A DNA stretch of 64,000 nt from Cyanodermella asteris. Lineage: Eukaryota > Ascomycota > Lecanoromycetes > Ostropales > Stictidaceae. Each line of letters begins with the position of its first letter. Position 1 is the stretch's first letter. A model generated the notes under the pieces. That model did not search any database, was not told the origin of the DNA, and saw only the letters and a list, made by a program, of their open reading frames with translations. Shown in pieces: positions 1 to 64,000 of the stretch. The stretch is from assembly GCA_900618795.1 (NCBI GenBank), contig UYJD01000014.1, forward strand, positions 1 to 64,000. Direction: 5' to 3'. Both the position numbers and the translations under genes were made by a program.

Positions 1-1078
1 CCTTTACGGTATCTCTCGCGAGCTCAGCGGCCCTGGATCCAGTAGGGAGGTGTTGAGATGTCTCCGCAACGGTTTAAGTAATCTCGCGAGGCGTTGGCGA
101 CTGTCACGTGAGCTCGCGACGCTTGCACTGGAGGGAGCAATCGTTGGAAGCATTGCGCATGTGCTCATCTACCTAGTCCAAACAGCAAGCTACCATGTGC
201 GAATGTGAATCAAGAGAAAGGTAGATCATAGCACAACTACTTCCATAGGCAAGTATTCTTTTGTCCATGCCCGAGGATCTTGACGTCTGTGTCCAAAGTC
301 AAGTATCAATATATTTTTCCGCAATGGGGAATGAGATGATGTGGACGATTTTCAATGATGTATCGACTCGACTCGCCACGCTTCTGATTTCTTCCCGACG
401 TTCCCATGGCCCCTCTAGCTGCCCCTTCGATGGCGACTACGATACGTGAACGGTGACAATATTCATGGGTACCCGCAGAGGGCTCAGGTACGTCCGGCGA
501 ACACGAAGAAAGTTACCGTCTTCTCCCGGACTCGATTTCAGCGCCTCATCGCTACCGAACACCCAAGATTCTCGCACGACTTACTCGAGACCTGCATTCA
601 GGAGTGAATCTTATCGTCATCATGATAATCTGACAGATTCTCTGCTACGTCTGTCGCGGAAAGAAGCCCGCCCCGTGCGCCTGCAACATCGATTCTGCAC
701 CTGACATACCTTTGGTAGGCCAGTTGGTAGGCTTTCTGGCATGTGCGGGAAGAGAGGGGGGGAGGTTCTGGGAGCAGCGATCAGCATTGCTTGTGATGCG
801 AACTGACGAAGTTTGAGAGGAAGGGGCTTGGTCTTGACGGATCGCAATCGTCTGTCATGGCCTGGGGTTCATGTTACTGGAATTGTTCGAAGAGGTAAAA
901 ACGAGAGATATGAGTAAAAACCAATGGTTAAATTCAATTTGATTCGAGGTGACCAATATTCTGTCTGGGTATCAGATCGTGAAAGCAGAATATCAGTGTA
1001 AACTACAAGCGGGTTGTTCCGTAATCGTTACCTGCAGGTCAAACCCCCAAAAACGCCTTCGGTTATATCAAAACATGA
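1..1078. other. Left-edge region without a recognisable gene
   Basis: Only short overlapping open frames are present, none with protein-like composition or a convincing start context. The right part (about 850-1078) is expected to hold the 3' end of the minus-strand gene that follows. TCTCGCGAG-like words recur in the first 120 bases. Nothing else is recognised. Confidence 0.6.
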
Positions 1079-3418
1079 TCACTTGCCGCAATTCTTCGAT
1101 CTGGAAGAACAGTGCTTGTACCCGGCCTTCTCTCCAAAGCCCTTGCTCGGGCCGCCAGTGAATTTCCACCACAACTTCAACAGATTCTTCTGCTCTTCCC
1201 TGTAATGCGTTCGGCGATATTCTCGCACGCTTGTGGCTAGTCGTTGAACATGGCCGCCGATTCCTTTCAGCATGACTTCTCTGCCCTCTCGCCTCCAACC
1301 TCTGATTCGTTGACGTTCATCATGTAGTGCGACCACGCTGTCCTTAACCGTCTGGCCCACAGATTTGCCAAGCTTTTTCAGCTCTGCAACCATCAGTCGA
1401 ACATCCTCCGCAAGCCGGTCCCTGGGTTCGTATTCGGTTTCGTGCTTTTGTTCTGGCTCTGCCGGCTTGTCGTCCTCGGGCTTCTGGTGAGTCGACTTCA
1501 GGAAATTTGCTTGCCAGTATGGAAGCTTCCAGTACGCGGCGGTTCCGAAATTGACTGGGATGACGTCCGAGTACTTTCCAGTAACTCTTATGCTCAGGGT
1601 GATTGTGCCGTATGCCTGTTCCCAAGGGACTGTGATGACGAATCCCTCTGTCTTTGAAAGCTGTTTAGCCTCGTGCTCGATCTTTTCGCCGTCCCTGAAG
1701 GTTGCAAACACGAGACCAGTCTCATACGAGCTTCGTCTGTTCAAAAACCATAGCGGTGCCTTGACTAGGATCATGTTGTCACCCAATGGCTCTGCCTCGA
1801 ATGAACGTTTAGTATTTGGAACATCGCTTTTGACGATCTCGCTGACCGCTCGCTGGGTGGAGGTGATGCTGGTTGTTATCACGGAAACGCTTGTCGGGGT
1901 GATGGCGGGAGCAGTCACACCCGCGTCTTGCACAGTGCGCCCTGCAAAGCTGGGAAACACTACCATGAGAGCACCCTGAAGCCAGAATGCCACAAATAGC
2001 AAGACGACAGTCATCAAGAAGCTCTTGGACAGGCGAGCGAATACCGACTCTGACTTGCTGTTAGTAGACTTGTCGAAGGAGCGAAACATGCCCGACCAAG
2101 ATGAATGGCTCTCTGGGCGAGTTGGAGACCCCGCCAGCATTGATGCCAGACATCGGCTCAGCTGAAGTGAGTTCAAAGACAGAAATGTGTCAATATCGAC
2201 GGGAAGACGTTTGAGCACGGCCGACTCAGACAAAGATGTGCCGGGAATATGAACCACGAAATGAGGGGAGCGGGTGTCGATTGTCAGCGGTCGGGACGGT
2301 GCCTCCCATGTACGGTTCGATGTGATAAGGATGGTTGGGATGGCATGTCTTGTCAGGAACTGACGTGCCCTCAGACGCAATGACTTTGACTGCTCTTCGT
2401 CGCTTGGAACCAGAATGACGGCAACATCGGGCAGCCAATCTGGTCTATCAACTTTATACAGCTTCGATTCGTGATCGTATGAGGAGTTGAAGGTGGTGCC
2501 ACTGTCCGTGACAACTTCCAGAGTCTCGCAATTATCGCGAAAGTGAGTGGCACCGATACAGGTTTCAATCTCCATGTTGGCACCCATGTCTGGAATTAGC
2601 TCAACTTGGGGAGACTCCTTGCTGAGCGAAACGGGGAGAATATTCCGCCGACGACGTCGAGGGATGCTGTCACCTTGACCGGCTATCAAAGCAGATCCAA
2701 TCTTTGCCTCGATCTCATCTTGTGAATCCGGAGATCCAACATAGAAAAGTTTCAAGGGGCGATCGAGGACGAGAGGGGCGGCTGCGAGCTTCATTTTCAG
2801 GCTGCCCGCAACGTTCTCCAAATCGGACCAGGCTGAGCCTTCAACATAGCTGCGAGCTGTTCTCCCTCCAATAGCAGCCAGAGACGCAACAACGTCCTGC
2901 TCTTGTCCAGCAGCCGTGAGCTCCAGCTTCTCCGCGAATGCAACCTGCGAATCCTCTTGAAGAAGACTGATGTCCATGGGTACCTGCACTACTGGTGTTT
3001 GCACGTCTTGCTCCTCCTCCTCCTCTTCTACATTATCTGCATTGCTGGAGCGAACTGGTTCGGGAGGGGTCAGCAGGCCGACGGACTGCTGGATATCGTC
3101 GACGACTGGAGTTGGAACTCTCGAGATGGCCTCTTCGATGTAGTCGCTCTCCTTGTCGAGACCATATCGATCAACAGCCTCCCAGCCTTCGGCGCCGATG
3201 GAGCTGACACTTTCAGTCAGAGAGCTGTCGTCCGGGATGGACGACATAGTTCTTGCGGAAGGCGAGGTTTCTCTGTGCAGCTGGCGCGAGCTGGACAGAA
3301 GATGACCGATGTTGTCGTAGGGAAGGAGGGGCAACTCAAGATTGGAGTTGCTGTCGTCAAGATTGATGAGAGGAAGCTGACGAAGTGGGGGCTGAGAGTC
3401 GGGTTGCTGCATGGTCAT
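1079..3418 (-). CDS. Hypothetical single-TM fungal protein, 779 aa
   Basis: One uninterrupted frame of 779 aa starting MTMQQPDSQ. The first half is acidic and Ser/Thr-rich and looks disordered, with a glutamate run around residue 135. A folded-looking middle part (about 330-440) contains DVAVILVPSDEE and a following alternating hydrophobic pattern resembling a Rossmann-like or receiver-like core, but I cannot place it in a family. A single strong hydrophobic segment (about 462-483, FLMTVVLLFVAFWLQG) is followed by a lumenal or cytosolic domain and a Lys/Arg-rich C-terminal tail of about 120 residues. There is no signal peptide, so a type II or tail-proximal membrane anchor is plausible. It is divergent with the BTB gene, 1.6 kb away. 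Function is unknown; existence as a gene is well supported by length. Confidence 0.8.
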   Translation of the reverse strand: MTMQQPDSQPPLRQLPLINLDDSNSNLELPLLPYDNIGHLLSSSRQLHRETSPSARTMSSIPDDSSLTESVSSIGAEGWEAVDRYGLDKESDYIEEAISRVPTPVVDDIQQSVGLLTPPEPVRSSNADNVEEEEEEQDVQTPVVQVPMDISLLQEDSQVAFAEKLELTAAGQEQDVVASLAAIGGRTARSYVEGSAWSDLENVAGSLKMKLAAAPLVLDRPLKLFYVGSPDSQDEIEAKIGSALIAGQGDSIPRRRRRNILPVSLSKESPQVELIPDMGANMEIETCIGATHFRDNCETLEVVTDSGTTFNSSYDHESKLYKVDRPDWLPDVAVILVPSDEEQSKSLRLRARQFLTRHAIPTILITSNRTWEAPSRPLTIDTRSPHFVVHIPGTSLSESAVLKRLPVDIDTFLSLNSLQLSRCLASMLAGSPTRPESHSSWSGMFRSFDKSTNSKSESVFARLSKSFLMTVVLLFVAFWLQGALMVVFPSFAGRTVQDAGVTAPAITPTSVSVITTSITSTQRAVSEIVKSDVPNTKRSFEAEPLGDNMILVKAPLWFLNRRSSYETGLVFATFRDGEKIEHEAKQLSKTEGFVITVPWEQAYGTITLSIRVTGKYSDVIPVNFGTAAYWKLPYWQANFLKSTHQKPEDDKPAEPEQKHETEYEPRDRLAEDVRLMVAELKKLGKSVGQTVKDSVVALHDERQRIRGWRREGREVMLKGIGGHVQRLATSVREYRRTHYREEQKNLLKLWWKFTGGPSKGFGEKAGYKHCSSRSKNCGK

Positions 3419-4997
3419 GGCCTGTCAGCCCGACTATTGTACCGTGTACACCTTGATCATGGGCAGAAGGGAAATCGAACAGGTTTGTGAGACAGAGATC
3501 AAGGTAGAGGAAGTGATGAGAGAAGACGATCACGAGAAGACTGTACCTGTGGCAGATTACGACAGAAAGCGAGCGGGTTGATGATTCAGGCAGCACCGGG
3601 CCAGGCGGAGACGGACGAGTGAGCCTGCGGCGGATGTTTGAGCTTGACGCACCAGTCACGGACGCACGGGCTGCGGGCAAACTATAGCTGCCAAATCCAG
3701 CGAGTCCAGGACATGCGGACTGCTTGAAGCGAGGTGTGAATGGAGGCGTGCTGTGAGATGGTTCTGTAGTGGGTGAATGACCGTCTGCATTTGTCGATGA
3801 TGGGCGGGCGGCGTGAACGTGACGACGACCTGAGCGAGCTTAGGAAGGCGCGACCCGCCTTCTAGGAATGAACCCCGCCGCGGCCAGGGAACGCAAGGAA
3901 GGCGCGTCCAGCGTCCCATGACCGGTTTGAACGAATTGAGTTAGTAAGTACTTTTGCACGTACTATCACTGACGCTCGTACTTGACCAGCAAGTACTCAG
4001 ATGCTTACTTGCAAGTCTGGTGGGGGTGAAGTGCGTGAAATATTAGCCGCTTCCTGCTCAAGCTCGCTCCTCAGTGTCATCACAGATACGTACTAGTACC
4101 ATAAACATGTACAGTATATCCTGGCGAGTATCTTAGCCTCGTCGTCGCCGATTACGAGCCGGCCCCGCCCTGCAGCCCAAGCTCGGCGTGGTTCGACGGA
4201 GAGCGCATCCACCCACTTCTCCCCCTTCAAGCAGGGCGTCGCCGGACAAGTTCCGTCTTCTTTCGCCCTCGCCCCCATTCGCTGGCCGCCCATGTGGCTC
4301 CAGCCGATGTGACTTGTCGTACCTGCTACCGTCCGCCGGCCAAGCTGACAAGAGACATATCACAGACACGTCGACCTGCTGCGAGGCCCAAAGCCCGAAC
4401 GACGCCTTTCCTGCCGCCCAGCCAGGCGAGCTTCTCGATGCTGCGACCTTCTGCAGCATGCATGCACCCTACCTCTCAGCGCCTGGTTTCCACCTCTTGA
4501 TCCTCCAACTCGTCACCTCGACCTGTCGTCGGCATTGATATCTGCAGCCTGTGAGCATGCGAGCTGTGGACAATGGTGCCACGCTGCCGTCGCTGATTTC
4601 CCGAGTCACTGCGCTGAGCAGCCCGCCTGACCTTCACATCCTCGACCAATTTTTGCCCAATGCACAAATCTCTTTTGACTGACACGCTTCATCGCTGGCA
4701 CTTCGCAGCTTGAATAGGCCTGCCGCGATCCTTGCTGGTTTTTATTCCATTCACGTCTTGGCTTTGGTGCTCCCACGTGCCCTTTGCGCGAGCTTTCACC
4801 TCAGATTAGGCTTCCTTACTTCTGCCGCCTTTTCCCGAACAGCCGCACACGTCCAGTGGATACTCGATTTCAATAATTCTAATAAACTTGCGATTGATGA
4901 ACGGCCACACAGCTTTGAGGCTGATCATTCGAAGCGAACACCGGTCTGAAAATCGATTCGAGATTATGCAGACAGCCGCGCCAGCTTTGCCTTCAGC
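3419..4997. other. Shared upstream region between divergent genes
   Basis: This holds the promoters of the minus-strand TM protein and the plus-strand BTB gene. Around 3945-4020 there is a cluster of GTACTT/AAGTAC words, including short inverted pairs. From about 4180 to 4980 the plus strand is pyrimidine-rich with many short upstream open frames, consistent with a long 5' leader for the BTB gene. No independent gene is recognised. Confidence 0.5.
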
Positions 4998-7022
4998 ATG
5001 ACTAACCTGGGAAGTCCGCTCCGGGGTGCTTCGATCGACTCAGCATGCCGTCGTGCTCCGCCTCTCGAACATGTCTTCGATATAGCTGGCGATGTTACCA
5101 TCATCTTAACAAGTGACTACGTCCTTCAAGCAAGAGCAAAACTTGCCCAGGAGCGCGAAAATCGACTCGCCGATCCTTGGGATATCGATCAGATTCCTAT
5201 CGAGGAACTTGTGCCTGATGGCGATGTCAGAATCATTGCTTCTTCGGCCATTCTTCAGCACAACTCGCCCGTCTTCAAGCTATTCTTCCGACCTAACAGT
5301 GTGCATTCAAGACTCCTGAAAGAAAACGGCCATGTTGAATTCGTCGACGAAGATGTCAACCCAGAAGCCTTTTCCTACTTCATGCACATTTTCTACAACA
5401 ACCACGACGAGGTTCCAGGCTACGGTACCGGCGTGAGGCTTGAGTTTGACACTTGGCTGGAAGCTATGGTCATCATGGACAAGTACAATTTCCATCAATC
5501 TGCAACGCTGTACACGCGCATGTGGTGGTCGTTCTTCCAAACCCTGCTGCCCCGAAACTACGCTTTATGCCCGCATAGGCGCGAAAGCGATGCCGAACAA
5601 GACCTCCGCGCCTGGATCTCGATCGCTTTCGTCATGGGAAAGAAGCAGGACATGGAATGGCTTCTCACACTCTACAGATATTCCTACACCGGCTTCGAGG
5701 ACCAAAGTTTCGATTTGCCCCTGCCAGAGAAGCTTCAAGTGGCTGAGAAACAGCGATTGGCAGCCATAGCAGCTGTGAACGACTTACTACTTGAATATTA
5801 CCAATCTGCCACTCAGTGGTCACCAGATCCTGTCTGCAGATGCAACATAAAGCAGCACGCCAGACAGTGCGACCAGGAGGTCTACGACGTATTGGTCTGT
5901 CGCTACAAGCACAAGGGCTGGCTTGCATCGCCGAGGAAGAGGAAGAATGGGTTCACCTCACCGGTAGCACAAATCGATTCGAGCAAGGTCTCTTTTGAGG
6001 CGCTGATCCGTACCACTGAGAAAATGGACCGATTTCCACATCATTGTAGGGCCTTCAGTGAACGTGAGGAGAGGAAGAAAATGGACTTTCTTGTGGCGTC
6101 AGACCAGGGCCTCTTTGGTCGGAAGGACCCAGACCTGGATCGTCAAGACCAAAGTCTGCCTAACTCTTCCACACATTCCGCTTTCCATCAGACGCTACAA
6201 TGGGACTACGGACTTGGCACTGGCATGTCTGTACCGGTATTTACGCAACCGACGGCGCCGCGGGACCAACCTAACCATCGCCTGACATCTCAGGCTGGGC
6301 ACTGGCACAGACGTGCTCATCAGAATAAAACACAATTGTCAAGGAGCCGCACTCTGGCTCAACCCAGAACCGGCTGCAGAGTATATGACCCAAGCCTACA
6401 TAGTTCATCCCAACAAAGAACCAATACCTTCCTGCCGACCAACTCTTGGGGGCAATTTACTCCTCCGAACCAAATGTCAACCCTGAATTCAGCATCTCCA
6501 CAGGTTCGAGGTCTGGTGAGCTCGATGAATAGCAACGCGCCGTCATCTCACGGACGCCAGCAGATACAAGCGGCCCGACAAGCACGATCGCAGGCACAAA
6601 GGAATATCCGACAGCTGGCCACTCGGCGCAACACTGTGAACAGCTCAAACACAGTTCAGACTCCAGTGTTGCATCGCAATCCATACATAGCGGTGCATAC
6701 AGACCCGAACCCGTTTTGGGGCGATGCGCAAGATGTGTCCGACGAAGCCTTCCACGACAGCGCCATAAATGTTAGTTCGGATTTTGGAGTCTTCGGAGAT
6801 GCGACTCTTTCGTCAGGCGGGAGCGGCAAAACCCCGAAGTCGCCCATCAACGTTGAGGCATACCAAAGGAGAGCATGGACAGACAATAACGCACCAACGG
6901 ATATCAGTCCATGCAGCCCATCGCCGTTTCAAGTGGTCATCTCGAAGTTGGGATTGATTGAGCAAGAGCTGCTACGTCCAACGCCAGATTTCAAGATGCC
7001 AGAGGTGCTGGAAATTGATTGA
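4998..7022 (+). CDS. BTB/POZ-domain protein, 674 aa
   Basis: The frame opens MTNLGSPLRGAS. Residues about 28-150 form a BTB/POZ fold: a first strand GDVTIIL, then DVRIIASSAILQHNSPVFKL, the typical buried helix after which the chain folds, and EAFSYFMHIFYNN as the later BTB helix. A charged insertion of about 30 residues separates the first two strands; the canonical domain lacks it. The remaining 500 residues are Ser/Gln/Pro-rich and probably disordered. Fungal BTB proteins often act as homodimers or Cullin-3 adaptors, but no Kelch, BACK or MATH partner domain is visible, so the role is open. The start is the first ATG of the long frame; an upstream leader of about 800 bases carries many short frames that could dampen translation. 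Confidence 0.8.
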   Translation: MTNLGSPLRGASIDSACRRAPPLEHVFDIAGDVTIILTSDYVLQARAKLAQERENRLADPWDIDQIPIEELVPDGDVRIIASSAILQHNSPVFKLFFRPNSVHSRLLKENGHVEFVDEDVNPEAFSYFMHIFYNNHDEVPGYGTGVRLEFDTWLEAMVIMDKYNFHQSATLYTRMWWSFFQTLLPRNYALCPHRRESDAEQDLRAWISIAFVMGKKQDMEWLLTLYRYSYTGFEDQSFDLPLPEKLQVAEKQRLAAIAAVNDLLLEYYQSATQWSPDPVCRCNIKQHARQCDQEVYDVLVCRYKHKGWLASPRKRKNGFTSPVAQIDSSKVSFEALIRTTEKMDRFPHHCRAFSEREERKKMDFLVASDQGLFGRKDPDLDRQDQSLPNSSTHSAFHQTLQWDYGLGTGMSVPVFTQPTAPRDQPNHRLTSQAGHWHRRAHQNKTQLSRSRTLAQPRTGCRVYDPSLHSSSQQRTNTFLPTNSWGQFTPPNQMSTLNSASPQVRGLVSSMNSNAPSSHGRQQIQAARQARSQAQRNIRQLATRRNTVNSSNTVQTPVLHRNPYIAVHTDPNPFWGDAQDVSDEAFHDSAINVSSDFGVFGDATLSSGGSGKTPKSPINVEAYQRRAWTDNNAPTDISPCSPSPFQVVISKLGLIEQELLRPTPDFKMPEVLEID

Positions 7023-7650
7023 ATCATCTGGCCAGATAATTCAATGCGTGAGCTTTGTCTCCCTGGCACAGGACTCGGTTGGTCGGACAGCTGCGCCAGG
7101 ATCACCATTTTTTCAACCGATTGTGAGGAGTACCAGACTGCATTCGACCAGCGGAAGACGAGGCCCGGGCACACTTTCTCTTGCCTGGCCCAGGCACAGC
7201 AATGGCGTCTAATTGATGATCAACATAGGATGGCCTAGTGTATAATACCGTGATGCCCCAAGAGAATAGCTGGAAATAATGGGGTCTGCTACGATGATAG
7301 ACCACAAGGTCAAAATTGGAGGTATGCTGAGAACTGACGAGTGTGAAGGAAAACCGATGCGAAAACAGAAATGCCGAGACGACTTCACGCAAATAAAGTT
7401 ATCTGAATTCTATACACGGACGCAGGCTTATCGGATACCCCGGAAGCATCATTTGCACTTGCCATGGTCGCTTAATGAATTCTGTACGAGTGCACTGCTC
7501 TGAGCAAAAATCAGAGTCTTTGCATGGGCTGAAGCCAGCTTTTAACGGTGCGCCATTCGTCTTCTTTCATTGATCATGCCATAATACATCCCTATCTTTC
7601 AATCTCAGGGCACCATTTTAGACGCTTATCCATTCGTTATCCACTGATGA

Positions 7651-7953
7651 TTATTCCATCGAGGCACACGAAAAGCGCTCCCTGACGCGCCCACCTTCGC
7701 CCTCCGTAGAGGCCCAGCGAGTCGCGTCAGATTCCAGGCCCGAACGTCGGCCTGGATCGGAGGTAAGGCTTGCTTCCACATGTCGGTCCCTATGCGTCTT
7801 TGATCTGGTAGTCTGACTGAAGGCAGTGGAAACCCGATTGAGCAGCCATTCGCGTTCCTGGCGTGGCCAGATCATCCGACTGAGCAGCATGTGTGCTACC
7901 TGGATTTTATCATGCTCATCGGCGAGGAATGGCGACGTGTCAATGGTGACCAT
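7651..7953 (-). CDS. Possible small hypothetical protein, 100 aa
   Basis: The frame MVTIDTSPFLADEHDK begins in a good context (CAACATGG) and runs 100 codons with a helical, moderately charged first half and an Arg/Glu/Gly-rich second half. There are no motifs I recognise and no paralog in the window. It is isolated, 600 bases beyond the end of the BTB gene. It may be a chance frame. Confidence 0.3.
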   Translation of the reverse strand: MVTIDTSPFLADEHDKIQVAHMLLSRMIWPRQEREWLLNRVSTAFSQTTRSKTHRDRHVEASLTSDPGRRSGLESDATRWASTEGEGGRVRERFSCASME

Positions 7954-10900
7954 GTTGCGTAGTCGCTAACTTTAATGATGTACCGATCGAGGATGCGCAT
8001 CGCGGCTCCGATGCACGCCAGCCAGCCGTGACTCGGGGCGACCCTGCACGATTTTGCCACGCTTACAGCACACCACCGAGTCAAAATCAGAGCAACAACA
8101 GGCAATGAGCAGTCAGAGCATTTTCGGACCTACAGGCCTAATCGTGTTTCGCAATGGACTTTGCGCTCCGATCCCGACTCCGGTGCGTTGCCATCCCACG
8201 TCGACTCACGAAACCCTCCAATCTCGACCTCGCCGGTAAACCCTACTCTCCCGATCCGCCATCGCAACCTTTCTCGCAGTCCGCACCGTAGTTCGCAGTC
8301 CTGAACCGCGAGCGGCAGTAAAGAAGCTCTGCGGTCTCGCAGGTCGGAAAGTGCTTAAATATCTCGTCCTCTTCCCCCTTCTCCTTCACTTCTTTCCTTC
8401 TTCATAGTGCAGAGAGAACTGGCTGTGTGGTCTTTAAGTTGAACAAGACACTCATCACGGTGCTTCTCTCTGCACGACCAACAGTTATATATGAGATTCA
8501 TTCTGACAAAAGCAGCTCACGGTGCTTGGCTTTTAAGCTTGCACCAGATCTTATGTACTGTGCTGTGGGAACACTTCCCTGTTTGTGGCCTTGGTTGAGC
8601 TCGCAGGATGTCCATAAAGGACTCGCGGCGCATCTTGTCACCTTCTACACAAAGCGAATCAAGAGCTGGCCTGCGGATACTGTATACGGCTCAACGTTGT
8701 TGTTCGTGGCCGAGTTGCTCCAGTGTCTCAACAGACATGATCTTTCAGTTACCAAAAGAATGCTGTTGCCGGGGAGGTGAATACCCAAGCTATGGTCCTG
8801 TTCGCGGTTGATCGATCGCCGACACAACGAGGACGGCTTCGTGTCGAGGAGCCACGAACAGCTGGTCACGGCGTCGTGCGAATATGCCATACGGCTCACA
8901 ATGCGCCTTCACTTACCTGACATTCCGGGCCCAGGGTCTATTCGCCATCTGAGCGTGTCAACCGCATTCAAGCCAGCACGCGGAGCTGCGTTGCCAAACT
9001 CTACGACGGTGGACGCTTGGAGACCGCGTAAATGGCAAGCTCTACTCACCCACGGCGGCGAAGGTTGAACTCGTTTCGAGCGAACGCTCTGCTTCGCTGC
9101 GCTTCGTCAAGTTCGGTTCGGTGGGAAAATTGGTTTGACATACTTGCTTTCCAACCTGTGGACACAGTAACCGCGAAGGATACTGAATACGGAGCTTTTG
9201 GTGTCGATCGTGGTTGCTTCAGACATATGGGAGTTCACGGGGCACAAGGCCACCTGTCGCTTCCATGCCTTTGGGCTTTTCGTCAATTCTAGGGAGCATT
9301 CGCTCAAATTCCCGGTCAGCGGTGGCGCCCATTTGCACCCTCCATGCTTCATACGCAACGAACAATCAAAACTAGAGGACTATACATGCAATGTTCTTTG
9401 CCGAAGTCACGGAACGAGAATGTTTAGCTCCGAGCCAGTCAAAAGACCGTGCGTGAAGAATGATCGATGAACGCAAGGAACATCCGATCGGTGAAACACG
9501 AATTGCGACATTGATACACTGTACAGCATTCGAAACGTCGTCCTCACGTTGCACGAAAATGTTGCGACGGCCCCGTTCGCCCCCGCCAAAGCAAGAAGCA
9601 ATTGAAGAGTGCGCACGACGATGCAACGCCGTTATCGAAGTCAAAAGTTCTGATTACGGGCTTCGGTGGTCTTTGTCGCGACTGCAAGCATGCCTCGGGA
9701 GATACACGGAGAAGATGGACACGAGGTCGGCCGCTGCTTGATATCTACAAGTCCCAGCACCGACGCGGCGTCCCTTGGCTCCTTTCCCCACAAGGATCAG
9801 AAAAATGTTGGCGGGTAATGGAAAATGCGATCAGATCACACGGCGGTACCTGAGTCTCCGTCTGGTCCTCCCGTTGCATTTATCACGAGCATTTCCACGG
9901 ACGATTCTTTTCTGGCTGGTCTCGTCTCTGCACGTGTTCTGAGGCACTGCTGTTTGGATGCGGCTGCTCGATCTGTCTCTCGCCATGATTAGTCGAAAAG
10001 AGGGAGGAAACGTCTACGAGTGGTCTTTGTGCGCCTCAAGTCGTTTCGGGTGTTGTCGCTGTGATGTTCAGCCTCGTTGCGAGAGGCATATACAGGAACA
10101 CGAGACGTTTGTTTGGGTGGACCAGTTCGTTATAGCTCACAAACCCCTCCCAAGAGACACGCCTTTCTCGTTATCTTTGGTCTCAGCCTGGCAGTCAAGA
10201 GCATTTCTATAGCAAACGGTCGTGACGGTGCGGCTCGGCGCTGGGCTTTGGTCTACCTGCGGGAACGTCGAGGAACAGGCCAGCGATTCCCTACGGCGTC
10301 GCTCACAGAATGGACGTAGGAGTGCAGGCTTTCTGAATTATGACGGCAACGATTCCACGTCCTGGAGAGCTCGGCATGCTTTCTCCACGGCCCCATCCAT
10401 ATATATGCTTATATATGAGATATACCTCAATACAAGGCACACGCCGCTCCATGGTGTGGCTGCGAGCCAGTTTCTACATCCGAGGGTACACTCTCGCCCA
10501 GCGATCTCGTACCAACCGTCCCACGCTTTTTGCGGTCTTCTCGATCCCTCTTCAGGTTCCTCGAGCCTCCTGTACAGGGGCTAATCGTTCCTTGGCCACG
10601 GCTCGTCCGTCTGCCGTTGAGGATGCGCATGGCGGGCACTTTCGGCGAAGTGATCTTTTCAAAACAAATCGCCTGGTCTGGTAACTTTCATAACGGTGGT
10701 CCACCATTCTCGCCAACAACAAATATGGCTTTCTCGGCGTCGAAGCTTCTGAGGATTCATCAACCACGTGCCGGCTCAATACCACCGCAGACTACACGAA
10801 TGAATGGTGCTCTTGTGTGCCTGGTTCATGGGAACGTCGATTGAGATCGATCACATGCGGGGTGGTTGCAAGTGGTCGACTGCATCGCGTTGTCCGAGAC

Positions 10901-13526
10901 AAATTGAAAACGCGGAGACGTGTCCCGGCGCTTTTCTTTGCGTTCACTCATTGCTTTATGAGTACACTGTTTCCGGATGCGGAGGCTGGGACTCTGACAT
11001 ATTCATCGAGCTTACGAATATGATCGGCATAGGCACAGACGGGTTGTGGGCTGTGCCGGCTCCGTACCTTCCGCTCGACATTTTCTAGCAGTGGATGGAA
11101 CGCTTCTGCTGCCGTGTCGCAAGGTAGGGCTACAAACAGCAACTCGGAAACGGGACGGACGTCCATACGCGCTGATTGCGGTCCTTTTTGGGCTTGCTTC
11201 GTCACAGGACTTGTCTCGAAACGCTGTTGTTCACGTGTGGCTTTCTCGCTCGCTTCGATCGCCGGCAAGCATGGGCAGAGGCGTTTGAACCGAACCGCGT
11301 GATAATGTACGTCGCGGTGCAATACTGGCAGACGACGGAGTCTCCTCCTGTCGCGGAATCCCGAATTGCAAGAAGTGCTCATATCGGATCGAATTACGGC
11401 GTGCTCCACATTTTTGGACTTGCCCGTGGACGGTCGTTGTGCAGCAGACGTATACAAGCGTAAAGCAGCTGCCGCGGGATCAATATGCAAACATACTTAC
11501 CATGCGGGAATCCTGTGTGTCGCAGAGCTGCGAATATTGCCCTCTGATCGACGACAAGATACCACTGCGATCTTCACGACCTCACGGGCGAGAATACAAA
11601 GCTGGCACAGTGACACTTGCGTCATGAAGTCGCTCACGTATTGGCAATATCACACTCGTCTACGAACCCAGGATAGAATGTGGTATTTGCAATGTGTTAG
11701 GATATTTCTTGAGATCTGGCCGCATGATATATATGATAGCAGTGACCTTCAATCAGTTGTTGGTGATTATCAACCGGCGTATACCCGAGGTCGCATTTGC
11801 ACCTAAAAGAGTTTTGAAAAGGGCACTGGACCAGTATGCACGTTGGCTCCGTGCTCGGGTCCGAGTTTGATAGAAACCGAGACTTCCTTTACCTGGTGTG
11901 CGAGGTTCGGATTGATAAAATCAAGAATGCTCCGATTCATGACTGACGGAACACGTCGTCGAAAAGAAGTTTCAGAGCAACAGAAGTTACATGAAGATGT
12001 CTTTGCGCTTCGTGACTGCGGTCCGCCGGCTTCGGGTTATATCGCGGAGCTCGTGACACCTGTGCTTCGTGAACGATGTGGTCATTCAAACATGGCGCTG
12101 GAATGTGTTGAAACGCATCCACGGGATCCGAAGTATGGCCATCAGTGGGTCAGCCCTCGAATACTTTAGTCGTCACGGTTCGGGCATTCGCTGTTGGGAT
12201 GTTGCAATAAGCAAAGGATTGCCTGTCTCTCCACCTGTGTCCTCTACGCTATATGTCACAGAATGGCTGCAGTGCAAGAGCGTCAGCATTCATCGCGCGG
12301 GAGATCATACATCATATAACCACCTCACGTTCGCGATCGTCCCTGCTCGTGCCAATTACAATTGACGTTCTGCTTTCCCTCGCGGGATGAGCTAAACGTC
12401 GACATGATATTGGTATGGACGTGTATATACGAGCTCAGCGAGTTCTTTTGGGCCATTGTATTCCGTGAAGTGATGAAAATCTCAGTCATACTGTGCAAGT
12501 ATCCAGCCACACAAAACGGGTCAAGAAAGACCCACGGCTCTTGTGCTCCCTTGCAGTCTACACAGGATACAGCGAGTTTGGATGCTACACCACCATCAGA
12601 GCAGCCACTTCGGTATCCGAAAGGGCATGAGAAGTGCTGCTGCAGCTTACGGTGATTGCTGCCCCAAATTCGGTCCACGGGTTCGTGTGCCTGTGGTGGA
12701 AATCTCATACTTGCTTCTGTACAGCGCTTAGCTCGAGGAAGTAACGAAATTGACGAAGACGATTACCGGCGATGTTCTCCTCGGCTGGCTCCCCTGACCA
12801 GGTGATGTTCCAGCAGACATAACGGCCGCGCTTTCGCTCGTCGCAGGCACAATTGATACCTGCTGGGTTCGTGTGCTTGGTAGGTCAGACTTGAATCGAG
12901 CGCCAGATCCTCTATGTGCTTGATGTGTTGCTGGAATCACTTGAAGAATAGCAGACATGCGGCACTTTCTAGGAGTTTTATACTCCACGTCGTGGCCGAC
13001 TGCCTACTATCCCGTACGCATAGTTGACGGCTGTCTGGCTCGTTGTGCGCCTCTGAAATCGCGTGACGGGATGGAAGCTATCATGGAAGTCACTATATCA
13101 GGGACTGTTCAGTACCAAGTCTAGCCGGGCTCTCGACTGTGTAAGGAGAGGCTCCGAACAAGAAGAGACCCAGGCGTCTGGGGCTGTGGTCTATTTGCCT
13201 CCTGTGGCGCAGGCTCAAATGTTTACTTACGGCGGGACGGAGCTTTGGAATTGAGTACGGAAATGTACTGAGGTCCTGCCGGTCTCGTCTTCCTACACGC
13301 AGCAAAGTGTAGGGTCGTCCTCAGAATGTTGCCGAAAATTTCGCAGGCGTAAGCATACCACGCGGATGAGCCGCGACTGATTCGAAGTTCAATACTCGTC
13401 CCGGAGGCTCAATGTCAATACACGGCATCGGCATCCATTTTGGTCTACGTCTCACTGGCCGGATCAGTAGCTCGCTCACATCCCGAAGCAGCTTCCTGAG
13501 TTGATCCATCTTAATATCTCAATACG
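7954..13526. other. Long gene-poor region of ordinary composition
   Basis: Over about 5.5 kb both strands carry only short, overlapping frames with random-looking composition. The longest, about 180 codons on the minus strand at 10948-11490, has no family resemblance. The DNA is not AT-rich, shows no obvious tandem repeats, and holds no terminal repeats or transposase motifs that I can see. Short AT patches occur near 10395-10430 and 11725-11745. See findings for possible explanations. Confidence 0.5.
8355..8405 (+). promoter_or_regulatory. TATA-like box plus CT tract without a clear gene downstream
   Basis: The sequence TTAAATAT at 8355-8362 is followed by about 40 bases of almost pure pyrimidine ending in CTTCATAG. 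This arrangement resembles strong promoters of filamentous ascomycetes. Downstream to the right there is no long frame; the first ATG opens only about 35 codons. It may drive a non-coding transcript. Confidence 0.3.
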
Positions 13527-13925
13527 TCATTTCCATACAGCTAGCAGATACTGGGAAGTTTCGTAGGGTACGGCTTCCATCTTGATTTCAATCCTGGTGC
13601 TTCGTCCCAAACTTCCATTACACCAATCTCCATCAGCCTTGTCTTCACGCCTCCTTCGCCACTCCGACTGCAGGCTTCGTCTCGCCCTTTGCTCCGCTCG
13701 CCAGGTCCTGATGCCGCTCCTTCTTCTTATTCTTATTCTCTGTCTTCTTTTGTCGCCTCTATCCAGTTCGTAGCCTCCTCGATTTAGATCTCCGTCATTG
13801 AAGCGCCGGGCTTCTCCTACTTCTTCGGGACTGTGAATTCCTTGTCCAAGACCCATATTTGGCCAGTCCTTGTTTGGAACAAGTATTGCAATCTCTTGTC
13901 GTCCTTTCTCGCCAAAGAGGCCCAT
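13527..13925 (-). CDS. Small Arg-rich hypothetical protein, 132 aa
   Basis: The frame MGLFGEKGRQEIAIL follows a typical pyrimidine-rich leader and lies about 210 bases downstream of a clean TATAAA on the same strand (14136-14141). The N-terminal 40 residues look folded; the middle is an Arg/Lys-rich stretch that could bind nucleic acid or be disordered; the last 30 residues are mixed. It is the right-to-left last member of a same-strand series of small genes but does not clearly share their barrel-like pattern. Unrecognised; an intron inside cannot be excluded. Confidence 0.4.
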   Translation of the reverse strand: MGLFGEKGRQEIAILVPNKDWPNMGLGQGIHSPEEVGEARRFNDGDLNRGGYELDRGDKRRQRIRIRRRSGIRTWRAEQRARRSLQSEWRRRREDKADGDWCNGSLGRSTRIEIKMEAVPYETSQYLLAVWK

Positions 13926-14135
13926 CTTTGCAAAGTGGGTGTGACGGCTGAGACGGGTTGTTTCCGTGCAATTGGGATGTAGAGCAGGCTGGATTTTGGA
14001 AGAAAGGAATCCTGTCCCTGAGTGCCGAGATGCAGACGTGATGAGAGATGATTGAGTGCGGTTTAGGTGCTTGGGGTTGATGGCGTTGAATTGTTCTTGC
14101 TCTTCGGCGTTCGAAAGGCTGCTTCGTCCGGGCCC

Positions 14136-14141
14136 TTTATA
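14136..14141 (-). promoter_or_regulatory. TATA box of the 13925 gene
   Basis: The minus strand reads GGCTATAAAGGGCC, a near-consensus TATA box about 210 bases upstream of the ATG at 13925, with a pyrimidine-rich leader between the two. Confidence 0.5.
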
Positions 14142-15143
14142 GCCAGTTACTCTTGTCTCTACCTTTGTTGCGTCAAGTCCATTGGCTCGCTCACGACGTT
14201 GAGTGGCTGGTTCTGGTCCTCATTTGGCCGTGCTGGTGCGGAACTGACGCTCTTGGTGTGCTTGCACGAGCTGACCCCTTGAAGCGTCGACGTCGCATGC
14301 TGACAGAATTTCTCCATGAGTCTAGAAATCTCATGGCAGACGGCTTAAATTGATGTCGCGAGGCTTTGCCTTCAGGGTGGGTTGCAGTCGTGATAAATAG
14401 AATTAGAGATACTGCACCAGGTCGAGTCGGGGATCCGCGTCCCAAGTCTCCATTGAGCATCAGACTCGAGTATTTTGCGCTGCTTGCGAGCAAGTCCTGC
14501 ACAAGTCCGAGCATTTGTTTGCGACAAGAAGTTCTGCACCTGACTCAAGTACTGTCGGAGATGCTTCAGCAGACGTGATTAGTCATCATCATGCATGGCG
14601 AGTGGTCAACAGTCGTAGCCTGAATGTGTGTCGAATGACCTACGCGAATTCGTTCTCATTGATTTGCCACCTCTGCCTGTCGCTCCGTGGACATTGGTTG
14701 AGACCGACGAGTTTTTGATGATCTGTTTCCGTATTCCACGACATCATTTTACCGCTGCAGGACGTTTGGATGCCGGCTTGGATGTAAGCTTTGCTGAATC
14801 GCCTTGCGCATTACCAGCGCTTGCAGGTGGCAGCCGGAAAGCCCAGAAACGGCTTCGCGGAGGCAAATCTCTACTCACGCACATCGCGAAGTAAAGTACA
14901 GCCAATCATTCATCAGCGCATATCACAGCTGCGTCACGAGTGGATACGAAGGGTTTCGGTATTACAGCATTGGTAAGCAGGGATACAGTCTCGGTTGCGG
15001 TCCCAAAAGCGGCTGTCAGTCCATCATATCCGTTTACTATTCGCTGTTCTCGCAATCATCCCGGGTCAGCTCGATCTCGCAGTTTCCATTCCTATTCACG
15101 TTCGCTGGTCTTCATCCGACGACCATCTGCTCATGCCCCGGGC

Positions 15144-15383
15144 TCAGGCTCTCCAATTTCGCTTGCCGTTCACCGCCGTGATCATATCTGCCACCACGTC
15201 CGCTTCCGGCTTGGGCGACTTGCACTTGCTCAGGTCCTCATACTTGATCTGGTACTGCCACACCTTCCTGCCCCACTTGTCGATCTCCTTGAATGATTCG
15301 ATCTTGCCTTCATCCATTCCTTTCACTGTGACGGCTGTGTTCTTCGGAATTGGCTCAACAACCGATGGTGCGAGAGTACTCAT
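15144..15383 (-). CDS. Small barrel-like orphan protein, cluster member A (79 aa)
   Basis: The gene starts at the ATG at 15383 (MSTLAPSVVEP); a TTG two codons upstream is less likely. It has no signal peptide and no TM segment. After a short Pro/Ser leader comes AVTVKGMDEGKIESF, then WQYQIKYEDL, giving the strand-turn-strand spacing seen in SH3-like barrels (Tudor, KOW, chromo-barrel). The C-terminal part is helical with charged residues. Its neighbours at 16.3, 17.1, 18.2 and 19.5 kb are of similar size, on the same strand, and carry a similar G-x-Y-x-I-x-Y/W pattern. A long A-rich leader precedes the ATG. Function is unknown; single-barrel proteins often bind modified tails, RNA or partner peptides, but this is inference. 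Confidence 0.6.
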   Translation of the reverse strand: MSTLAPSVVEPIPKNTAVTVKGMDEGKIESFKEIDKWGRKVWQYQIKYEDLSKCKSPKPEADVVADMITAVNGKRNWRA

Positions 15384-16316
15384 GTTCAATGTGGTATGGT
15401 GGTGAATAATTGTGTCGTACGTTTGGTGGATCGTTTGATCTTGGTATGTGCTTCTTCTCAGTGGCAGGGTCTTCTATTTGATTTGGTCTGGAGGGTCTGA
15501 ATACTCAAGTCGGCAGGATGTCTTGCGAACTCCAAGATTGGGCTTCTGGGGCTGAATGCTGTGCTGATGAGAATTGCTGACGTTTGTTTTTCTTACTTTG
15601 TGTTTGGCTGTGTTGCGCTGTGTTTTGTGGCAATTGAATGAGGGAAGGAGAGCATTGGTCGACCGTTCTTGTCTCTGCACTTTCCTTTGAGGTTGCTATG
15701 ACTCGTCCAAGCGTTTGTCTTTCCTTAATCTCGCCGTGGAGACGGAACTCAGAGTACTTTTCTTTGACCCCAATGGAAGGATTAGTACTCGCAGAAGCGA
15801 GCCATACCATGACAAAGCTTTCCGCGACTATCACAAGGACGTCGTGTTGAATAATTATCACTTTCGTATACGTGGACCTGGCTCGCTGCTCTTCACGTTG
15901 CAAAGCGTGTCTAATCAACCTCTCAGTATACTGATTCATAACACTCATACACAACGTGCCAGGGCTACGAAATCGCTCAGCGTGTCGAACTGGGCATCGC
16001 AGCCGAATGGTGTGCTGGTGAGTACCGTCTTCTACCATGACAAGCTTACGCTCCTCCGCGCAACTACGCTCAGAGGAAACATTAGTGTATTCGTGACTTT
16101 CAGCGACCTGTCCCGGGCAACAGCAGACGTTAATCACAGATCTACATGGTCATATCTATGGTCCGAACGGCCGCTGTGTATGTGAGCTTCAACGTCTTTT
16201 TCTTCCATCTACCGCTTGATACTTCTAAACGCTGTCTGCGTCTTCCTAACTCTCACTTTCGGCCCAGTTTGTGTACCCTGCTGTTCCCGTACTATCTGGC
16301 AGGCCTGCTCTCTTTA

Positions 16317-16583
16317 CTATCGCTCCCGCCGGGGATCGGGCCTAATGTTTCTTCGCTCAACATCCCTCATGATGGCCTGTGCCGCTATTTTTACGTGCTC
16401 CTGTCCCGGTATCGTGCTGTTGGCATGTTTGACGTATACTATGATGTAGTTGGAAGCATTCGTGCCGCTCACAATTCTGCCTTTGAACTTTTGACCATTA
16501 TCCGTGAATTCGACGCTTCGATTGACGCTGAGCTCTTCAAGACCACGCGGGTCGTTGGGGTTGCTGACCGGAGATCTCGGCAT
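16317..16583 (-). CDS. Small barrel-like orphan protein, cluster member B (88 aa)
   Basis: MPRSPVSNPNDP opens a short disordered leader. The core reads VNRSVEFTDNGQKFKGRIVS, a turn, then NYIIVYVKHANS, and ends with a basic tail (RRNIRPDPRRER). The pattern of an extended strand, a Lys-Gly-Arg turn, a second strand and a Tyr-Ile-Ile-Val-Tyr strand resembles Tudor/KOW-type barrels. There is no signal peptide. A TATA-like element sits about 190 bases upstream with a pyrimidine-rich leader in between, which supports a real gene. It lies 0.9 kb upstream of member A and 0.5 kb downstream of the interrupted member C. No assigned function. Confidence 0.62.
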   Translation of the reverse strand: MPRSPVSNPNDPRGLEELSVNRSVEFTDNGQKFKGRIVSGTNASNYIIVYVKHANSTIPGQEHVKIAAQAIMRDVERRNIRPDPRRER

Positions 16584-16774
16584 CTTGGATTTCGATGGAC
16601 TGGGGTAAAGAAGTAGGATGTATTGATTGAAAGTGCGTGCAAGCTCAAAAGTCGTTGTGCTACACTGCTGTGAAAAGGTGAGACTGCTTGATGGGGAAGA
16701 GATGGATCTGAATCGCTGTCTTGATGGCGGGATGAAATGTTGGCTGCCTGTGGTTGATGTGCTGCTGGACTTGG

Positions 16775-16781
16775 TTATATG
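16775..16781 (-). promoter_or_regulatory. TATA-like box of member B
   Basis: The minus strand reads ACCATATAACC about 190 bases upstream of the ATG at 16583, followed by a C/T/A-rich leader. Confidence 0.4.
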
Positions 16782-17085
16782 GTGTTGTGCCCTTTCTCGG
16801 GGATCGATGGCGCCCTAAGGATCTCTTAGAGAAGAACCTTTCTTTGATGTTGCTGACTCTACTCATTAAATTTTCTGAGCACGAAATTGTGAGTATGACG
16901 GAAAGATCATGGTGCGTAGATGCCTTCGTGGCTGAAAAGCAAGAGCATCAGAAGAACAACGCAGCCTGATGAGCAGAGCATCCTTGTCGTACCAACCAGA
17001 GCCGCTTGGTCCTTTACAGGATATTTGCTGGGGCTTGTGGGCTTAACATGGTCTTCTTTGACTGCTCGCTTCATGTTCCCCAATG

Positions 17086-17376
17086 CTAGCCTTTCCTTCT
17101 ATAGATTACATCCCCTCTTGATGCATAGGTCACCTTGCCTATCGCACGTGCATATATCACTTTCCCCATCGGAGGCCCGCTGATCTTTCTAACCGCCAAG
17201 GCCGCAGCGCTTCCTCCCTTTTTGTCGTCGTAGCTGATCATGTAACCACCTTTATCGTTGCCACCAATGATGGTGGCGCGACCCTCAAAGTCACATTTCT
17301 CGCTGGTGAAAGTGATGCACAGATAATTTCAAGCCTTTGCCGGCTTCTCGGTAGTTTCGTCTGGTGTTCCAGACAT
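17086..17376 (-). pseudogene. Cluster member C, frame carries one internal TGA
   Basis: From the ATG at 17376 (MSGTPDETTEKPAKA) the frame meets TGA at 17329-17331 and then stays open for 80 more codons to a TAG at 17086-17088. The later part is the best barrel-like sequence of the group: CDFEGRATIIGG, then GGYMISYDDKKGG, then a basic region. Reading continuity across the stop, with no splice donor that would remove it, suggests a recent nonsense change (a C-to-T change of CGA would produce it), stop-codon readthrough, or a sequencing error. Full length would be 96 codons, matching its neighbours. Alternatively translation starts inside at a later Met and yields a shortened protein. Confidence 0.55.
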
Positions 17377-18170
17377 GGCTGACGCGAGTGAGCTTGAATG
17401 CAGGCGTGACAAGATCGACAGAAAGGATGTATCGGGCAATCGACGTTTCAATGCTTCAGTCTGGAAGTGGGGTTTGTTCTGGATTTGGCTGTGGCGTTTT
17501 TTGGTTTGCTTGTATGGATCCTGTCCCGGTTGCCCAAGCTGGTGGTAGTGGTGAATTCGATTATGTGCTGTTGGCTTCCAACTGTAGAGACGAGCGGCAT
17601 CTTAAACGCCTAATGTGGGAAGATTTTTCTTTGACATGGTGTGTGACCTCGAGTGGCTCATCACTGTTCCGGATTCTAGAGCTCATAGTAGGTTAGCTGC
17701 GCAGCGTTGCAAGTATTGAGAAACGAGGCAAGTTGCACAGTCGGGCAGAACAGACGCCAACGTTGCAGTCGCGTCACGAAGTCCCGACGGTGGGATACGT
17801 GTGTACTTCATGGAAAATGTGGCGAGCGGAAACGATGATTTGTTATGCTCATCTTGGATCCGTACTGGCAAATGTGAGAGTGAAAGACTAGGCACTTGCT
17901 TGGTGACAGCTACATCGCCTCCGATACATGACTCTCAAGGAGAGGGAGCAAGACTTCCTCTGGAGAAGCCAGGGGTTTACATAGTGTGGTCACGAAGACT
18001 GTTACTCCAGTGACTCTTTTGAACATCATTCTCTTCCATTCATCCCGTCTATAACTGCTCCCGACTTCTTCCATTGCTCTCCGTACATCCCTTCAAATGG
18101 CCTTCACCCGACTCTGCTCGGACTGTCTGACTCACTTCTCAACCTTGTTGCGATCAGTCTGCTCGCCGGG

Positions 18171-18446
18171 TCACGTCTTGAATGGATTTTTGACTCCCTT
18201 GGGTTTTGGCGGACTGAGCTCGGACCCTCTCACGCCGCTGCGGATGCCGTCGGTGTTTGGTCCCGCTTCAGTGCCATCCAGGTTGTGTTTTGCGTCGTAA
18301 TTGATCGTAAAAATGGTTCCGCTCGGCGTCTCGATCCTTTCTATGATTGTGGCGTATCTACCGGTGATTTTGCCGTCGGCACTGTTGTAGCAAACCTCCT
18401 GGTTCGCCTGATACGGGCTATGAGAGGCTGATGGTTTGGGCGCCAT
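18171..18446 (-). CDS. Small barrel-like orphan protein, cluster member D (91 aa)
   Basis: I choose the ATG at 18446 (MAPKPSASHSPY); the same frame stays open upstream but its composition looks like leader sequence. The core reads ADGKITGRYATIIERIETP, a turn, then GTIFTINYDAKHNLDG, and closes with VRGSELSPPKPKG. The sequence ATIIE...G.IF.I.YD...V...EL closely follows the layout of Tudor-type barrels. It has a proline/lysine-rich tail and no secretion signal. It shares the GRxATII...Y.I.YD core with member C, supporting a duplication origin. Confidence 0.62.
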   Translation of the reverse strand: MAPKPSASHSPYQANQEVCYNSADGKITGRYATIIERIETPSGTIFTINYDAKHNLDGTEAGPNTDGIRSGVRGSELSPPKPKGVKNPFKT

Positions 18447-19459
18447 TTGGTAGGCGTCGCAGTTTGCGTGTGAACGTGAGGAAAGATGCAGTTGATATTG
18501 GGGCGGTGACTGTCGTGGAGTACAAAGAGAGCTAGCTACCTGGGCGAGGCTGTGGATTGGATTGCTTGTGCAATGATATGGCTCAGATGGTGTCTGTTGC
18601 TGCTGGAGGAAAAGAGAAGCAGTTCCATGGGTCTTCTTGTAGCTGAGGATTTCTTTGAAATCCTGGGCGACTTGTACCTGTCTGTCTATGAACCTGATGC
18701 TTGAAACTGATTGCGGTGCTCCAATACAGTAAACTTGTGAGACGGGCGCCGTCAACATTATGAGGTGAGAGCTTGGTAGACAGGCCCTAGAGTCCAGCTT
18801 TGAATCATTATCGAACATAGAAGAAAGGACAAGGAAGAACATGCTCATGCTGCAGATCGCAGGTCAACGGATGGTCGTGTCAGTGATATGCTGACGATGT
18901 CCTGACGAGTATTCTCGGCTGCCGTGTAGTCGTTTCACGGATGATAAATACAGCAGCACGGCCGGCATGCCGCGGGGATCGTGGCATGCCCATGTGAGTG
19001 ACTTTTGCGAGTATTGGCGGTGCCTTGCGCGGGCAATCAAGCTGGGCAACTGAATCGTGCTGTGGCCTCGACATTCAGAAGGATGTAGCGGCACGCAGCT
19101 TGCATGCACCCAGTTCCATGTCAATAGCATGAAACACCGATGAGGCCGTCGGTCGCTGTTCCTGCACCTCCGCGTGCGGTTAGTCAGCACGCCAAGGCGG
19201 ACAACCCAAACGGGCTATATGCAAGTGAATCTTTGCCTACACACGCAATCACGCGCAGCCGAAACAGTGCTCAATTGTATGGAGCTGCATTCGAGACCCT
19301 GACAGCTAAACACTTTCTACGTGCCCAGATAGGTTTGTTTGCATGTTCAAAAGGCAATCGGTAAAAGTTCTACGTTATCCTTACATTCATACCTATCATC
19401 TATTTCAGTCCCTCAAACTCTCCAAACCAACCGGACGCCCATTGCATTCGTCCGTCTGG

Positions 19460-19777
19460 CTAATTATGAAATACATGACCCTTCTCATAAGCACTTGGTC
19501 GAGCCTGGGCCTTCGTATCGGCCAGTACATTGGTCGGTTTGAGCATGTCGTGCTCGATATTCTTGGGGTTTCCGCGGTGGCCGGAACCCGTGTCCCACCA
19601 GACGATTTCATAAAGATATCTTCCCTGGTGGTGGATGATATTTGTAATGTTGCACGGGGAGTCTGTGAAGTTTCCTTTTCCATCATGCCGATGTCTGAAA
19701 TAGTGTAAGTATTTGGGGTTGTGAGCGGCCCTGCCCTGGCCGACAGGCACGTTGATGACAGACGAAGCAGCGGGCAT
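19460..19777 (-). CDS. Small barrel-like orphan protein, cluster member E (105 aa)
   Basis: MPAASSVINVPVGQG opens the frame. A His/Arg-rich region (HYFRHRHDG) precedes CNITNIIHHQGRYLYEIVWWD, then GHRGNPKNIEHDMLKP, a strand, loop and strand arrangement compatible with a chromo-like or Tudor-like barrel; the paired aromatic residues (YLY, WW) could line a binding pocket. The leader of about 250 bases is C/A-rich and begins near a TATA-like AAATATAAG at 20058-20067. It is the most upstream member of the same-strand series. No database family can be named from sequence alone. Confidence 0.62.
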   Translation of the reverse strand: MPAASSVINVPVGQGRAAHNPKYLHYFRHRHDGKGNFTDSPCNITNIIHHQGRYLYEIVWWDTGSGHRGNPKNIEHDMLKPTNVLADTKAQARPSAYEKGHVFHN

Positions 19778-20057
19778 TTTGGACGATGGTTATCGACTTC
19801 CCAAGGCTGAATGGGGGAGAGAGACGAATGAGCTTATGTGTTGGCACGTCGGTGATTCGACGCGGGTGCTGATCTGGACGTGAATTCAGATGTGGTTATG
19901 TGTGTTGATATGCTGTGATTTTGTGATTTCGCTGTGCTGAAGATTGAAGAGCTAGCTGCTTGAGTTGTGTGTGCTGAGGGGAGTTGTTCTGGTAGTGTTG
20001 GCTTTTGGAAGATGGTATTGCTGCCAATGGACGGCGATACTGGCATCATGCCTGCCT

Positions 20058-20067
20058 TCTTATATTT
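20058..20067 (-). promoter_or_regulatory. TATA-like box of member E
   Basis: The minus strand reads CCAAATATAAGAAGG about 285 bases upstream of the ATG at 19777. Confidence 0.4.
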
Positions 20068-20267
20068 GGGACTTTCTTTGACAACCCTCATGACAGGAGC
20101 GAGTCTGTCGCACGTCACTAGTGTAGCTAGGAGTTTCTCAAGAGCACCAGGCACTTGTGAGTATGCCCAACTTGACATGCCATAGTGAGCCGCGAGAAGA
20201 TAATCAAACTTGCCATGCGATCTTTGTTGAGCGACTGGAAACATATGCTGGATGACCGAAGTACTGG

Positions 20268-21875
20268 CGGGAGGCTGTCGGCGTCGGCAGTAAGTTGGCC
20301 TCCCGGTGCAGTGTCAGCTTCGTCACTGCATGTCAAAGCTCTTGAGAAGGAGGTGGCCTAGAGACAAAGGGTGATGCCAGCCAAACTAGACAGCACAGCA
20401 ATGTCAAATCCATCCGTTTAGTCGACATTTCCTTCGTTGCATAGTGAAAATTCGGACTCAACATGTTGTGAAGAGCATGGATAGCCTCAGGTAAGTGTTG
20501 CCAGTGGCGTGGCATGACGTGACGTGACATACCATCCTCTCTTGCATACGTATGCACCAATTGCCCATGACGAGGAATTCATGTTGTAATCAAAATATTG
20601 TGGTATACATTGGAGCGAGATGTCGAACGAAGCATGTGCTCATCCGCTCATTGACTCCAGACAAATCAAATACCTCGAAATCAGCAATCTGAATTCAAAA
20701 GTTGACGCACACCAATTTTCCCATCTTCGTGGTCATAGACCCAGTCACAGCCTCGACCCGACAGGCACAGGAAGCAGTTCTGTTGGGGTCCATGGAGTGT
20801 TTCATTCGACGGCCAGATGTAACGCGGGCACGGGTTGGTTGACTATGTAGGCGACCAATGAAGGNNNNNNNNNNNNNNNNNNNNNNNNNATCGCACCAGC
20901 CGGCAGAAACAGCTTCACGGCCACCGAGTTGGACCAGGTTACAGGTGTTCATAGGCGCCCGTGCGAACTTACCTCCCCGAGCACCTTTCAATCACTGGCG
21001 AAATGTAAGGCAAGCTTCCAACACGAAAACAGGTCTGGCTAACGGCTCTGGGTGCTTTCGGGGACGCCAGAAGGGCGGCGTAGATTCTGAGTTTGCGGCA
21101 GCGGAGCAACTGTTGGCATATAACAAAGTACTACGACTGAAGCTCGGTTTGAAGCTGTGCCAAGACTTGATACGGTATTCTGCTTGAGATCCGTTCAAGG
21201 GTATAGGTGGGTGGTTATTTCGGTATCCGTTTCGGTCCCACGGTTCGTGCCATGCGCGATTGGATCCAAATACCTGGACGCGCCGCGACAACTATCCTCC
21301 TACCTTGTGATTCATGCTGCAAGTCAACGAAAATGCCAGGCTATGCGAAGAGGCACGCACGCGGCAATCACGCTCATTACATTCTGTGGCATGCACGTGG
21401 TCGATCTCGTGGCTGTCAATCACGTTTCGTACGTATCTGTGAAAAGGATTCGAACGTGCAGTGTAAGGCAAACCGACAGGAATTTCTGGCTTAACGGCCA
21501 CCCTGCTAGGTCCCTGAACAGACCTCTAGGAAGTTCAAGACAACAACCTGTATACAGCTATCTTTCGTGCTTAGCTTGGAGTGTACTCGGGATCGTCTTG
21601 AGGCTTCGAGTTGAACAGATGCACGCTTCGTATCGGCCGGCCTTCAGCGCCCAACGTCCAAGCTTGGTTTCCCGAAAAGGCTTAGCGAAATCGAGCATGT
21701 CGAGCCTCGGCATCGCAGATCGCAAAGTCGCGGCCGTCAGGAGCACATTAACTTTACTTTTGTATACATTCTCTTCAGCGACTTGTCTTAGCGTTCTTGG
21801 AGGAAACATCAACAGGTCCTTTCTCGCGACCTGCTCCAGCTCATACCGAACCATCATCGCAACCGTTCGTTCGTC
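20268..21875. other. Non-coding stretch with an assembly gap
   Basis: Only short or clearly accidental frames are present. A run of 25 N marks a gap at 20865-20889. The right end must hold the promoter of the Pex11-like gene. A 257-codon frame here overlaps that gene's first exon in another frame and has random composition. Confidence 0.6.
20865..20889. other. Assembly gap (25 N)
   Basis: Run of N of unknown true length; flanking sequence is ordinary. Confidence 0.95.
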
Positions 21876-22908
21876 ATGTCTTCCTCAGATGCCGCTGCGC
21901 GCTCGCAGAACATTCTGCTCCGCTTGCTAAAGCAGACAGATGGGAATGTGCTGAGACTCGCAAAGTACGTCGCAACATGGCCGGGCAACGAGTGATGTAC
22001 AGGGACGGCATGGCCTGGCATTGTACAGAAATTCTGAACGAGGACCCACGCACGAAATCTACACAATCGCCATACCACTGCTTTCCCCTCCGCAGCGCTC
22101 GCCCTCCCCCTACGGAACCCTCACTAACCCTCCCAGACTCATCTCCACAACTTCCAACCTCGACAACATCTGGCTCACCCTCTCCTACACCCTCCACCTC
22201 ATCCACGCCATCCTCTCCCGCCTCACGACCCTCCGCCTCGCACGCGCCGCCTCCCAACTAGCGACCAAGCTCTCCGAAACCGCCCCCGGAACCCTCCTCC
22301 CCGGCGAAACCATCGTTGCAACAATCGAGCCCGCGCCCTCGTCCCGCCTCGTCCGCGCCGAAAAGGGCACCGCCGCCTTTCTCAAGTCGATCGACGACTT
22401 CCGCACCTTCAACCGCCTAAAATCCCTAATCAATATCTGGGCCTGGGGGTCCGGCGCGCTCAAGAACCCGCACGAAGACACCGTCATCCAGCGGATCACA
22501 CTGACGCAGGTGACGTCGCTGGTGGTGTACTCGGTGCTCGAGAATACGGCGTATCTGGCGAGTAAGGGGGTTGTGAATGTGGGGGGCGATGCGACGAGGG
22601 TCGGCAAGATGTTCCTTTGGAGTGCGAGGGCCTGGACGCTGCACGTCATCCTGGAGTTTGTGAGGTTGTGGAGGGTCGCGAGTGTCAGGGAAAACCTGGG
22701 CTCCGCGGCGGGCGGCACGGCGGAGAAGAAGAGGAAGGATGATGATGCTTGGTGGGCGGCGTTCTTGAGCAATGCGGCTTGGGCGCCGTTGGCGGTCAGC
22801 TGGAGTCTGGGCGAGGGGGCGTTTGCGGGCGAGGCGACGGTTGCGATTTTGGGTGGTTTCACGGGATGGATGGCGCTGATTCGGTCGTGGAAGGCGGCAG
22901 CTGTCTGA
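21876..22908 (+). CDS. PEX11C: Peroxisomal membrane protein, Pex11C-type
   Basis: Pex11-family proteins shape and divide peroxisomes. Exon 1 reads MSSSDAAARSQNILLRLLKQ then TDGN, the family's N-terminal LLRLLKxTDG signature. The long second exon carries DDFRTFNRLKSLINIWAWG, then ENTAYLASKGVV, WSARAWTLHVILEFVRL, and a C-terminal NAAWAPLAVSWSLGEG, all matching the fungal Pex11C (Gim5-like) layout. One intron separates them. The only donor/acceptor pair I find that keeps frame with a strong donor is GTACGT at 21965 to CAG at 22028; a pair ending at CAG 22095 with a weak donor near 21969 also works. The exact junction is uncertain. Codon use in exon 2 is strongly C-rich. Confidence 0.8.
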
Positions 22909-23919
22909 GAGGTGGGCAGGCGAAAGTGAAAAGCTGGGAGAAAGGGCTTGATGTGGTCACAGAAGTAGTGGAAAATTGGACCAGGGCAGGAAACTGTTCA
23001 TACTGTCTGCGAGCCCGAAATGTGGAACTCTCGGGTCTGAGGCAATAATACTGCGCAGATAAGAGGGGTTTGACAAGTGTTACGAACATGGTATGTGGAA
23101 CGGATGGGAGGATGGAACAAAATTCTGCACGAAGCTTTGAGGGATCAAGTACGCATGCTGGTCATAAGTAGCATTTTAGCATTCACTCGCTTGAAGATGT
23201 CGGCGAGCATTCATTTGTACATATTTTCTTTACATGGAGTTGGAAACTGAGCCAATCTGTTGTTTTGGAGACAAGCGTAGCTGACGCTGTTTGTCGTAAC
23301 CACAAAATGGCATTGAGAGAGCACCTCGAACAATCAGCGCGCTTGACAAAGTTCGTACAAATTCGCCTGCTTCGGCCACAGGAGGCGCCTATATCGCAAC
23401 TTCTGGTGCCGATGTTGGCCGAATGACGATCACTATTCGTTCTCTACCAAATTGCTTGGCCTCAACACCAACCTGTGAATTTCACGGCCTTACCAGAGGC
23501 TCCCTCACTGGTCAGCTGCTGGCGGTCTGCGGTTCATTTCGAATCTGACCATTTTCGCATTGGTCTCGCAGTGCGTTTCAAGTGCACGCTGTGCATTCGG
23601 GGCGGGTTGGTTCGCGCTAACCTGTCCTTGATCGTGGCTAACAAAGAACGTTTGCTATTGGCTCTCGGTCCATGCTGTCCTGTTTGCTTCGCTGAGAATC
23701 GACGTTGTGAGGAACGAATTAGTCCGTAGCACGAGGACCGTCTCAGATCCGGAGAAGCTCTGAGAGTGAAGCGTTATGTTCACGACTTCCACATCAGGAT
23801 ATTGGCTGGATTGAGGTTGGTTGACCTCCAGCCTGCTGGAATGGCCAGGGCCGGGCTGCAGCGATGCTTTGCCCATGGATTGGAATGGGAAGGCGAGCAC
23901 CTGTGCTGGTTTGACAAGC
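22909..23919. other. Region between convergent genes
   Basis: About 1 kb between the ends of the Pex11-like gene (plus) and the following minus-strand gene. Only short frames are seen; nothing else recognised. It is expected to hold both 3' untranslated regions. Confidence 0.5.
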
Positions 23920-24650
23920 TCAGGGTTTCTTGGCTTGTTCTTTCTGGGCTTCTTCTTTCAGCTTCGCAAGATCTTCATCTACAATGGCAATCCGAGCATC
24001 GATCCTCAGAAGTCGCTCCTTGAGCAGAATCTCGTAATCGTCGTCTGCAAACACGATCAGAAGGTCACCAGTTCAACCTCCAATAGCAGCACTTACCTGT
24101 CAACTTTTGCAGCGGCGACCACTTGAAGTCCCAGAATGACTTCTCTGGTGTATCGACAGACCTGGCGGGTGCTCGCTGGTAAGCATCTAGTGCAAGCTGA
24201 CCTGTAAATCCAGCAACACCCCAGACGATCGCGGCAGGCAGCACATTTGCTCGACCACGAGTTAAGGCACCCATGCCAGCCCCTGACAGAGAACCTGCTA
24301 TGGCGCTGACGAACGGTTTCGAACGCTGGTCATAGTTCGTTCTGTATAAAAGAATCTCTCTGGTCGCTGAATAGCCCGTACCAAGCCCTAGACAGCCAAT
24401 GCCAGTGGCTATAGCAAACACTGCTGGGTTGGGAGAGCGAACGATGCCAGCTACTGAGCCGGCAAGGAGGCCAGCAGCACCTTGAAGTTTTCAGTATGCG
24501 TCAAATTACGCTGTATCAAATGTTCTGACCTGTATACGCGCCAAAAATGGCGCTTGACTTGAGGGTATCAAAGATTGGAAACTCGTAATCATCAATGCTG
24601 TCTTCCCATGAGCCAGGGCGGTTGCCCTGGTCCGCTCTTCCAGAATTCAT
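23920..24650 (-). CDS. Conserved fungal membrane protein with Tim17-like glycine-rich segments, 209 aa
   Basis: Three exons join cleanly: 24530-24650, 24097-24480 and 23920-24044, with introns of 49 and 52 nt that carry GT...AG borders. The protein opens MNSGRADQGNRPGSWEDS. Then come four glycine/alanine-rich hydrophobic stretches (AIFGAYTGAAGLLAGSVAG; FAIATGIGCLGLGTGYSA; SAIAGSLSGAGMGALTRGRA; VWGVAGFTGQLALDA), the small-residue helix packing seen in the Tim17/Tim22/Tim23 and complex I B14.7 group. The tail is a charged coiled coil ending EEAQKEQAKKP. A mitochondrial inner-membrane protein is a reasonable guess, but I do not recognise the exact family. Confidence 0.75.
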
Positions 24651-24940
24651 GGGCCAGAAAGCTTGTGTCGGCCTTTGTGCAAGCTTCATGTCGGCAAGCT
24701 GGCAGTCGAAGTCTCAATTCGTTCGGACTCGCGTAACACGTGACCGCATCCTTGCGCACGCCAAGAAGCGCCGCACTTGTCGTTAGAAATTCTTTAGTTC
24801 GACAAGACGACCTTCACCCATCTTGTCCCGACACTCCTGGGACATCAAATCAACTCTACTCGGACTACCACCGTCGCCGAGACCAGGTGACGAAGAGACG
24901 CGCAGCAGCAGCACGCGCGTCTAATAAACAAACCGCAATC

Positions 24941-26774
24941 ATGGGTACGCCACGCCACTATAATGGAGATGAGGGGAATGGTGCTAAATAAGATCACAGG
25001 TCCCAAAGCCAAGGGCCAGAAGATGGCCATAGGGGACTTCTTGAAGGACGATTGTAAGCAGGGTTCGCCATTTGGAAAAAAGAATCCGAGTTGACGAAGA
25101 AATAGCCTTGGGATCATGGGCCGACGAGATGGAGGATATGCCTCTCCCGCCAACCAACCGTGGAACATCATACGGCGCTGGGTTCGGAGGTGGATTCTCA
25201 TCTGGCGGTAACGCGCCTGGCGGAAGATCCGAAGGTGCGACCAATACTCTGTCCCAGTCCAGGATCAGCAGCTGATGATCTTAGGCTTCTCCCAGCGCGA
25301 ACAGCTTCCTCTTCCAACTAAGCCACCATACACTGTGCATCTTGGCAACCTTTCTTTCGACGCCACTGAGGGGGATATCCATGACTTGTTCGCAGCATGT
25401 GAAGTCACGAGCGTGCGCGTTGTCGAGGACAAGCTCGAGCGAAAGCCGAAAGGTTTTGCTTACGTCGAATTCGCCTCTTTGGAGGGACTGAAAAAGGCTC
25501 TCGACTTCTCAGGCACACCTTTCCAGGGCAGAAATATCCGTGTCAGCGTCGCCGAGCCCCGTACGTAATTGTCTGCAAACAACAAGGTGAACACTGGCTG
25601 ACAAATTGCAGAGAAGGACCGCCCAGAAGCGCGTGTACTCAATGATTGGTCTCGGAAAGGACCTTTGGAACCATTGGGTCCCCCAGAAGGCGCTCGACGC
25701 CCATCAGACAGAGGTTTTGGAGGCGGAGACAGGAGCCTCGGCGGCGGATTCCAAAGAGGACTTGCCGCCGGTCCAGATGGCGGCGATCGAGACCGTAGTG
25801 AACGCCGTGCGCCGTTTGATCCGAACGATAGAACAAGTGCTGCCCGCGATTTGACGTGGGAGCGCCGTGGACCCCTTGAGCCAGCCGCTCCCCCACCAGC
25901 TGCTGCCAGGCCGAATCTTGAACGCCCAGGAAGCAATGATGGTCCCCGTGAGCGAAGAAACTCGCCAGCTTGGGGTGAGGGACGTGGTGAAGGCCGTCAA
26001 GAAGGCTCTCGTCCCCCGAGACGCGAATTCCAGGAGCGCCCTGTTCCTGTACGTGAACCGACTGCCGCTGAGAAGGACAACCAGTGGCGAGCAAGAATGA
26101 AACCCGACGCACCAGAGCCAGAGGTCAAGTCGCCGAAACTTGGCAAGGACATCAGTGCTCCAACCTCGCCCAGGGCTGCTCCAGTTGCACCGGCATCAAG
26201 GCCAAAGTTGAATTTGCAAAAACGAACCGTTTCGCAAGCAGAGCCGTCGCCTGCTTTGCCGTCTGGTGATTCCAGCAAGGCCAACAATCCTTTCGGTGCG
26301 GCCCGTCCTGTTGACACGCTGTCGCGCGAGAAGGAGGTTGAGGAGAAACTGAAAGTCCGAAGAGAACAAGCCAAGGAGCGCGAGGAGAAGAGAGCCGCTG
26401 ATCAAAAGGCCAAGGAGGAGGCTCGTGCTACCCGAGAGAAGGAGAAGGGTGAGAAGTTCGTCAGAGCCAGAGAGAGGCAGAATGGGCAAGGCAAGGACGG
26501 TGAGGGCGAAGAAACAAAGACGAAGCCGCCAAAGTACGAGATTCTCCGCCGTGCCGAAGGTGGAGAGGACGAGGACGCCGAGACTGGTGAGGACGCTAAC
26601 GCCAACGGCCAAATCCCCGGTGACAAGAACGTGAAGCCGCAGGAGATTGTTGTCGATCCCAACGGCGGCAAGACAGACACTGCTGAACAACTTGAGGACG
26701 AAGGCTGGAGCACCGTCAGCACTGCTAAAGGCAAGAAAGGCCGAAACACCGCTGCTCGTCCCATCGCCTCCTAA
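24941..26774 (+). CDS. TIF3: Translation initiation factor eIF4B
   Basis: eIF4B stimulates the eIF4A helicase and mRNA recruitment to the 43S complex. Five coding exons: 24941-24944, 25000-25053, 25106-25234, 25285-25560 and 25612-26774, giving 541 aa. The first exon holds only ATGG. Exons 1-3 give MGPKAKGQKMAIGDFLKDD and GSWADEMEDMPLPP, the conserved fungal eIF4B start. A single RRM follows (TVHLGNLSFDATEGDI as RNP2 region, KGFAYVEFAS as RNP1). Then an Arg/Gly/Asp-rich repeat region (FGGGDRSLGGGFQRG), a basic/acidic coiled region with EKEVEEKLKVRREQAKER, and a C-terminal EDEGWSTVS motif. The joins are inferred from frame continuity and family match. Transcription is convergent with the ureD-like gene. 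Confidence 0.92.
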
Positions 26775-27424
26775 TGTGGCCATCGCAGCCACCGGCAGCT
26801 TTCATCACACCATGGAAACTACCGACCAAAAGACGGAGAAAACAAGATTCGCTGGATACACATCGCATGCACTCATCTCACGGCGCTGAGGAGTTGGGCG
26901 TCGACCCCGGAAAAGTTGTCTCTCGCACGGCGTACGGTGGCGTCCTTTTGCTGACTGACGAGTACCCATGGCCGCATGCGAGATGTCGATCGATGTTTGT
27001 CTACTAATATGATTGCAAATGAAGAGATGAGCTCGTCGCTTTTATCAGATCAGAGCTATTTTTGATGACATGATCCGGGCTAGTATATGAGGTTTGGGGG
27101 ATAGAAGAATTTGTTAAATTGAGATAGTTCTAAGAATTTTGCCCAAATGCGCTTGTGATAGAAATACTTTGGATCTTTCGAACCTGTCGCTCAAAGTATC
27201 GAACCGGACGGGAAAGTGCAGAATATCAATGTCAGTGCCTAAACGTGTGTTTGCTTGTGGCGTGAACAGTCTCCGCAGCATTGTTGAACTTGTGAGGGCA
27301 AAGACAATATCTACACAGTGCGCGCCATAAGTGACTCTTCATGGCAATACTTGAATTTGCTTCAAGCAGACGGATAGACACCTGATGTTCAGACATGCAA
27401 GAATTCATAGCTTGATACTCAATC
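26775..27424. other. Region between convergent eIF4B and ureD-like genes
   Basis: About 650 bases, somewhat AT-rich from 27000 on, with no credible frame. It should hold the 3' untranslated regions of both genes. Confidence 0.5.
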
Positions 27425-28684
27425 TCATCTCACGCACATCATACCACCATCCCCAAACTCCCTCCCAATCGTCCCCTCCCGCCCCAACATCTCCCCAAGC
27501 CACCTCCTCGCCCCATGCTCATCCCTAGCCGAAAACTTCACCAGCACCAAGCCCCTCACACGTGCCGAAGTCCAAAGCACCTCTTCCTCCTTCTCCAACT
27601 TGATCCTCTCCCCCCTCCACGCCTCAAAGCGCTCTGCACATGAACTCTCGTCATCGTCCACACCAGCGCCGTCACCATCTCCTCCTCGCTTCTTCTTTGT
27701 CTCACCATCTCCCCAGTCTCGAGCCCCCACACGTGGCAAAGCCTCAAACTCCCTCATGAAGAACTCCCCAACCGGCGCGACCAGCTCCCCCAACGCCACG
27801 AGCGTCCCGAAACAACCCATTTTCTGTTCGTGCAGCGCCCGCATTCCTTGGCCGCTTCCGGTGTTAGGGCCGCGGCCTAGTGGGCCTTCGTTATCACTTT
27901 CTAGAATCACTTGGTCGCGTAGTTGCAGCCGTACCTTTGGCTTCTCGGTCTTGGTGTTGGTGTCGGCATCGTTTCCTGTAGGTGGAATCTCACGCCAAAT
28001 CTCGTTGCAACCCCTCCATAAATCGGCATCCCAGGACTCGCCCCTCGCTCGCCGGCCCTCGGTCGTCCAATCGAGCAAGAGGAGCGAGGCGGTGGGGTGC
28101 ACTGTCAAGATTTGTCGTTGGTGGTACTTTGAGCCGCGGAAGGGTTGGGTCGGGTCGGGTGTTAGGCAGAGGGCGGAGTGGGCGCCGAGGTGGACGTTGA
28201 GGGTCTGGGTCGCGGTCGGCAGGACTGCTTTCTTGGAGTTTGGATCTGACGGAGGTTGTGGCTGTGGCGGAGTCGGGTTCTGGGTTCGGGCTTGTTGGAA
28301 GGGTTCGGAGGGGAAGATCTTGGTGCTGCCTTGGGTTGCGAGTGTGAGGCGGGTACCTGGGTCGAGGGTGATGGTGAGGTCGATTGAGTCGGGTGGGAGG
28401 AGGCCGCCGCCGTAGGAGAGCATGAAGAGGAGGGGGACTGAACTGGGAAGAGGCGGTCTGGGAGGTACAATATCTTGGTTGGTGCCATTCTGAGTTTGAG
28501 GCTGGGAGCTTGTTTTGCGGTGATGGTAGCCATCCAGGAAGTGTGGTGAAGACGGTACCAGCTTGAGTGGGTAGGTATATGCCAGTATCTTGAATGTTGG
28601 GTCTGCTGGAGGCAACATGGCCAAGTGGACGTGACCACTACCCGGTTTGGGTGCGTCCTTCAGGAAGGGGTTTGTGAAAGCCAT
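27425..28684 (-). CDS. ureD: Urease accessory protein UreD
   Basis: UreD (UreH) works with UreF and UreG to load nickel into urease. The 419-aa frame starts MAFTNPFLKDAPKPGSGHVHL. The family signature lies at about residues 85-124: LLFMLSYGGGLLPPDS, then DLTITLDPGTRLTLATQG and STKIF, the YGGG...TQGxTKxF core. Later family features include PFRGSKYHQRQILTVHP and LLLLDWTTEGRRARGE, and a GARRWLGEMLGRE near the end. It is longer than bacterial UreD because of Pro/Gln/Asn-rich and Gly/Asp-rich inserts, as is usual in fungi. No intron is seen. The urease gene and other accessory genes are not in the window, as expected for fungi. Confidence 0.9.
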   Translation of the reverse strand: MAFTNPFLKDAPKPGSGHVHLAMLPPADPTFKILAYTYPLKLVPSSPHFLDGYHHRKTSSQPQTQNGTNQDIVPPRPPLPSSVPLLFMLSYGGGLLPPDSIDLTITLDPGTRLTLATQGSTKIFPSEPFQQARTQNPTPPQPQPPSDPNSKKAVLPTATQTLNVHLGAHSALCLTPDPTQPFRGSKYHQRQILTVHPTASLLLLDWTTEGRRARGESWDADLWRGCNEIWREIPPTGNDADTNTKTEKPKVRLQLRDQVILESDNEGPLGRGPNTGSGQGMRALHEQKMGCFGTLVALGELVAPVGEFFMREFEALPRVGARDWGDGETKKKRGGDGDGAGVDDDESSCAERFEAWRGERIKLEKEEEVLWTSARVRGLVLVKFSARDEHGARRWLGEMLGREGTIGREFGDGGMMCVR

Positions 28685-29447
28685 GTCGCTTGTTGCAGGT
28701 TTTCAGACCCGGATCCAGACGGTCTTGGGAGGTTGGCAGCTGAGTGACCACAAAAAATACGGCCTTCAGTTACAGCGTGCTGTAGCACTATTTGCAATGT
28801 ACAGACGGGCTGACACCATTAATGTTGTTTGGCATAGGCTCGATCCACCGCTCATATCAGAAAGTGAACCGACGGAATTTATTTGGTGAGCAAGAGATGA
28901 CTGTTTGCCGCTAATATGGAAGCGATACGGAGAAATCACACTTTATAAAACGAACAGCTTCAACGAATGGAAGGTGTCAGCCCGCGGAGTATGGATCTGT
29001 GGATATGTATGAATGAGAAAGATTAAATATTGAACAAAAAATCAGTCTCATGGAAGCCGAACGCCAGCGAAGTTGATACTCGCTTTCTTTACAGCTTTAT
29101 AATTCATGAACACAATTATCAGGTAGTTACAGTGTATATCGACTCAGTGTATTGCATCTGATTATTTTGCTGTCCTGCATGTATGCATGATCACGGCGGA
29201 GAGAGGTCTTGTGCACAGCCCCCTGCAGCCACTCCTGTCGCGTTCGCGGCACGAACATTATTATTGTCCGTCACGCGGCGCCCCCATCGCATCGCAGCTC
29301 CTCCAGCTGTCGAATGCTCCGAACCGCGCCAACCAGCCGCCCCCTCCCATCTTCGTACCATCATATACTGTGTCGCCTCCGTTCCCTTCGCATGTGCGTA
29401 TAGCCCTTCCTCAGCACCATCTGCACGACAGATTGGTCCTCGCAGCC
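28685..29447. other. Divergent promoter region of ureD-like and cohesin genes
   Basis: This is about 760 bases, AT-rich around 28900-29160. The last 260 bases are open in frame with the cohesin gene but have leader-like composition, so they are treated as 5' leader. Confidence 0.5.
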
Positions 29448-32400
29448 ATGGAGGACCCCGCCACGCCAGTCGCCGACGCCAACTCGCGGCGCAAGTCCGG
29501 CAGGCAAGTCAAACAGCCAGTGCTGTACGGCGAAGATCCCGATTTGCATCCTGCGGGCGTGACGACTAGTGGTAAACGCAAGAGAGGCAGCAATGGCGAC
29601 GCGGCGGGCGCGAATGGAGCTGGTGACGACGACGGCCTGGAAGACGAGGATGAGGAGGACAGTGATGAGGACGACGACGAGGGCGAGCCGGATCCGGAGG
29701 AAGAGAAGGACAAGCGCCGACGCGCAAAGGCCAAGAGGAGTAAGAGCAAGCCGGCCGCGAAGAAGCCCAAGGTCGCCAAAGATGAGACGGTTGAGCTTGC
29801 GATGCGACCGGCTGTCAACGGGACTAAGAAAGCATCCAAATCCCGGAAACCGCGCGCAAAACCGACGCGAAAGATTCCAGCTGGGGGTGATGAAGGCAGT
29901 GGTCTATACAATGAGGTCTTCGCGCAGGGCAAAGGCTCGGACGAGGTGGCCACCGCATGGATCCAGAAATACAACGACAACGCGGTCGAAGCGATGCGGG
30001 AGTTTGTCAATTTCGTTCTCAAGTGTGCTGGGTTTGAAGGTGAAGTCGATGACGCTAATATTGAAGACGTCGACGGCGTTGCAAACAGGTTGACGGACCT
30101 GCAAGACCAGTACATCGAGATGGAGGTTACAGAATACCCGCTGATCGCAAAGGCGAAAGGAAGCGTCTTCTCACGCGCCGTCATGGTCGACTTCGTCGAA
30201 ACGTTACTGGAAGCCGCACACCAGACCGAGCTATTATATAACGACGTTGCGATGATTGAGAACATGCAAGCCTGGGTCACAACAATGACTTCGTCGTCCT
30301 CCCGTCCTTTCCGACACACAGCTACGATCATTGGCCTCGCCATGGGGACCGCAATGTGTTCGTTGCACCGACAATTGACGGAGACTATTGCGGCGACAGG
30401 ACGGCAGAAGAACGCGGAATCAAAGAAGAAATCTGCCAACAAGGACAGAGTCAAGGCCATACAAGCCAAGATCAGGGAGGCCGAAGAGCGCAAAAAGCAA
30501 ATATCACAATGGATCAAAGAGGTCTTCGACGGCATTTTTGTCCACCGCTATCGAGATGTCGATCCGCGCATTCGCGTCGACTGCGCGCAGGTCTTGGGTT
30601 CCTGGATAGAGACGTGTCCGGACATCTTCTTCGTTGGCGAGTACATGAGATATCTCGGATGGGTCTTGTCCGATGTTCAGGCTACGACACGCATAGAAGT
30701 ACTCAGACAACTCTCACGACTCTACAAGGACACCGCCAACGCCGGACGACTCAATGCTTTTACAGAACGCTTCAAAGGCCGCATGGTGGAAATGGCTTGT
30801 CAAGACGCAGACCCAATAGTTCGAGCTGCGTCAGTCGAACTGCTTGAGATGATACGAGAACTGGGAATGCTGGAGCCGGAGGACGTCGATTCAGTGGGCA
30901 AGCTCATCTTTGATGCGGAACCACGAGTGCGGAAATCAGTCAAGGACTTCTTCGCCGCAAGCATACAGGATGCAGTCGATGCGGCAGTGGAGGAGCTTGG
31001 AGGCGAAGAGACACTGAGCGAAGCACTTGGCGAGGAAGACGACGAGGACTATTCACAACCAAAGCGATCTTGGCTCAAGTTCAATGCTATTGCAGCCGTT
31101 CTGGAAGCATACGATGCGGATGATGCAGATGTTGCGGAAGCGGTGGCACTTGGGGCCGACAATCTTATTGACACCGGAGGAGGGACACGATTTTCGTTGG
31201 CCGCTGAAATAGTCTGTGCTGGGATACCGGAAGTCACAGAATGGGAGTCGCTGGCTGGCTACTTATTGTACGACTTTTCGGTTCCCAAAGGGCAGGCCTC
31301 CAAGGAGCCCATCAATGTTTTCAAAGCAAGCACTCAGCCAAGTGAGAAGCAAGAAAGCATCTTGCTAGAAATACTGCAGGTTGCGGTTCGGATTCAGATT
31401 GAGGAAGCAGTGTCGGCCTCAACAGATCGGAGAGGCAAGGCCCGGGTCAAGACAAACGAATCAAACAACATACAGGAAAGCACCGCACGGAGCCTTGGTC
31501 GACTATTGCCGAGACTGTTGAACAAATTTGGCAGTAATCCTCAGACAGTCATCGCCGTGCTGCGCCTAGAACAGCTGTTGAATCTCGACATTTTTCAGGA
31601 CCTGCGGCAAGATTCGACCGAGTTTGGCGCCCTGCTGGACGACATCAGCAAGCATTTCATGACACATGCGGATAGCAATGTCCTAGAAGCCGCTCGGGAC
31701 TCATTACTGCACGCCAAAGCGGCTCTGGAATTTGTCGAGGTCACGGAGAACAAGGTTGAGGAAGTATGGGAAGACGCCCTGAAGCCTCTCCAACGTGCAG
31801 CAGTGTCGAAACGGGCAGACACTGGCGAGTTGGTGAATGCGCTTCAGAGAGTGAGCAACCTTGCCAGTATTACCGACTGCGTTGATCTCTTCGAGCGGCC
31901 GATTCCCGGCAATAAACGAAGCTCATCATCTGTCAAGAATGTTGAAGAGTATCTACGAGTGCTGCTCGACATCTATGGCAACAACACCGAAGAGATTGAC
32001 ACTCAGCTTCTTGTCTGCACGATGCAGGCATTGCTTCTCTACACACTCTGGAAAGTCAAGCGCACCAGAACAGCTCTAGAACGCGATGAGGAAGTTGAGT
32101 GGGACTTGTCACCTTTCGCCACCGCAGTCACTGGACTCATCGAAGCACGAAGCAAGCTCGACGAGGTCAGACTCTCCGCCATTGGTGTCCTACTCGACGC
32201 ATATACTGCCCAACTCAGCCTCCGCCAGGTCGAAACGGAAGATGACAAAGTTGCCTCAACCATCACATCTCTCATCACTTCCGTTCCTGCTACCGCTAAA
32301 AAAGCCATCACCGCCAGCTTCATTGCCGCTGAGCGAGACTTTGCAAAGAAGTCGAACCGCAATCTGTCCACAATAGCAAACGAAGAAGCCGATGTATCGG

Positions 32401-32954
32401 CAATGGACATCAACGGCGAGCCTGAAGCACCTGAATCCGAGTCGGATGAATCATCTGACGATGATCATGAAGCAGCAGATGAGCAGCAAAAGAAACACGA
32501 AGTGCTACGCTCGGAACGCCGACTGTGCGAGCTGACCGGTAAGATCGTCTTGTCGATTGTGGCCAAGGTCATCGACGCAGAAGCTCCCGGGAAAGGCAAA
32601 CTGCGGAGACGTATTGTTAAGAACAAGACAAAACTAGGAGCACATTTCAAGGAAGTCCTGAGCTACCTAGAAGAGCCGAAAACAAAGGCAAAGGGTGCTC
32701 GAGTTGCCAGTGGTGCTTCAGCGCGGGCGAAGACGCCTGCTCAGATGAATGGCAGAGCGAAGAGCCAACCGGCCAAGAGCAAGGAAACAATCGAGGAGAG
32801 TGACGAGGATGACGAGGTCGAAGAGGATCCGATCGAGGATGGTGTAGAGGGCGATGAGAATGATCTCCGTCGAAAGGGGGTCGCCATGGACAAGGACGAT
32901 ATAGAAGATCCTGAAGGAAGAGACGAAGACGAAGACGACGAAATGGGTGACTGA
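29448..32954 (+). CDS. SCC3: Cohesin subunit Scc3/SA (STAG-domain protein)
   Basis: Scc3 (Psc3/Irr1, animal SA1/SA2) binds the Scc1 kleisin and is needed for loading and holding cohesin on chromosomes. I choose the ATG at 29448 (MEDPATPVADANSRRKSGRQ), giving 1168 aa without introns. A disordered acidic then basic N-terminal 130 residues is followed by the STAG domain (about 235-340; AVMVDFVETLLEAAHQTELL and RPFRHTATIIGLAMGTAM). The stromalin conservative domain lies at about 364-430 (HRYRDVDPRIRVDCAQVLGS then YLGWVLSDVQATTRIEVL). HEAT-like helices continue to about 1000, with an acidic C-terminal tail rich in Glu/Asp. Length and order match the fungal family. Confidence 0.93.
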   Translation: MEDPATPVADANSRRKSGRQVKQPVLYGEDPDLHPAGVTTSGKRKRGSNGDAAGANGAGDDDGLEDEDEEDSDEDDDEGEPDPEEEKDKRRRAKAKRSKSKPAAKKPKVAKDETVELAMRPAVNGTKKASKSRKPRAKPTRKIPAGGDEGSGLYNEVFAQGKGSDEVATAWIQKYNDNAVEAMREFVNFVLKCAGFEGEVDDANIEDVDGVANRLTDLQDQYIEMEVTEYPLIAKAKGSVFSRAVMVDFVETLLEAAHQTELLYNDVAMIENMQAWVTTMTSSSSRPFRHTATIIGLAMGTAMCSLHRQLTETIAATGRQKNAESKKKSANKDRVKAIQAKIREAEERKKQISQWIKEVFDGIFVHRYRDVDPRIRVDCAQVLGSWIETCPDIFFVGEYMRYLGWVLSDVQATTRIEVLRQLSRLYKDTANAGRLNAFTERFKGRMVEMACQDADPIVRAASVELLEMIRELGMLEPEDVDSVGKLIFDAEPRVRKSVKDFFAASIQDAVDAAVEELGGEETLSEALGEEDDEDYSQPKRSWLKFNAIAAVLEAYDADDADVAEAVALGADNLIDTGGGTRFSLAAEIVCAGIPEVTEWESLAGYLLYDFSVPKGQASKEPINVFKASTQPSEKQESILLEILQVAVRIQIEEAVSASTDRRGKARVKTNESNNIQESTARSLGRLLPRLLNKFGSNPQTVIAVLRLEQLLNLDIFQDLRQDSTEFGALLDDISKHFMTHADSNVLEAARDSLLHAKAALEFVEVTENKVEEVWEDALKPLQRAAVSKRADTGELVNALQRVSNLASITDCVDLFERPIPGNKRSSSSVKNVEEYLRVLLDIYGNNTEEIDTQLLVCTMQALLLYTLWKVKRTRTALERDEEVEWDLSPFATAVTGLIEARSKLDEVRLSAIGVLLDAYTAQLSLRQVETEDDKVASTITSLITSVPATAKKAITASFIAAERDFAKKSNRNLSTIANEEADVSAMDINGEPEAPESESDESSDDDHEAADEQQKKHEVLRSERRLCELTGKIVLSIVAKVIDAEAPGKGKLRRRIVKNKTKLGAHFKEVLSYLEEPKTKAKGARVASGASARAKTPAQMNGRAKSQPAKSKETIEESDEDDEVEEDPIEDGVEGDENDLRRKGVAMDKDDIEDPEGRDEDEDDEMGD

Positions 32955-34855
32955 ACGACTGCACACGTTGCGCCCGTCAAATGGATGTGCATTGATGGGC
33001 TTAGTGCAATGGACATGCTGATCATGCCATTGGTTCCGTCATGGATCACTTGCTTATTTACTACCACGGCTGGATATCTCAAGTACTTTGCTGTACGATA
33101 TACTGTATGAAGTTCGTTGTTCTAGAAATTGGCCGGAAAAGCGACGCTGGCTTGGTAACGCTTTCAGTTGGGCTAAGTTGGGCTTGTCAGTGGAAATGGG
33201 CGTTAGAGCTCGGAAGGGAGCTTGATTGCGCTTGTCTGCATATCTTTGTCGCTTGCAAGAATATTTGAATCCATGAGACATATTGCTGCCTCAACAGTTG
33301 ATTTGACCCCTGGACTTGGCACTGCGAACTGAACCCTCGCACCCACAAAGAAGCGCTCACCAGAACTCTCACATACTTGCCACATATTTGACCGGCTCCT
33401 GCTGTGCACTTCCGAGTAAAGAATCATTGACAGCTTTGAAAGCCACAGCCCAAGCAACCGGATTCCAAATCCAAGCTGTGACAAGCCGCGGCAGAAGCAC
33501 AGCTGGCTACACGGCTTCATCGCCTAAATGCTCCTTGCCGGCAGCATCCTCGCACAAGCATTCGACGACCGCTGTCCGGCTCAATCCGAGCTCGACGCCT
33601 ACCTGTCAAGTGCTACGACTCATCACCAGCCACATCTGGTCCTTCCGAGGTCTTTCAGTCTCCACGTTATCGCAATGACGCTTCTACAGCTACGCCATAA
33701 CGGCCGGGGCGCCACCAACGGTCAACACCGTTCACGCGTCGTTCATGCAAAAGTACACCACCGGAACGCCAAAGCCTCTGGCAGTTGCAACGACATCGCG
33801 GCGATACAGAGCTACCTTCCGCAGAGATCCGCGACGGGCAGGCGCCGCTCGAAGGAATAAATGCAACGCTACATGACGGGCGATGGCAGGCGGCGAACAA
33901 CTCAAACCATCTACAAACAGCCGATCTTGTCCGCGTACGACGCAAGTTGAATACCCACAGCGGTTCAGACGCGACGATATCGCTCGTCCTCGCGGACTCG
34001 ACGGCGTTGACCCCTCGAAGCAGCATGCAGGTCCGTGACGAGTCTGATGACTGTGCGCTTGGACTCAACTTTATCTTTGACGATGCCGGGATGTCCGCCG
34101 TCCTTAATTGCGTAGCGCGATGCTTGATGCGCCCGCTGAAGACATTCGCTTGACTGGAGCCGAAAGTCGACGAGGATGTCTTTCTTTCTTGCGGGACTCT
34201 CCACGCTGATCTTGCACTTATCACCGGGCTTTGGCGACTCGGACCCGTTAGTCTGAGTGTCTCAGCCGTTTGTTCTGCCCTTGGTTCGCCTGAATCCGCC
34301 TTGAGCGTGTCTTCTCGAAGCACACCAGAAGCACGGCCCCAGCACGCCCCGCAAAGAATGCCACCACACCATTGGACGCCCGGCTGAAGAAGGGCACCAG
34401 GATGGGCACGCGCATCGGAGAAACGCTGCGCCGAATGTGCCGTGCACGCGCCTCAGCTTCAGGTTGGACAGTTAAAATGCCGCCGACCTGTGTCTATGAG
34501 AGACGACAAACCGCCAGGCTTGAACAATGTGAGACTCACATGCATGGCATTCGAGATCGAAGCAGCAAGGTTGCGAATGGACAAGACTCGTAGCTCGCTG
34601 TAGTAGCAACTTCATTGCCAGATCTACGCCAGAATAAGATGGATCAATGCATATCGACGCTAATTGGATTCTTCCAATGGCTCATGTCGGCCCAAGCGAA
34701 TGATCTTTTGCAGATAGCTAAAGTAGCACAGTATGTAACCAGATATAAATTAACGACATTCGCTCAAATCGCATGCGCCGAAACCCTATCCACGAATGAC
34801 ATGACGCTCATGATTTGTATATCTCCCGCACGTCAAATGAATGCCATCAAGCCCA
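32955..34855. other. 1.9 kb gap between convergent genes, with weak coding signals
   Basis: This is long for a space between two 3' ends. On the minus strand a possible two-exon frame starts near 34542 with a 52-nt GTGAGT...ACAG intron, followed by a hydrophobic stretch (VPILVPFFSRASNGVVAFF) and a basic tail, ending near 34255. A separate minus frame at 33965-34230 contains SPKPGDKCKISVESPARKK. On the plus strand a frame at 33528-33860 starts MLLAGSILAQAFDD. None can be assigned to a family and none is certain. Confidence 0.35.
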
Positions 34856-36943
34856 TCAAGGGTATCGACTCGAGTTATCGTTGCCGAACAGTGCTTCATC
34901 CCCTTTTCCACCCATTTGCATGAATTCGTTTGGATCCCTCTCGGCGCCCGGACTAGCCTCACGCTGTCCACCGGCAGGCTTCTTCAGCTGACCGTTCGCT
35001 TTGGCTGCCTTCTCCTTCTTGGCGTTTGCAGCTGCCGCTTGGGCATTGACCTTTCGCTTGTCCTGGTTCTTCTCCCAAACCTTGACGGGGCTCGCCTTGT
35101 CCGAGGTCTCGATCACCTGGCTGATCTTGACGCTGTTCAGTGCACTCAGCTGCGTTCTCTCGCGAACGGGTTTGCGCTTGGAGAAGTCGAGCCCTGCAAT
35201 GGCGCCAGTCAGTCCATCGGTGCTATCGGTGAGACTGGGCTGTTTCTGAGTGATCCAAGGGTGCTCGAGGCATTCGTCGACGGTGATTCGCTTTTCGGGG
35301 TCGACGGTGAGCATGCGATCGATCAGATCGAGAGCAAGGTCGCCGACGCTGTCCCAGTAAGGTGAAGGATAATCGAATCGCCCCATCTTGATCTGTTGCG
35401 ATAGCGTGTATGGGTTCTCGCGCGTGTACAATTCATCGCTGAATGGAGGGAAACCGCAAAGACAGATATATAGCACTACACCCAGTGACCACACATCCAC
35501 GGCCCGCGTGTACCTGCGATGTCTTGAGTTCTCTAGTATCTCTGGTGCCACGTAGCTGGGAGTTCCGCACAAGGTGGTGGTGAACGATTCTTCGCCGATG
35601 ATCTTCGCGAGACCAAAGTCTGCAAGCTTGACGGAAAGGTTCTTGTCCGAAAGGAGGATATTTTCGGGCTTGATGTCCCTATGAACGATACCACGCTCGT
35701 GTAGGTATTTGATCGCTTGCAGTAGCTGGATGTAAACCTTTCGTGTCTCCTCTTCGGTCAGCTTTTGCTTCATCACGATCCAATTGAACAGTTCGCCCTC
35801 CGCAGCCAGTTCAAGGACCAGATATACGGCATCTTTCTCGTCAAAAGTGGATTTTAGGCACAGCAGATTTGGATGTGTGACGCCCATCAGTACCGCAATT
35901 TCTTGCTGGAGACCTTCCGTCCGCGATCGCTCAGACTCGCCCGAGCGCTTCTCAAATCGCTTAACCGCAAATCGTGAGCCAGTGCTCTTGTCAACACAGA
36001 GAAAGACTGTGGCAAAGTGGCCTTTGCCAAGTTGTTGGAGGACTCTGTACTGATTCCGAAATGCGCTGGCTTCTCGGTTCGCGGGATAGCGGAACAGGAA
36101 TGTGGTCTCGTCGAGTATGCTGATCTGGTCGTTGTCTTGCAGCTCTCGTCGTTTGTTGCGGCCCAGAGGCACGCCATTGACAAATGTACCATTGCTTGAC
36201 AGGTCTTCCACCATTGCAATTGTCACACCATCTTTCTGCTCCCGAAAGAACAAACAGTGTCTGTTCGAGATGGTCGGTTGGCGTAGTTCACGATCGCATT
36301 CGGGATGTCGTCCGATGAGGTAGCCGCCAGCGGGAAATCCCACTGTATTTTTCGTCTCCTCGTATTTCTTCTCCTCCTTCTTGTAATCCTTGCCGCCCTT
36401 TGTTCGGGAATCTGCTCCAGTTCCAAATTGACCCGGCCGAGCAGGAGCTGGGCAAGCATTCCGTTCGCGCAGGACCAAGCTGTCGCCAAAGACGCGATCC
36501 AAGGGCATCAAATAACCCCATACTCCTTCCGCCTCCTCATCGATGACGCCTTGGGTAAGAGAGGCCGAAGGATATACAAACTGCGAAAATGGCTGGGTCT
36601 CGCCGGGTGGTGAAGAAAGGTGTTCGTCGGAGGGAGGAGTGAATTGTTTGGGCTGGCTGGGACGACCTTCTGGCGGAGATATTGTGCCTTCTCTTGACCT
36701 ACCGGCGGTCGTCTCATGATTCGTCACCGGCGATGGAAACTGTGGATTCTTGCGGCTGATGGGGGTAGTTGCCTGTTGAGCTTGGGACAAGCGCTCAGAA
36801 CGTCGAGGCTTCTTCCCGTCATCTTCCCGCTCACCTGCTGAGGCCTACGCGGACATGATTAGCTGAGTCTTGCTAGGTAGCCAGGAGACGAGATGACATA
36901 CGCGACCGCGTTTGAGGGCGCTCTTCTCTCTGTCTCCTGCCAT
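34856..36943 (-). CDS. Chk2/Rad53/Cds1-type checkpoint kinase (FHA + kinase), 676 aa
   Basis: This family relays DNA-damage and replication-stress signals from ATM/ATR kinases. Two exons: 36902-36943 (MAGDREKSALKRGR) and 34856-36844, with a 57-nt intron. SQ/TQ sites near the N-terminus (LSQAQQ, PFSQF, LTQG) are candidate ATM/ATR targets. One FHA domain at about 190-265 shows GRHPECD, SNRHC and DLSSNGTFVNG. The kinase starts at about 282 with LGKGHFATV, Lys at about 309 (FAVKRFE), HRDIKPEN at about 402, DFGLAK at about 423 and CGTPSYVAPE at about 440. A basic, Lys/Ala-rich tail follows (AAAANAKKEKAAKANGQL). Yeast Rad53 has a second FHA; here, as in Chk2 and Cds1, there is one. Filamentous-fungus counterparts include PRD-4 and ChkB. 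Confidence 0.92.
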
Positions 36944-37330
36944 AGCTGGCGCACGGAACCGTGATTTGAGCTACTCCAGATTCCAACCGGTGACTGAACT
37001 TGGTGTCTGCAGTGTTCGGTAATGTGCGACGTCGAAGCTGCTCAGACGGAGCGCGATCAAGATAGGATGGATATTGAGCTAGCACGGGGCACGAACCAAC
37101 CAGCGAGACGCTCGAGGGACGCTGCAAACCAAACAAGAAAAGGTGCAGGGACGGCTTGATAATCCGGGCTCGTGCGTTCGCTCTCGACCAGCGGCTGCGA
37201 CAGGGTGGAACAGCAAGGGTCCGGGGTCGCGATCGGAGGGCTCTCGGTGTAGACTAAATGGCTAAGTGAGCTTCGGTCAGCTGTCCGCCTCCCTTCTCCG
37301 CGTCATCTCACCCGTCAGGTACCTCAAGGT

Positions 37331-37348
37331 TACCTACCTACCTACCTA
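37331..37348. repeat. (TACC)n microsatellite
   Basis: Four uninterrupted units of TACC/CTAC follow a CAAGGT sequence. A related ACCT-rich stretch occurs at about 57547-57570 just upstream of another gene. Confidence 0.8.
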
Positions 37349-37472
37349 TGAAAGGAAAGCAGTCGTCGCCGGAGTCATATTCCTTGTCTTCGAAGCTGCG
37401 CATCTAAGTGATCAGCCGACTGCCCAGCTGGACACAGCTAAGGACCTGCTAGGCTATCAACCAATTACATCC

Positions 37473-37526
37473 AAGTACCCAGACAAGTACGCTGACAGGT
37501 ACCCAGACAAGTATCGTACAAAGTAC
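37473..37526. repeat. 24-base direct repeat, just over two copies
   Basis: Two 24-base units starting AAGTACCCAGACAAGTA and AGGTACCCAGACAAGTA lie back to back at 37473-37496 and 37497-37520, followed by the first six bases of a third. The units share the palindromic GTAC core. Confidence 0.75.
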
Positions 37527-37568
37527 TGAATTATGTCTAGATAAATATCGACATTGATACTAGAATAG

Positions 37569-39034
37569 CTACGCAGTGCAAGCGCCGTACTGCCCGTCCA
37601 GGAGCTCAGTCTGCCACATTACCTGAGTAAGCCGAATGACCGACACAGCCAAGCTTTGTTGTATAGTGATAGGGTCGGTTATCAGGAGGTCCTCGTGCTC
37701 CAAAATGTTCGTCCACATTGTGATCTTACTCGCTTCAAGGTATAATGGCAATTCGCGCGCCATCGCCTTCATTTTCTTTGCAATTTGATCCAGCGAGCAG
37801 GCTTCCGCCGCCTGAGCGAAATCGGCGCGTAAGTCAACATCATCTTTGACTTTGTCTAGCCTCTTCCACCAGTTGCGAATCTCCTTGATATCCTTTGGTT
37901 GAGTCTCGTAAACCTTTCGAGCTTCCGTGTCTGGCTTGTCTTCGAACATGCGTGATTACAGGAACTGCTTGAGCTTGTCGTCCTTGTCTAAGACCTCGCA
38001 AAAAGTCAGGGCACGCGACTTCTCGTCAGCCATCATTGCTTGCTTCACCCTCTCCTTGTTCTCTGTCTCCCTATCGGTAGCACTTTTTAGCCACGTATAT
38101 TGCATTTGATTAAACTCTTTGGTAGGGTGCCAATGACCCAGCGGTTGCGATGGATGCTTGTCGAAACAGACCTTCATCTTCATCTCCAACCATAGGAGCA
38201 CCGTCAATCTCTCGGTCTTGCAGTGAACAGGGTAATGGCAATTTGCCCACTCCCAATCTTCCCGGAGCATTTGCGCAACAAGATCGGATCGGTCTTGCAA
38301 GATCAAGTCTGTGGGCCTGTCACGCGTCTTCTTGCATACAGTGCGATGGTGGCCTCCAGGTCTTCAAATTTGACGTCGTGATTCCGTGAGATTTGCCAGA
38401 GGACATATGAAGTCTGTACGCGGTCCACTCGTGAGCTGCCGTAATTGTGCCAGTCTGACCTCTCCTTTTTGAGTTCCTTGTGTACCATAGCCCATCTGTA
38501 CTGCTCCTCCGGTATCTCTTCATTGGCCTTCGTCATCATCTCATTGGAAAAGCCGCAGGAAGACGTTCATTCGCTGTAGCCTTCCCCGGCCCTCTCCTTG
38601 ACAAATCGCCAGAACTCTGCTATGTGGATGCCGTACTTGGCGAGAAGGACTCTTCGCATTAGACGTACGACTGATTGTCCGTCTTTCTCGTACCCCCCAC
38701 AAAGAGGCACCTCGACGAGAGATGGCTGGTTCCGCAATTGCTGCTCCCAATACAGGATGCCCTCAACATGCCGCTGAACTTTCACACGTTCAGCCCAGGT
38801 GTTTAGGGGTAAATTAACTGAAATTACAGTTGCGAGCTTGCAGTCTTCCAAATACGCCTTCATGGCGATCCTCGAAACGTCGGACAGCAGTCTGGTGGCA
38901 TCATAAGCGACGCAGACTTTCGCATACAGAAGGCTTTCTTCGACGCGAGCTCGTGTGTAATCAGCGGTAGAAGATTCAGGATGAGGCCGCCGTGCTCTCG
39001 CCACAAGGGCGGCCAGCTTGTTTTGTAATGTCAT
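37569..39034 (-). pseudogene. Decayed orphan gene, about 488 codons
   Basis: Four adjacent minus-strand open segments join into one gene-sized region. In order: a 155-codon piece starting MTLQNKLAALVARARRPHPE; a piece with WAMVHKELKKERSDWHNYG; a piece with DLVAQMLREDWEWANCHYP; and a last piece with KDIKEIRNWWKRLDKVKDD. All are helical, charged and Trp-rich with normal coding composition, so they read as remnants of one protein rather than chance frames. About three breaks separate them. I do not recognise the family; there are no polymerase, integrase or transposase motifs. It sits between the repeats at 37.3-37.5 kb and the repeat-like DNA near 39.2 kb, a typical accessory setting. Confidence 0.5.
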
Positions 39035-39523
39035 GGTGTCTGATCAAAGGAGTGCTTCTCGTCAGTCGAGGATGTGCGAAGTAGGAGAACATTAACAGAA
39101 GTCTTGGGTTGGCAATTGAACTGGCTCTGTTTATTAAGCTGCCAGGCAGCAAACTCAGATAGAGTTGCACTGTTTGAACCGCTAGATCGAACCGCGGAAA
39201 CGACTACTTCCACAAACATCTTCGCGAGTACCTCTACGAGCACCTCCACGATCACATGAGTAAACAGTCATCGAGCTATATCTATAGGTACTTCCATAGG
39301 TAGCTCCTAAGGTGGTTTCAGCGGTGTCGACGGGCATGCTCACATTGCAAATACATACGAATGTTCGCAAACATTCGAGCGAGCCGGATTGCAGTTTTCG
39401 CACAGCATTCTTGAGAGCTGTCAATAGGAAGGATCCCTGAGATGCCTTGTGCCGTACAACACGTGAATGCCTACCTAAATGGCTATCTGACCGACAAGCT
39501 GAAGCTGTTAATGCGGAAGCACA
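39035..39523. other. Short non-coding stretch
   Basis: It holds the upstream region of the decayed gene. A run of AGTACCTC/GAGCACCTC-like words at about 39220-39310 resembles the GTACC repeats at 37.3-37.5 kb. No gene recognised. Confidence 0.5.
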
Positions 39524-40750
39524 CTAAGTGGTCTTCCAGACTGTGCGAATGTACCCCTCAACGTCCTCGAGCAGTTCACGCGGCTTCTCCAGCGCCGCAA
39601 AGTGTCCCCCTTTTTCATGCTCACTGAAATGTACCAAGTTGCAACTCGCCTCGGCCCAACTCTTCGGCGCCGGCACAATCTCGTGCGCGAACAACGAGTA
39701 TCCACTCGGCTTCTCCACACGCGGCAGCTGCAGCGCCGTCAGCTTGGAAGCCAAAGTCATCCTCGCCATCTTCGGCTTCTCCTCCGGATTGCCCAGCCCA
39801 CGATTATGCCACAGTGCACGCGGCATCGTGTCGGTCAACCAGTACAACGTGACGGCTTCCAAGATCTTGTCCAGTGGTGGGTCCTCGTCCGACCATTCGA
39901 GGTATTTCTCGGCCATCCAGCTGAGGAGTGCGAGTGGGCTGGAGGCCAGGACGTGGCCGACGGTGGCGGGTCGGGTGCCTTGCAGGATCACGAAGCCGCA
40001 GCCGGTATCGACGGCCTCACAGGCACGTTGTAGCGCACGTCGCTCTTCGGCTGTGGATGTTTTCTCAGCTGTTCCCGGCGGTGGCATACCCATCATGCTC
40101 ACGTGCATTCCTTTACATGCCTCGTACTTCATGGCGAGGATTCTGCTGATGAAACTGCCGAGATCGCCACCTTGGGCTAGATATCCGGACTCAAAACCCA
40201 GACCGATCATCAGGTTGTGCAGTGCTTCAGCAGCCATCTCGAGGTCATAATCTGTATCCGCTGGCGGCCCAGAAGAGTAAGCATATCCCGGGATCGACGG
40301 CACGATGACATGGTACGGCAGATCCTTGGGCGTATACTTCTCCTTCAAGATGTCGAGAATGTCGAGGAAGTGACAGATCGAACCCGGCCAGCCATGGAAG
40401 AAAGCAATCGGAGTGGCGTTAGCGCGCTCTGAGAACAAGGCCAGAAATTGTAGCTCGATGTCGTTGCCGGCGCCGTCCTTGACAGTCGCTTTGAAGTTTG
40501 GGTACGAGTTGATCCTGTCTTCGTGCTTGCGCCAATCAAAGTTGTTCAACCACACAGTTTTAGCGTTTGCGAGCCAATCACAGGTGACTCCGTACTTACG
40601 GCCAGCGTTTGTGTTCTCGAACACCGGGGGCGCGATGGGCGAGAACTCGAGGAGTTTCTTGAAGTGGTCGAGCTTCTCGTTGGATACGTGGGCCTTGAAA
40701 GGCTTGAAGTCTAGGGTCGCGCCGGCGGGGAGGTGAGCGTATTCGGCCAT
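39524..40750 (-). CDS. Epoxide hydrolase (EHN domain + alpha/beta hydrolase), 408 aa
   Basis: These enzymes open epoxides to diols through a covalent Asp ester. I take the ATG at 40750 (MAEYAHLPAGATLDFKPFKA); the frame is open 24 codons further up but that part looks like leader. The N-terminal EHN domain (about 10-110) includes NNFDWRKHEDRINSYPNF. The hydrolase core shows the oxyanion motif FFHGWPGS, the nucleophile Asp in GGDLGSFISR, cap-domain tyrosines, and the catalytic His in GGHFAALEKPREL near the end, as in microsomal-type and fungal secondary-metabolite epoxide hydrolases. There is no clear TM anchor, so it is probably soluble. It is complete and close to the usual 390-410 aa size. 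Confidence 0.88.
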   Translation of the reverse strand: MAEYAHLPAGATLDFKPFKAHVSNEKLDHFKKLLEFSPIAPPVFENTNAGRKYGVTCDWLANAKTVWLNNFDWRKHEDRINSYPNFKATVKDGAGNDIELQFLALFSERANATPIAFFHGWPGSICHFLDILDILKEKYTPKDLPYHVIVPSIPGYAYSSGPPADTDYDLEMAAEALHNLMIGLGFESGYLAQGGDLGSFISRILAMKYEACKGMHVSMMGMPPPGTAEKTSTAEERRALQRACEAVDTGCGFVILQGTRPATVGHVLASSPLALLSWMAEKYLEWSDEDPPLDKILEAVTLYWLTDTMPRALWHNRGLGNPEEKPKMARMTLASKLTALQLPRVEKPSGYSLFAHEIVPAPKSWAEASCNLVHFSEHEKGGHFAALEKPRELLEDVEGYIRTVWKTT

Positions 40751-41915
40751 GTTATTCAGGTAAGAGACGAACTGCTTGAGCGTTGACGAATTGAAGGTGT
40801 GTATGGAGACAGTGAAGTTCAAACGATGATGAGACTGGTTTGATCTCGGTCTGGCCAGAAGAATACAAAAGCAATCAATTAATACTTATACGGCATTATT
40901 ACACAACATGGAGCACAGTACAACGTGGACATTCAGGCATCGTCGAACGACTGTTACACGGGAAGAAGCTACCCGAATGTAGGTGAAGATGAAAGAAGAG
41001 CCGAGAAGGTGTCAGCACCATCTCGAAATGGCCTAAAGATTCCCGTCGATCGCTGCAGCCCAGTCGGGGAACGAAACGAGCCTTTCGCGCATAGACGAAC
41101 GGAGATTGTGTAAGCACTTGTGCAAGCACTTACAAGGCCCCGAATGCATGGGCCGAGACACACATCCTTGTATTCGAAGGAAGCAGCTCACGAGCGTGAG
41201 GAGGAGAGGTGGAGAGACTGTGCGCGCTCGTTGATTACCTAATGGATACAGATTGGTACCGTCGACGCGTTGNNNNNNNNNNNNNNNNNNNNNNNNNNNN
41301 NNNNNNNNNNNNNNNNNNNNNNNNNNNNNNNNNNNNNNNNNNNNNNNNNNNNNNNNNNNNNNNNNNNNNNNNNNNNNNNNNNNNNNNNNNNNNNNCCGCG
41401 TTACACGCGTGTGTAAGGCGAGGATTAATCGAAAGTAGTGGCGCACGTACGGTCGAGAACACCTACTGATATCCTGCGTTAACTACTTATATATCAACCC
41501 CTAAAATTGCTTCGTGAAGTATGTAGGCCTCAACTTTCATAGGTACCTATTGTGGTAGCCATCGACGTGATTATAAACGTAGTGGCGTAAGTAGATGCTC
41601 GAGGATATGCGCAACGACTTTTGATTACCCGCCTTATGTGTCTTACGTTCAATAACTTCGTCGACTACGGGTCTTGGAGAGATATAACAACGACAGTAAG
41701 GTAAAGAACTCACGTCCGTGGGCGTGTTTCATAGATTGATACTCAACAAGCCCCTAAAGCCAAAACATTGTCCCTGCAAAACCATGTGCCGAAACGAAGG
41801 CGAGAAACAAAAGTCATGCGGTCTGCACGATCAATTCCATCGATAGCAGTCTTTCTGCATCATCCACAATTTCACCCATCCCCTAAGTACATCAGCATTC
41901 GGAGTCGTCCGACGA
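40751..41915. other. Upstream region of the epoxide hydrolase and AT-rich flank of a gap
   Basis: Sequence right of the 123-N gap (about 41400-41760) is AT-rich and full of short TA/GTAC words, unlike the surrounding genes. It may be part of a repeat that failed to assemble. No frame with recognisable coding capacity is left. Confidence 0.45.
41273..41395. other. Assembly gap (123 N)
   Basis: Run of N, bordered on both sides by ACGCGT-type words (GACGCGTTG on the left, CCGCGTTACACGCGTG on the right), which suggests a simple repeat or mobile element inside. Confidence 0.95.
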
Positions 41916-42736
41916 TCAGCCCTGCCAGCCCTTAACACGATTGGCAATCTTGTTCACGTAGGTGGGGTCGCCCACAGCAGCTGCATTCAAGTTGTTCGGG
42001 TCAGTCAGAGAGCCCGTATTGTACAGACGGGCAGCTCTGAAAAACGCCTGAGTCGAGCCTACATCGTTCGAGCCTTGAGCACCCTGATTGATGCAGGCAG
42101 CAAGGCCATCACCAGCACTAGTACCACTGGTACCGTCCCTGATCATACCGATGATTTGTTCCTGAGGACACGGGTTTAGGGGAACTCCGTTGCGGTTGCA
42201 AGAGAAGCTGCCAGAGTGAGATTGCATCAGTCCTGGGTTGAATATGGCTGGGTCTGCGTTGCCAGTAGTCGGAACACGCACACTGTAAGATTAGCATTCT
42301 CGAAGGACGATCAAGCAGTCATGGGCATATATCCTCACCATCCTTGCGATTCCTGCAAGACAATTGCCAGGATGAAACGTGGGGAGACGGCGGACTCGCC
42401 AGCGACTTGGATGATGGCGTCGTAGAGCTGAGTTGTCTCTGTATCGGAGTTCGGGGGCAGGCCGTACTGGTTGCATCCAACGGCAATGCTACCCCTGGCT
42501 GCATTGAAGAGATCCTCGAACGTGGCCCATTCGTCGATGCGGTTTGGCCATCCCTGAGCTGTAGAGCCATCACCGGTGTACTGGTGGAAAGTGCCATCCA
42601 GAGCACCAATAGGGAGCAGAGGGGCGCCTGGAGCGCCATTTACTTGCTGCCCCACAGCACGGATAGAGAGCTCAGCCGGAAGAGCAGTGACGGCTGTAAT
42701 GTAAATGGCAGAAGCCAAGACGAGTGCGGAAACCAT
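41916..42736 (-). CDS. Secreted lysozyme/SLT-like protein, 254 aa
   Basis: Two exons, 42339-42736 and 41916-42282, join through a 56-nt intron with GTGAGG...TTACAG borders and create a Cys codon at the join. A signal peptide is evident (MVSALVLASAIYITAVTALP). The mature region contains FILAIVLQESQGC, then NPGLMQSHSG about 20 residues later. A catalytic Glu in an ES-x-G helix followed by GLMQ is the hallmark of lysozyme-like/soluble lytic transglycosylase (GH23-type) folds, which cleave peptidoglycan. Several Cys residues fit a secreted disulfide-bonded protein. Fungal members are poorly characterised; a role against bacteria is an inference. The next gene to the left is an epoxide hydrolase in the same orientation. 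Confidence 0.78.
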
Positions 42737-44793
42737 ATTGCGAGGTCTTTGATGGTTAGAGCTGGGAGAACCGATGCGTGGGCTCTCGTTAGGCCGGTTG
42801 AGCTGCTGGGGAAGATTGCCCACCCTGATACTATCGTGGAAGCAGCGAACGAGCAATTATGCTTTATACTGTCGTTCTTGCCATATTTCAGCTCTCGTGA
42901 ATGCATTTTCCATGCTCGAGATGTCCACAATATCGTCCTTGTCATACAACAAGTCAGGGAACCATCACGAACATTTGAATTCGCGAGTGTCGTCGGGAAA
43001 GGTTGTAACACTGCGACTTTCGTATCATTATACAGAGGGCCAATGCTGGTGTTGTAATACCTCTCGGGGCTCTGTCGCAGTCATCCACCTTGGAAGCAGC
43101 AGTACCATAACGATGCTGATCGGTAGTGCAAGATCCTGGCTTCCAGCAAAACTGTCTTTGTCATGCAGACTGGTCTTGAGCAAGGGCTTGCCGAGTAACT
43201 TCTGGTTGTGGTCCTTTTCAAAGCTACAGTCGCATAGATGGGTCAAACCCAGGGTGAGACGAGTCTTGTCACTCATATCGGTTCTTCGGTCTGTGCGGAC
43301 GGCTGTAACTCAAGCTGATGCCAAATCCAGTTTCTGGTTCTGAGGCACTCCGGGTTCACGAGGCCTCTGAGCTTGCAAGAGCATTGGAGTCGGCAGATAT
43401 GGCAAATCTCAGGCTGGTACATCGTAGGCCAAAGACATTTCTCTAGCCACTTGGGCTCGCAGAAGCGGCCGGTACGGGCCTTTTGCCTCAATGAGGCGAA
43501 TCGTTTCAGCATTGCATGATGAACTGGGGACACAGCATCACGGGAAGCTTGGAGAGGATGGCGGACTCGATCATGGGGTGCGTGTACCGATCCTGCATCC
43601 TCGGATCATGCACAAGATCGATAATCTTCAATTGTGACTGAAGAATGGTATGACCGTGTGAGATGAGTTCACGGGTGCCACCGGTCACGGTTGCGGAAGC
43701 TTGGAGAGACAGAAAACTTGAACAAGAGATCCGGATTCGTATAGATGCAGTCGAGATCTGAAGAACGCAGGGATAACATTGTCCTAGTTTGCCGTTGCTA
43801 GTAATCCGTGCCCAACGCGGACGATTTTAAAGGCACGGAAAGGAACAATTTTGCAGCACACTAATCGATTCGTAGCGTACAATTATCACCAAACCTCGAG
43901 AATTTTCAAATTCGATGCCGCGAGCACGTCTTGCCTCACTCGATTCGCCGTTCGTCGAGCAATGCTTCAAATCGTCGTTGTCGGATGTCCACGCAGGGTA
44001 GGAGGCGAGAAATTCCTTTCGGTAGAATTTCGTTCAATTGCAAAAATTGTCTTGATCAGGACAGTCAAAGACGTAACAGCGACACGCAGCGACACGGCGT
44101 CCTTGACACAAACACAAAGTCGTCATCAAGCAGAAGGACTTCTGCTGTCTTATTATATGATGCAGCAGCGTTCAACTCCAGTATGGTAGCCCTTCATGAC
44201 CAACATCTCTGGAATGCAGGACGATGAGAGAGACCAACCACGTTACGTCACATCGGCACTCGCTCCAGCATTCCGACGATTCACACCCGAACTCATCACT
44301 TTCACCAACGGTTCGGTCCGGAACAGTCTCCATCAAGATCTCCACCAGGGCCGTCGATCATCCCTCCGAGCGGCCCCGCCAACCTCGCCCGATAATGGCA
44401 TGAAAGTCAAGTGATCCAGATAAGCTCGAGCTGCCGCCCGAAACGAGCGCAGCAACTTTGTCCGAAAGATGCAATCCCGTTCTCCTCCGCCTTGTGGAGC
44501 ACATTCCTCAAGGACTAGCAATTCGGATGCTGAACAACGAGTAACGGATCTGCTTGCACCTCAGACCCTGACTCGTATTCCGAATGCCGAGTTTGTACCC
44601 CTGTCCCCTACTACATACTACAGAAACCTGGTCACGAAAACCCTAAATGCCAAAATGCCATAACCACAACGAAGCCCACTCCCCCCCTGGGCACATGCAT
44701 GTATACTTCTACTCGCTCTCGATAACCTACTTGCCTCACCCCCTCCCCCCTCCCCTCGTAGTCCATTTCACGCCCACTTGACGCTCACGCATC
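42737..44793. other. 2 kb with only coding fragments
   Basis: Minus-strand fragments at 43273-43690 have protein-like stretches (IIDLVHDPRMQDRYTHP; ICHICRLQCSCKLRG with four close Cys) but lie in different frames, and I found no splice pattern joining them. They may be exons of an unrecognised gene or a decayed gene. Near 44680-44760 the plus strand has very C-rich runs just upstream of a small gene. Confidence 0.35.
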
Positions 44794-45075
44794 ATGCCGT
44801 TCCTCCAATCCGTCTCTCGCGTCCTCCTCTCCATCCTCTCGTGCGGCGAACCGTACCGGGCGCTGGACGGCCAGTATCACGGGGTACCCACGCTGGTCGA
44901 CGACGGGAGCAACAACGGCGAGAAGGAGAAGCACGACGATGGAAACCTACCTCCGGCGAGGCGGCGGCGACAGCAAAGTTTGGCCGAGCAACCGCATCCG
45001 CCGAGGCATCATTCGTTGATTGTAATTCGACCGGTTCGGGAGCAGCGAGAATTTACGAGGCCAATTTGCACCTGA
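44794..45075 (+). CDS. Small hypothetical protein, 93 aa
   Basis: MPFLQSVSRVLLSILSCGEP begins about 35 bases after a strongly pyrimidine-rich promoter-like tract. The first 35 residues are amphipathic and could be a membrane-associated or targeting helix (RVLLSILSC). The rest is charged and Arg-rich (PPARRRRQQSLAEQP), ending FTRPICT. No family recognised; the good start context and composition favour a real gene, but an intron near the end is possible. Confidence 0.4.
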   Translation: MPFLQSVSRVLLSILSCGEPYRALDGQYHGVPTLVDDGSNNGEKEKHDDGNLPPARRRRQQSLAEQPHPPRHHSLIVIRPVREQREFTRPICT

Positions 45076-45453
45076 GAAACATTGATCAAGGCCAAAGACA
45101 TTGGCTAGCGACATGGGCGAATATCACTCATTACGACTCCGGATCATGCACGGCGGTGTCGAATAAATGAGAACAATTTGGAGGTAGGTAAATATTTACT
45201 AGTTTCCGGCACCACAGGTTATGCGGTAATCAAGGAAGACATTTGGCATGACGAACATAGTCCATGCATCGAGCTCTGCTGACCCAAAAGAACCCAGACA
45301 TTAAGACCTTCCGTCGTGAATGCATCCACATCGTGTATCATAGCGCATGCCACATAAAAGATCGTTTCCGGCGATTCTATTCGTCAAACGACACATCAAC
45401 TTGGACGGTCGCCACCCGCATCCAGCTGGGTCACCGACCGACTTGGTCGGTTC
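45076..45453. other. Short region between convergent genes
   Basis: About 380 bases; no frame or motif recognised. Expected to hold two 3' ends. Confidence 0.5.
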
Positions 45454-47871
45454 TCAACTTCGATAAGGAGGCTGTTCTTCTTGTGGATACTCATCTTCCG
45501 CGTCGACCCGCACCAATATCTCCTCCAGCAGTCCTTCCAGAAAGCTCTCGACGCCCCCACCCATTCCGACCGTGTATCGCTCGTCGATCTTTTGGATTTC
45601 GCTTAGGACGCCAGCACACTTGACGACCAAGTGTCTGATCTGTTCGTGCGCCTTCGCAATGTTTCTACTGTTCTCCTGCGCCGTGTGCTCGGGCGTCGCG
45701 CGGGAGTTGCGGGTGGCTTGGGCTACCGCATACGTTCGTCGCGTCAACGAGGCCTCCAATGCAGGTATCAGAACAGACCCCAAGGCGGTCGTAGCTGGGT
45801 CGTTAAGAGGTTGGGATTGGTGAGACGATGTCGTTGGGGTGCTGGAATGATCGGATGTTGATGAGGTGGAAGACGAGGCGTAGGAGGAGTTTGAGGCTGG
45901 TGGGTGCGCAGCAGGCGGTGCCATGAAGCCCAGTCCGGTTTGGGCTGGAGCCTCTAGAAGAGGCAGAGGCCGTTGAGCTGCAATCGGCTGTTGACGTGCT
46001 TGTAAAGGGTTAGGAGGCGGTTGTTGGGCACGATCTGCCGGTGCCATCTTCGGGGCGAGCTTTGACTGAAGTGGTCGTGAGGGTGACTGTTGCGTTGTGA
46101 GGATTGACGGGACCTGCTTTAACTTCCTCGGCGAGCTATCTTTCTTGCGAGCGCGAAAGGCCGGAATCTCTGGCAGAAGAATGGCATTAAACATTCTCCT
46201 GGTCGGACTCTGGGTACGAGCAGCCGGCGGTGGCGGTTGCGCGGGTTCTGGTTGCAAGACTGGTTGTGGCTGACGGAAAATTGGTGCAGGCGGAGGCATC
46301 TTCTGTGCAGTTAGAGGCGCTGATGGAGAAACGACAGATTCACTCGGAGGAGCCGCCCGTGTAGGTGTTGTCTCTTTGGCACCATGGTCTGTGCTTATTT
46401 GTAGGAATTTTAAGCTGTCAGCCAGGAATCCTTGCAGATCAGCATCTGGTGGCGATGCTTGATCGGCTTCTGTGATTGGACGAAGCTGCCGTGAAGGTGT
46501 ACTCATTGGATCCTTCGCTGGTGACTTCATTGGAGATTCTGGCAGTGGAACGTGCATAGCAAGGGCTGAGGGTGTGTTCTTGTTTGAGGATTTGACTGGA
46601 GACGGTGGCAAAGGCACATTGTTTGCGATGGTGTTCTCGGGAGAGATGTGCAGGTTATGTATCGACGGAGGAGGTAATGGCGCGTTTGAGAAGTTCAAGG
46701 GCGGGAGCAGGGGCGTACTCTTCTGTGGTGAACGGCTCCTGTTGCGAATGGCGGTGCGCTGCTGCTCCGGATCCTGAAGCAATCGAGGCTCAACCGCGGA
46801 CTGTGCTCTGACATGACCTTGTGCAGGACGCTGTTTGTCGTCTCTCCTATCGGGGCGTGTTCCCGCGCGAGCATTCTGGTCGGCGGCATTCATTGACCGC
46901 AGTCCACCGGCACGATTTGTAGCCTTGATTGTGCCAAAGTCCCAAGCATCTCCATCCTGATTTCTCGATGGTCTAGCATAGTCTCCGTCGTCCTCGGTAT
47001 CTGAGTCGTCTCTTTCCCTCTGTGCGTTCCATCTTTCGTACCGCTCGATGAGCTCCGTCAGGTATGTCATGTTCTTTGCGTGCTTAATGAAAGGATGCCG
47101 AAGCAGTTCTGTCGTGCCTGGTCTCTGATCTGGATCTTTGACGCAACACTTACTCACGAAGTCCTTGAAATTGTGGCTGAACTGATCTCCCTCAAGCTTG
47201 GGTGGAGGGTTTTCTGGAATCACGAATAGGACCTTCATGGGATGCAGATCTGAATAGGGCGGTTCACCCATTGCCAACTCGAACGCGGTTATACCCAAGC
47301 TCCAGATATCTGCCTTCGCATCGTAACCGTTCTGACCAATGACCTCGGGCGCCATCCAGAATGGAGTTCCGACAAAGGTATTCTTCTTAGACATGGTTGC
47401 TGTGATCTGCCCGCTGACACCAAAGTCAGCCAGCTTGATCTGACCATTGTGGGCTAATAGCACGTTTGCAGCCTTGATGTCGCGGTGTAGCTTGCCATCG
47501 GCATGTAGGTATTGTAGACCAAGCAGCATCTCGCGCATGATGATGGCGATGTATTCTTCCTTCATCGTCCCCGGTTTCAAGAGGCTGCCGCAGCTGCCGC
47601 CCGAACAGTACTCCATGATGATCCAGAGATCCGAGTCCTTGAGATACGATCCATAGTATCTCGTGACGTAGTTTGACTGCAGCTCAGCCAGAATGGCGAT
47701 TTCGCGGATTATGTCTTCGACCTCATCTTCCGCCTCTTCAACATCGATGACCTTAATTGCGACCGTCTCGCCAGTGCGCTTGTCCAGACCCTTGTAGACC
47801 TTGCCGAAGCTTCCGCCCCCGATGCAATTCTGCTTGGTGTAATATGTCTCCGGATCAATTGAATCGTCCAT
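45454..47871 (-). CDS. STE20-family germinal-centre kinase (GCK-III/Kic1/Sid1-like), 805 aa
   Basis: These kinases act in polarity (RAM/MOR) and septation (SIN) networks upstream of NDR kinases. The kinase domain is N-terminal, which is typical of GCKs rather than PAKs: GGGSFGKV at 18-25, Lys40 (VAIKVID), HRDIKAAN at 129-136, DFGVSG at 149-154 and GTPFWMAPEV at 168-177. An adjacent ERYERWNAQRERDDSDTEDD follows at about 280-300. Residues about 310-690 are Pro/Ser-rich and disordered, and the last 80 residues are helical (NIAKAHEQIRHLVVKCAGVL), a likely partner-binding domain. No intron is seen. Which of the fungal paralogs (Kic1/Nak1, Sid1, MST-1) it is needs a tree. Confidence 0.9.
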   Translation of the reverse strand: MDDSIDPETYYTKQNCIGGGSFGKVYKGLDKRTGETVAIKVIDVEEAEDEVEDIIREIAILAELQSNYVTRYYGSYLKDSDLWIIMEYCSGGSCGSLLKPGTMKEEYIAIIMREMLLGLQYLHADGKLHRDIKAANVLLAHNGQIKLADFGVSGQITATMSKKNTFVGTPFWMAPEVIGQNGYDAKADIWSLGITAFELAMGEPPYSDLHPMKVLFVIPENPPPKLEGDQFSHNFKDFVSKCCVKDPDQRPGTTELLRHPFIKHAKNMTYLTELIERYERWNAQRERDDSDTEDDGDYARPSRNQDGDAWDFGTIKATNRAGGLRSMNAADQNARAGTRPDRRDDKQRPAQGHVRAQSAVEPRLLQDPEQQRTAIRNRSRSPQKSTPLLPPLNFSNAPLPPPSIHNLHISPENTIANNVPLPPSPVKSSNKNTPSALAMHVPLPESPMKSPAKDPMSTPSRQLRPITEADQASPPDADLQGFLADSLKFLQISTDHGAKETTPTRAAPPSESVVSPSAPLTAQKMPPPAPIFRQPQPVLQPEPAQPPPPAARTQSPTRRMFNAILLPEIPAFRARKKDSSPRKLKQVPSILTTQQSPSRPLQSKLAPKMAPADRAQQPPPNPLQARQQPIAAQRPLPLLEAPAQTGLGFMAPPAAHPPASNSSYASSSTSSTSDHSSTPTTSSHQSQPLNDPATTALGSVLIPALEASLTRRTYAVAQATRNSRATPEHTAQENSRNIAKAHEQIRHLVVKCAGVLSEIQKIDERYTVGMGGGVESFLEGLLEEILVRVDAEDEYPQEEQPPYRS

Positions 47872-48702
47872 GTTGCCGAGATGAGACGAGACAGGTAGCT
47901 GGTGGGGCGTAACGGTCTTGCTCGAGGGCGTGGCCGAAGATTCGAATGGGGATAATGGTCGCGCCTGACGCAGTCAGTGCAGATAAACGGGGGTATGCAA
48001 TGGCGCTCGAAATCGTCAAGCAAAGAACAGAGCAGCAAAAGCTAAGGTGTCGGGCTCAATGTTTATTCATGAGCTCAATTGTCAAACACAAGGTAGACCC
48101 GCAGCGTGACGAGAGCAACCACGGTGAGCCTATCAATTGAGCGAGTGTGAGCCGCGGGACAGCGAAGTAGAAGCAAAAGGTGAAGCCAGGCGCAATCAAT
48201 GCTGGAGGCGCAAAGCGGCAGGAAATATGATCAATAGTAGGTAGATGAATAGGACGGAGAGTGTTGCCGTTGCAAGACGAAACGCAGGGCCGCATCGCCC
48301 GTCTCCGGCGCAACGACAACGTGGACTGGAGAACGCAACAGCAGCAGCAAGCGCATGGGTACCTGAGCAGCGACAGGGATCCTTCCTCGTGCCATGGCAA
48401 ACAATAAACACGGCCATATCTGCGCACTTGTGCGTGCGGCGGTCATTGGGGTTCGATGAACTGCCAGGTACAGCGCGTTTGCGCAATGTTTAGTTTCGTG
48501 CGAGGGGCAACGCTTTAATTGGATCGTGACTCCCGACATGCAAGCGCGCGTTTTCTACGGCGTTTCAGAAGACGCTCACTTCTATCTCTGAATTGACCTG
48601 TACGGTGCTTTTCATGACTCTACCCAAATTGTCTGCCACCCTGTCACGCAACGTCAACATGACGTCTCCGCGCATGTCGAATTCACCCCAGTCGACTTCA
48701 CC
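47872..48702. other. Promoter of the GCK gene and 3' end of the Stt4 gene
   Basis: About 830 bases between two minus-strand genes. Only accidental frames are seen. Confidence 0.5.
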
Positions 48703-51700
48703 CTAGTAAGGGATGCCGTTGGTCATCAGCTGGAACTGGTCGTAGCCCTTTGTCGAGTAGCTCATGTAGCTCTTTCTCACAAGCTCCTTCATGAACTCGG
48801 CCGCTTCACGCTCGTTCTTTTCCAGCACCATCCGCTGCCTGAAGTGTGCAATCGTGTCTGGCTTGAAGCATGGGAGGCCGCTGTCGGTCATCAGCATAAT
48901 CATGTGGCAAAGCTTTTCAGTGTAGGGCCGTGCAGCTAGGAAAGCCTTCACGCAGAGCTCTTCAAACCACTTGTAGCTCTGACTGCTGGTGCTGCCGCCC
49001 ATGACATGTACCATCTCCGAGGTCAATTTGAAAGGCGCACGTTCGAATCGCACTCCACCTGGCGCTATATCGAAACAGAAGCCAAAGTCGATGTGCAGAA
49101 TGTGGCCCGCATCGTCCACCATGATGTTGCCGTTGTGTCGATCCTTAAACTGCAGCAGATATGAAATCACTGAGTATGCTGCCATGCTCTTGACGAAGTT
49201 GCTGCGAGCCTCCTGGAAGCGCACTGAGTTTTCGCCTCCGTACTTTGACACGAAGTACTCGTAGAGTCCGTTGACAGCTTCACGACCGAGCATGTCTCGG
49301 GAGATCGAGTTGGGAAGAACGTCGATAACACCACATCCTGGAGCAGTAGCAGTGACGCGGTACGGATAGACGTATGCGTCAAGGCCGACATTGTTGAATA
49401 TGCCACGGAAAGCTGCGATCAGCTGGAGAGCGAGCACATCCTGTCGGCAGTCGTCGCCAACCTTGAAAATTGCTGATTGCCAGACCTCGTAGGTATTCTT
49501 GCGCCCAACAAGGCCCTTGTTCTCGTCGCTTTTCTCGTTGATGGACTCGATGAACTCTTCTTCGTCGTCTGCATCGCCTCTTTCCTTGCGAATCTTGAAA
49601 GTTGCCATGTACGGTGCTTTTGCATGACTTTGCAGAGGCTTGCCCGATTTGCGGTCAATATCGACAACGACTCCGTCAGGATTACTTGGGAGGTAGACGC
49701 CAACTTCGACCTTGATCTTGCGCAGTTCTTCCTCAATCTTGGCCTTCTTTTCCGATTTCTCCTTGTGGATGAATGGTTTCAGCTTGCCAGAAATATCGGT
49801 GACTTCGTCGAAGAAGGAGAACTCTTTCTCGTAAAAGTCCTTGTCCGCCCCGGAGAAACTCGAAGTCATCTTCTCGGTCACAATGTCAAGCGTGGGCTTA
49901 AGCGGATCTTCGATGGTGGCATTGTCGTCTTTGTAGGCATTTGCCTTCATGTTCCAGATGATTTGATGGGCAAAGAGCTGGGAGAACTTGGCTGTCTCGA
50001 GAATGTAACGCTGGACATAGCCTAGCATATCATAGCGCAGCGCCTGTACGATTTGCGGAACATAGAAGAACACAACATCTGTTGAGTGACTTTCCACGGC
50101 ACGCATTGCGTATTGGATCGTGAATGGGTTGCCGCGGAATGTTGGCGAAAAGAACATGACGGCGGATATTGGGTTGACGGGAGCCCAGTAGAGAAGATAC
50201 TGTAATCATCAGCGTGGCCCATATCGATTCGCACAATAGGTCGAAGGCTCACCTTCAGCTGACTGCCGACGTCCTGGGGTAGACCATTCTCATATAACAT
50301 TTGCAGGGCCTCAGGCTCGTCAAGAGCATCGACTGGGTGTCTCAATATATACGTTCGCACCTCACTGAGTAGGGCGGGTTGTTGGAAGCGAGCACACAGC
50401 TGGATCGCTAAACCAGGACTGTGTTCCCAAGCAACCTTGATCAGTGCCGACGACATGGTCTGCTTGCTCTTAGTGAATGCTCTGAGTAGCTTGTGCTTCT
50501 TGGGGAACTCATTCGCGACTGGTCTTACCGTCGGTTTTCTGTTTGGAAGATAATTTTGTTTCTGGTCGTGACCAAGCGGAGAGAGCCAGACCTGAAGCCT
50601 GATAATCTCGTTCTCCAAAAGCATGGTCAAGAGATGCTCCTTCTCAGGTAGTGAGCCAAGCCACGGATCGCGCTCTCTCGCTATGTGTGCCGTCAAGCCC
50701 AACACAACTGCGACGTCGCTCATGAGCTGACATTCAGCTTTAGTCTGTATGCGGTTCCCGCCGAAAGTCCACCTCGTGAATGTTAGCAAGCTACGAATGT
50801 CTTTACATGGCCTGACTTACCGAGGAGCGTGACTGAACCAGCTAAGACCTGCGTCAAGAATGGTATCTTTGAATCGCCATTGAGCTGGGGTCTCCATGTC
50901 ATCGCTTGACCGTAGCATATTGAGTGCGAGCAGCACAACCGAGAAATGAAATTCGCGTGTTAGTGGATGTGCAGGCGCCGAGCGGAGACCATGTAAAGTA
51001 GTGATCATCAGCCGTCGGAAAGCCCTCCTAAGGTCCAAGCTGCCGAATCTAACAGCATTGAAATGACTGGACAGGAATTGCAGTATGCGGTTATGAGGAG
51101 CAATGATGTTGCGCTCCTTGTGCTGCAATCGCTGCAGCGCCTCTCTGTCCGAAGGTGCAAATTCTTCTTTGATGTAGAATGGATCCAAGAACGGGTTGCG
51201 GTCATCAAATATATTTATCCTTCGGTGTACTGTGTCTTCCCAATGGCGCATCACCTCAAGGACGATTCTCGACTCGAGACGAGGATTTTCGTTGATCACT
51301 CCAAGCCAAAGAGCCACACCAAGCTGGATCGATTGCTTTGTGAACTGGCGGAATGGGATCTCGACAAGGTGAGAGATCAAAGCAGACTGGTCATGTTTGC
51401 ACCTGGACAACAGCGCGGCTGCGCGTCTCAAGATGTCACGTATCTCATTGCCGGCGACAAATTTGTGCTCGGCAAGACGTCGCTCGAGGACAGCAAGTAC
51501 GGCACCCGCATCTTCCATGTCTTCATCCGGGGTCTCAGCTTGGCCTTTGCTCACCTTCTTGTCAGCGTGGAGCAAACGAAACCATTCCTCGTCATAATCA
51601 GGCAACACATCGGCAAATTTGTATTCTTGACGAGTGGTGTACTGTGCAATAAAGTCCGAGGCAGTGTTAGCTGCGAGGTCACCCTGTCGCTCGATAGCTC

Positions 51701-54698
51701 GCAATCGATAGTCTGATGCCGGCACTATTGCACCCATCTCCATGGCAAAGCTCCGGCCTAAAACAACATGTCCGTAAGCGCCCTCGTCATCGAATTCGGC
51801 AAGGTAAGTCTGCAATAGACCTTTCACATCAAGCGGAGCCACGTTGATGATTTTAGAAACCCGCATCCGAGCCCGGCGATGCAGTGCATTGAGAGTCGCG
51901 CGTCGGTATTCGAAATTATCGGGAAGTTGTAGCGTAATATGGCCTCGTGCAGATGTATAAGTTGACTGCCACTCATACTCATCGAACTCAGCTTCGAGAC
52001 AGGCAGTCCACATCAAGCTCAAGCATTCCAGCAATGCAAATAGCGCACTCTTTTGACAAAGTGCTGCTGGCATGCGATCGACGATCTTATCGGCGAATGT
52101 CGCAGCCACTTGCTGACAGAGAGGGATACGATGGCAGCAATTGACGAAGACTTTGGCAAGCTGTTTTGCAACTTGAGGTGCTGCGCTTGCCACACGGTTC
52201 TTGTCCGAGATCACGGTCAGATAGAGATCGACGACCTTATCGGCGATACCCCTCATGGTTTCGAGGCCACCGCCTTGTGTGACTGTCGGATCGATGAAGT
52301 ATTGTAGCACTGCTACGCAATCACCGGCTTGTGCGCGAAGAGTTTCGACCATGTATGCTGCATGGAAGAAGATGACCTGTGGATAGGACAGTTTCTTGAT
52401 GTCAGCCTCTTTGTGTGGGAGGCGAAGGATCAGGTCGGCCTTCATTTGCGCATGTCTGGGACCACTCATACCCCGACGAAGGACTGTATTGAGCTCGATG
52501 TCGCTTTCCGTTTTGTCGATCCTATTCTCAGCAACAAGTGGCATTGAGTACAACGCTAGAGTTTGCAGAACCTCGCTATGCTGGTGAAAGGACTTCGTCC
52601 CAGACCATGTCCCATGCACTACCAAATTGAACCAAGCTTCGCGTTGTAAAACAGCAATCTCACCTTCGTCAAGCTGAGAGCCTTGCTGTGCGTACTTTGC
52701 GGCAAGGATTGAAAGAGGCTCGAGCAAATCTCCGATCTCTTGGGCTGCAAGATCCACATCAGCCTGGTGATCGTTCTCGCTCTCATGTATGTCACCTTTG
52801 CGTACAATTGTCTGCATCAAGCTCACAGAATAGACTTGAAATAGGGGTGAGTCACGGCTGATCTGTCTTGCAAGAGTGTTCCGTCCTGCCAGGATGGCTT
52901 GACGTTGTAGATCATTATTTCCGACAATTGCCAGATGGTTGATTCTGTCGTAGCCTTTGAGTAGTTGCATCAGCTCGGTCTCTCCACCTTGTGAAGCGAG
53001 TGTTGCAGCGTGAGTTATAATCTCCGCGTCGACCGCACTGCTGATTCTGGTAATCTTCTGGAGGAGTATGGACAAAGCCAGCGGTACAGCATTCTTGTTA
53101 GTCTTGCAAGACGATGCAACGATGACTATTGTACGAATGATGTTAAGTTGTGCCAGCTGTACCTGCTCTTCGCCCGCAGCATAATTCAGCGACAATGTGC
53201 TCTCTCCAGGAGACTGGCGTAGAGCTGAAATTCTGGCCGCAGCAAGATTGCCATTTGCCTTTTCGGCGTTGGGATCTCTGCTCAACATGTTCCCAAGCGA
53301 ATGCAGGCCGTTTATGACGGCATCCGAGGACAGCTCTTGCAGGATAATGCTGAGACTCTCGGCTGCAATTACCATGCTTGGGCTTTCTATGCCGCTTTGA
53401 ACGATGAATCGAGGCAGAGCCTTCGAGAGATCCTGTGCTATCCTCATCGACGTCTTGGCCATCACGGCAAGCGTTTTGAGTACAACGCCAGCTAGATGAT
53501 CTTCGCTCATCTGTGATTGATCCGGAAGGGTATCGCGCAACCAGCCGAGCATCAAGTCGGGCTCGGCAACCTCGTCATTGACCAACAGACAGCAGAGATA
53601 TATTATCAATGCACGAGCTTTTACGGAATTGTTCAGACGGTGATCTTCAGGAGAGCCCAGCTCCAGGTAATCTGAACCATCCTCGATTATCTGCATGGTT
53701 TCCGTTGCTACGGCGGCAAGGATTTCGGTCAATGACAGCGACGATCCAGAGCTGTGGAGCGGCCTTGGTGTGCCTTTTCTTGAGACCAGGATGTCAAGGA
53801 TGTCACGTTTCTGAAGCTCTGCAACGGTAGCAACTTGCATGGAGCTGCAAGACAACAGCAGGCGCATAAACGACTGTTGCAAGAGAGTCCCACTCGGCGG
53901 TCTCTCAGCCTGGTCATACCGATGGATATACAGCTTCTTGTCCTTGAGAGCTTTGTTGGGTACAGGGGAGGATCTGATGGCTGAGAATGCCCCAGAGACG
54001 GCTGTGAGAAAGTCCCCAGAGAACATTGCTCGCAGCTTTCGCACAACTTCGAACTGCTCGGCAGAGCTCAAGAATTGACAATAAAGAGCCGCAGCTTCCA
54101 GAAATCCCAGTAAAGACACGACGAACACGCTCAGATCACTAGAGCCCCGCAAAGACGCTGTACTATCGCCGAGCGAGCCAGATAACGGGACCTTGCCTGC
54201 AATGGCTGAGGCTCGTTCGAGATATTGCCGGATCATTCCATAAGCTGCATCGTGAAGCGAGTTGAACTTGATGCCGACAGCCATAATCGCGCTGACGATT
54301 CCGAAGTTCATCGCTTCCCAAGGAGATGGCTCGATATCTGTCAGGAAGTGCGAAGATGCAAACAGTTGCTCATGAGCTTCAAGCAGATACGGTTGCATTT
54401 GACGCAGGAAACGCTCGGCTTCCTCAATCGTACCTATGCGAGGAGCGGCCTTGCACAAGGCTAGGAGAACGTGTAGCTCTTCGACTGTCATGGGAGCCCT
54501 GGCGAGGGATTCGCGATTTGTGCCTCTTTTCGGACCATCCGGTCCAAAGAGGTCATTGTTGCCATTGGTATCTGGTGAAGCCTGCGATGAGGGGAACGCA
54601 CTGTAGAGGTGATTGAAACCGGGAGCTTTGGTCTGTGTCGACTGAGTCTTTGCAGCCAGAGCTGCTAGTTTTTCCAGAGCCTGTGCCCTGAGACTCAT
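48703..54698 (-). CDS. STT4: Phosphatidylinositol 4-kinase alpha (Stt4), 1964 aa
   Basis: Stt4 makes PI4P at the plasma membrane and is essential in yeast. Three exons join in frame: 50821-54698, 50253-50772 and 48703-50199, with 48- and 53-nt introns. I take the ATG at 54698 (MSLRAQALEKLAALAAK), which matches the family start; 42 further upstream codons look like leader. A very long helical N-terminal solenoid leads to the PIK helical (lipid kinase unique) domain around the exon 2 region (SALIKVAWEHSPGLAIQL, LLSEVRTYILRHPVDAL). The catalytic domain has FKVGDDCRQDVLALQL, the catalytic loop DRHNGNIMVDD and the activation loop start HIDFGFCFDIAPGG. It ends FQLMTNGIPY, the conserved C-terminus. 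Size matches fungal orthologs of about 1900-2000 aa. Confidence 0.94.
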
Positions 54699-55965
54699 TC
54701 TAGGATTCGTGAGCATATACATTCTACACATAAGTGGAAAGGAGAGGTACCCTGTTGACATCCTGCCGTGTGGGCCACTTTCGAGGCCACTTGCAGGAAG
54801 TTGGAAACGTTCAGTTGGCTTCACAAACGCTCAAACATCCCTTGTTCAGAGATTGGCAAAGCCCGGTACAATAGTCTTTATCAATTCGTCTCCCTGAGGT
54901 TCGAATGTCCCAGGCCGAGGATAGGAACGCTTGCCGGCCAGCTGACCGCGCGAACGTCAAGGACTGTAAGGATTGTAATCGGGAGTCCCCACGCTATACG
55001 AGCAATGGAAAGAAAAGACGAGAATCCGCTGCGTATACGGGGGGTTCGTTGCAGACAAACTGATGGTCGCAGATCAAAAGTCGTCCAGCGCTGAGTGACA
55101 ATCTGCGGAGTGACGCACAGGGATCGATCAGGACTCGTTTGAGTGGCATCGGCTACTGCACGTGACCGGCTCCCACCCAAGCTCGATACGAATACGAAAA
55201 CGTGTCCTGTACGCCCCACGTCACGAATTGCATTACAGGCCAGGCTTCGGGACTACTGACGAGAGCAAAGGACGGGAATTCGTACCAAGCTCAGCTAAAT
55301 CAACTATTGACGTTGTTATCATTGACCCTCATGGTTGTCTGGCAGTGCGACAATTCGAGCGCTTCAACGAGAGATGAGGCCATCGCCAGTTTCCTTTCAC
55401 TCGTTAGATTGTCATTTGTGTTTTTTCGAATGAGCTGTCTGGAAAGCAGTTGTATCTTCTCCTTTGCATCAGGCTCGTGGACTTTGAAGAAAGAGATTCG
55501 AGCAAGCGCTGCGGCCACAAGCAGACTCACGTTGTCAACTCACATCGGTAGAGTCACGTACCACTTCCCGGGCTTCTTGTCTGCATGAGGCTATGCATAG
55601 CAGAGTCTTGCATCGTTGTCTTTCATGAAGCCTTTGTCCATATCGCTACACTTGCCATGCCGAATCACCGTCTGCTCGCTTCACTGCTTTACAACTCGGA
55701 CAAGGATTCTGCTCGTGGGCTGGCTTCACCCCCTCGTAGATTTGTCGCGGCAGATTTCCCCCAGACACCAGGAGTCACCAGTCACGAGCCTCAGGATAAA
55801 AGTCCATCTGTATTTACCATTTATGCTTTCTATCTCTCTACTCCAGGACCCCACAAGCGGCGTGATCTTCCAGCTCATTAACGAAAGAAATTTTTCGGCA
55901 ACACGGCAACATCAACCACTTCTCTCGCCTCAGACCCCACTTGTGGAATCTATCAAACAGGAATC
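54699..55965. other. Divergent promoter region of Stt4 and the peptide precursor gene
   Basis: This 1.27 kb holds the Stt4 leader on the left and the promoter of the plus-strand peptide gene on the right. Short frames only. Confidence 0.5.
55795..55802 (+). promoter_or_regulatory. TATA-like box of the peptide precursor gene
   Basis: GATAAAAG lies about 170 bases upstream of the ATG at 55966 and is followed by a pyrimidine-rich tract (TTTCTATCTCTCTACTCC). Confidence 0.4.
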
Positions 55966-56427
55966 ATGATTGCTCTTCGTAAGTCAAACCTTCGTCGGCT
56001 ACTCCAGTTCTGCTGCTAACCTCGCTCTCAAGCTTCCACCATGGTGGCTCTGCACCTCTGTACTCTCGCCCTCGCCGCTCCGGCCCCAATCGAGGCTCGC
56101 ACCCCGGCGACCGCTACCATCGCTGCTAGCGGCCCAGAAGCCACCGTCCCTGTGAACAAGGACTATTGGTGCGACATTGAAACTGAAGTCTGCTACCCAA
56201 ACCCTCAAGACAGCTTTCCGTGGGGAAAGCCCCACGAGATCAAGCGTTCCAAGGAAGCGAGCGAGAAGGAGGACTTCATCTATCAATTTATCAAGAAGAC
56301 TGATACAGCTAGCGGAGTCGCGACTAACAAGGACTACTGGTGCGACATTGAGACAGAAGTCTGCTACCCCAATCCGCAGGATAGCTTCCCTTGGGGCAAA
56401 CCGCACGAGATCAAGAAGCGCGCCTAG
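55966..56427 (+). CDS. Secreted repeat peptide precursor with W-C-x6-C-Y units, 135 aa
   Basis: Exon 1 (55966-55978) holds MIAL plus one base; a 54-nt intron with a CTAAC branch site follows, then exon 2 (56033-56427). The N-terminus is a signal peptide (ALHLCTLALAAPAPIEAR). Two copies of a 30-residue unit follow, NKDYWCDIETEVCYPNP plus QDSFPWGKPHEIK, each followed by dibasic Kex2-type sites (KR, KK, KKR). A spacer SKEASEKEDFIYQF separates them. The spacing W-C-six residues-C-aromatic equals that of Pezizomycotina alpha-pheromones such as the WC...GQPCW type, but the loop lacks their Gly-Gln-Pro. A mating-pheromone-like or other Kex2-processed peptide is the best reading; a secreted cysteine-knot-like effector is an alternative. 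Similarity to the spacer continues in frame past the stop to about 56514. Confidence 0.72.
56155..56244 (+). repeat. Precursor repeat unit, copy 1
   Basis: Thirty codons from Asn-Lys-Asp-Tyr-Trp-Cys to Glu-Ile-Lys. The translation is identical to copy 2; the DNA differs at 13 positions, all in third codon positions and all synonymous. Confidence 0.9.
56326..56415 (+). repeat. Precursor repeat unit, copy 2
   Basis: Thirty codons with the same translation as copy 1, starting 171 bases later in the same frame and followed directly by Lys-Arg. Confidence 0.9.
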
Positions 56428-57601
56428 GACGCCAGCGAGGAGGAGGACTTCACTTATCAGTTTGTCAAGAAGGAGGATGATTTCATCTACCAGCTCGTCC
56501 GCAAGTCCGATTAGTCTGGTGCAGCCTTGGTCAAGTGGACCACTGCATGAGCAGTCCAAGCTATTTCGATCATCTACCTAGTTGGTTCTGGGGAGATCAC
56601 GAGAGACGGACATGATGCGAAGAGTGTATCGAGATCGCAAATGTCAACCTGAATGAAAATTCAGTATTCCAACGTGCTGTACTGTGTAGTATCTAGCGAC
56701 GTGACCGCTGGCTTTGTGTCCCTCCATCTCTGACTTTTCAAGTGTCATTCTCGAACCAAGATGCGGAATCGGCGATTCCAAGAATCAGTCCACGCAAGCA
56801 GCTTCTAGGTCGTCCGGTTGCCCATGTCGAAGATGCACACCCTTGTGCCTAAGTCGGCACGGAAGCCTCGGAGTCCGATGCCCTCGGGGTGCCTTTCCGC
56901 CAGTGATGTCATAGCATATTTCTGCTCTCGAGCTTCAGTCGCAAGGGATCCAGGCCTCCACGATCGCAACTCGCCTCACTTTTGGCGACAAAGCAAGATT
57001 GACCAGTGGATAAAGCTCCGAGAGGGTACGTAGTCACCCAAGACCGTCCCACACAAGTTTGCGGCACCGATCCTGGCAGTGCTGACTTGGCGTGTTAGCC
57101 CTTATTGTGTTGATTTCGGGTGCCTGACTGACCCTGCACGGAAAGGATTCGAAACTCAATCAACCCCGTCAACAGCATTATAGGCAACAACTCAATCGAT
57201 CAACTTACATAACTCCGGACCAACTCTGCTGTTCTTCAGTACGAGCTCAGGCCAGTCGAAAACAAGGCATCTGAAAAGCTATCACAATGCACAAAGCAGC
57301 ACGACCGAATTCCCGACCGTGGTAGAGTCTAAAAATAAACCTGTCACTGCCCATCAGGGTCCGGAAGATCTACCAAAATAATTCTTTTCTGCAGAACAGA
57401 AAAATTACAAAATTCCAGAGACGAAGCGATTTGCTCTACTTTTGAACTTTCGACCTAATCAAACCGTTCGGCTAAAAGGGGCAAAAAAGACTCATCCGCG
57501 CTCCCGCGGCCAACGTTTCCTGACAAACATATCGCTCGAATCGTAAGGTACCTACCTTACCTATCTACCTACCAACATACACATACACATAAACATCTGG
57601 C
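56428..57601. other. Region between peptide precursor and TM protein genes
   Basis: The first 90 bases extend the precursor's spacer similarity in frame (EEEDFTYQFVKK, then EDDFIYQLVRK). The rest is non-coding. Near 57547-57570 there is an ACCT/TACC-rich microsatellite in the presumed leader of the next gene. Confidence 0.5.
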
Positions 57602-58234
57602 ATGTACCTCTCCCCAACATCACGCTCTTGTGCAGCCACGTCCGAAGCACCACCAGCATATACAGAACCAGCTCCTCCTCCGCCGCCACACTCAAGGTCA
57701 ACATCGACGTCGAATGCAATGTCGCGACCCCAACCTCTACCACCCGCATCCTTCCAATCAGCAGTATCGGAGCCATCAGATCCATCAGAACCTTCAACTC
57801 CTCGGAATGGTTCCTTCCTCCGCATCTTCCACACCCCGATATCCCTGGTCACGCGGCTGCTAAACTCGATCCGGCTGGTCTTCTTCCTCGTCCTCCTCTT
57901 CTTTCAGGATAGCTACGCGTACTATAGCACGGGGTCGCGGTCAGCTTCCTCGCGAACGAAGGGGAAGCAAAAGTCTCTGAACGGAGGTTCGCATGATGGA
58001 AGTTTGGATGACGAGGTCCAGAACGCAAGCGGGTGGCACTGGATCGCGGGGCGGCGGAAGAGAGCGAAACGAGAAGTGACGGGAGCTTTGGAATGGACGT
58101 TCGGATGGCTACCGTTCTTGGTCCTGGGGATTGTGGGATTAGGAGTGGCGTGGATGCTCACACGGGCGGGCGGCCTGCTGCAGTGGATATTGAAGTCCGG
58201 TATCAATGCACTTGGGACGATCGTGTCTCAGTAG
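57602..58234 (+). CDS. Two-TM hypothetical protein, 210 aa
   Basis: MYLSPTSRSCAATSEAPPAY starts a Pro/Ser-rich cytosolic-looking N-terminus containing a PPAY motif (a WW-domain or Rsp5-type ligand). A first hydrophobic helix lies at about 84-102 (IRLVFFLVLLFFQDSYAYY), then a basic/Gly/Ser loop, then a second helix at about 168-190 (WLPFLVLGIVGLGVAWML) and a short hydrophobic tail. The PY motif plus membrane helices would suit an adaptor for ubiquitin-dependent sorting, but that is inference. I do not recognise the family. It is convergent with the DAHP synthase gene, 320 bases away. Confidence 0.6.
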   Translation: MYLSPTSRSCAATSEAPPAYTEPAPPPPPHSRSTSTSNAMSRPQPLPPASFQSAVSEPSDPSEPSTPRNGSFLRIFHTPISLVTRLLNSIRLVFFLVLLFFQDSYAYYSTGSRSASSRTKGKQKSLNGGSHDGSLDDEVQNASGWHWIAGRRKRAKREVTGALEWTFGWLPFLVLGIVGLGVAWMLTRAGGLLQWILKSGINALGTIVSQ

Positions 58235-58557
58235 GCAAGGGGGAATTAGAAGTACATCATTTAACTTTTGATTCGTTACATTCATGAGAGACCTCTTTTT
58301 AAAGGTTGCGAAACCTGAGAACCAGATTTTCTAGATGTTAGAAATCAGATGTGTGAGTTGCAGTCTTCGCAAAGAACTGACGATGAACCCAGATCATGTG
58401 GGTATCAGAAGGCCTGCAGGTCATGATCAATGTACAGAATCCCCAACGCCCGCGCCTCCATGTCAAACCAAGCTTTTCAAATTCGTCTCTTCTTTTCATG
58501 TGCGTTGTGAGAAAGATGACTGTGCTGTTGTTGCTTTTCGACATCTTGTCATATGGC
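58235..58557. other. Short region between convergent genes
   Basis: About 320 bases, AT-rich at the left end, with no gene; expected 3' untranslated sequence. Confidence 0.5.
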
Positions 58558-59836
<1,279 letters not shown>

Positions 59837-60715
59837 TGTGCAGAACGAGTGTGTGGGAAGTTCAGGTCGATTGAGAGGGAGAGCGCAGTGTGAGCAGAGG
59901 GAGAGAACTGGTCTTTATAGCTGACCGTCGCACGAAGAAGCAGTTCTGTGCTGAATTGACTCACTGCAGGAAAAGACGGCGTGAATAGGCGAATCCTTCG
60001 TCTTCAGATGACGGCAGAGCCGCAGTTGCGCGCCGAGCAGCCAAAGCTCTGGCCACACTAGCAGTCTAGTCTTGACCAACCTTTTTCCTTCTCTCCCTCC
60101 GTGCGCCACGTTCCATCGTCGACTTCTCTCACATACATGCACGCTCCACCACGTCGATCCTCTTATCTGGTTCTTCAGGGCAGACGCAGTCCTCGTCCGA
60201 ATCGCGTGGCTGACTTCCGCAACCTTGTCATTGGCAGCTACACTACTGTACGATGTGATACTGTATTTGAGCCTGATCACCATGCTCATCCAGGTTTCCC
60301 ATGGATTTCTGGCAGACGGACGCCTCTATTTACTCTGGTCTATCGGCCTCCGTTCGGTCGGCTTCCGTCCCGCCGTATTCGCGATCAAGGGCTCTGATAC
60401 AGCCCCTAGCGCCTGATTGCTGAGGTTGCGACAGCTCTGCTAGCGGCGTCAGGGTCGCCGAGGGAGGGTCTATTGGAGTTGGCACTCCTATTGGATGAAC
60501 CTGCATCAGAAGCTGCTACTGTTTGCAACCTTCCTGTGCCGCCTGCATTGCGGCATCTCACCGCCCCGTAAGCTCTTTATCTGTTACATTTCTTATCCAT
60601 TTCTGATGCCCAGGGTAATCAAGTACACGACACACGTCCGTCGGCCATTATAAATTGAGGGCGGAAATCCTCCGTATGAGCCCCCACCTCGACTTTTCCT
60701 CTCATTTCGCCATCT
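59837..60715. other. Upstream region of DAHP synthase
   Basis: About 880 bases. The left part is the promoter and leader of the DAHP synthase gene; a pyrimidine-rich stretch lies at 60078-60130. A 114-codon plus-strand frame here has no family resemblance. Confidence 0.5.
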
Positions 60716-62460
60716 TCAGCCCCTGCTGTCTGACTTGTCCAACGCAGCCTCGTCAGGAAGACGGCTCCAGCTACGGATCAACGGACCCTTCCACAGCAAC
60801 AGCACTATCAGCCCGAAGCCGAAGATGTTGACGAATGCAGCTGTGCCCCACACCCAATTGACGCCAACCTCCATGATCCCCGACGAATAGAAGAACTGGA
60901 TAACGATGCTGAAACCGATTCGTCACACATCTAGTGCGCTTCCAACCTCTGCGGGTGGCTTTTGAACGTCTCAACCTCGTATTTTCCCGCCGGCGGAATG
61001 CTGGCCGTTGCGCCAAATACCTAGAAACATTCGCCGACGGCGAGTACCAACCAGTGAGTATGATAGTAAGCCGCGGAGCCAAACAGCCCGGTACCGATGG
61101 GCCGATCAGCAGACCAGGAACTCAGCACGTCTTCAAACGATACTCAGGATGCCGGATGCCACCGTTGCGTTTCTGCAGCCAGAGCGGGAGCCTATCATTT
61201 AGGATGACACCGTACACGACACCGGTGATGGCGCCGATCCACCCGGCGAAGTAGAAGAAGGCTGTGCTCTGAGGGCTGAAGCCGTATCCACCAGCCTGTA
61301 TAGGTTCTTGCAGAGGATCGGAAATTGCACCCCTGCCGTGATGAACCAAGCAAAACATATCACAGAGTAGGCACCTGCGAGGATCAAAATTGGACTGATT
61401 CCACTTCTCCACTACGGACTGAGTGAGTTCGACTCATCGTCATCCGCATCAGCCTCGTGCTGATTCTTGAGAACGGCATGCCGCCGATGTGAACGGGAGA
61501 GGGGATACTCACAATACTCTCAGCCTTGCCCTTCGCCACGGTCCGCGTATCTGGCAAAGACAGCGCTACACGACGAGAGAGCCAAGCGGTCGGCATACGT
61601 TTATGGGAGAGAGGTTGGTTATTCTCTCTGTCCCAGCTGTTATCCTCTTCGAAGACGAGGAATAGAACAGCCGCTAAGCCATTTGCAGAAACTGCCCACC
61701 AGAATGCGACTGGCCAGGAACATAATCAATGACAAACCGGTGAATGCTGGACCTCTCACCGTTGCCACCATGCATACTGTTGAGTACACGGCAAAAGCCT
61801 TTCCTCGTTGGTGCAAGAAGAAGAACTGTGTGATGACTCCAGCTGAGAACACTTGAACGGCACAGCAGAGCAAGCCAGCTACAGCCCGAGATGCGACGGA
61901 GGAGTTGTAATCATCAGGTCCGTCGCTGACAGCAGACCAGATTGATGTGACAACCGCTAATACCTCACTCCAGAAGCAGCACGACATGATGCCAAGCACG
62001 CGTATTAGTGGTACCGGGATGACAGGACCCGCAACGATTCCGGCAAGTACAGCCGATATCTGAACTGATTAGTGAAGTGCAAGTGACAGGGGTGTTTTAT
62101 CTACCGAGTACGCAGCTTGGTCAGGTGTCACGTCCCACGTCTTTGCTTGGGCAGAGGTCGCGAGGACGTTTGCCACGAGTGTTGCTGTGCCGGCAAAGGT
62201 GCCATAACATATGACACCATAGATGGTCATCGAGAGGGAGGGGCCAGCGCCATGATGGAAAGACGCGGAAGTAGTGCATGTTGGCTGCGGTGCAGGCGTC
62301 TCTGCTGACGAGGTGCTGTGCGCCGCAGGTACGGATTTTGGAGTCGTGACCGGCGTTTGTTAGAATTGGATCGCTATCTTCGAGCTGATCAATTATATGT
62401 ACAACGACTGTGCTAGTTTTAAAAGGAGATGATAGCAGACTAGGAGCGTCTACGTTCACC
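60716..62460 (-). pseudogene. Broken MFS transporter (DHA1-like)
   Basis: Minus-strand pieces in changing frames line up as one 12-TM major facilitator. The N-terminal TM region shows SLSMTIYGVICYGTF and AKTWDVTPDQAAYS. An apparent intron follows at about 62064-62105. The next helices contain VFSAGVITQFFFLHQRGKAF, with the loop that in DHA1/Hol1-type transporters reads HxRGxAxAxY. The C-terminal half contains AFFYFAGWIGAITGVVYG and AYYHTHWLVLAVGECF and a final helix. Several frame changes and stops interrupt it, including a TGA after RLKTC and a TAG within the GECF-VFG helix, so no full-length protein can form. It is isolated from other transporter or cluster genes. Confidence 0.65.
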
Positions 62461-62886
62461 TAGACCCCAGCGGGCAGTCCTCGTGGTGCCATGATGTGAT
62501 CGATCCTGTCGAAATCGCCTCAAAGTATTACGGAGGATGCCGTGCAGAAAACAATCGGAAACTGGGCCATGATTTGTAGGCAGGTCATTTATTGACCAGA
62601 CTTCCTCGCCCTTCATGTGCTGCGCAGTCGAAGAACGGCGACTCATTTATATGTAACGGTGAATGCGTGAAGTGTTGTGTACCTGAATGGGCGAAGAATA
62701 GAGAGATGCGTCTGTCACAGCATATGTGAAGCGCCATGCAAACAAAGGAACGCTGCTTGAGCGAGCAAATAGACAATGGACAAGTACAGCGAAGTCTCTG
62801 GGCGCTGGCACGCGAGCAAACAACAACAGACGTCTCGTTCAGGTCAGATTTTATGACATCTCCAGAAGTACTCCCGCAGAATACAT
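62461..62886. other. Region between broken transporter and ytm1-like gene
   Basis: About 430 bases with short frames only; nothing recognised. Confidence 0.5.
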
Positions 62887-64000
62887 TCACTTTCCGCCGC
62901 CTTTGTTAATCTGCACCCGCGAGTCTTCGCCTCCAGCAACGATGCCCACTTCCTTGTTCCAGCAAACGTCCAACACCTTGTTGTCACCGACTGCCTTGCC
63001 TTCTCTTGCGATGGTATAGACACTCTCCGACATGACGCCTCCTGTGCCCGCCTGACTGCTACGCAGATCCCATACCTTGCAAGTCGAGTCGTAACTCGCG
63101 CTGACCAGACCGTACTTGTTCTCCGGATCGACAGCCATGCTCGATATCGGATTCGAATGCCCTCTCAAAGCCATTGCCACGGTCGAAGTTGCGCTCGCTC
63201 GCGGATCAATCATTGAGATGTTGGCACCTCGCCCTGCGGTTCCGCACGCAACGAGCCCGAGCTCTTTTGTGGGACACAGGCTCATCGCTGCTTGGCCGCC
63301 TGGTATCGTTCTCGTATCCACTAATGCGCCAGTCGTGAGGTCCCACGTCCGCAACGTCCTGTCGTAGCCGGTCGAATACCCCACTGTTGGATCGTCGGGA
63401 TGGAAAGCCACGCCCGTGACCTGATCAGTGTGGCCTCTAAGCTGCAAAAGCGGTCCCCTCTGAGCAGTCTGTATTGCGGCACCGGTCGCCGACAGCTTTT
63501 GTCGCTTGTTCGTCCGAGGTAGCAACGCCTCCGGCGATTCTGGGGCTCCGTTCCGTTTCGTCGACCAGACACCGACAGTGTGATCCGATGAAGCGGACAG
63601 AATCCGCGACGAAGGACCGTGGACAGCAAGATCGTTCACCGGCATTCTGTGGCCATAAAGCTCGATGTGGGGCTTGACCTTTGATCCCTCGTAATTCCAT
63701 ACCCTTACCACTCGATCGTACCCTGCCGAAGCGATCTGCTTGGGCGAAATCCATTTTGCAGCTTTGATTCCCCTCATCCCCTGCACGGCTGTCTCGTTAG
63801 CCTCGCCAGTCGCCACGACTTCGGATGACGTATTCCAGACTCGTAGGTGCCCATCCATACATCCGGATAGGATGCGTTCTTGTCCTGAGGCAGGCCCGTC
63901 GGCGAACGAGCTGTAAGAGGCGACATCGACGGCGCTGACCCAGTCGTCGTGCTGGAAGGATGCAACATGAGTGGGTGGGATGACAGCTCGGACGTATTCG
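62887..64000 (-). CDS. YTM1: Ribosome biogenesis WD40 protein Ytm1 (WDR12), 5' end outside window
   Basis: Ytm1 forms the Nop7-Erb1-Ytm1 (PeBoW) complex needed for 60S subunit assembly in the nucleolus. The frame runs from the right edge (EYVRAVIPPTHVASFQHDD, then WVSAVDV) to the stop at 62887, giving about 371 visible residues. WD40 blades are seen with GH...WD/VW endings: ILSGCMDGHLRVWN, IASAGYDRVVRVWN, ILSASSDHTVGVW, LLQLRGHTDQVTGVAFHP, YSTGYDRTLRTWDL, LRGHSNPISSMAV, LVSASYDSTCKVWDL and VGIVAGGEDSRVQI. The N-terminal ubiquitin-like domain that binds the Mdn1 MIDAS region lies beyond the window. The HDDWVS motif and blade order fit Ytm1 well. Confidence 0.9.
   Translation of the reverse strand, partial: EYVRAVIPPTHVASFQHDDWVSAVDVASYSSFADGPASGQERILSGCMDGHLRVWNTSSEVVATGEANETAVQGMRGIKAAKWISPKQIASAGYDRVVRVWNYEGSKVKPHIELYGHRMPVNDLAVHGPSSRILSASSDHTVGVWSTKRNGAPESPEALLPRTNKRQKLSATGAAIQTAQRGPLLQLRGHTDQVTGVAFHPDDPTVGYSTGYDRTLRTWDLTTGALVDTRTIPGGQAAMSLCPTKELGLVACGTAGRGANISMIDPRASATSTVAMALRGHSNPISSMAVDPENKYGLVSASYDSTCKVWDLRSSQAGTGGVMSESVYTIAREGKAVGDNKVLDVCWNKEVGIVAGGEDSRVQINKGGGK

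Follow-up and report, generated by a model that had tools for sequence, protein, structure and literature searches.

The closest described systems to the gene reported here are secreted fungal precursors cut by Kex2-type proteases. Kex2-processed repeat proteins (KEPs), as surveyed in PMC6339444 and PMC7329392, combine a hydrophobic leader with near-identical units bounded by dibasic residues. Both surveys demanded at least three units (PMC6339444, PMC7329392), and 77 KEPs carry two kinds of repeated motif (PMC6339444). The alpha-pheromone precursors of Pezizomycotina (Ppg1 type) have a similar layout, and the mature alpha-pheromone is described as a peptide of 9 to 14 (PMC10569646), 9 to 15 (PMC13037118) or 9 to 24 (PMC6339444) amino acids. 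Dikaritin precursors, which yield cyclised peptides through the UstYa pathway, are a third class of Kex2-cut repeats.

Here, we compare with these systems a gene in the 64,000 nucleotides at the start of contig C20 (hereafter the window) of a genome comprising 25 contigs and 28.5 Mb. The UstYa genes and the STE2 receptor found in this genome are consistent with a filamentous ascomycete.

Structure of the precursor gene

The gene occupies positions 55966-56427 of the positive strand and is predicted to consist of two exons encoding 135 amino acids. Its features are as follows.

55966..55978, + strand: exon 1 (ATG ATT GCT CTT C), predicted from a GTAAGT donor, a CTAAC branch-like site and the open frame
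55979..56032, + strand: predicted intron of 54 nt (GTAAGT...GCTAAC...AAG) within the signal-peptide region
56033..56427, + strand: exon 2, ending at TAG 56425-56427; predicted spliced product of 135 aa
56041..56043, + strand: alternative start ATG (CCACCATGG), read from the sequence, with a hydrophobic leader without splicing
56033..56076, + strand: remainder of the predicted signal peptide (MIALPSTMVALHLCTLALA, with cleavage ahead of APAP), assigned by eye (-3/-1 rule) and by hydropathy
56155..56244, + strand: unit 1, NKDYWCDIETEVCYPNPQDSFPWGKPHEIK
56242..56247, + strand: KR, putative Kex2 site following unit 1
56248..56325, + strand: spacer SKEASEKEDFIYQFIKKTDTASGVAT, with KK at 56293-56298
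56326..56415, + strand: unit 2, 30 residues equal to unit 1, with 13 synonymous codon differences
56413..56421, + strand: KKR, putative Kex2 site following unit 2, then A and the stop
56428..56514, + strand: second spacer copy, in frame, after the stop (DASEEEDFTYQFVKKEDDFIYQLVRKSD, then TAG)

Thus, 45 residues including the hydrophobic leader are followed by unit 1, the spacer, unit 2 and a C terminus reading HEIKKRA. The best 11-residue hydropathy mean of the leader is 2.14, and the -3/-1 rule, judged by eye, agrees with it in predicting an N-terminal signal peptide. Since the downstream ATG at 56041 gives a leader from unspliced RNA, the predicted intron, though likely, need not be invoked. 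The initial annotation had described two protein-identical 30-codon units, each followed by a dibasic site, and this description holds: the units differ by 13 synonymous and no amino-acid changes, with KR behind unit 1 and KKR behind unit 2. A further dibasic, KK, lies within the spacer. The same annotation had extended the gene to 56514 and counted the spacer as repeated. The open frame and both units are present in that range, but the frame stops at TAG 56425-56427, 87 nt earlier, and the second spacer copy, although in frame, sits behind this stop.

Positions 56428-56514 form an open frame in which the spacer is repeated once (EDFTYQFVKK), after which its motif appears a third time (DDFIYQLVRK). 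The motif [ED]DF[IT]YQ[FL][IV][KR]K accordingly occurs three times, at 56269-56298, 56443-56472 and 56476-56505, the last two behind the stop. This motif may represent a second Kex2-released peptide, and the frame behind the stop could be what is left of a once longer precursor, or an extension made by readthrough. The excess of synonymous change in this tail is weak (p=0.048).

Selection on the repeated unit

The two units differ in 13 of their 30 codons; all 13 differences fall at the third position, and all are synonymous. With 14.7 synonymous and 75.3 nonsynonymous sites (Nei-Gojobori), the probability of 13 synonymous changes out of 13 in the absence of selection is about 6e-11, from site counts alone. 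The comparison of dN and dS between the units, which had been proposed as a check, gave a pN of 0 at a pS of 0.89. Independent draws from the local codon usage would yield 15.6 codon differences, and the probability of observing 13 or fewer is 0.21; synonymous change between the units is saturated or nearly so. The duplication of the unit is therefore old, and neither a duplication nor a gene conversion of recent date accounts for the identical protein sequence.

The two spacer copies (56242-56298 and 56416-56472) differ by five nonsynonymous and four synonymous changes, plus a change to a stop, a pattern distinct from that of the units (Fisher p=0.005; 0.002 when the stop is counted). Because the units are identical in protein while the spacer copies change amino acids, strong purifying selection appears to act on the unit. 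The earlier suggestion of strong selection on the mature peptide is thus borne out by the codon analysis, an argument drawn from two copies in one genome. Identical repeats inside one precursor are also common where the function is unknown.

The repeats of the genome's own alpha-pheromone (see below) served as a comparison. All 10 pairs of these repeats differ in protein, with pN of 0.16 to 0.40 at pS of 0.30 to 0.82; the compared segments extend over the K-x-K residues flanking the core, and their pN is inflated as a result. Since the pheromone repeats vary in every pair whereas the units do not, the peptide in the window seems to be under tighter constraint than the pheromone.

A canonical alpha-pheromone precursor elsewhere in the genome

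The alpha-factor receptor gene STE2 was found on contig C3 at 415706-416578 (L007, E 3e-80); the match contains one stop, which probably reflects an intron. A canonical alpha-pheromone precursor was found on contig C12 at 236446-237051 (L081, 1102-1707) with a protein query made of canonical repeats, which matched at position 236845 (E 0.011, 44% identity). Its 201 amino acids begin MQFSVVTIIAFIAATTVAAPSARSNCERRGEPCSKVKREAISAARSNCFRVGEPCSKLKR and include five S[NS]CxRxGEPC[ST]KxKR repeats, which vary at several residues, together with EA, DA and AEAEA runs. A hydrophobic leader, short central-glycine repeats, a KR after each repeat and an XA dipeptide before most agree with the checkable criteria published for such precursors (PMC10569646, PMC13037118). 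The core is of the GE type, has no Trp before the first Cys, and is close to the Trichoderma sequence WCYRIGEPCW (PMC3068285); the XA run is separated from the repeat by an Arg (AEAEAR-SNC). The window gene had been considered the best pheromone candidate of the genome and was dropped from this position once the protein query matched the C12 precursor. A second match of the query (L082, E 3.26) contained no precursor.

Pattern searches of the genome yielded no precursor among the matches inspected. WCxxxGQxC had five matches, all of which were inspected. CxxxGQxC had 197; among the 100 listed, 91 were translated and 20 inspected in context (eight of the nine dropped contained an in-frame stop, and one had already been inspected). 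WCxxxGxxC had 116 matches; from the 100 listed, 30 loci were drawn, of which 29 were new and were scanned. Eight with a stop among their first ten codons were excluded, and none of the other 21 held a precursor. All 21 loci of [FY]CxxxG[QE]xC were scanned, with four excluded for a stop and no precursor among the remaining 17. In the real pheromone, the first Cys follows N or S, and GE takes the place of GQ, so the patterns used could not match the C12 precursor.

The single genome match of the Pleosporales-type pattern PYGxPxG was rejected as part of a multi-pass membrane protein, as judged by eye from the DNA. One pattern-level look-alike of a pheromone, a leader-bearing Cys-rich frame on contig C6 (1374000-1375500, L015), contains CGWQGQVC and CCSSGQFC and has a Ser/Thr-rich tail. 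The MAT alpha-box family had no match in the genome and matched none of the controls either.

Genomic neighborhood and searches for relatives

The named genes of the window include those for a PI4-kinase, a DAHP synthase, protein kinases and a cohesin subunit, and several frames match no family. The nearest named neighbors of the precursor gene are the PI4-kinase and the DAHP synthase; an unnamed frame (57593-58234) lies between. An epoxide-hydrolase gene (39524-40885) is located 15 kb from the precursor gene. Genome-wide, there were 68 UstYa matches at E<=0.001, with exons counted separately and three of the matches under the family cut-off. Several of them are clustered, as on contigs C18 and C19.

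In its own genome, the precursor gene was the only match below E 0.4. The one match beyond the gene itself (L080, E 0.445) showed nothing precursor-like in its frames. In a protein database poor in fungi, none of 40 candidates for the precursor query reached E<=1, nor did any of the best 7994 candidates by shared words that were scored for a longer artificial query. An STE2 query of this database found only six proteins among 5.8 billion sequences; its negatives therefore say little about fungi. Of three pattern matches in viral contigs and 48 in prokaryote genomes, none was confirmed. Pfam returned two matches to the precursor, both under the cut-off (E 0.053 and 0.29), and none to a 90-amino-acid part at E<=0.01, and three PDB matches were at chance level (E 1.3). 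In full-text literature, the letters of the peptide occur in four papers, only as chance strings, judged by titles. The literature found contained little on alpha-pheromones of Dothideomycete and Pleosporales species and nothing for Capnodiales.

Predicted processing

Taken together, the layout, the Kex2-type gene in the genome and the codon analysis argue for the Kex2-processed peptide that the initial annotation had put forward, and the gene likely encodes a secreted prepropeptide with two units and an extracellular product. The genome contains one match to the P domain of Kex2-type proteases (P_proprotein, E 1.4e-28), in an open frame of 918 amino acids. The signal peptide would direct the precursor into the endoplasmic reticulum, where a disulfide between C6 and C13 probably closes each unit into a small beta-hairpin. 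A Kex2-type protease in the Golgi would then cut after the KR of unit 1 and the KKR of unit 2 and, less efficiently, at the KK of the spacer, and a Kex1-type carboxypeptidase would trim the basic residues. Both units would give one acidic peptide of about NKDYWCDIETEVCYPNPQDSFPWGKPHEI. For the release of NKD at the N terminus, neither unit offers a dibasic; going upstream, unit 1 has the signal cut as its closest site, and unit 2 the weak KK.

The candidate peptides are acidic, with a net charge of -3 to -5 when K, R, D and E are counted. The 29-mer ending in HEI has a monoisotopic mass of 3509.53 in the reduced form and 3507.52 with a disulfide; such a defined mass allows the peptide to be searched for in culture filtrate. 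A single-sequence AlphaFold model placed strands at residues 4-7 and 12-15 (mean pLDDT 75.8, pTM 0.34; 64-69 mean pLDDT in the remaining four of five models), which is suggestive only of a hairpin spanning both cysteines. Once freed, the peptide would act outside the cell, most likely by signaling to the fungus itself or its neighbors and not as a mating pheromone. If the gene is processed as proposed, a signaling role is nearly an even call.

Alternative interpretations

The initial annotation had raised the possibility of an alpha-pheromone, citing a spacing equal to that of known pheromones. The C-x6-C spacing is indeed shared, also with the CERRGEPC of the C12 precursor, as are the leader, the repetition and the Kex2 sites; the rest of the pheromone features are lacking. 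That the product of the gene, though unusual in sequence, is the sexual alpha-pheromone or a second ligand of Ste2 is in line with its hydrophobic leader, tandem units and Kex2 sites, with a W preceding C-x6-C as in the Fusarium sequence WCTWRGQPCW (PMC7289986), and with the presence of STE2. P-W-G-x-P also resembles the Pleosporales motif PYG[L/M]P[I/V]G (PMC6339444), a likeness spotted afterwards; the chance per 30-mer is 2.6e-5 for W-C-x6-C and 1.7e-4 for P-[YW]-G-x-P, values that were computed after the motifs had been noticed and are no tests. Published pheromones furthermore include two-repeat precursors (Oidiodendron maius) and others that depart from the Kex2/Ste13 layout (PMC10569646), a Meredithiella pheromone described without a central glycine, and species with two gene copies (Berkeleyomyces; PMC13037118). 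Against this, the canonical precursor sits elsewhere, on C12, and is the best alpha-pheromone candidate of the genome. The Cys loop of the window unit, DIETEV, is acidic, whereas the pheromone repeats carry Arg, and it has no G, GQ or PG to form the turn. No XA or XP dipeptide adjoins the core (TVPV-NKDYWC and GVAT-NKDYWC), such pairs occurring further upstream only, and the unit spans 29-30 residues with no inner dibasic, although trimming beyond the predicted cuts might still shorten it. Although exceptions to single criteria are published (PMC10569646, PMC13037118), the unit departs from turn glycine, Ste13 site and size together. We therefore abandon the pheromone assignment as quite improbable; a role as a second, odd Ste2 ligand is likewise unlikely.

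A small secreted effector or antimicrobial protein, active uncut or without its pro-part, would be a two-domain repeat whose dibasics are partly incidental. Two Cys per unit, the hydrophobic leader, the presence of two units only and the weak N-terminal cutting signals fit such a protein, but both unit ends carry dibasics, and the spacer varies where the units do not; we consider this unlikely. The Kex2 repeat layout, the Tyr and Trp in the unit and the many UstYa matches of the genome would suit the precursor of a dikaritin-type cyclised peptide. However, only two of the 68 matches lie on contig C20, the nearer at 1,033,041, about 977 kb from the gene, as compared with a mean KEP-UstYa distance of 3.09 genes (PMC7329392), and the named neighbors in the window are mostly housekeeping genes. 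With UstYa this distant and a PI4-kinase and a DAHP synthase as nearest named neighbors, a cyclised RiPP is unlikely, and we regard a dikaritin as very improbable. Finally, spacer-like sequence running on in frame past the stop might indicate a decaying relic: the TAG would have truncated an originally longer precursor, and the gene would be on its way to loss. Since the TAG comes after unit 2 and its KKR, both units are whole, and the frame has no other break, this seems extremely improbable.

Implications and comparison with known systems

The processed-peptide reading thus remains the one we favor. An alpha-pheromone cannot be recognized from W-C-x6-C spacing alone, and a Trp-less pheromone of the GE type escapes the usual search patterns. 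The unit might found a family of fungal peptide hormones, acidic Cys-closed hairpins of about 29 residues with a receptor of their own, distinct from mating pheromones and more tightly constrained than the genome's own alpha-pheromone; we offer this tentatively, as a doubtful proposal. If it is true, two-unit precursors of this kind were missed by the three-repeat rule of the KEP surveys. More broadly, two-unit Kex2 precursors, which fall outside the rule of both surveys, may contain further strongly conserved fungal peptides (PMC6339444, PMC7329392).

Ppg1-type alpha-pheromone precursors share with the window gene the leader, tandem units, Kex2 sites and C-x6-C; the window unit differs in its 29-30 amino acids and acidic loop, and in having neither a turn glycine nor a core-adjacent Ste13 dipeptide. 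Precursors of the dikaritins ustiloxin and phomopsin resemble it in their Kex2-cut repeats, but the EDYXI core motif (quoted from PMC6339444) is absent from the unit. The closest match is with the KEPs (PMC6339444; PMC7329392), with which the gene shares the hydrophobic leader, near-identical units bounded by KR or KK (RR also being accepted) and a Kex2 protease in the same genome. It differs from them in having only two units, and our searches, in a protein database poor in fungi, found no sequence relative. Because the surveys need at least three repeats (PMC6339444, PMC7329392), a two-unit precursor lies outside their definition and would be missed, so its absence from them is uninformative. 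By the letter of the surveys the window precursor is not a KEP; our claim is that it would work like one, and its spacer and unit might correspond to the two kinds of repeated motif found in some KEPs (PMC6339444). The gene joins an architecture already described to an unusual peptide under strong constraint that is probably not a pheromone.
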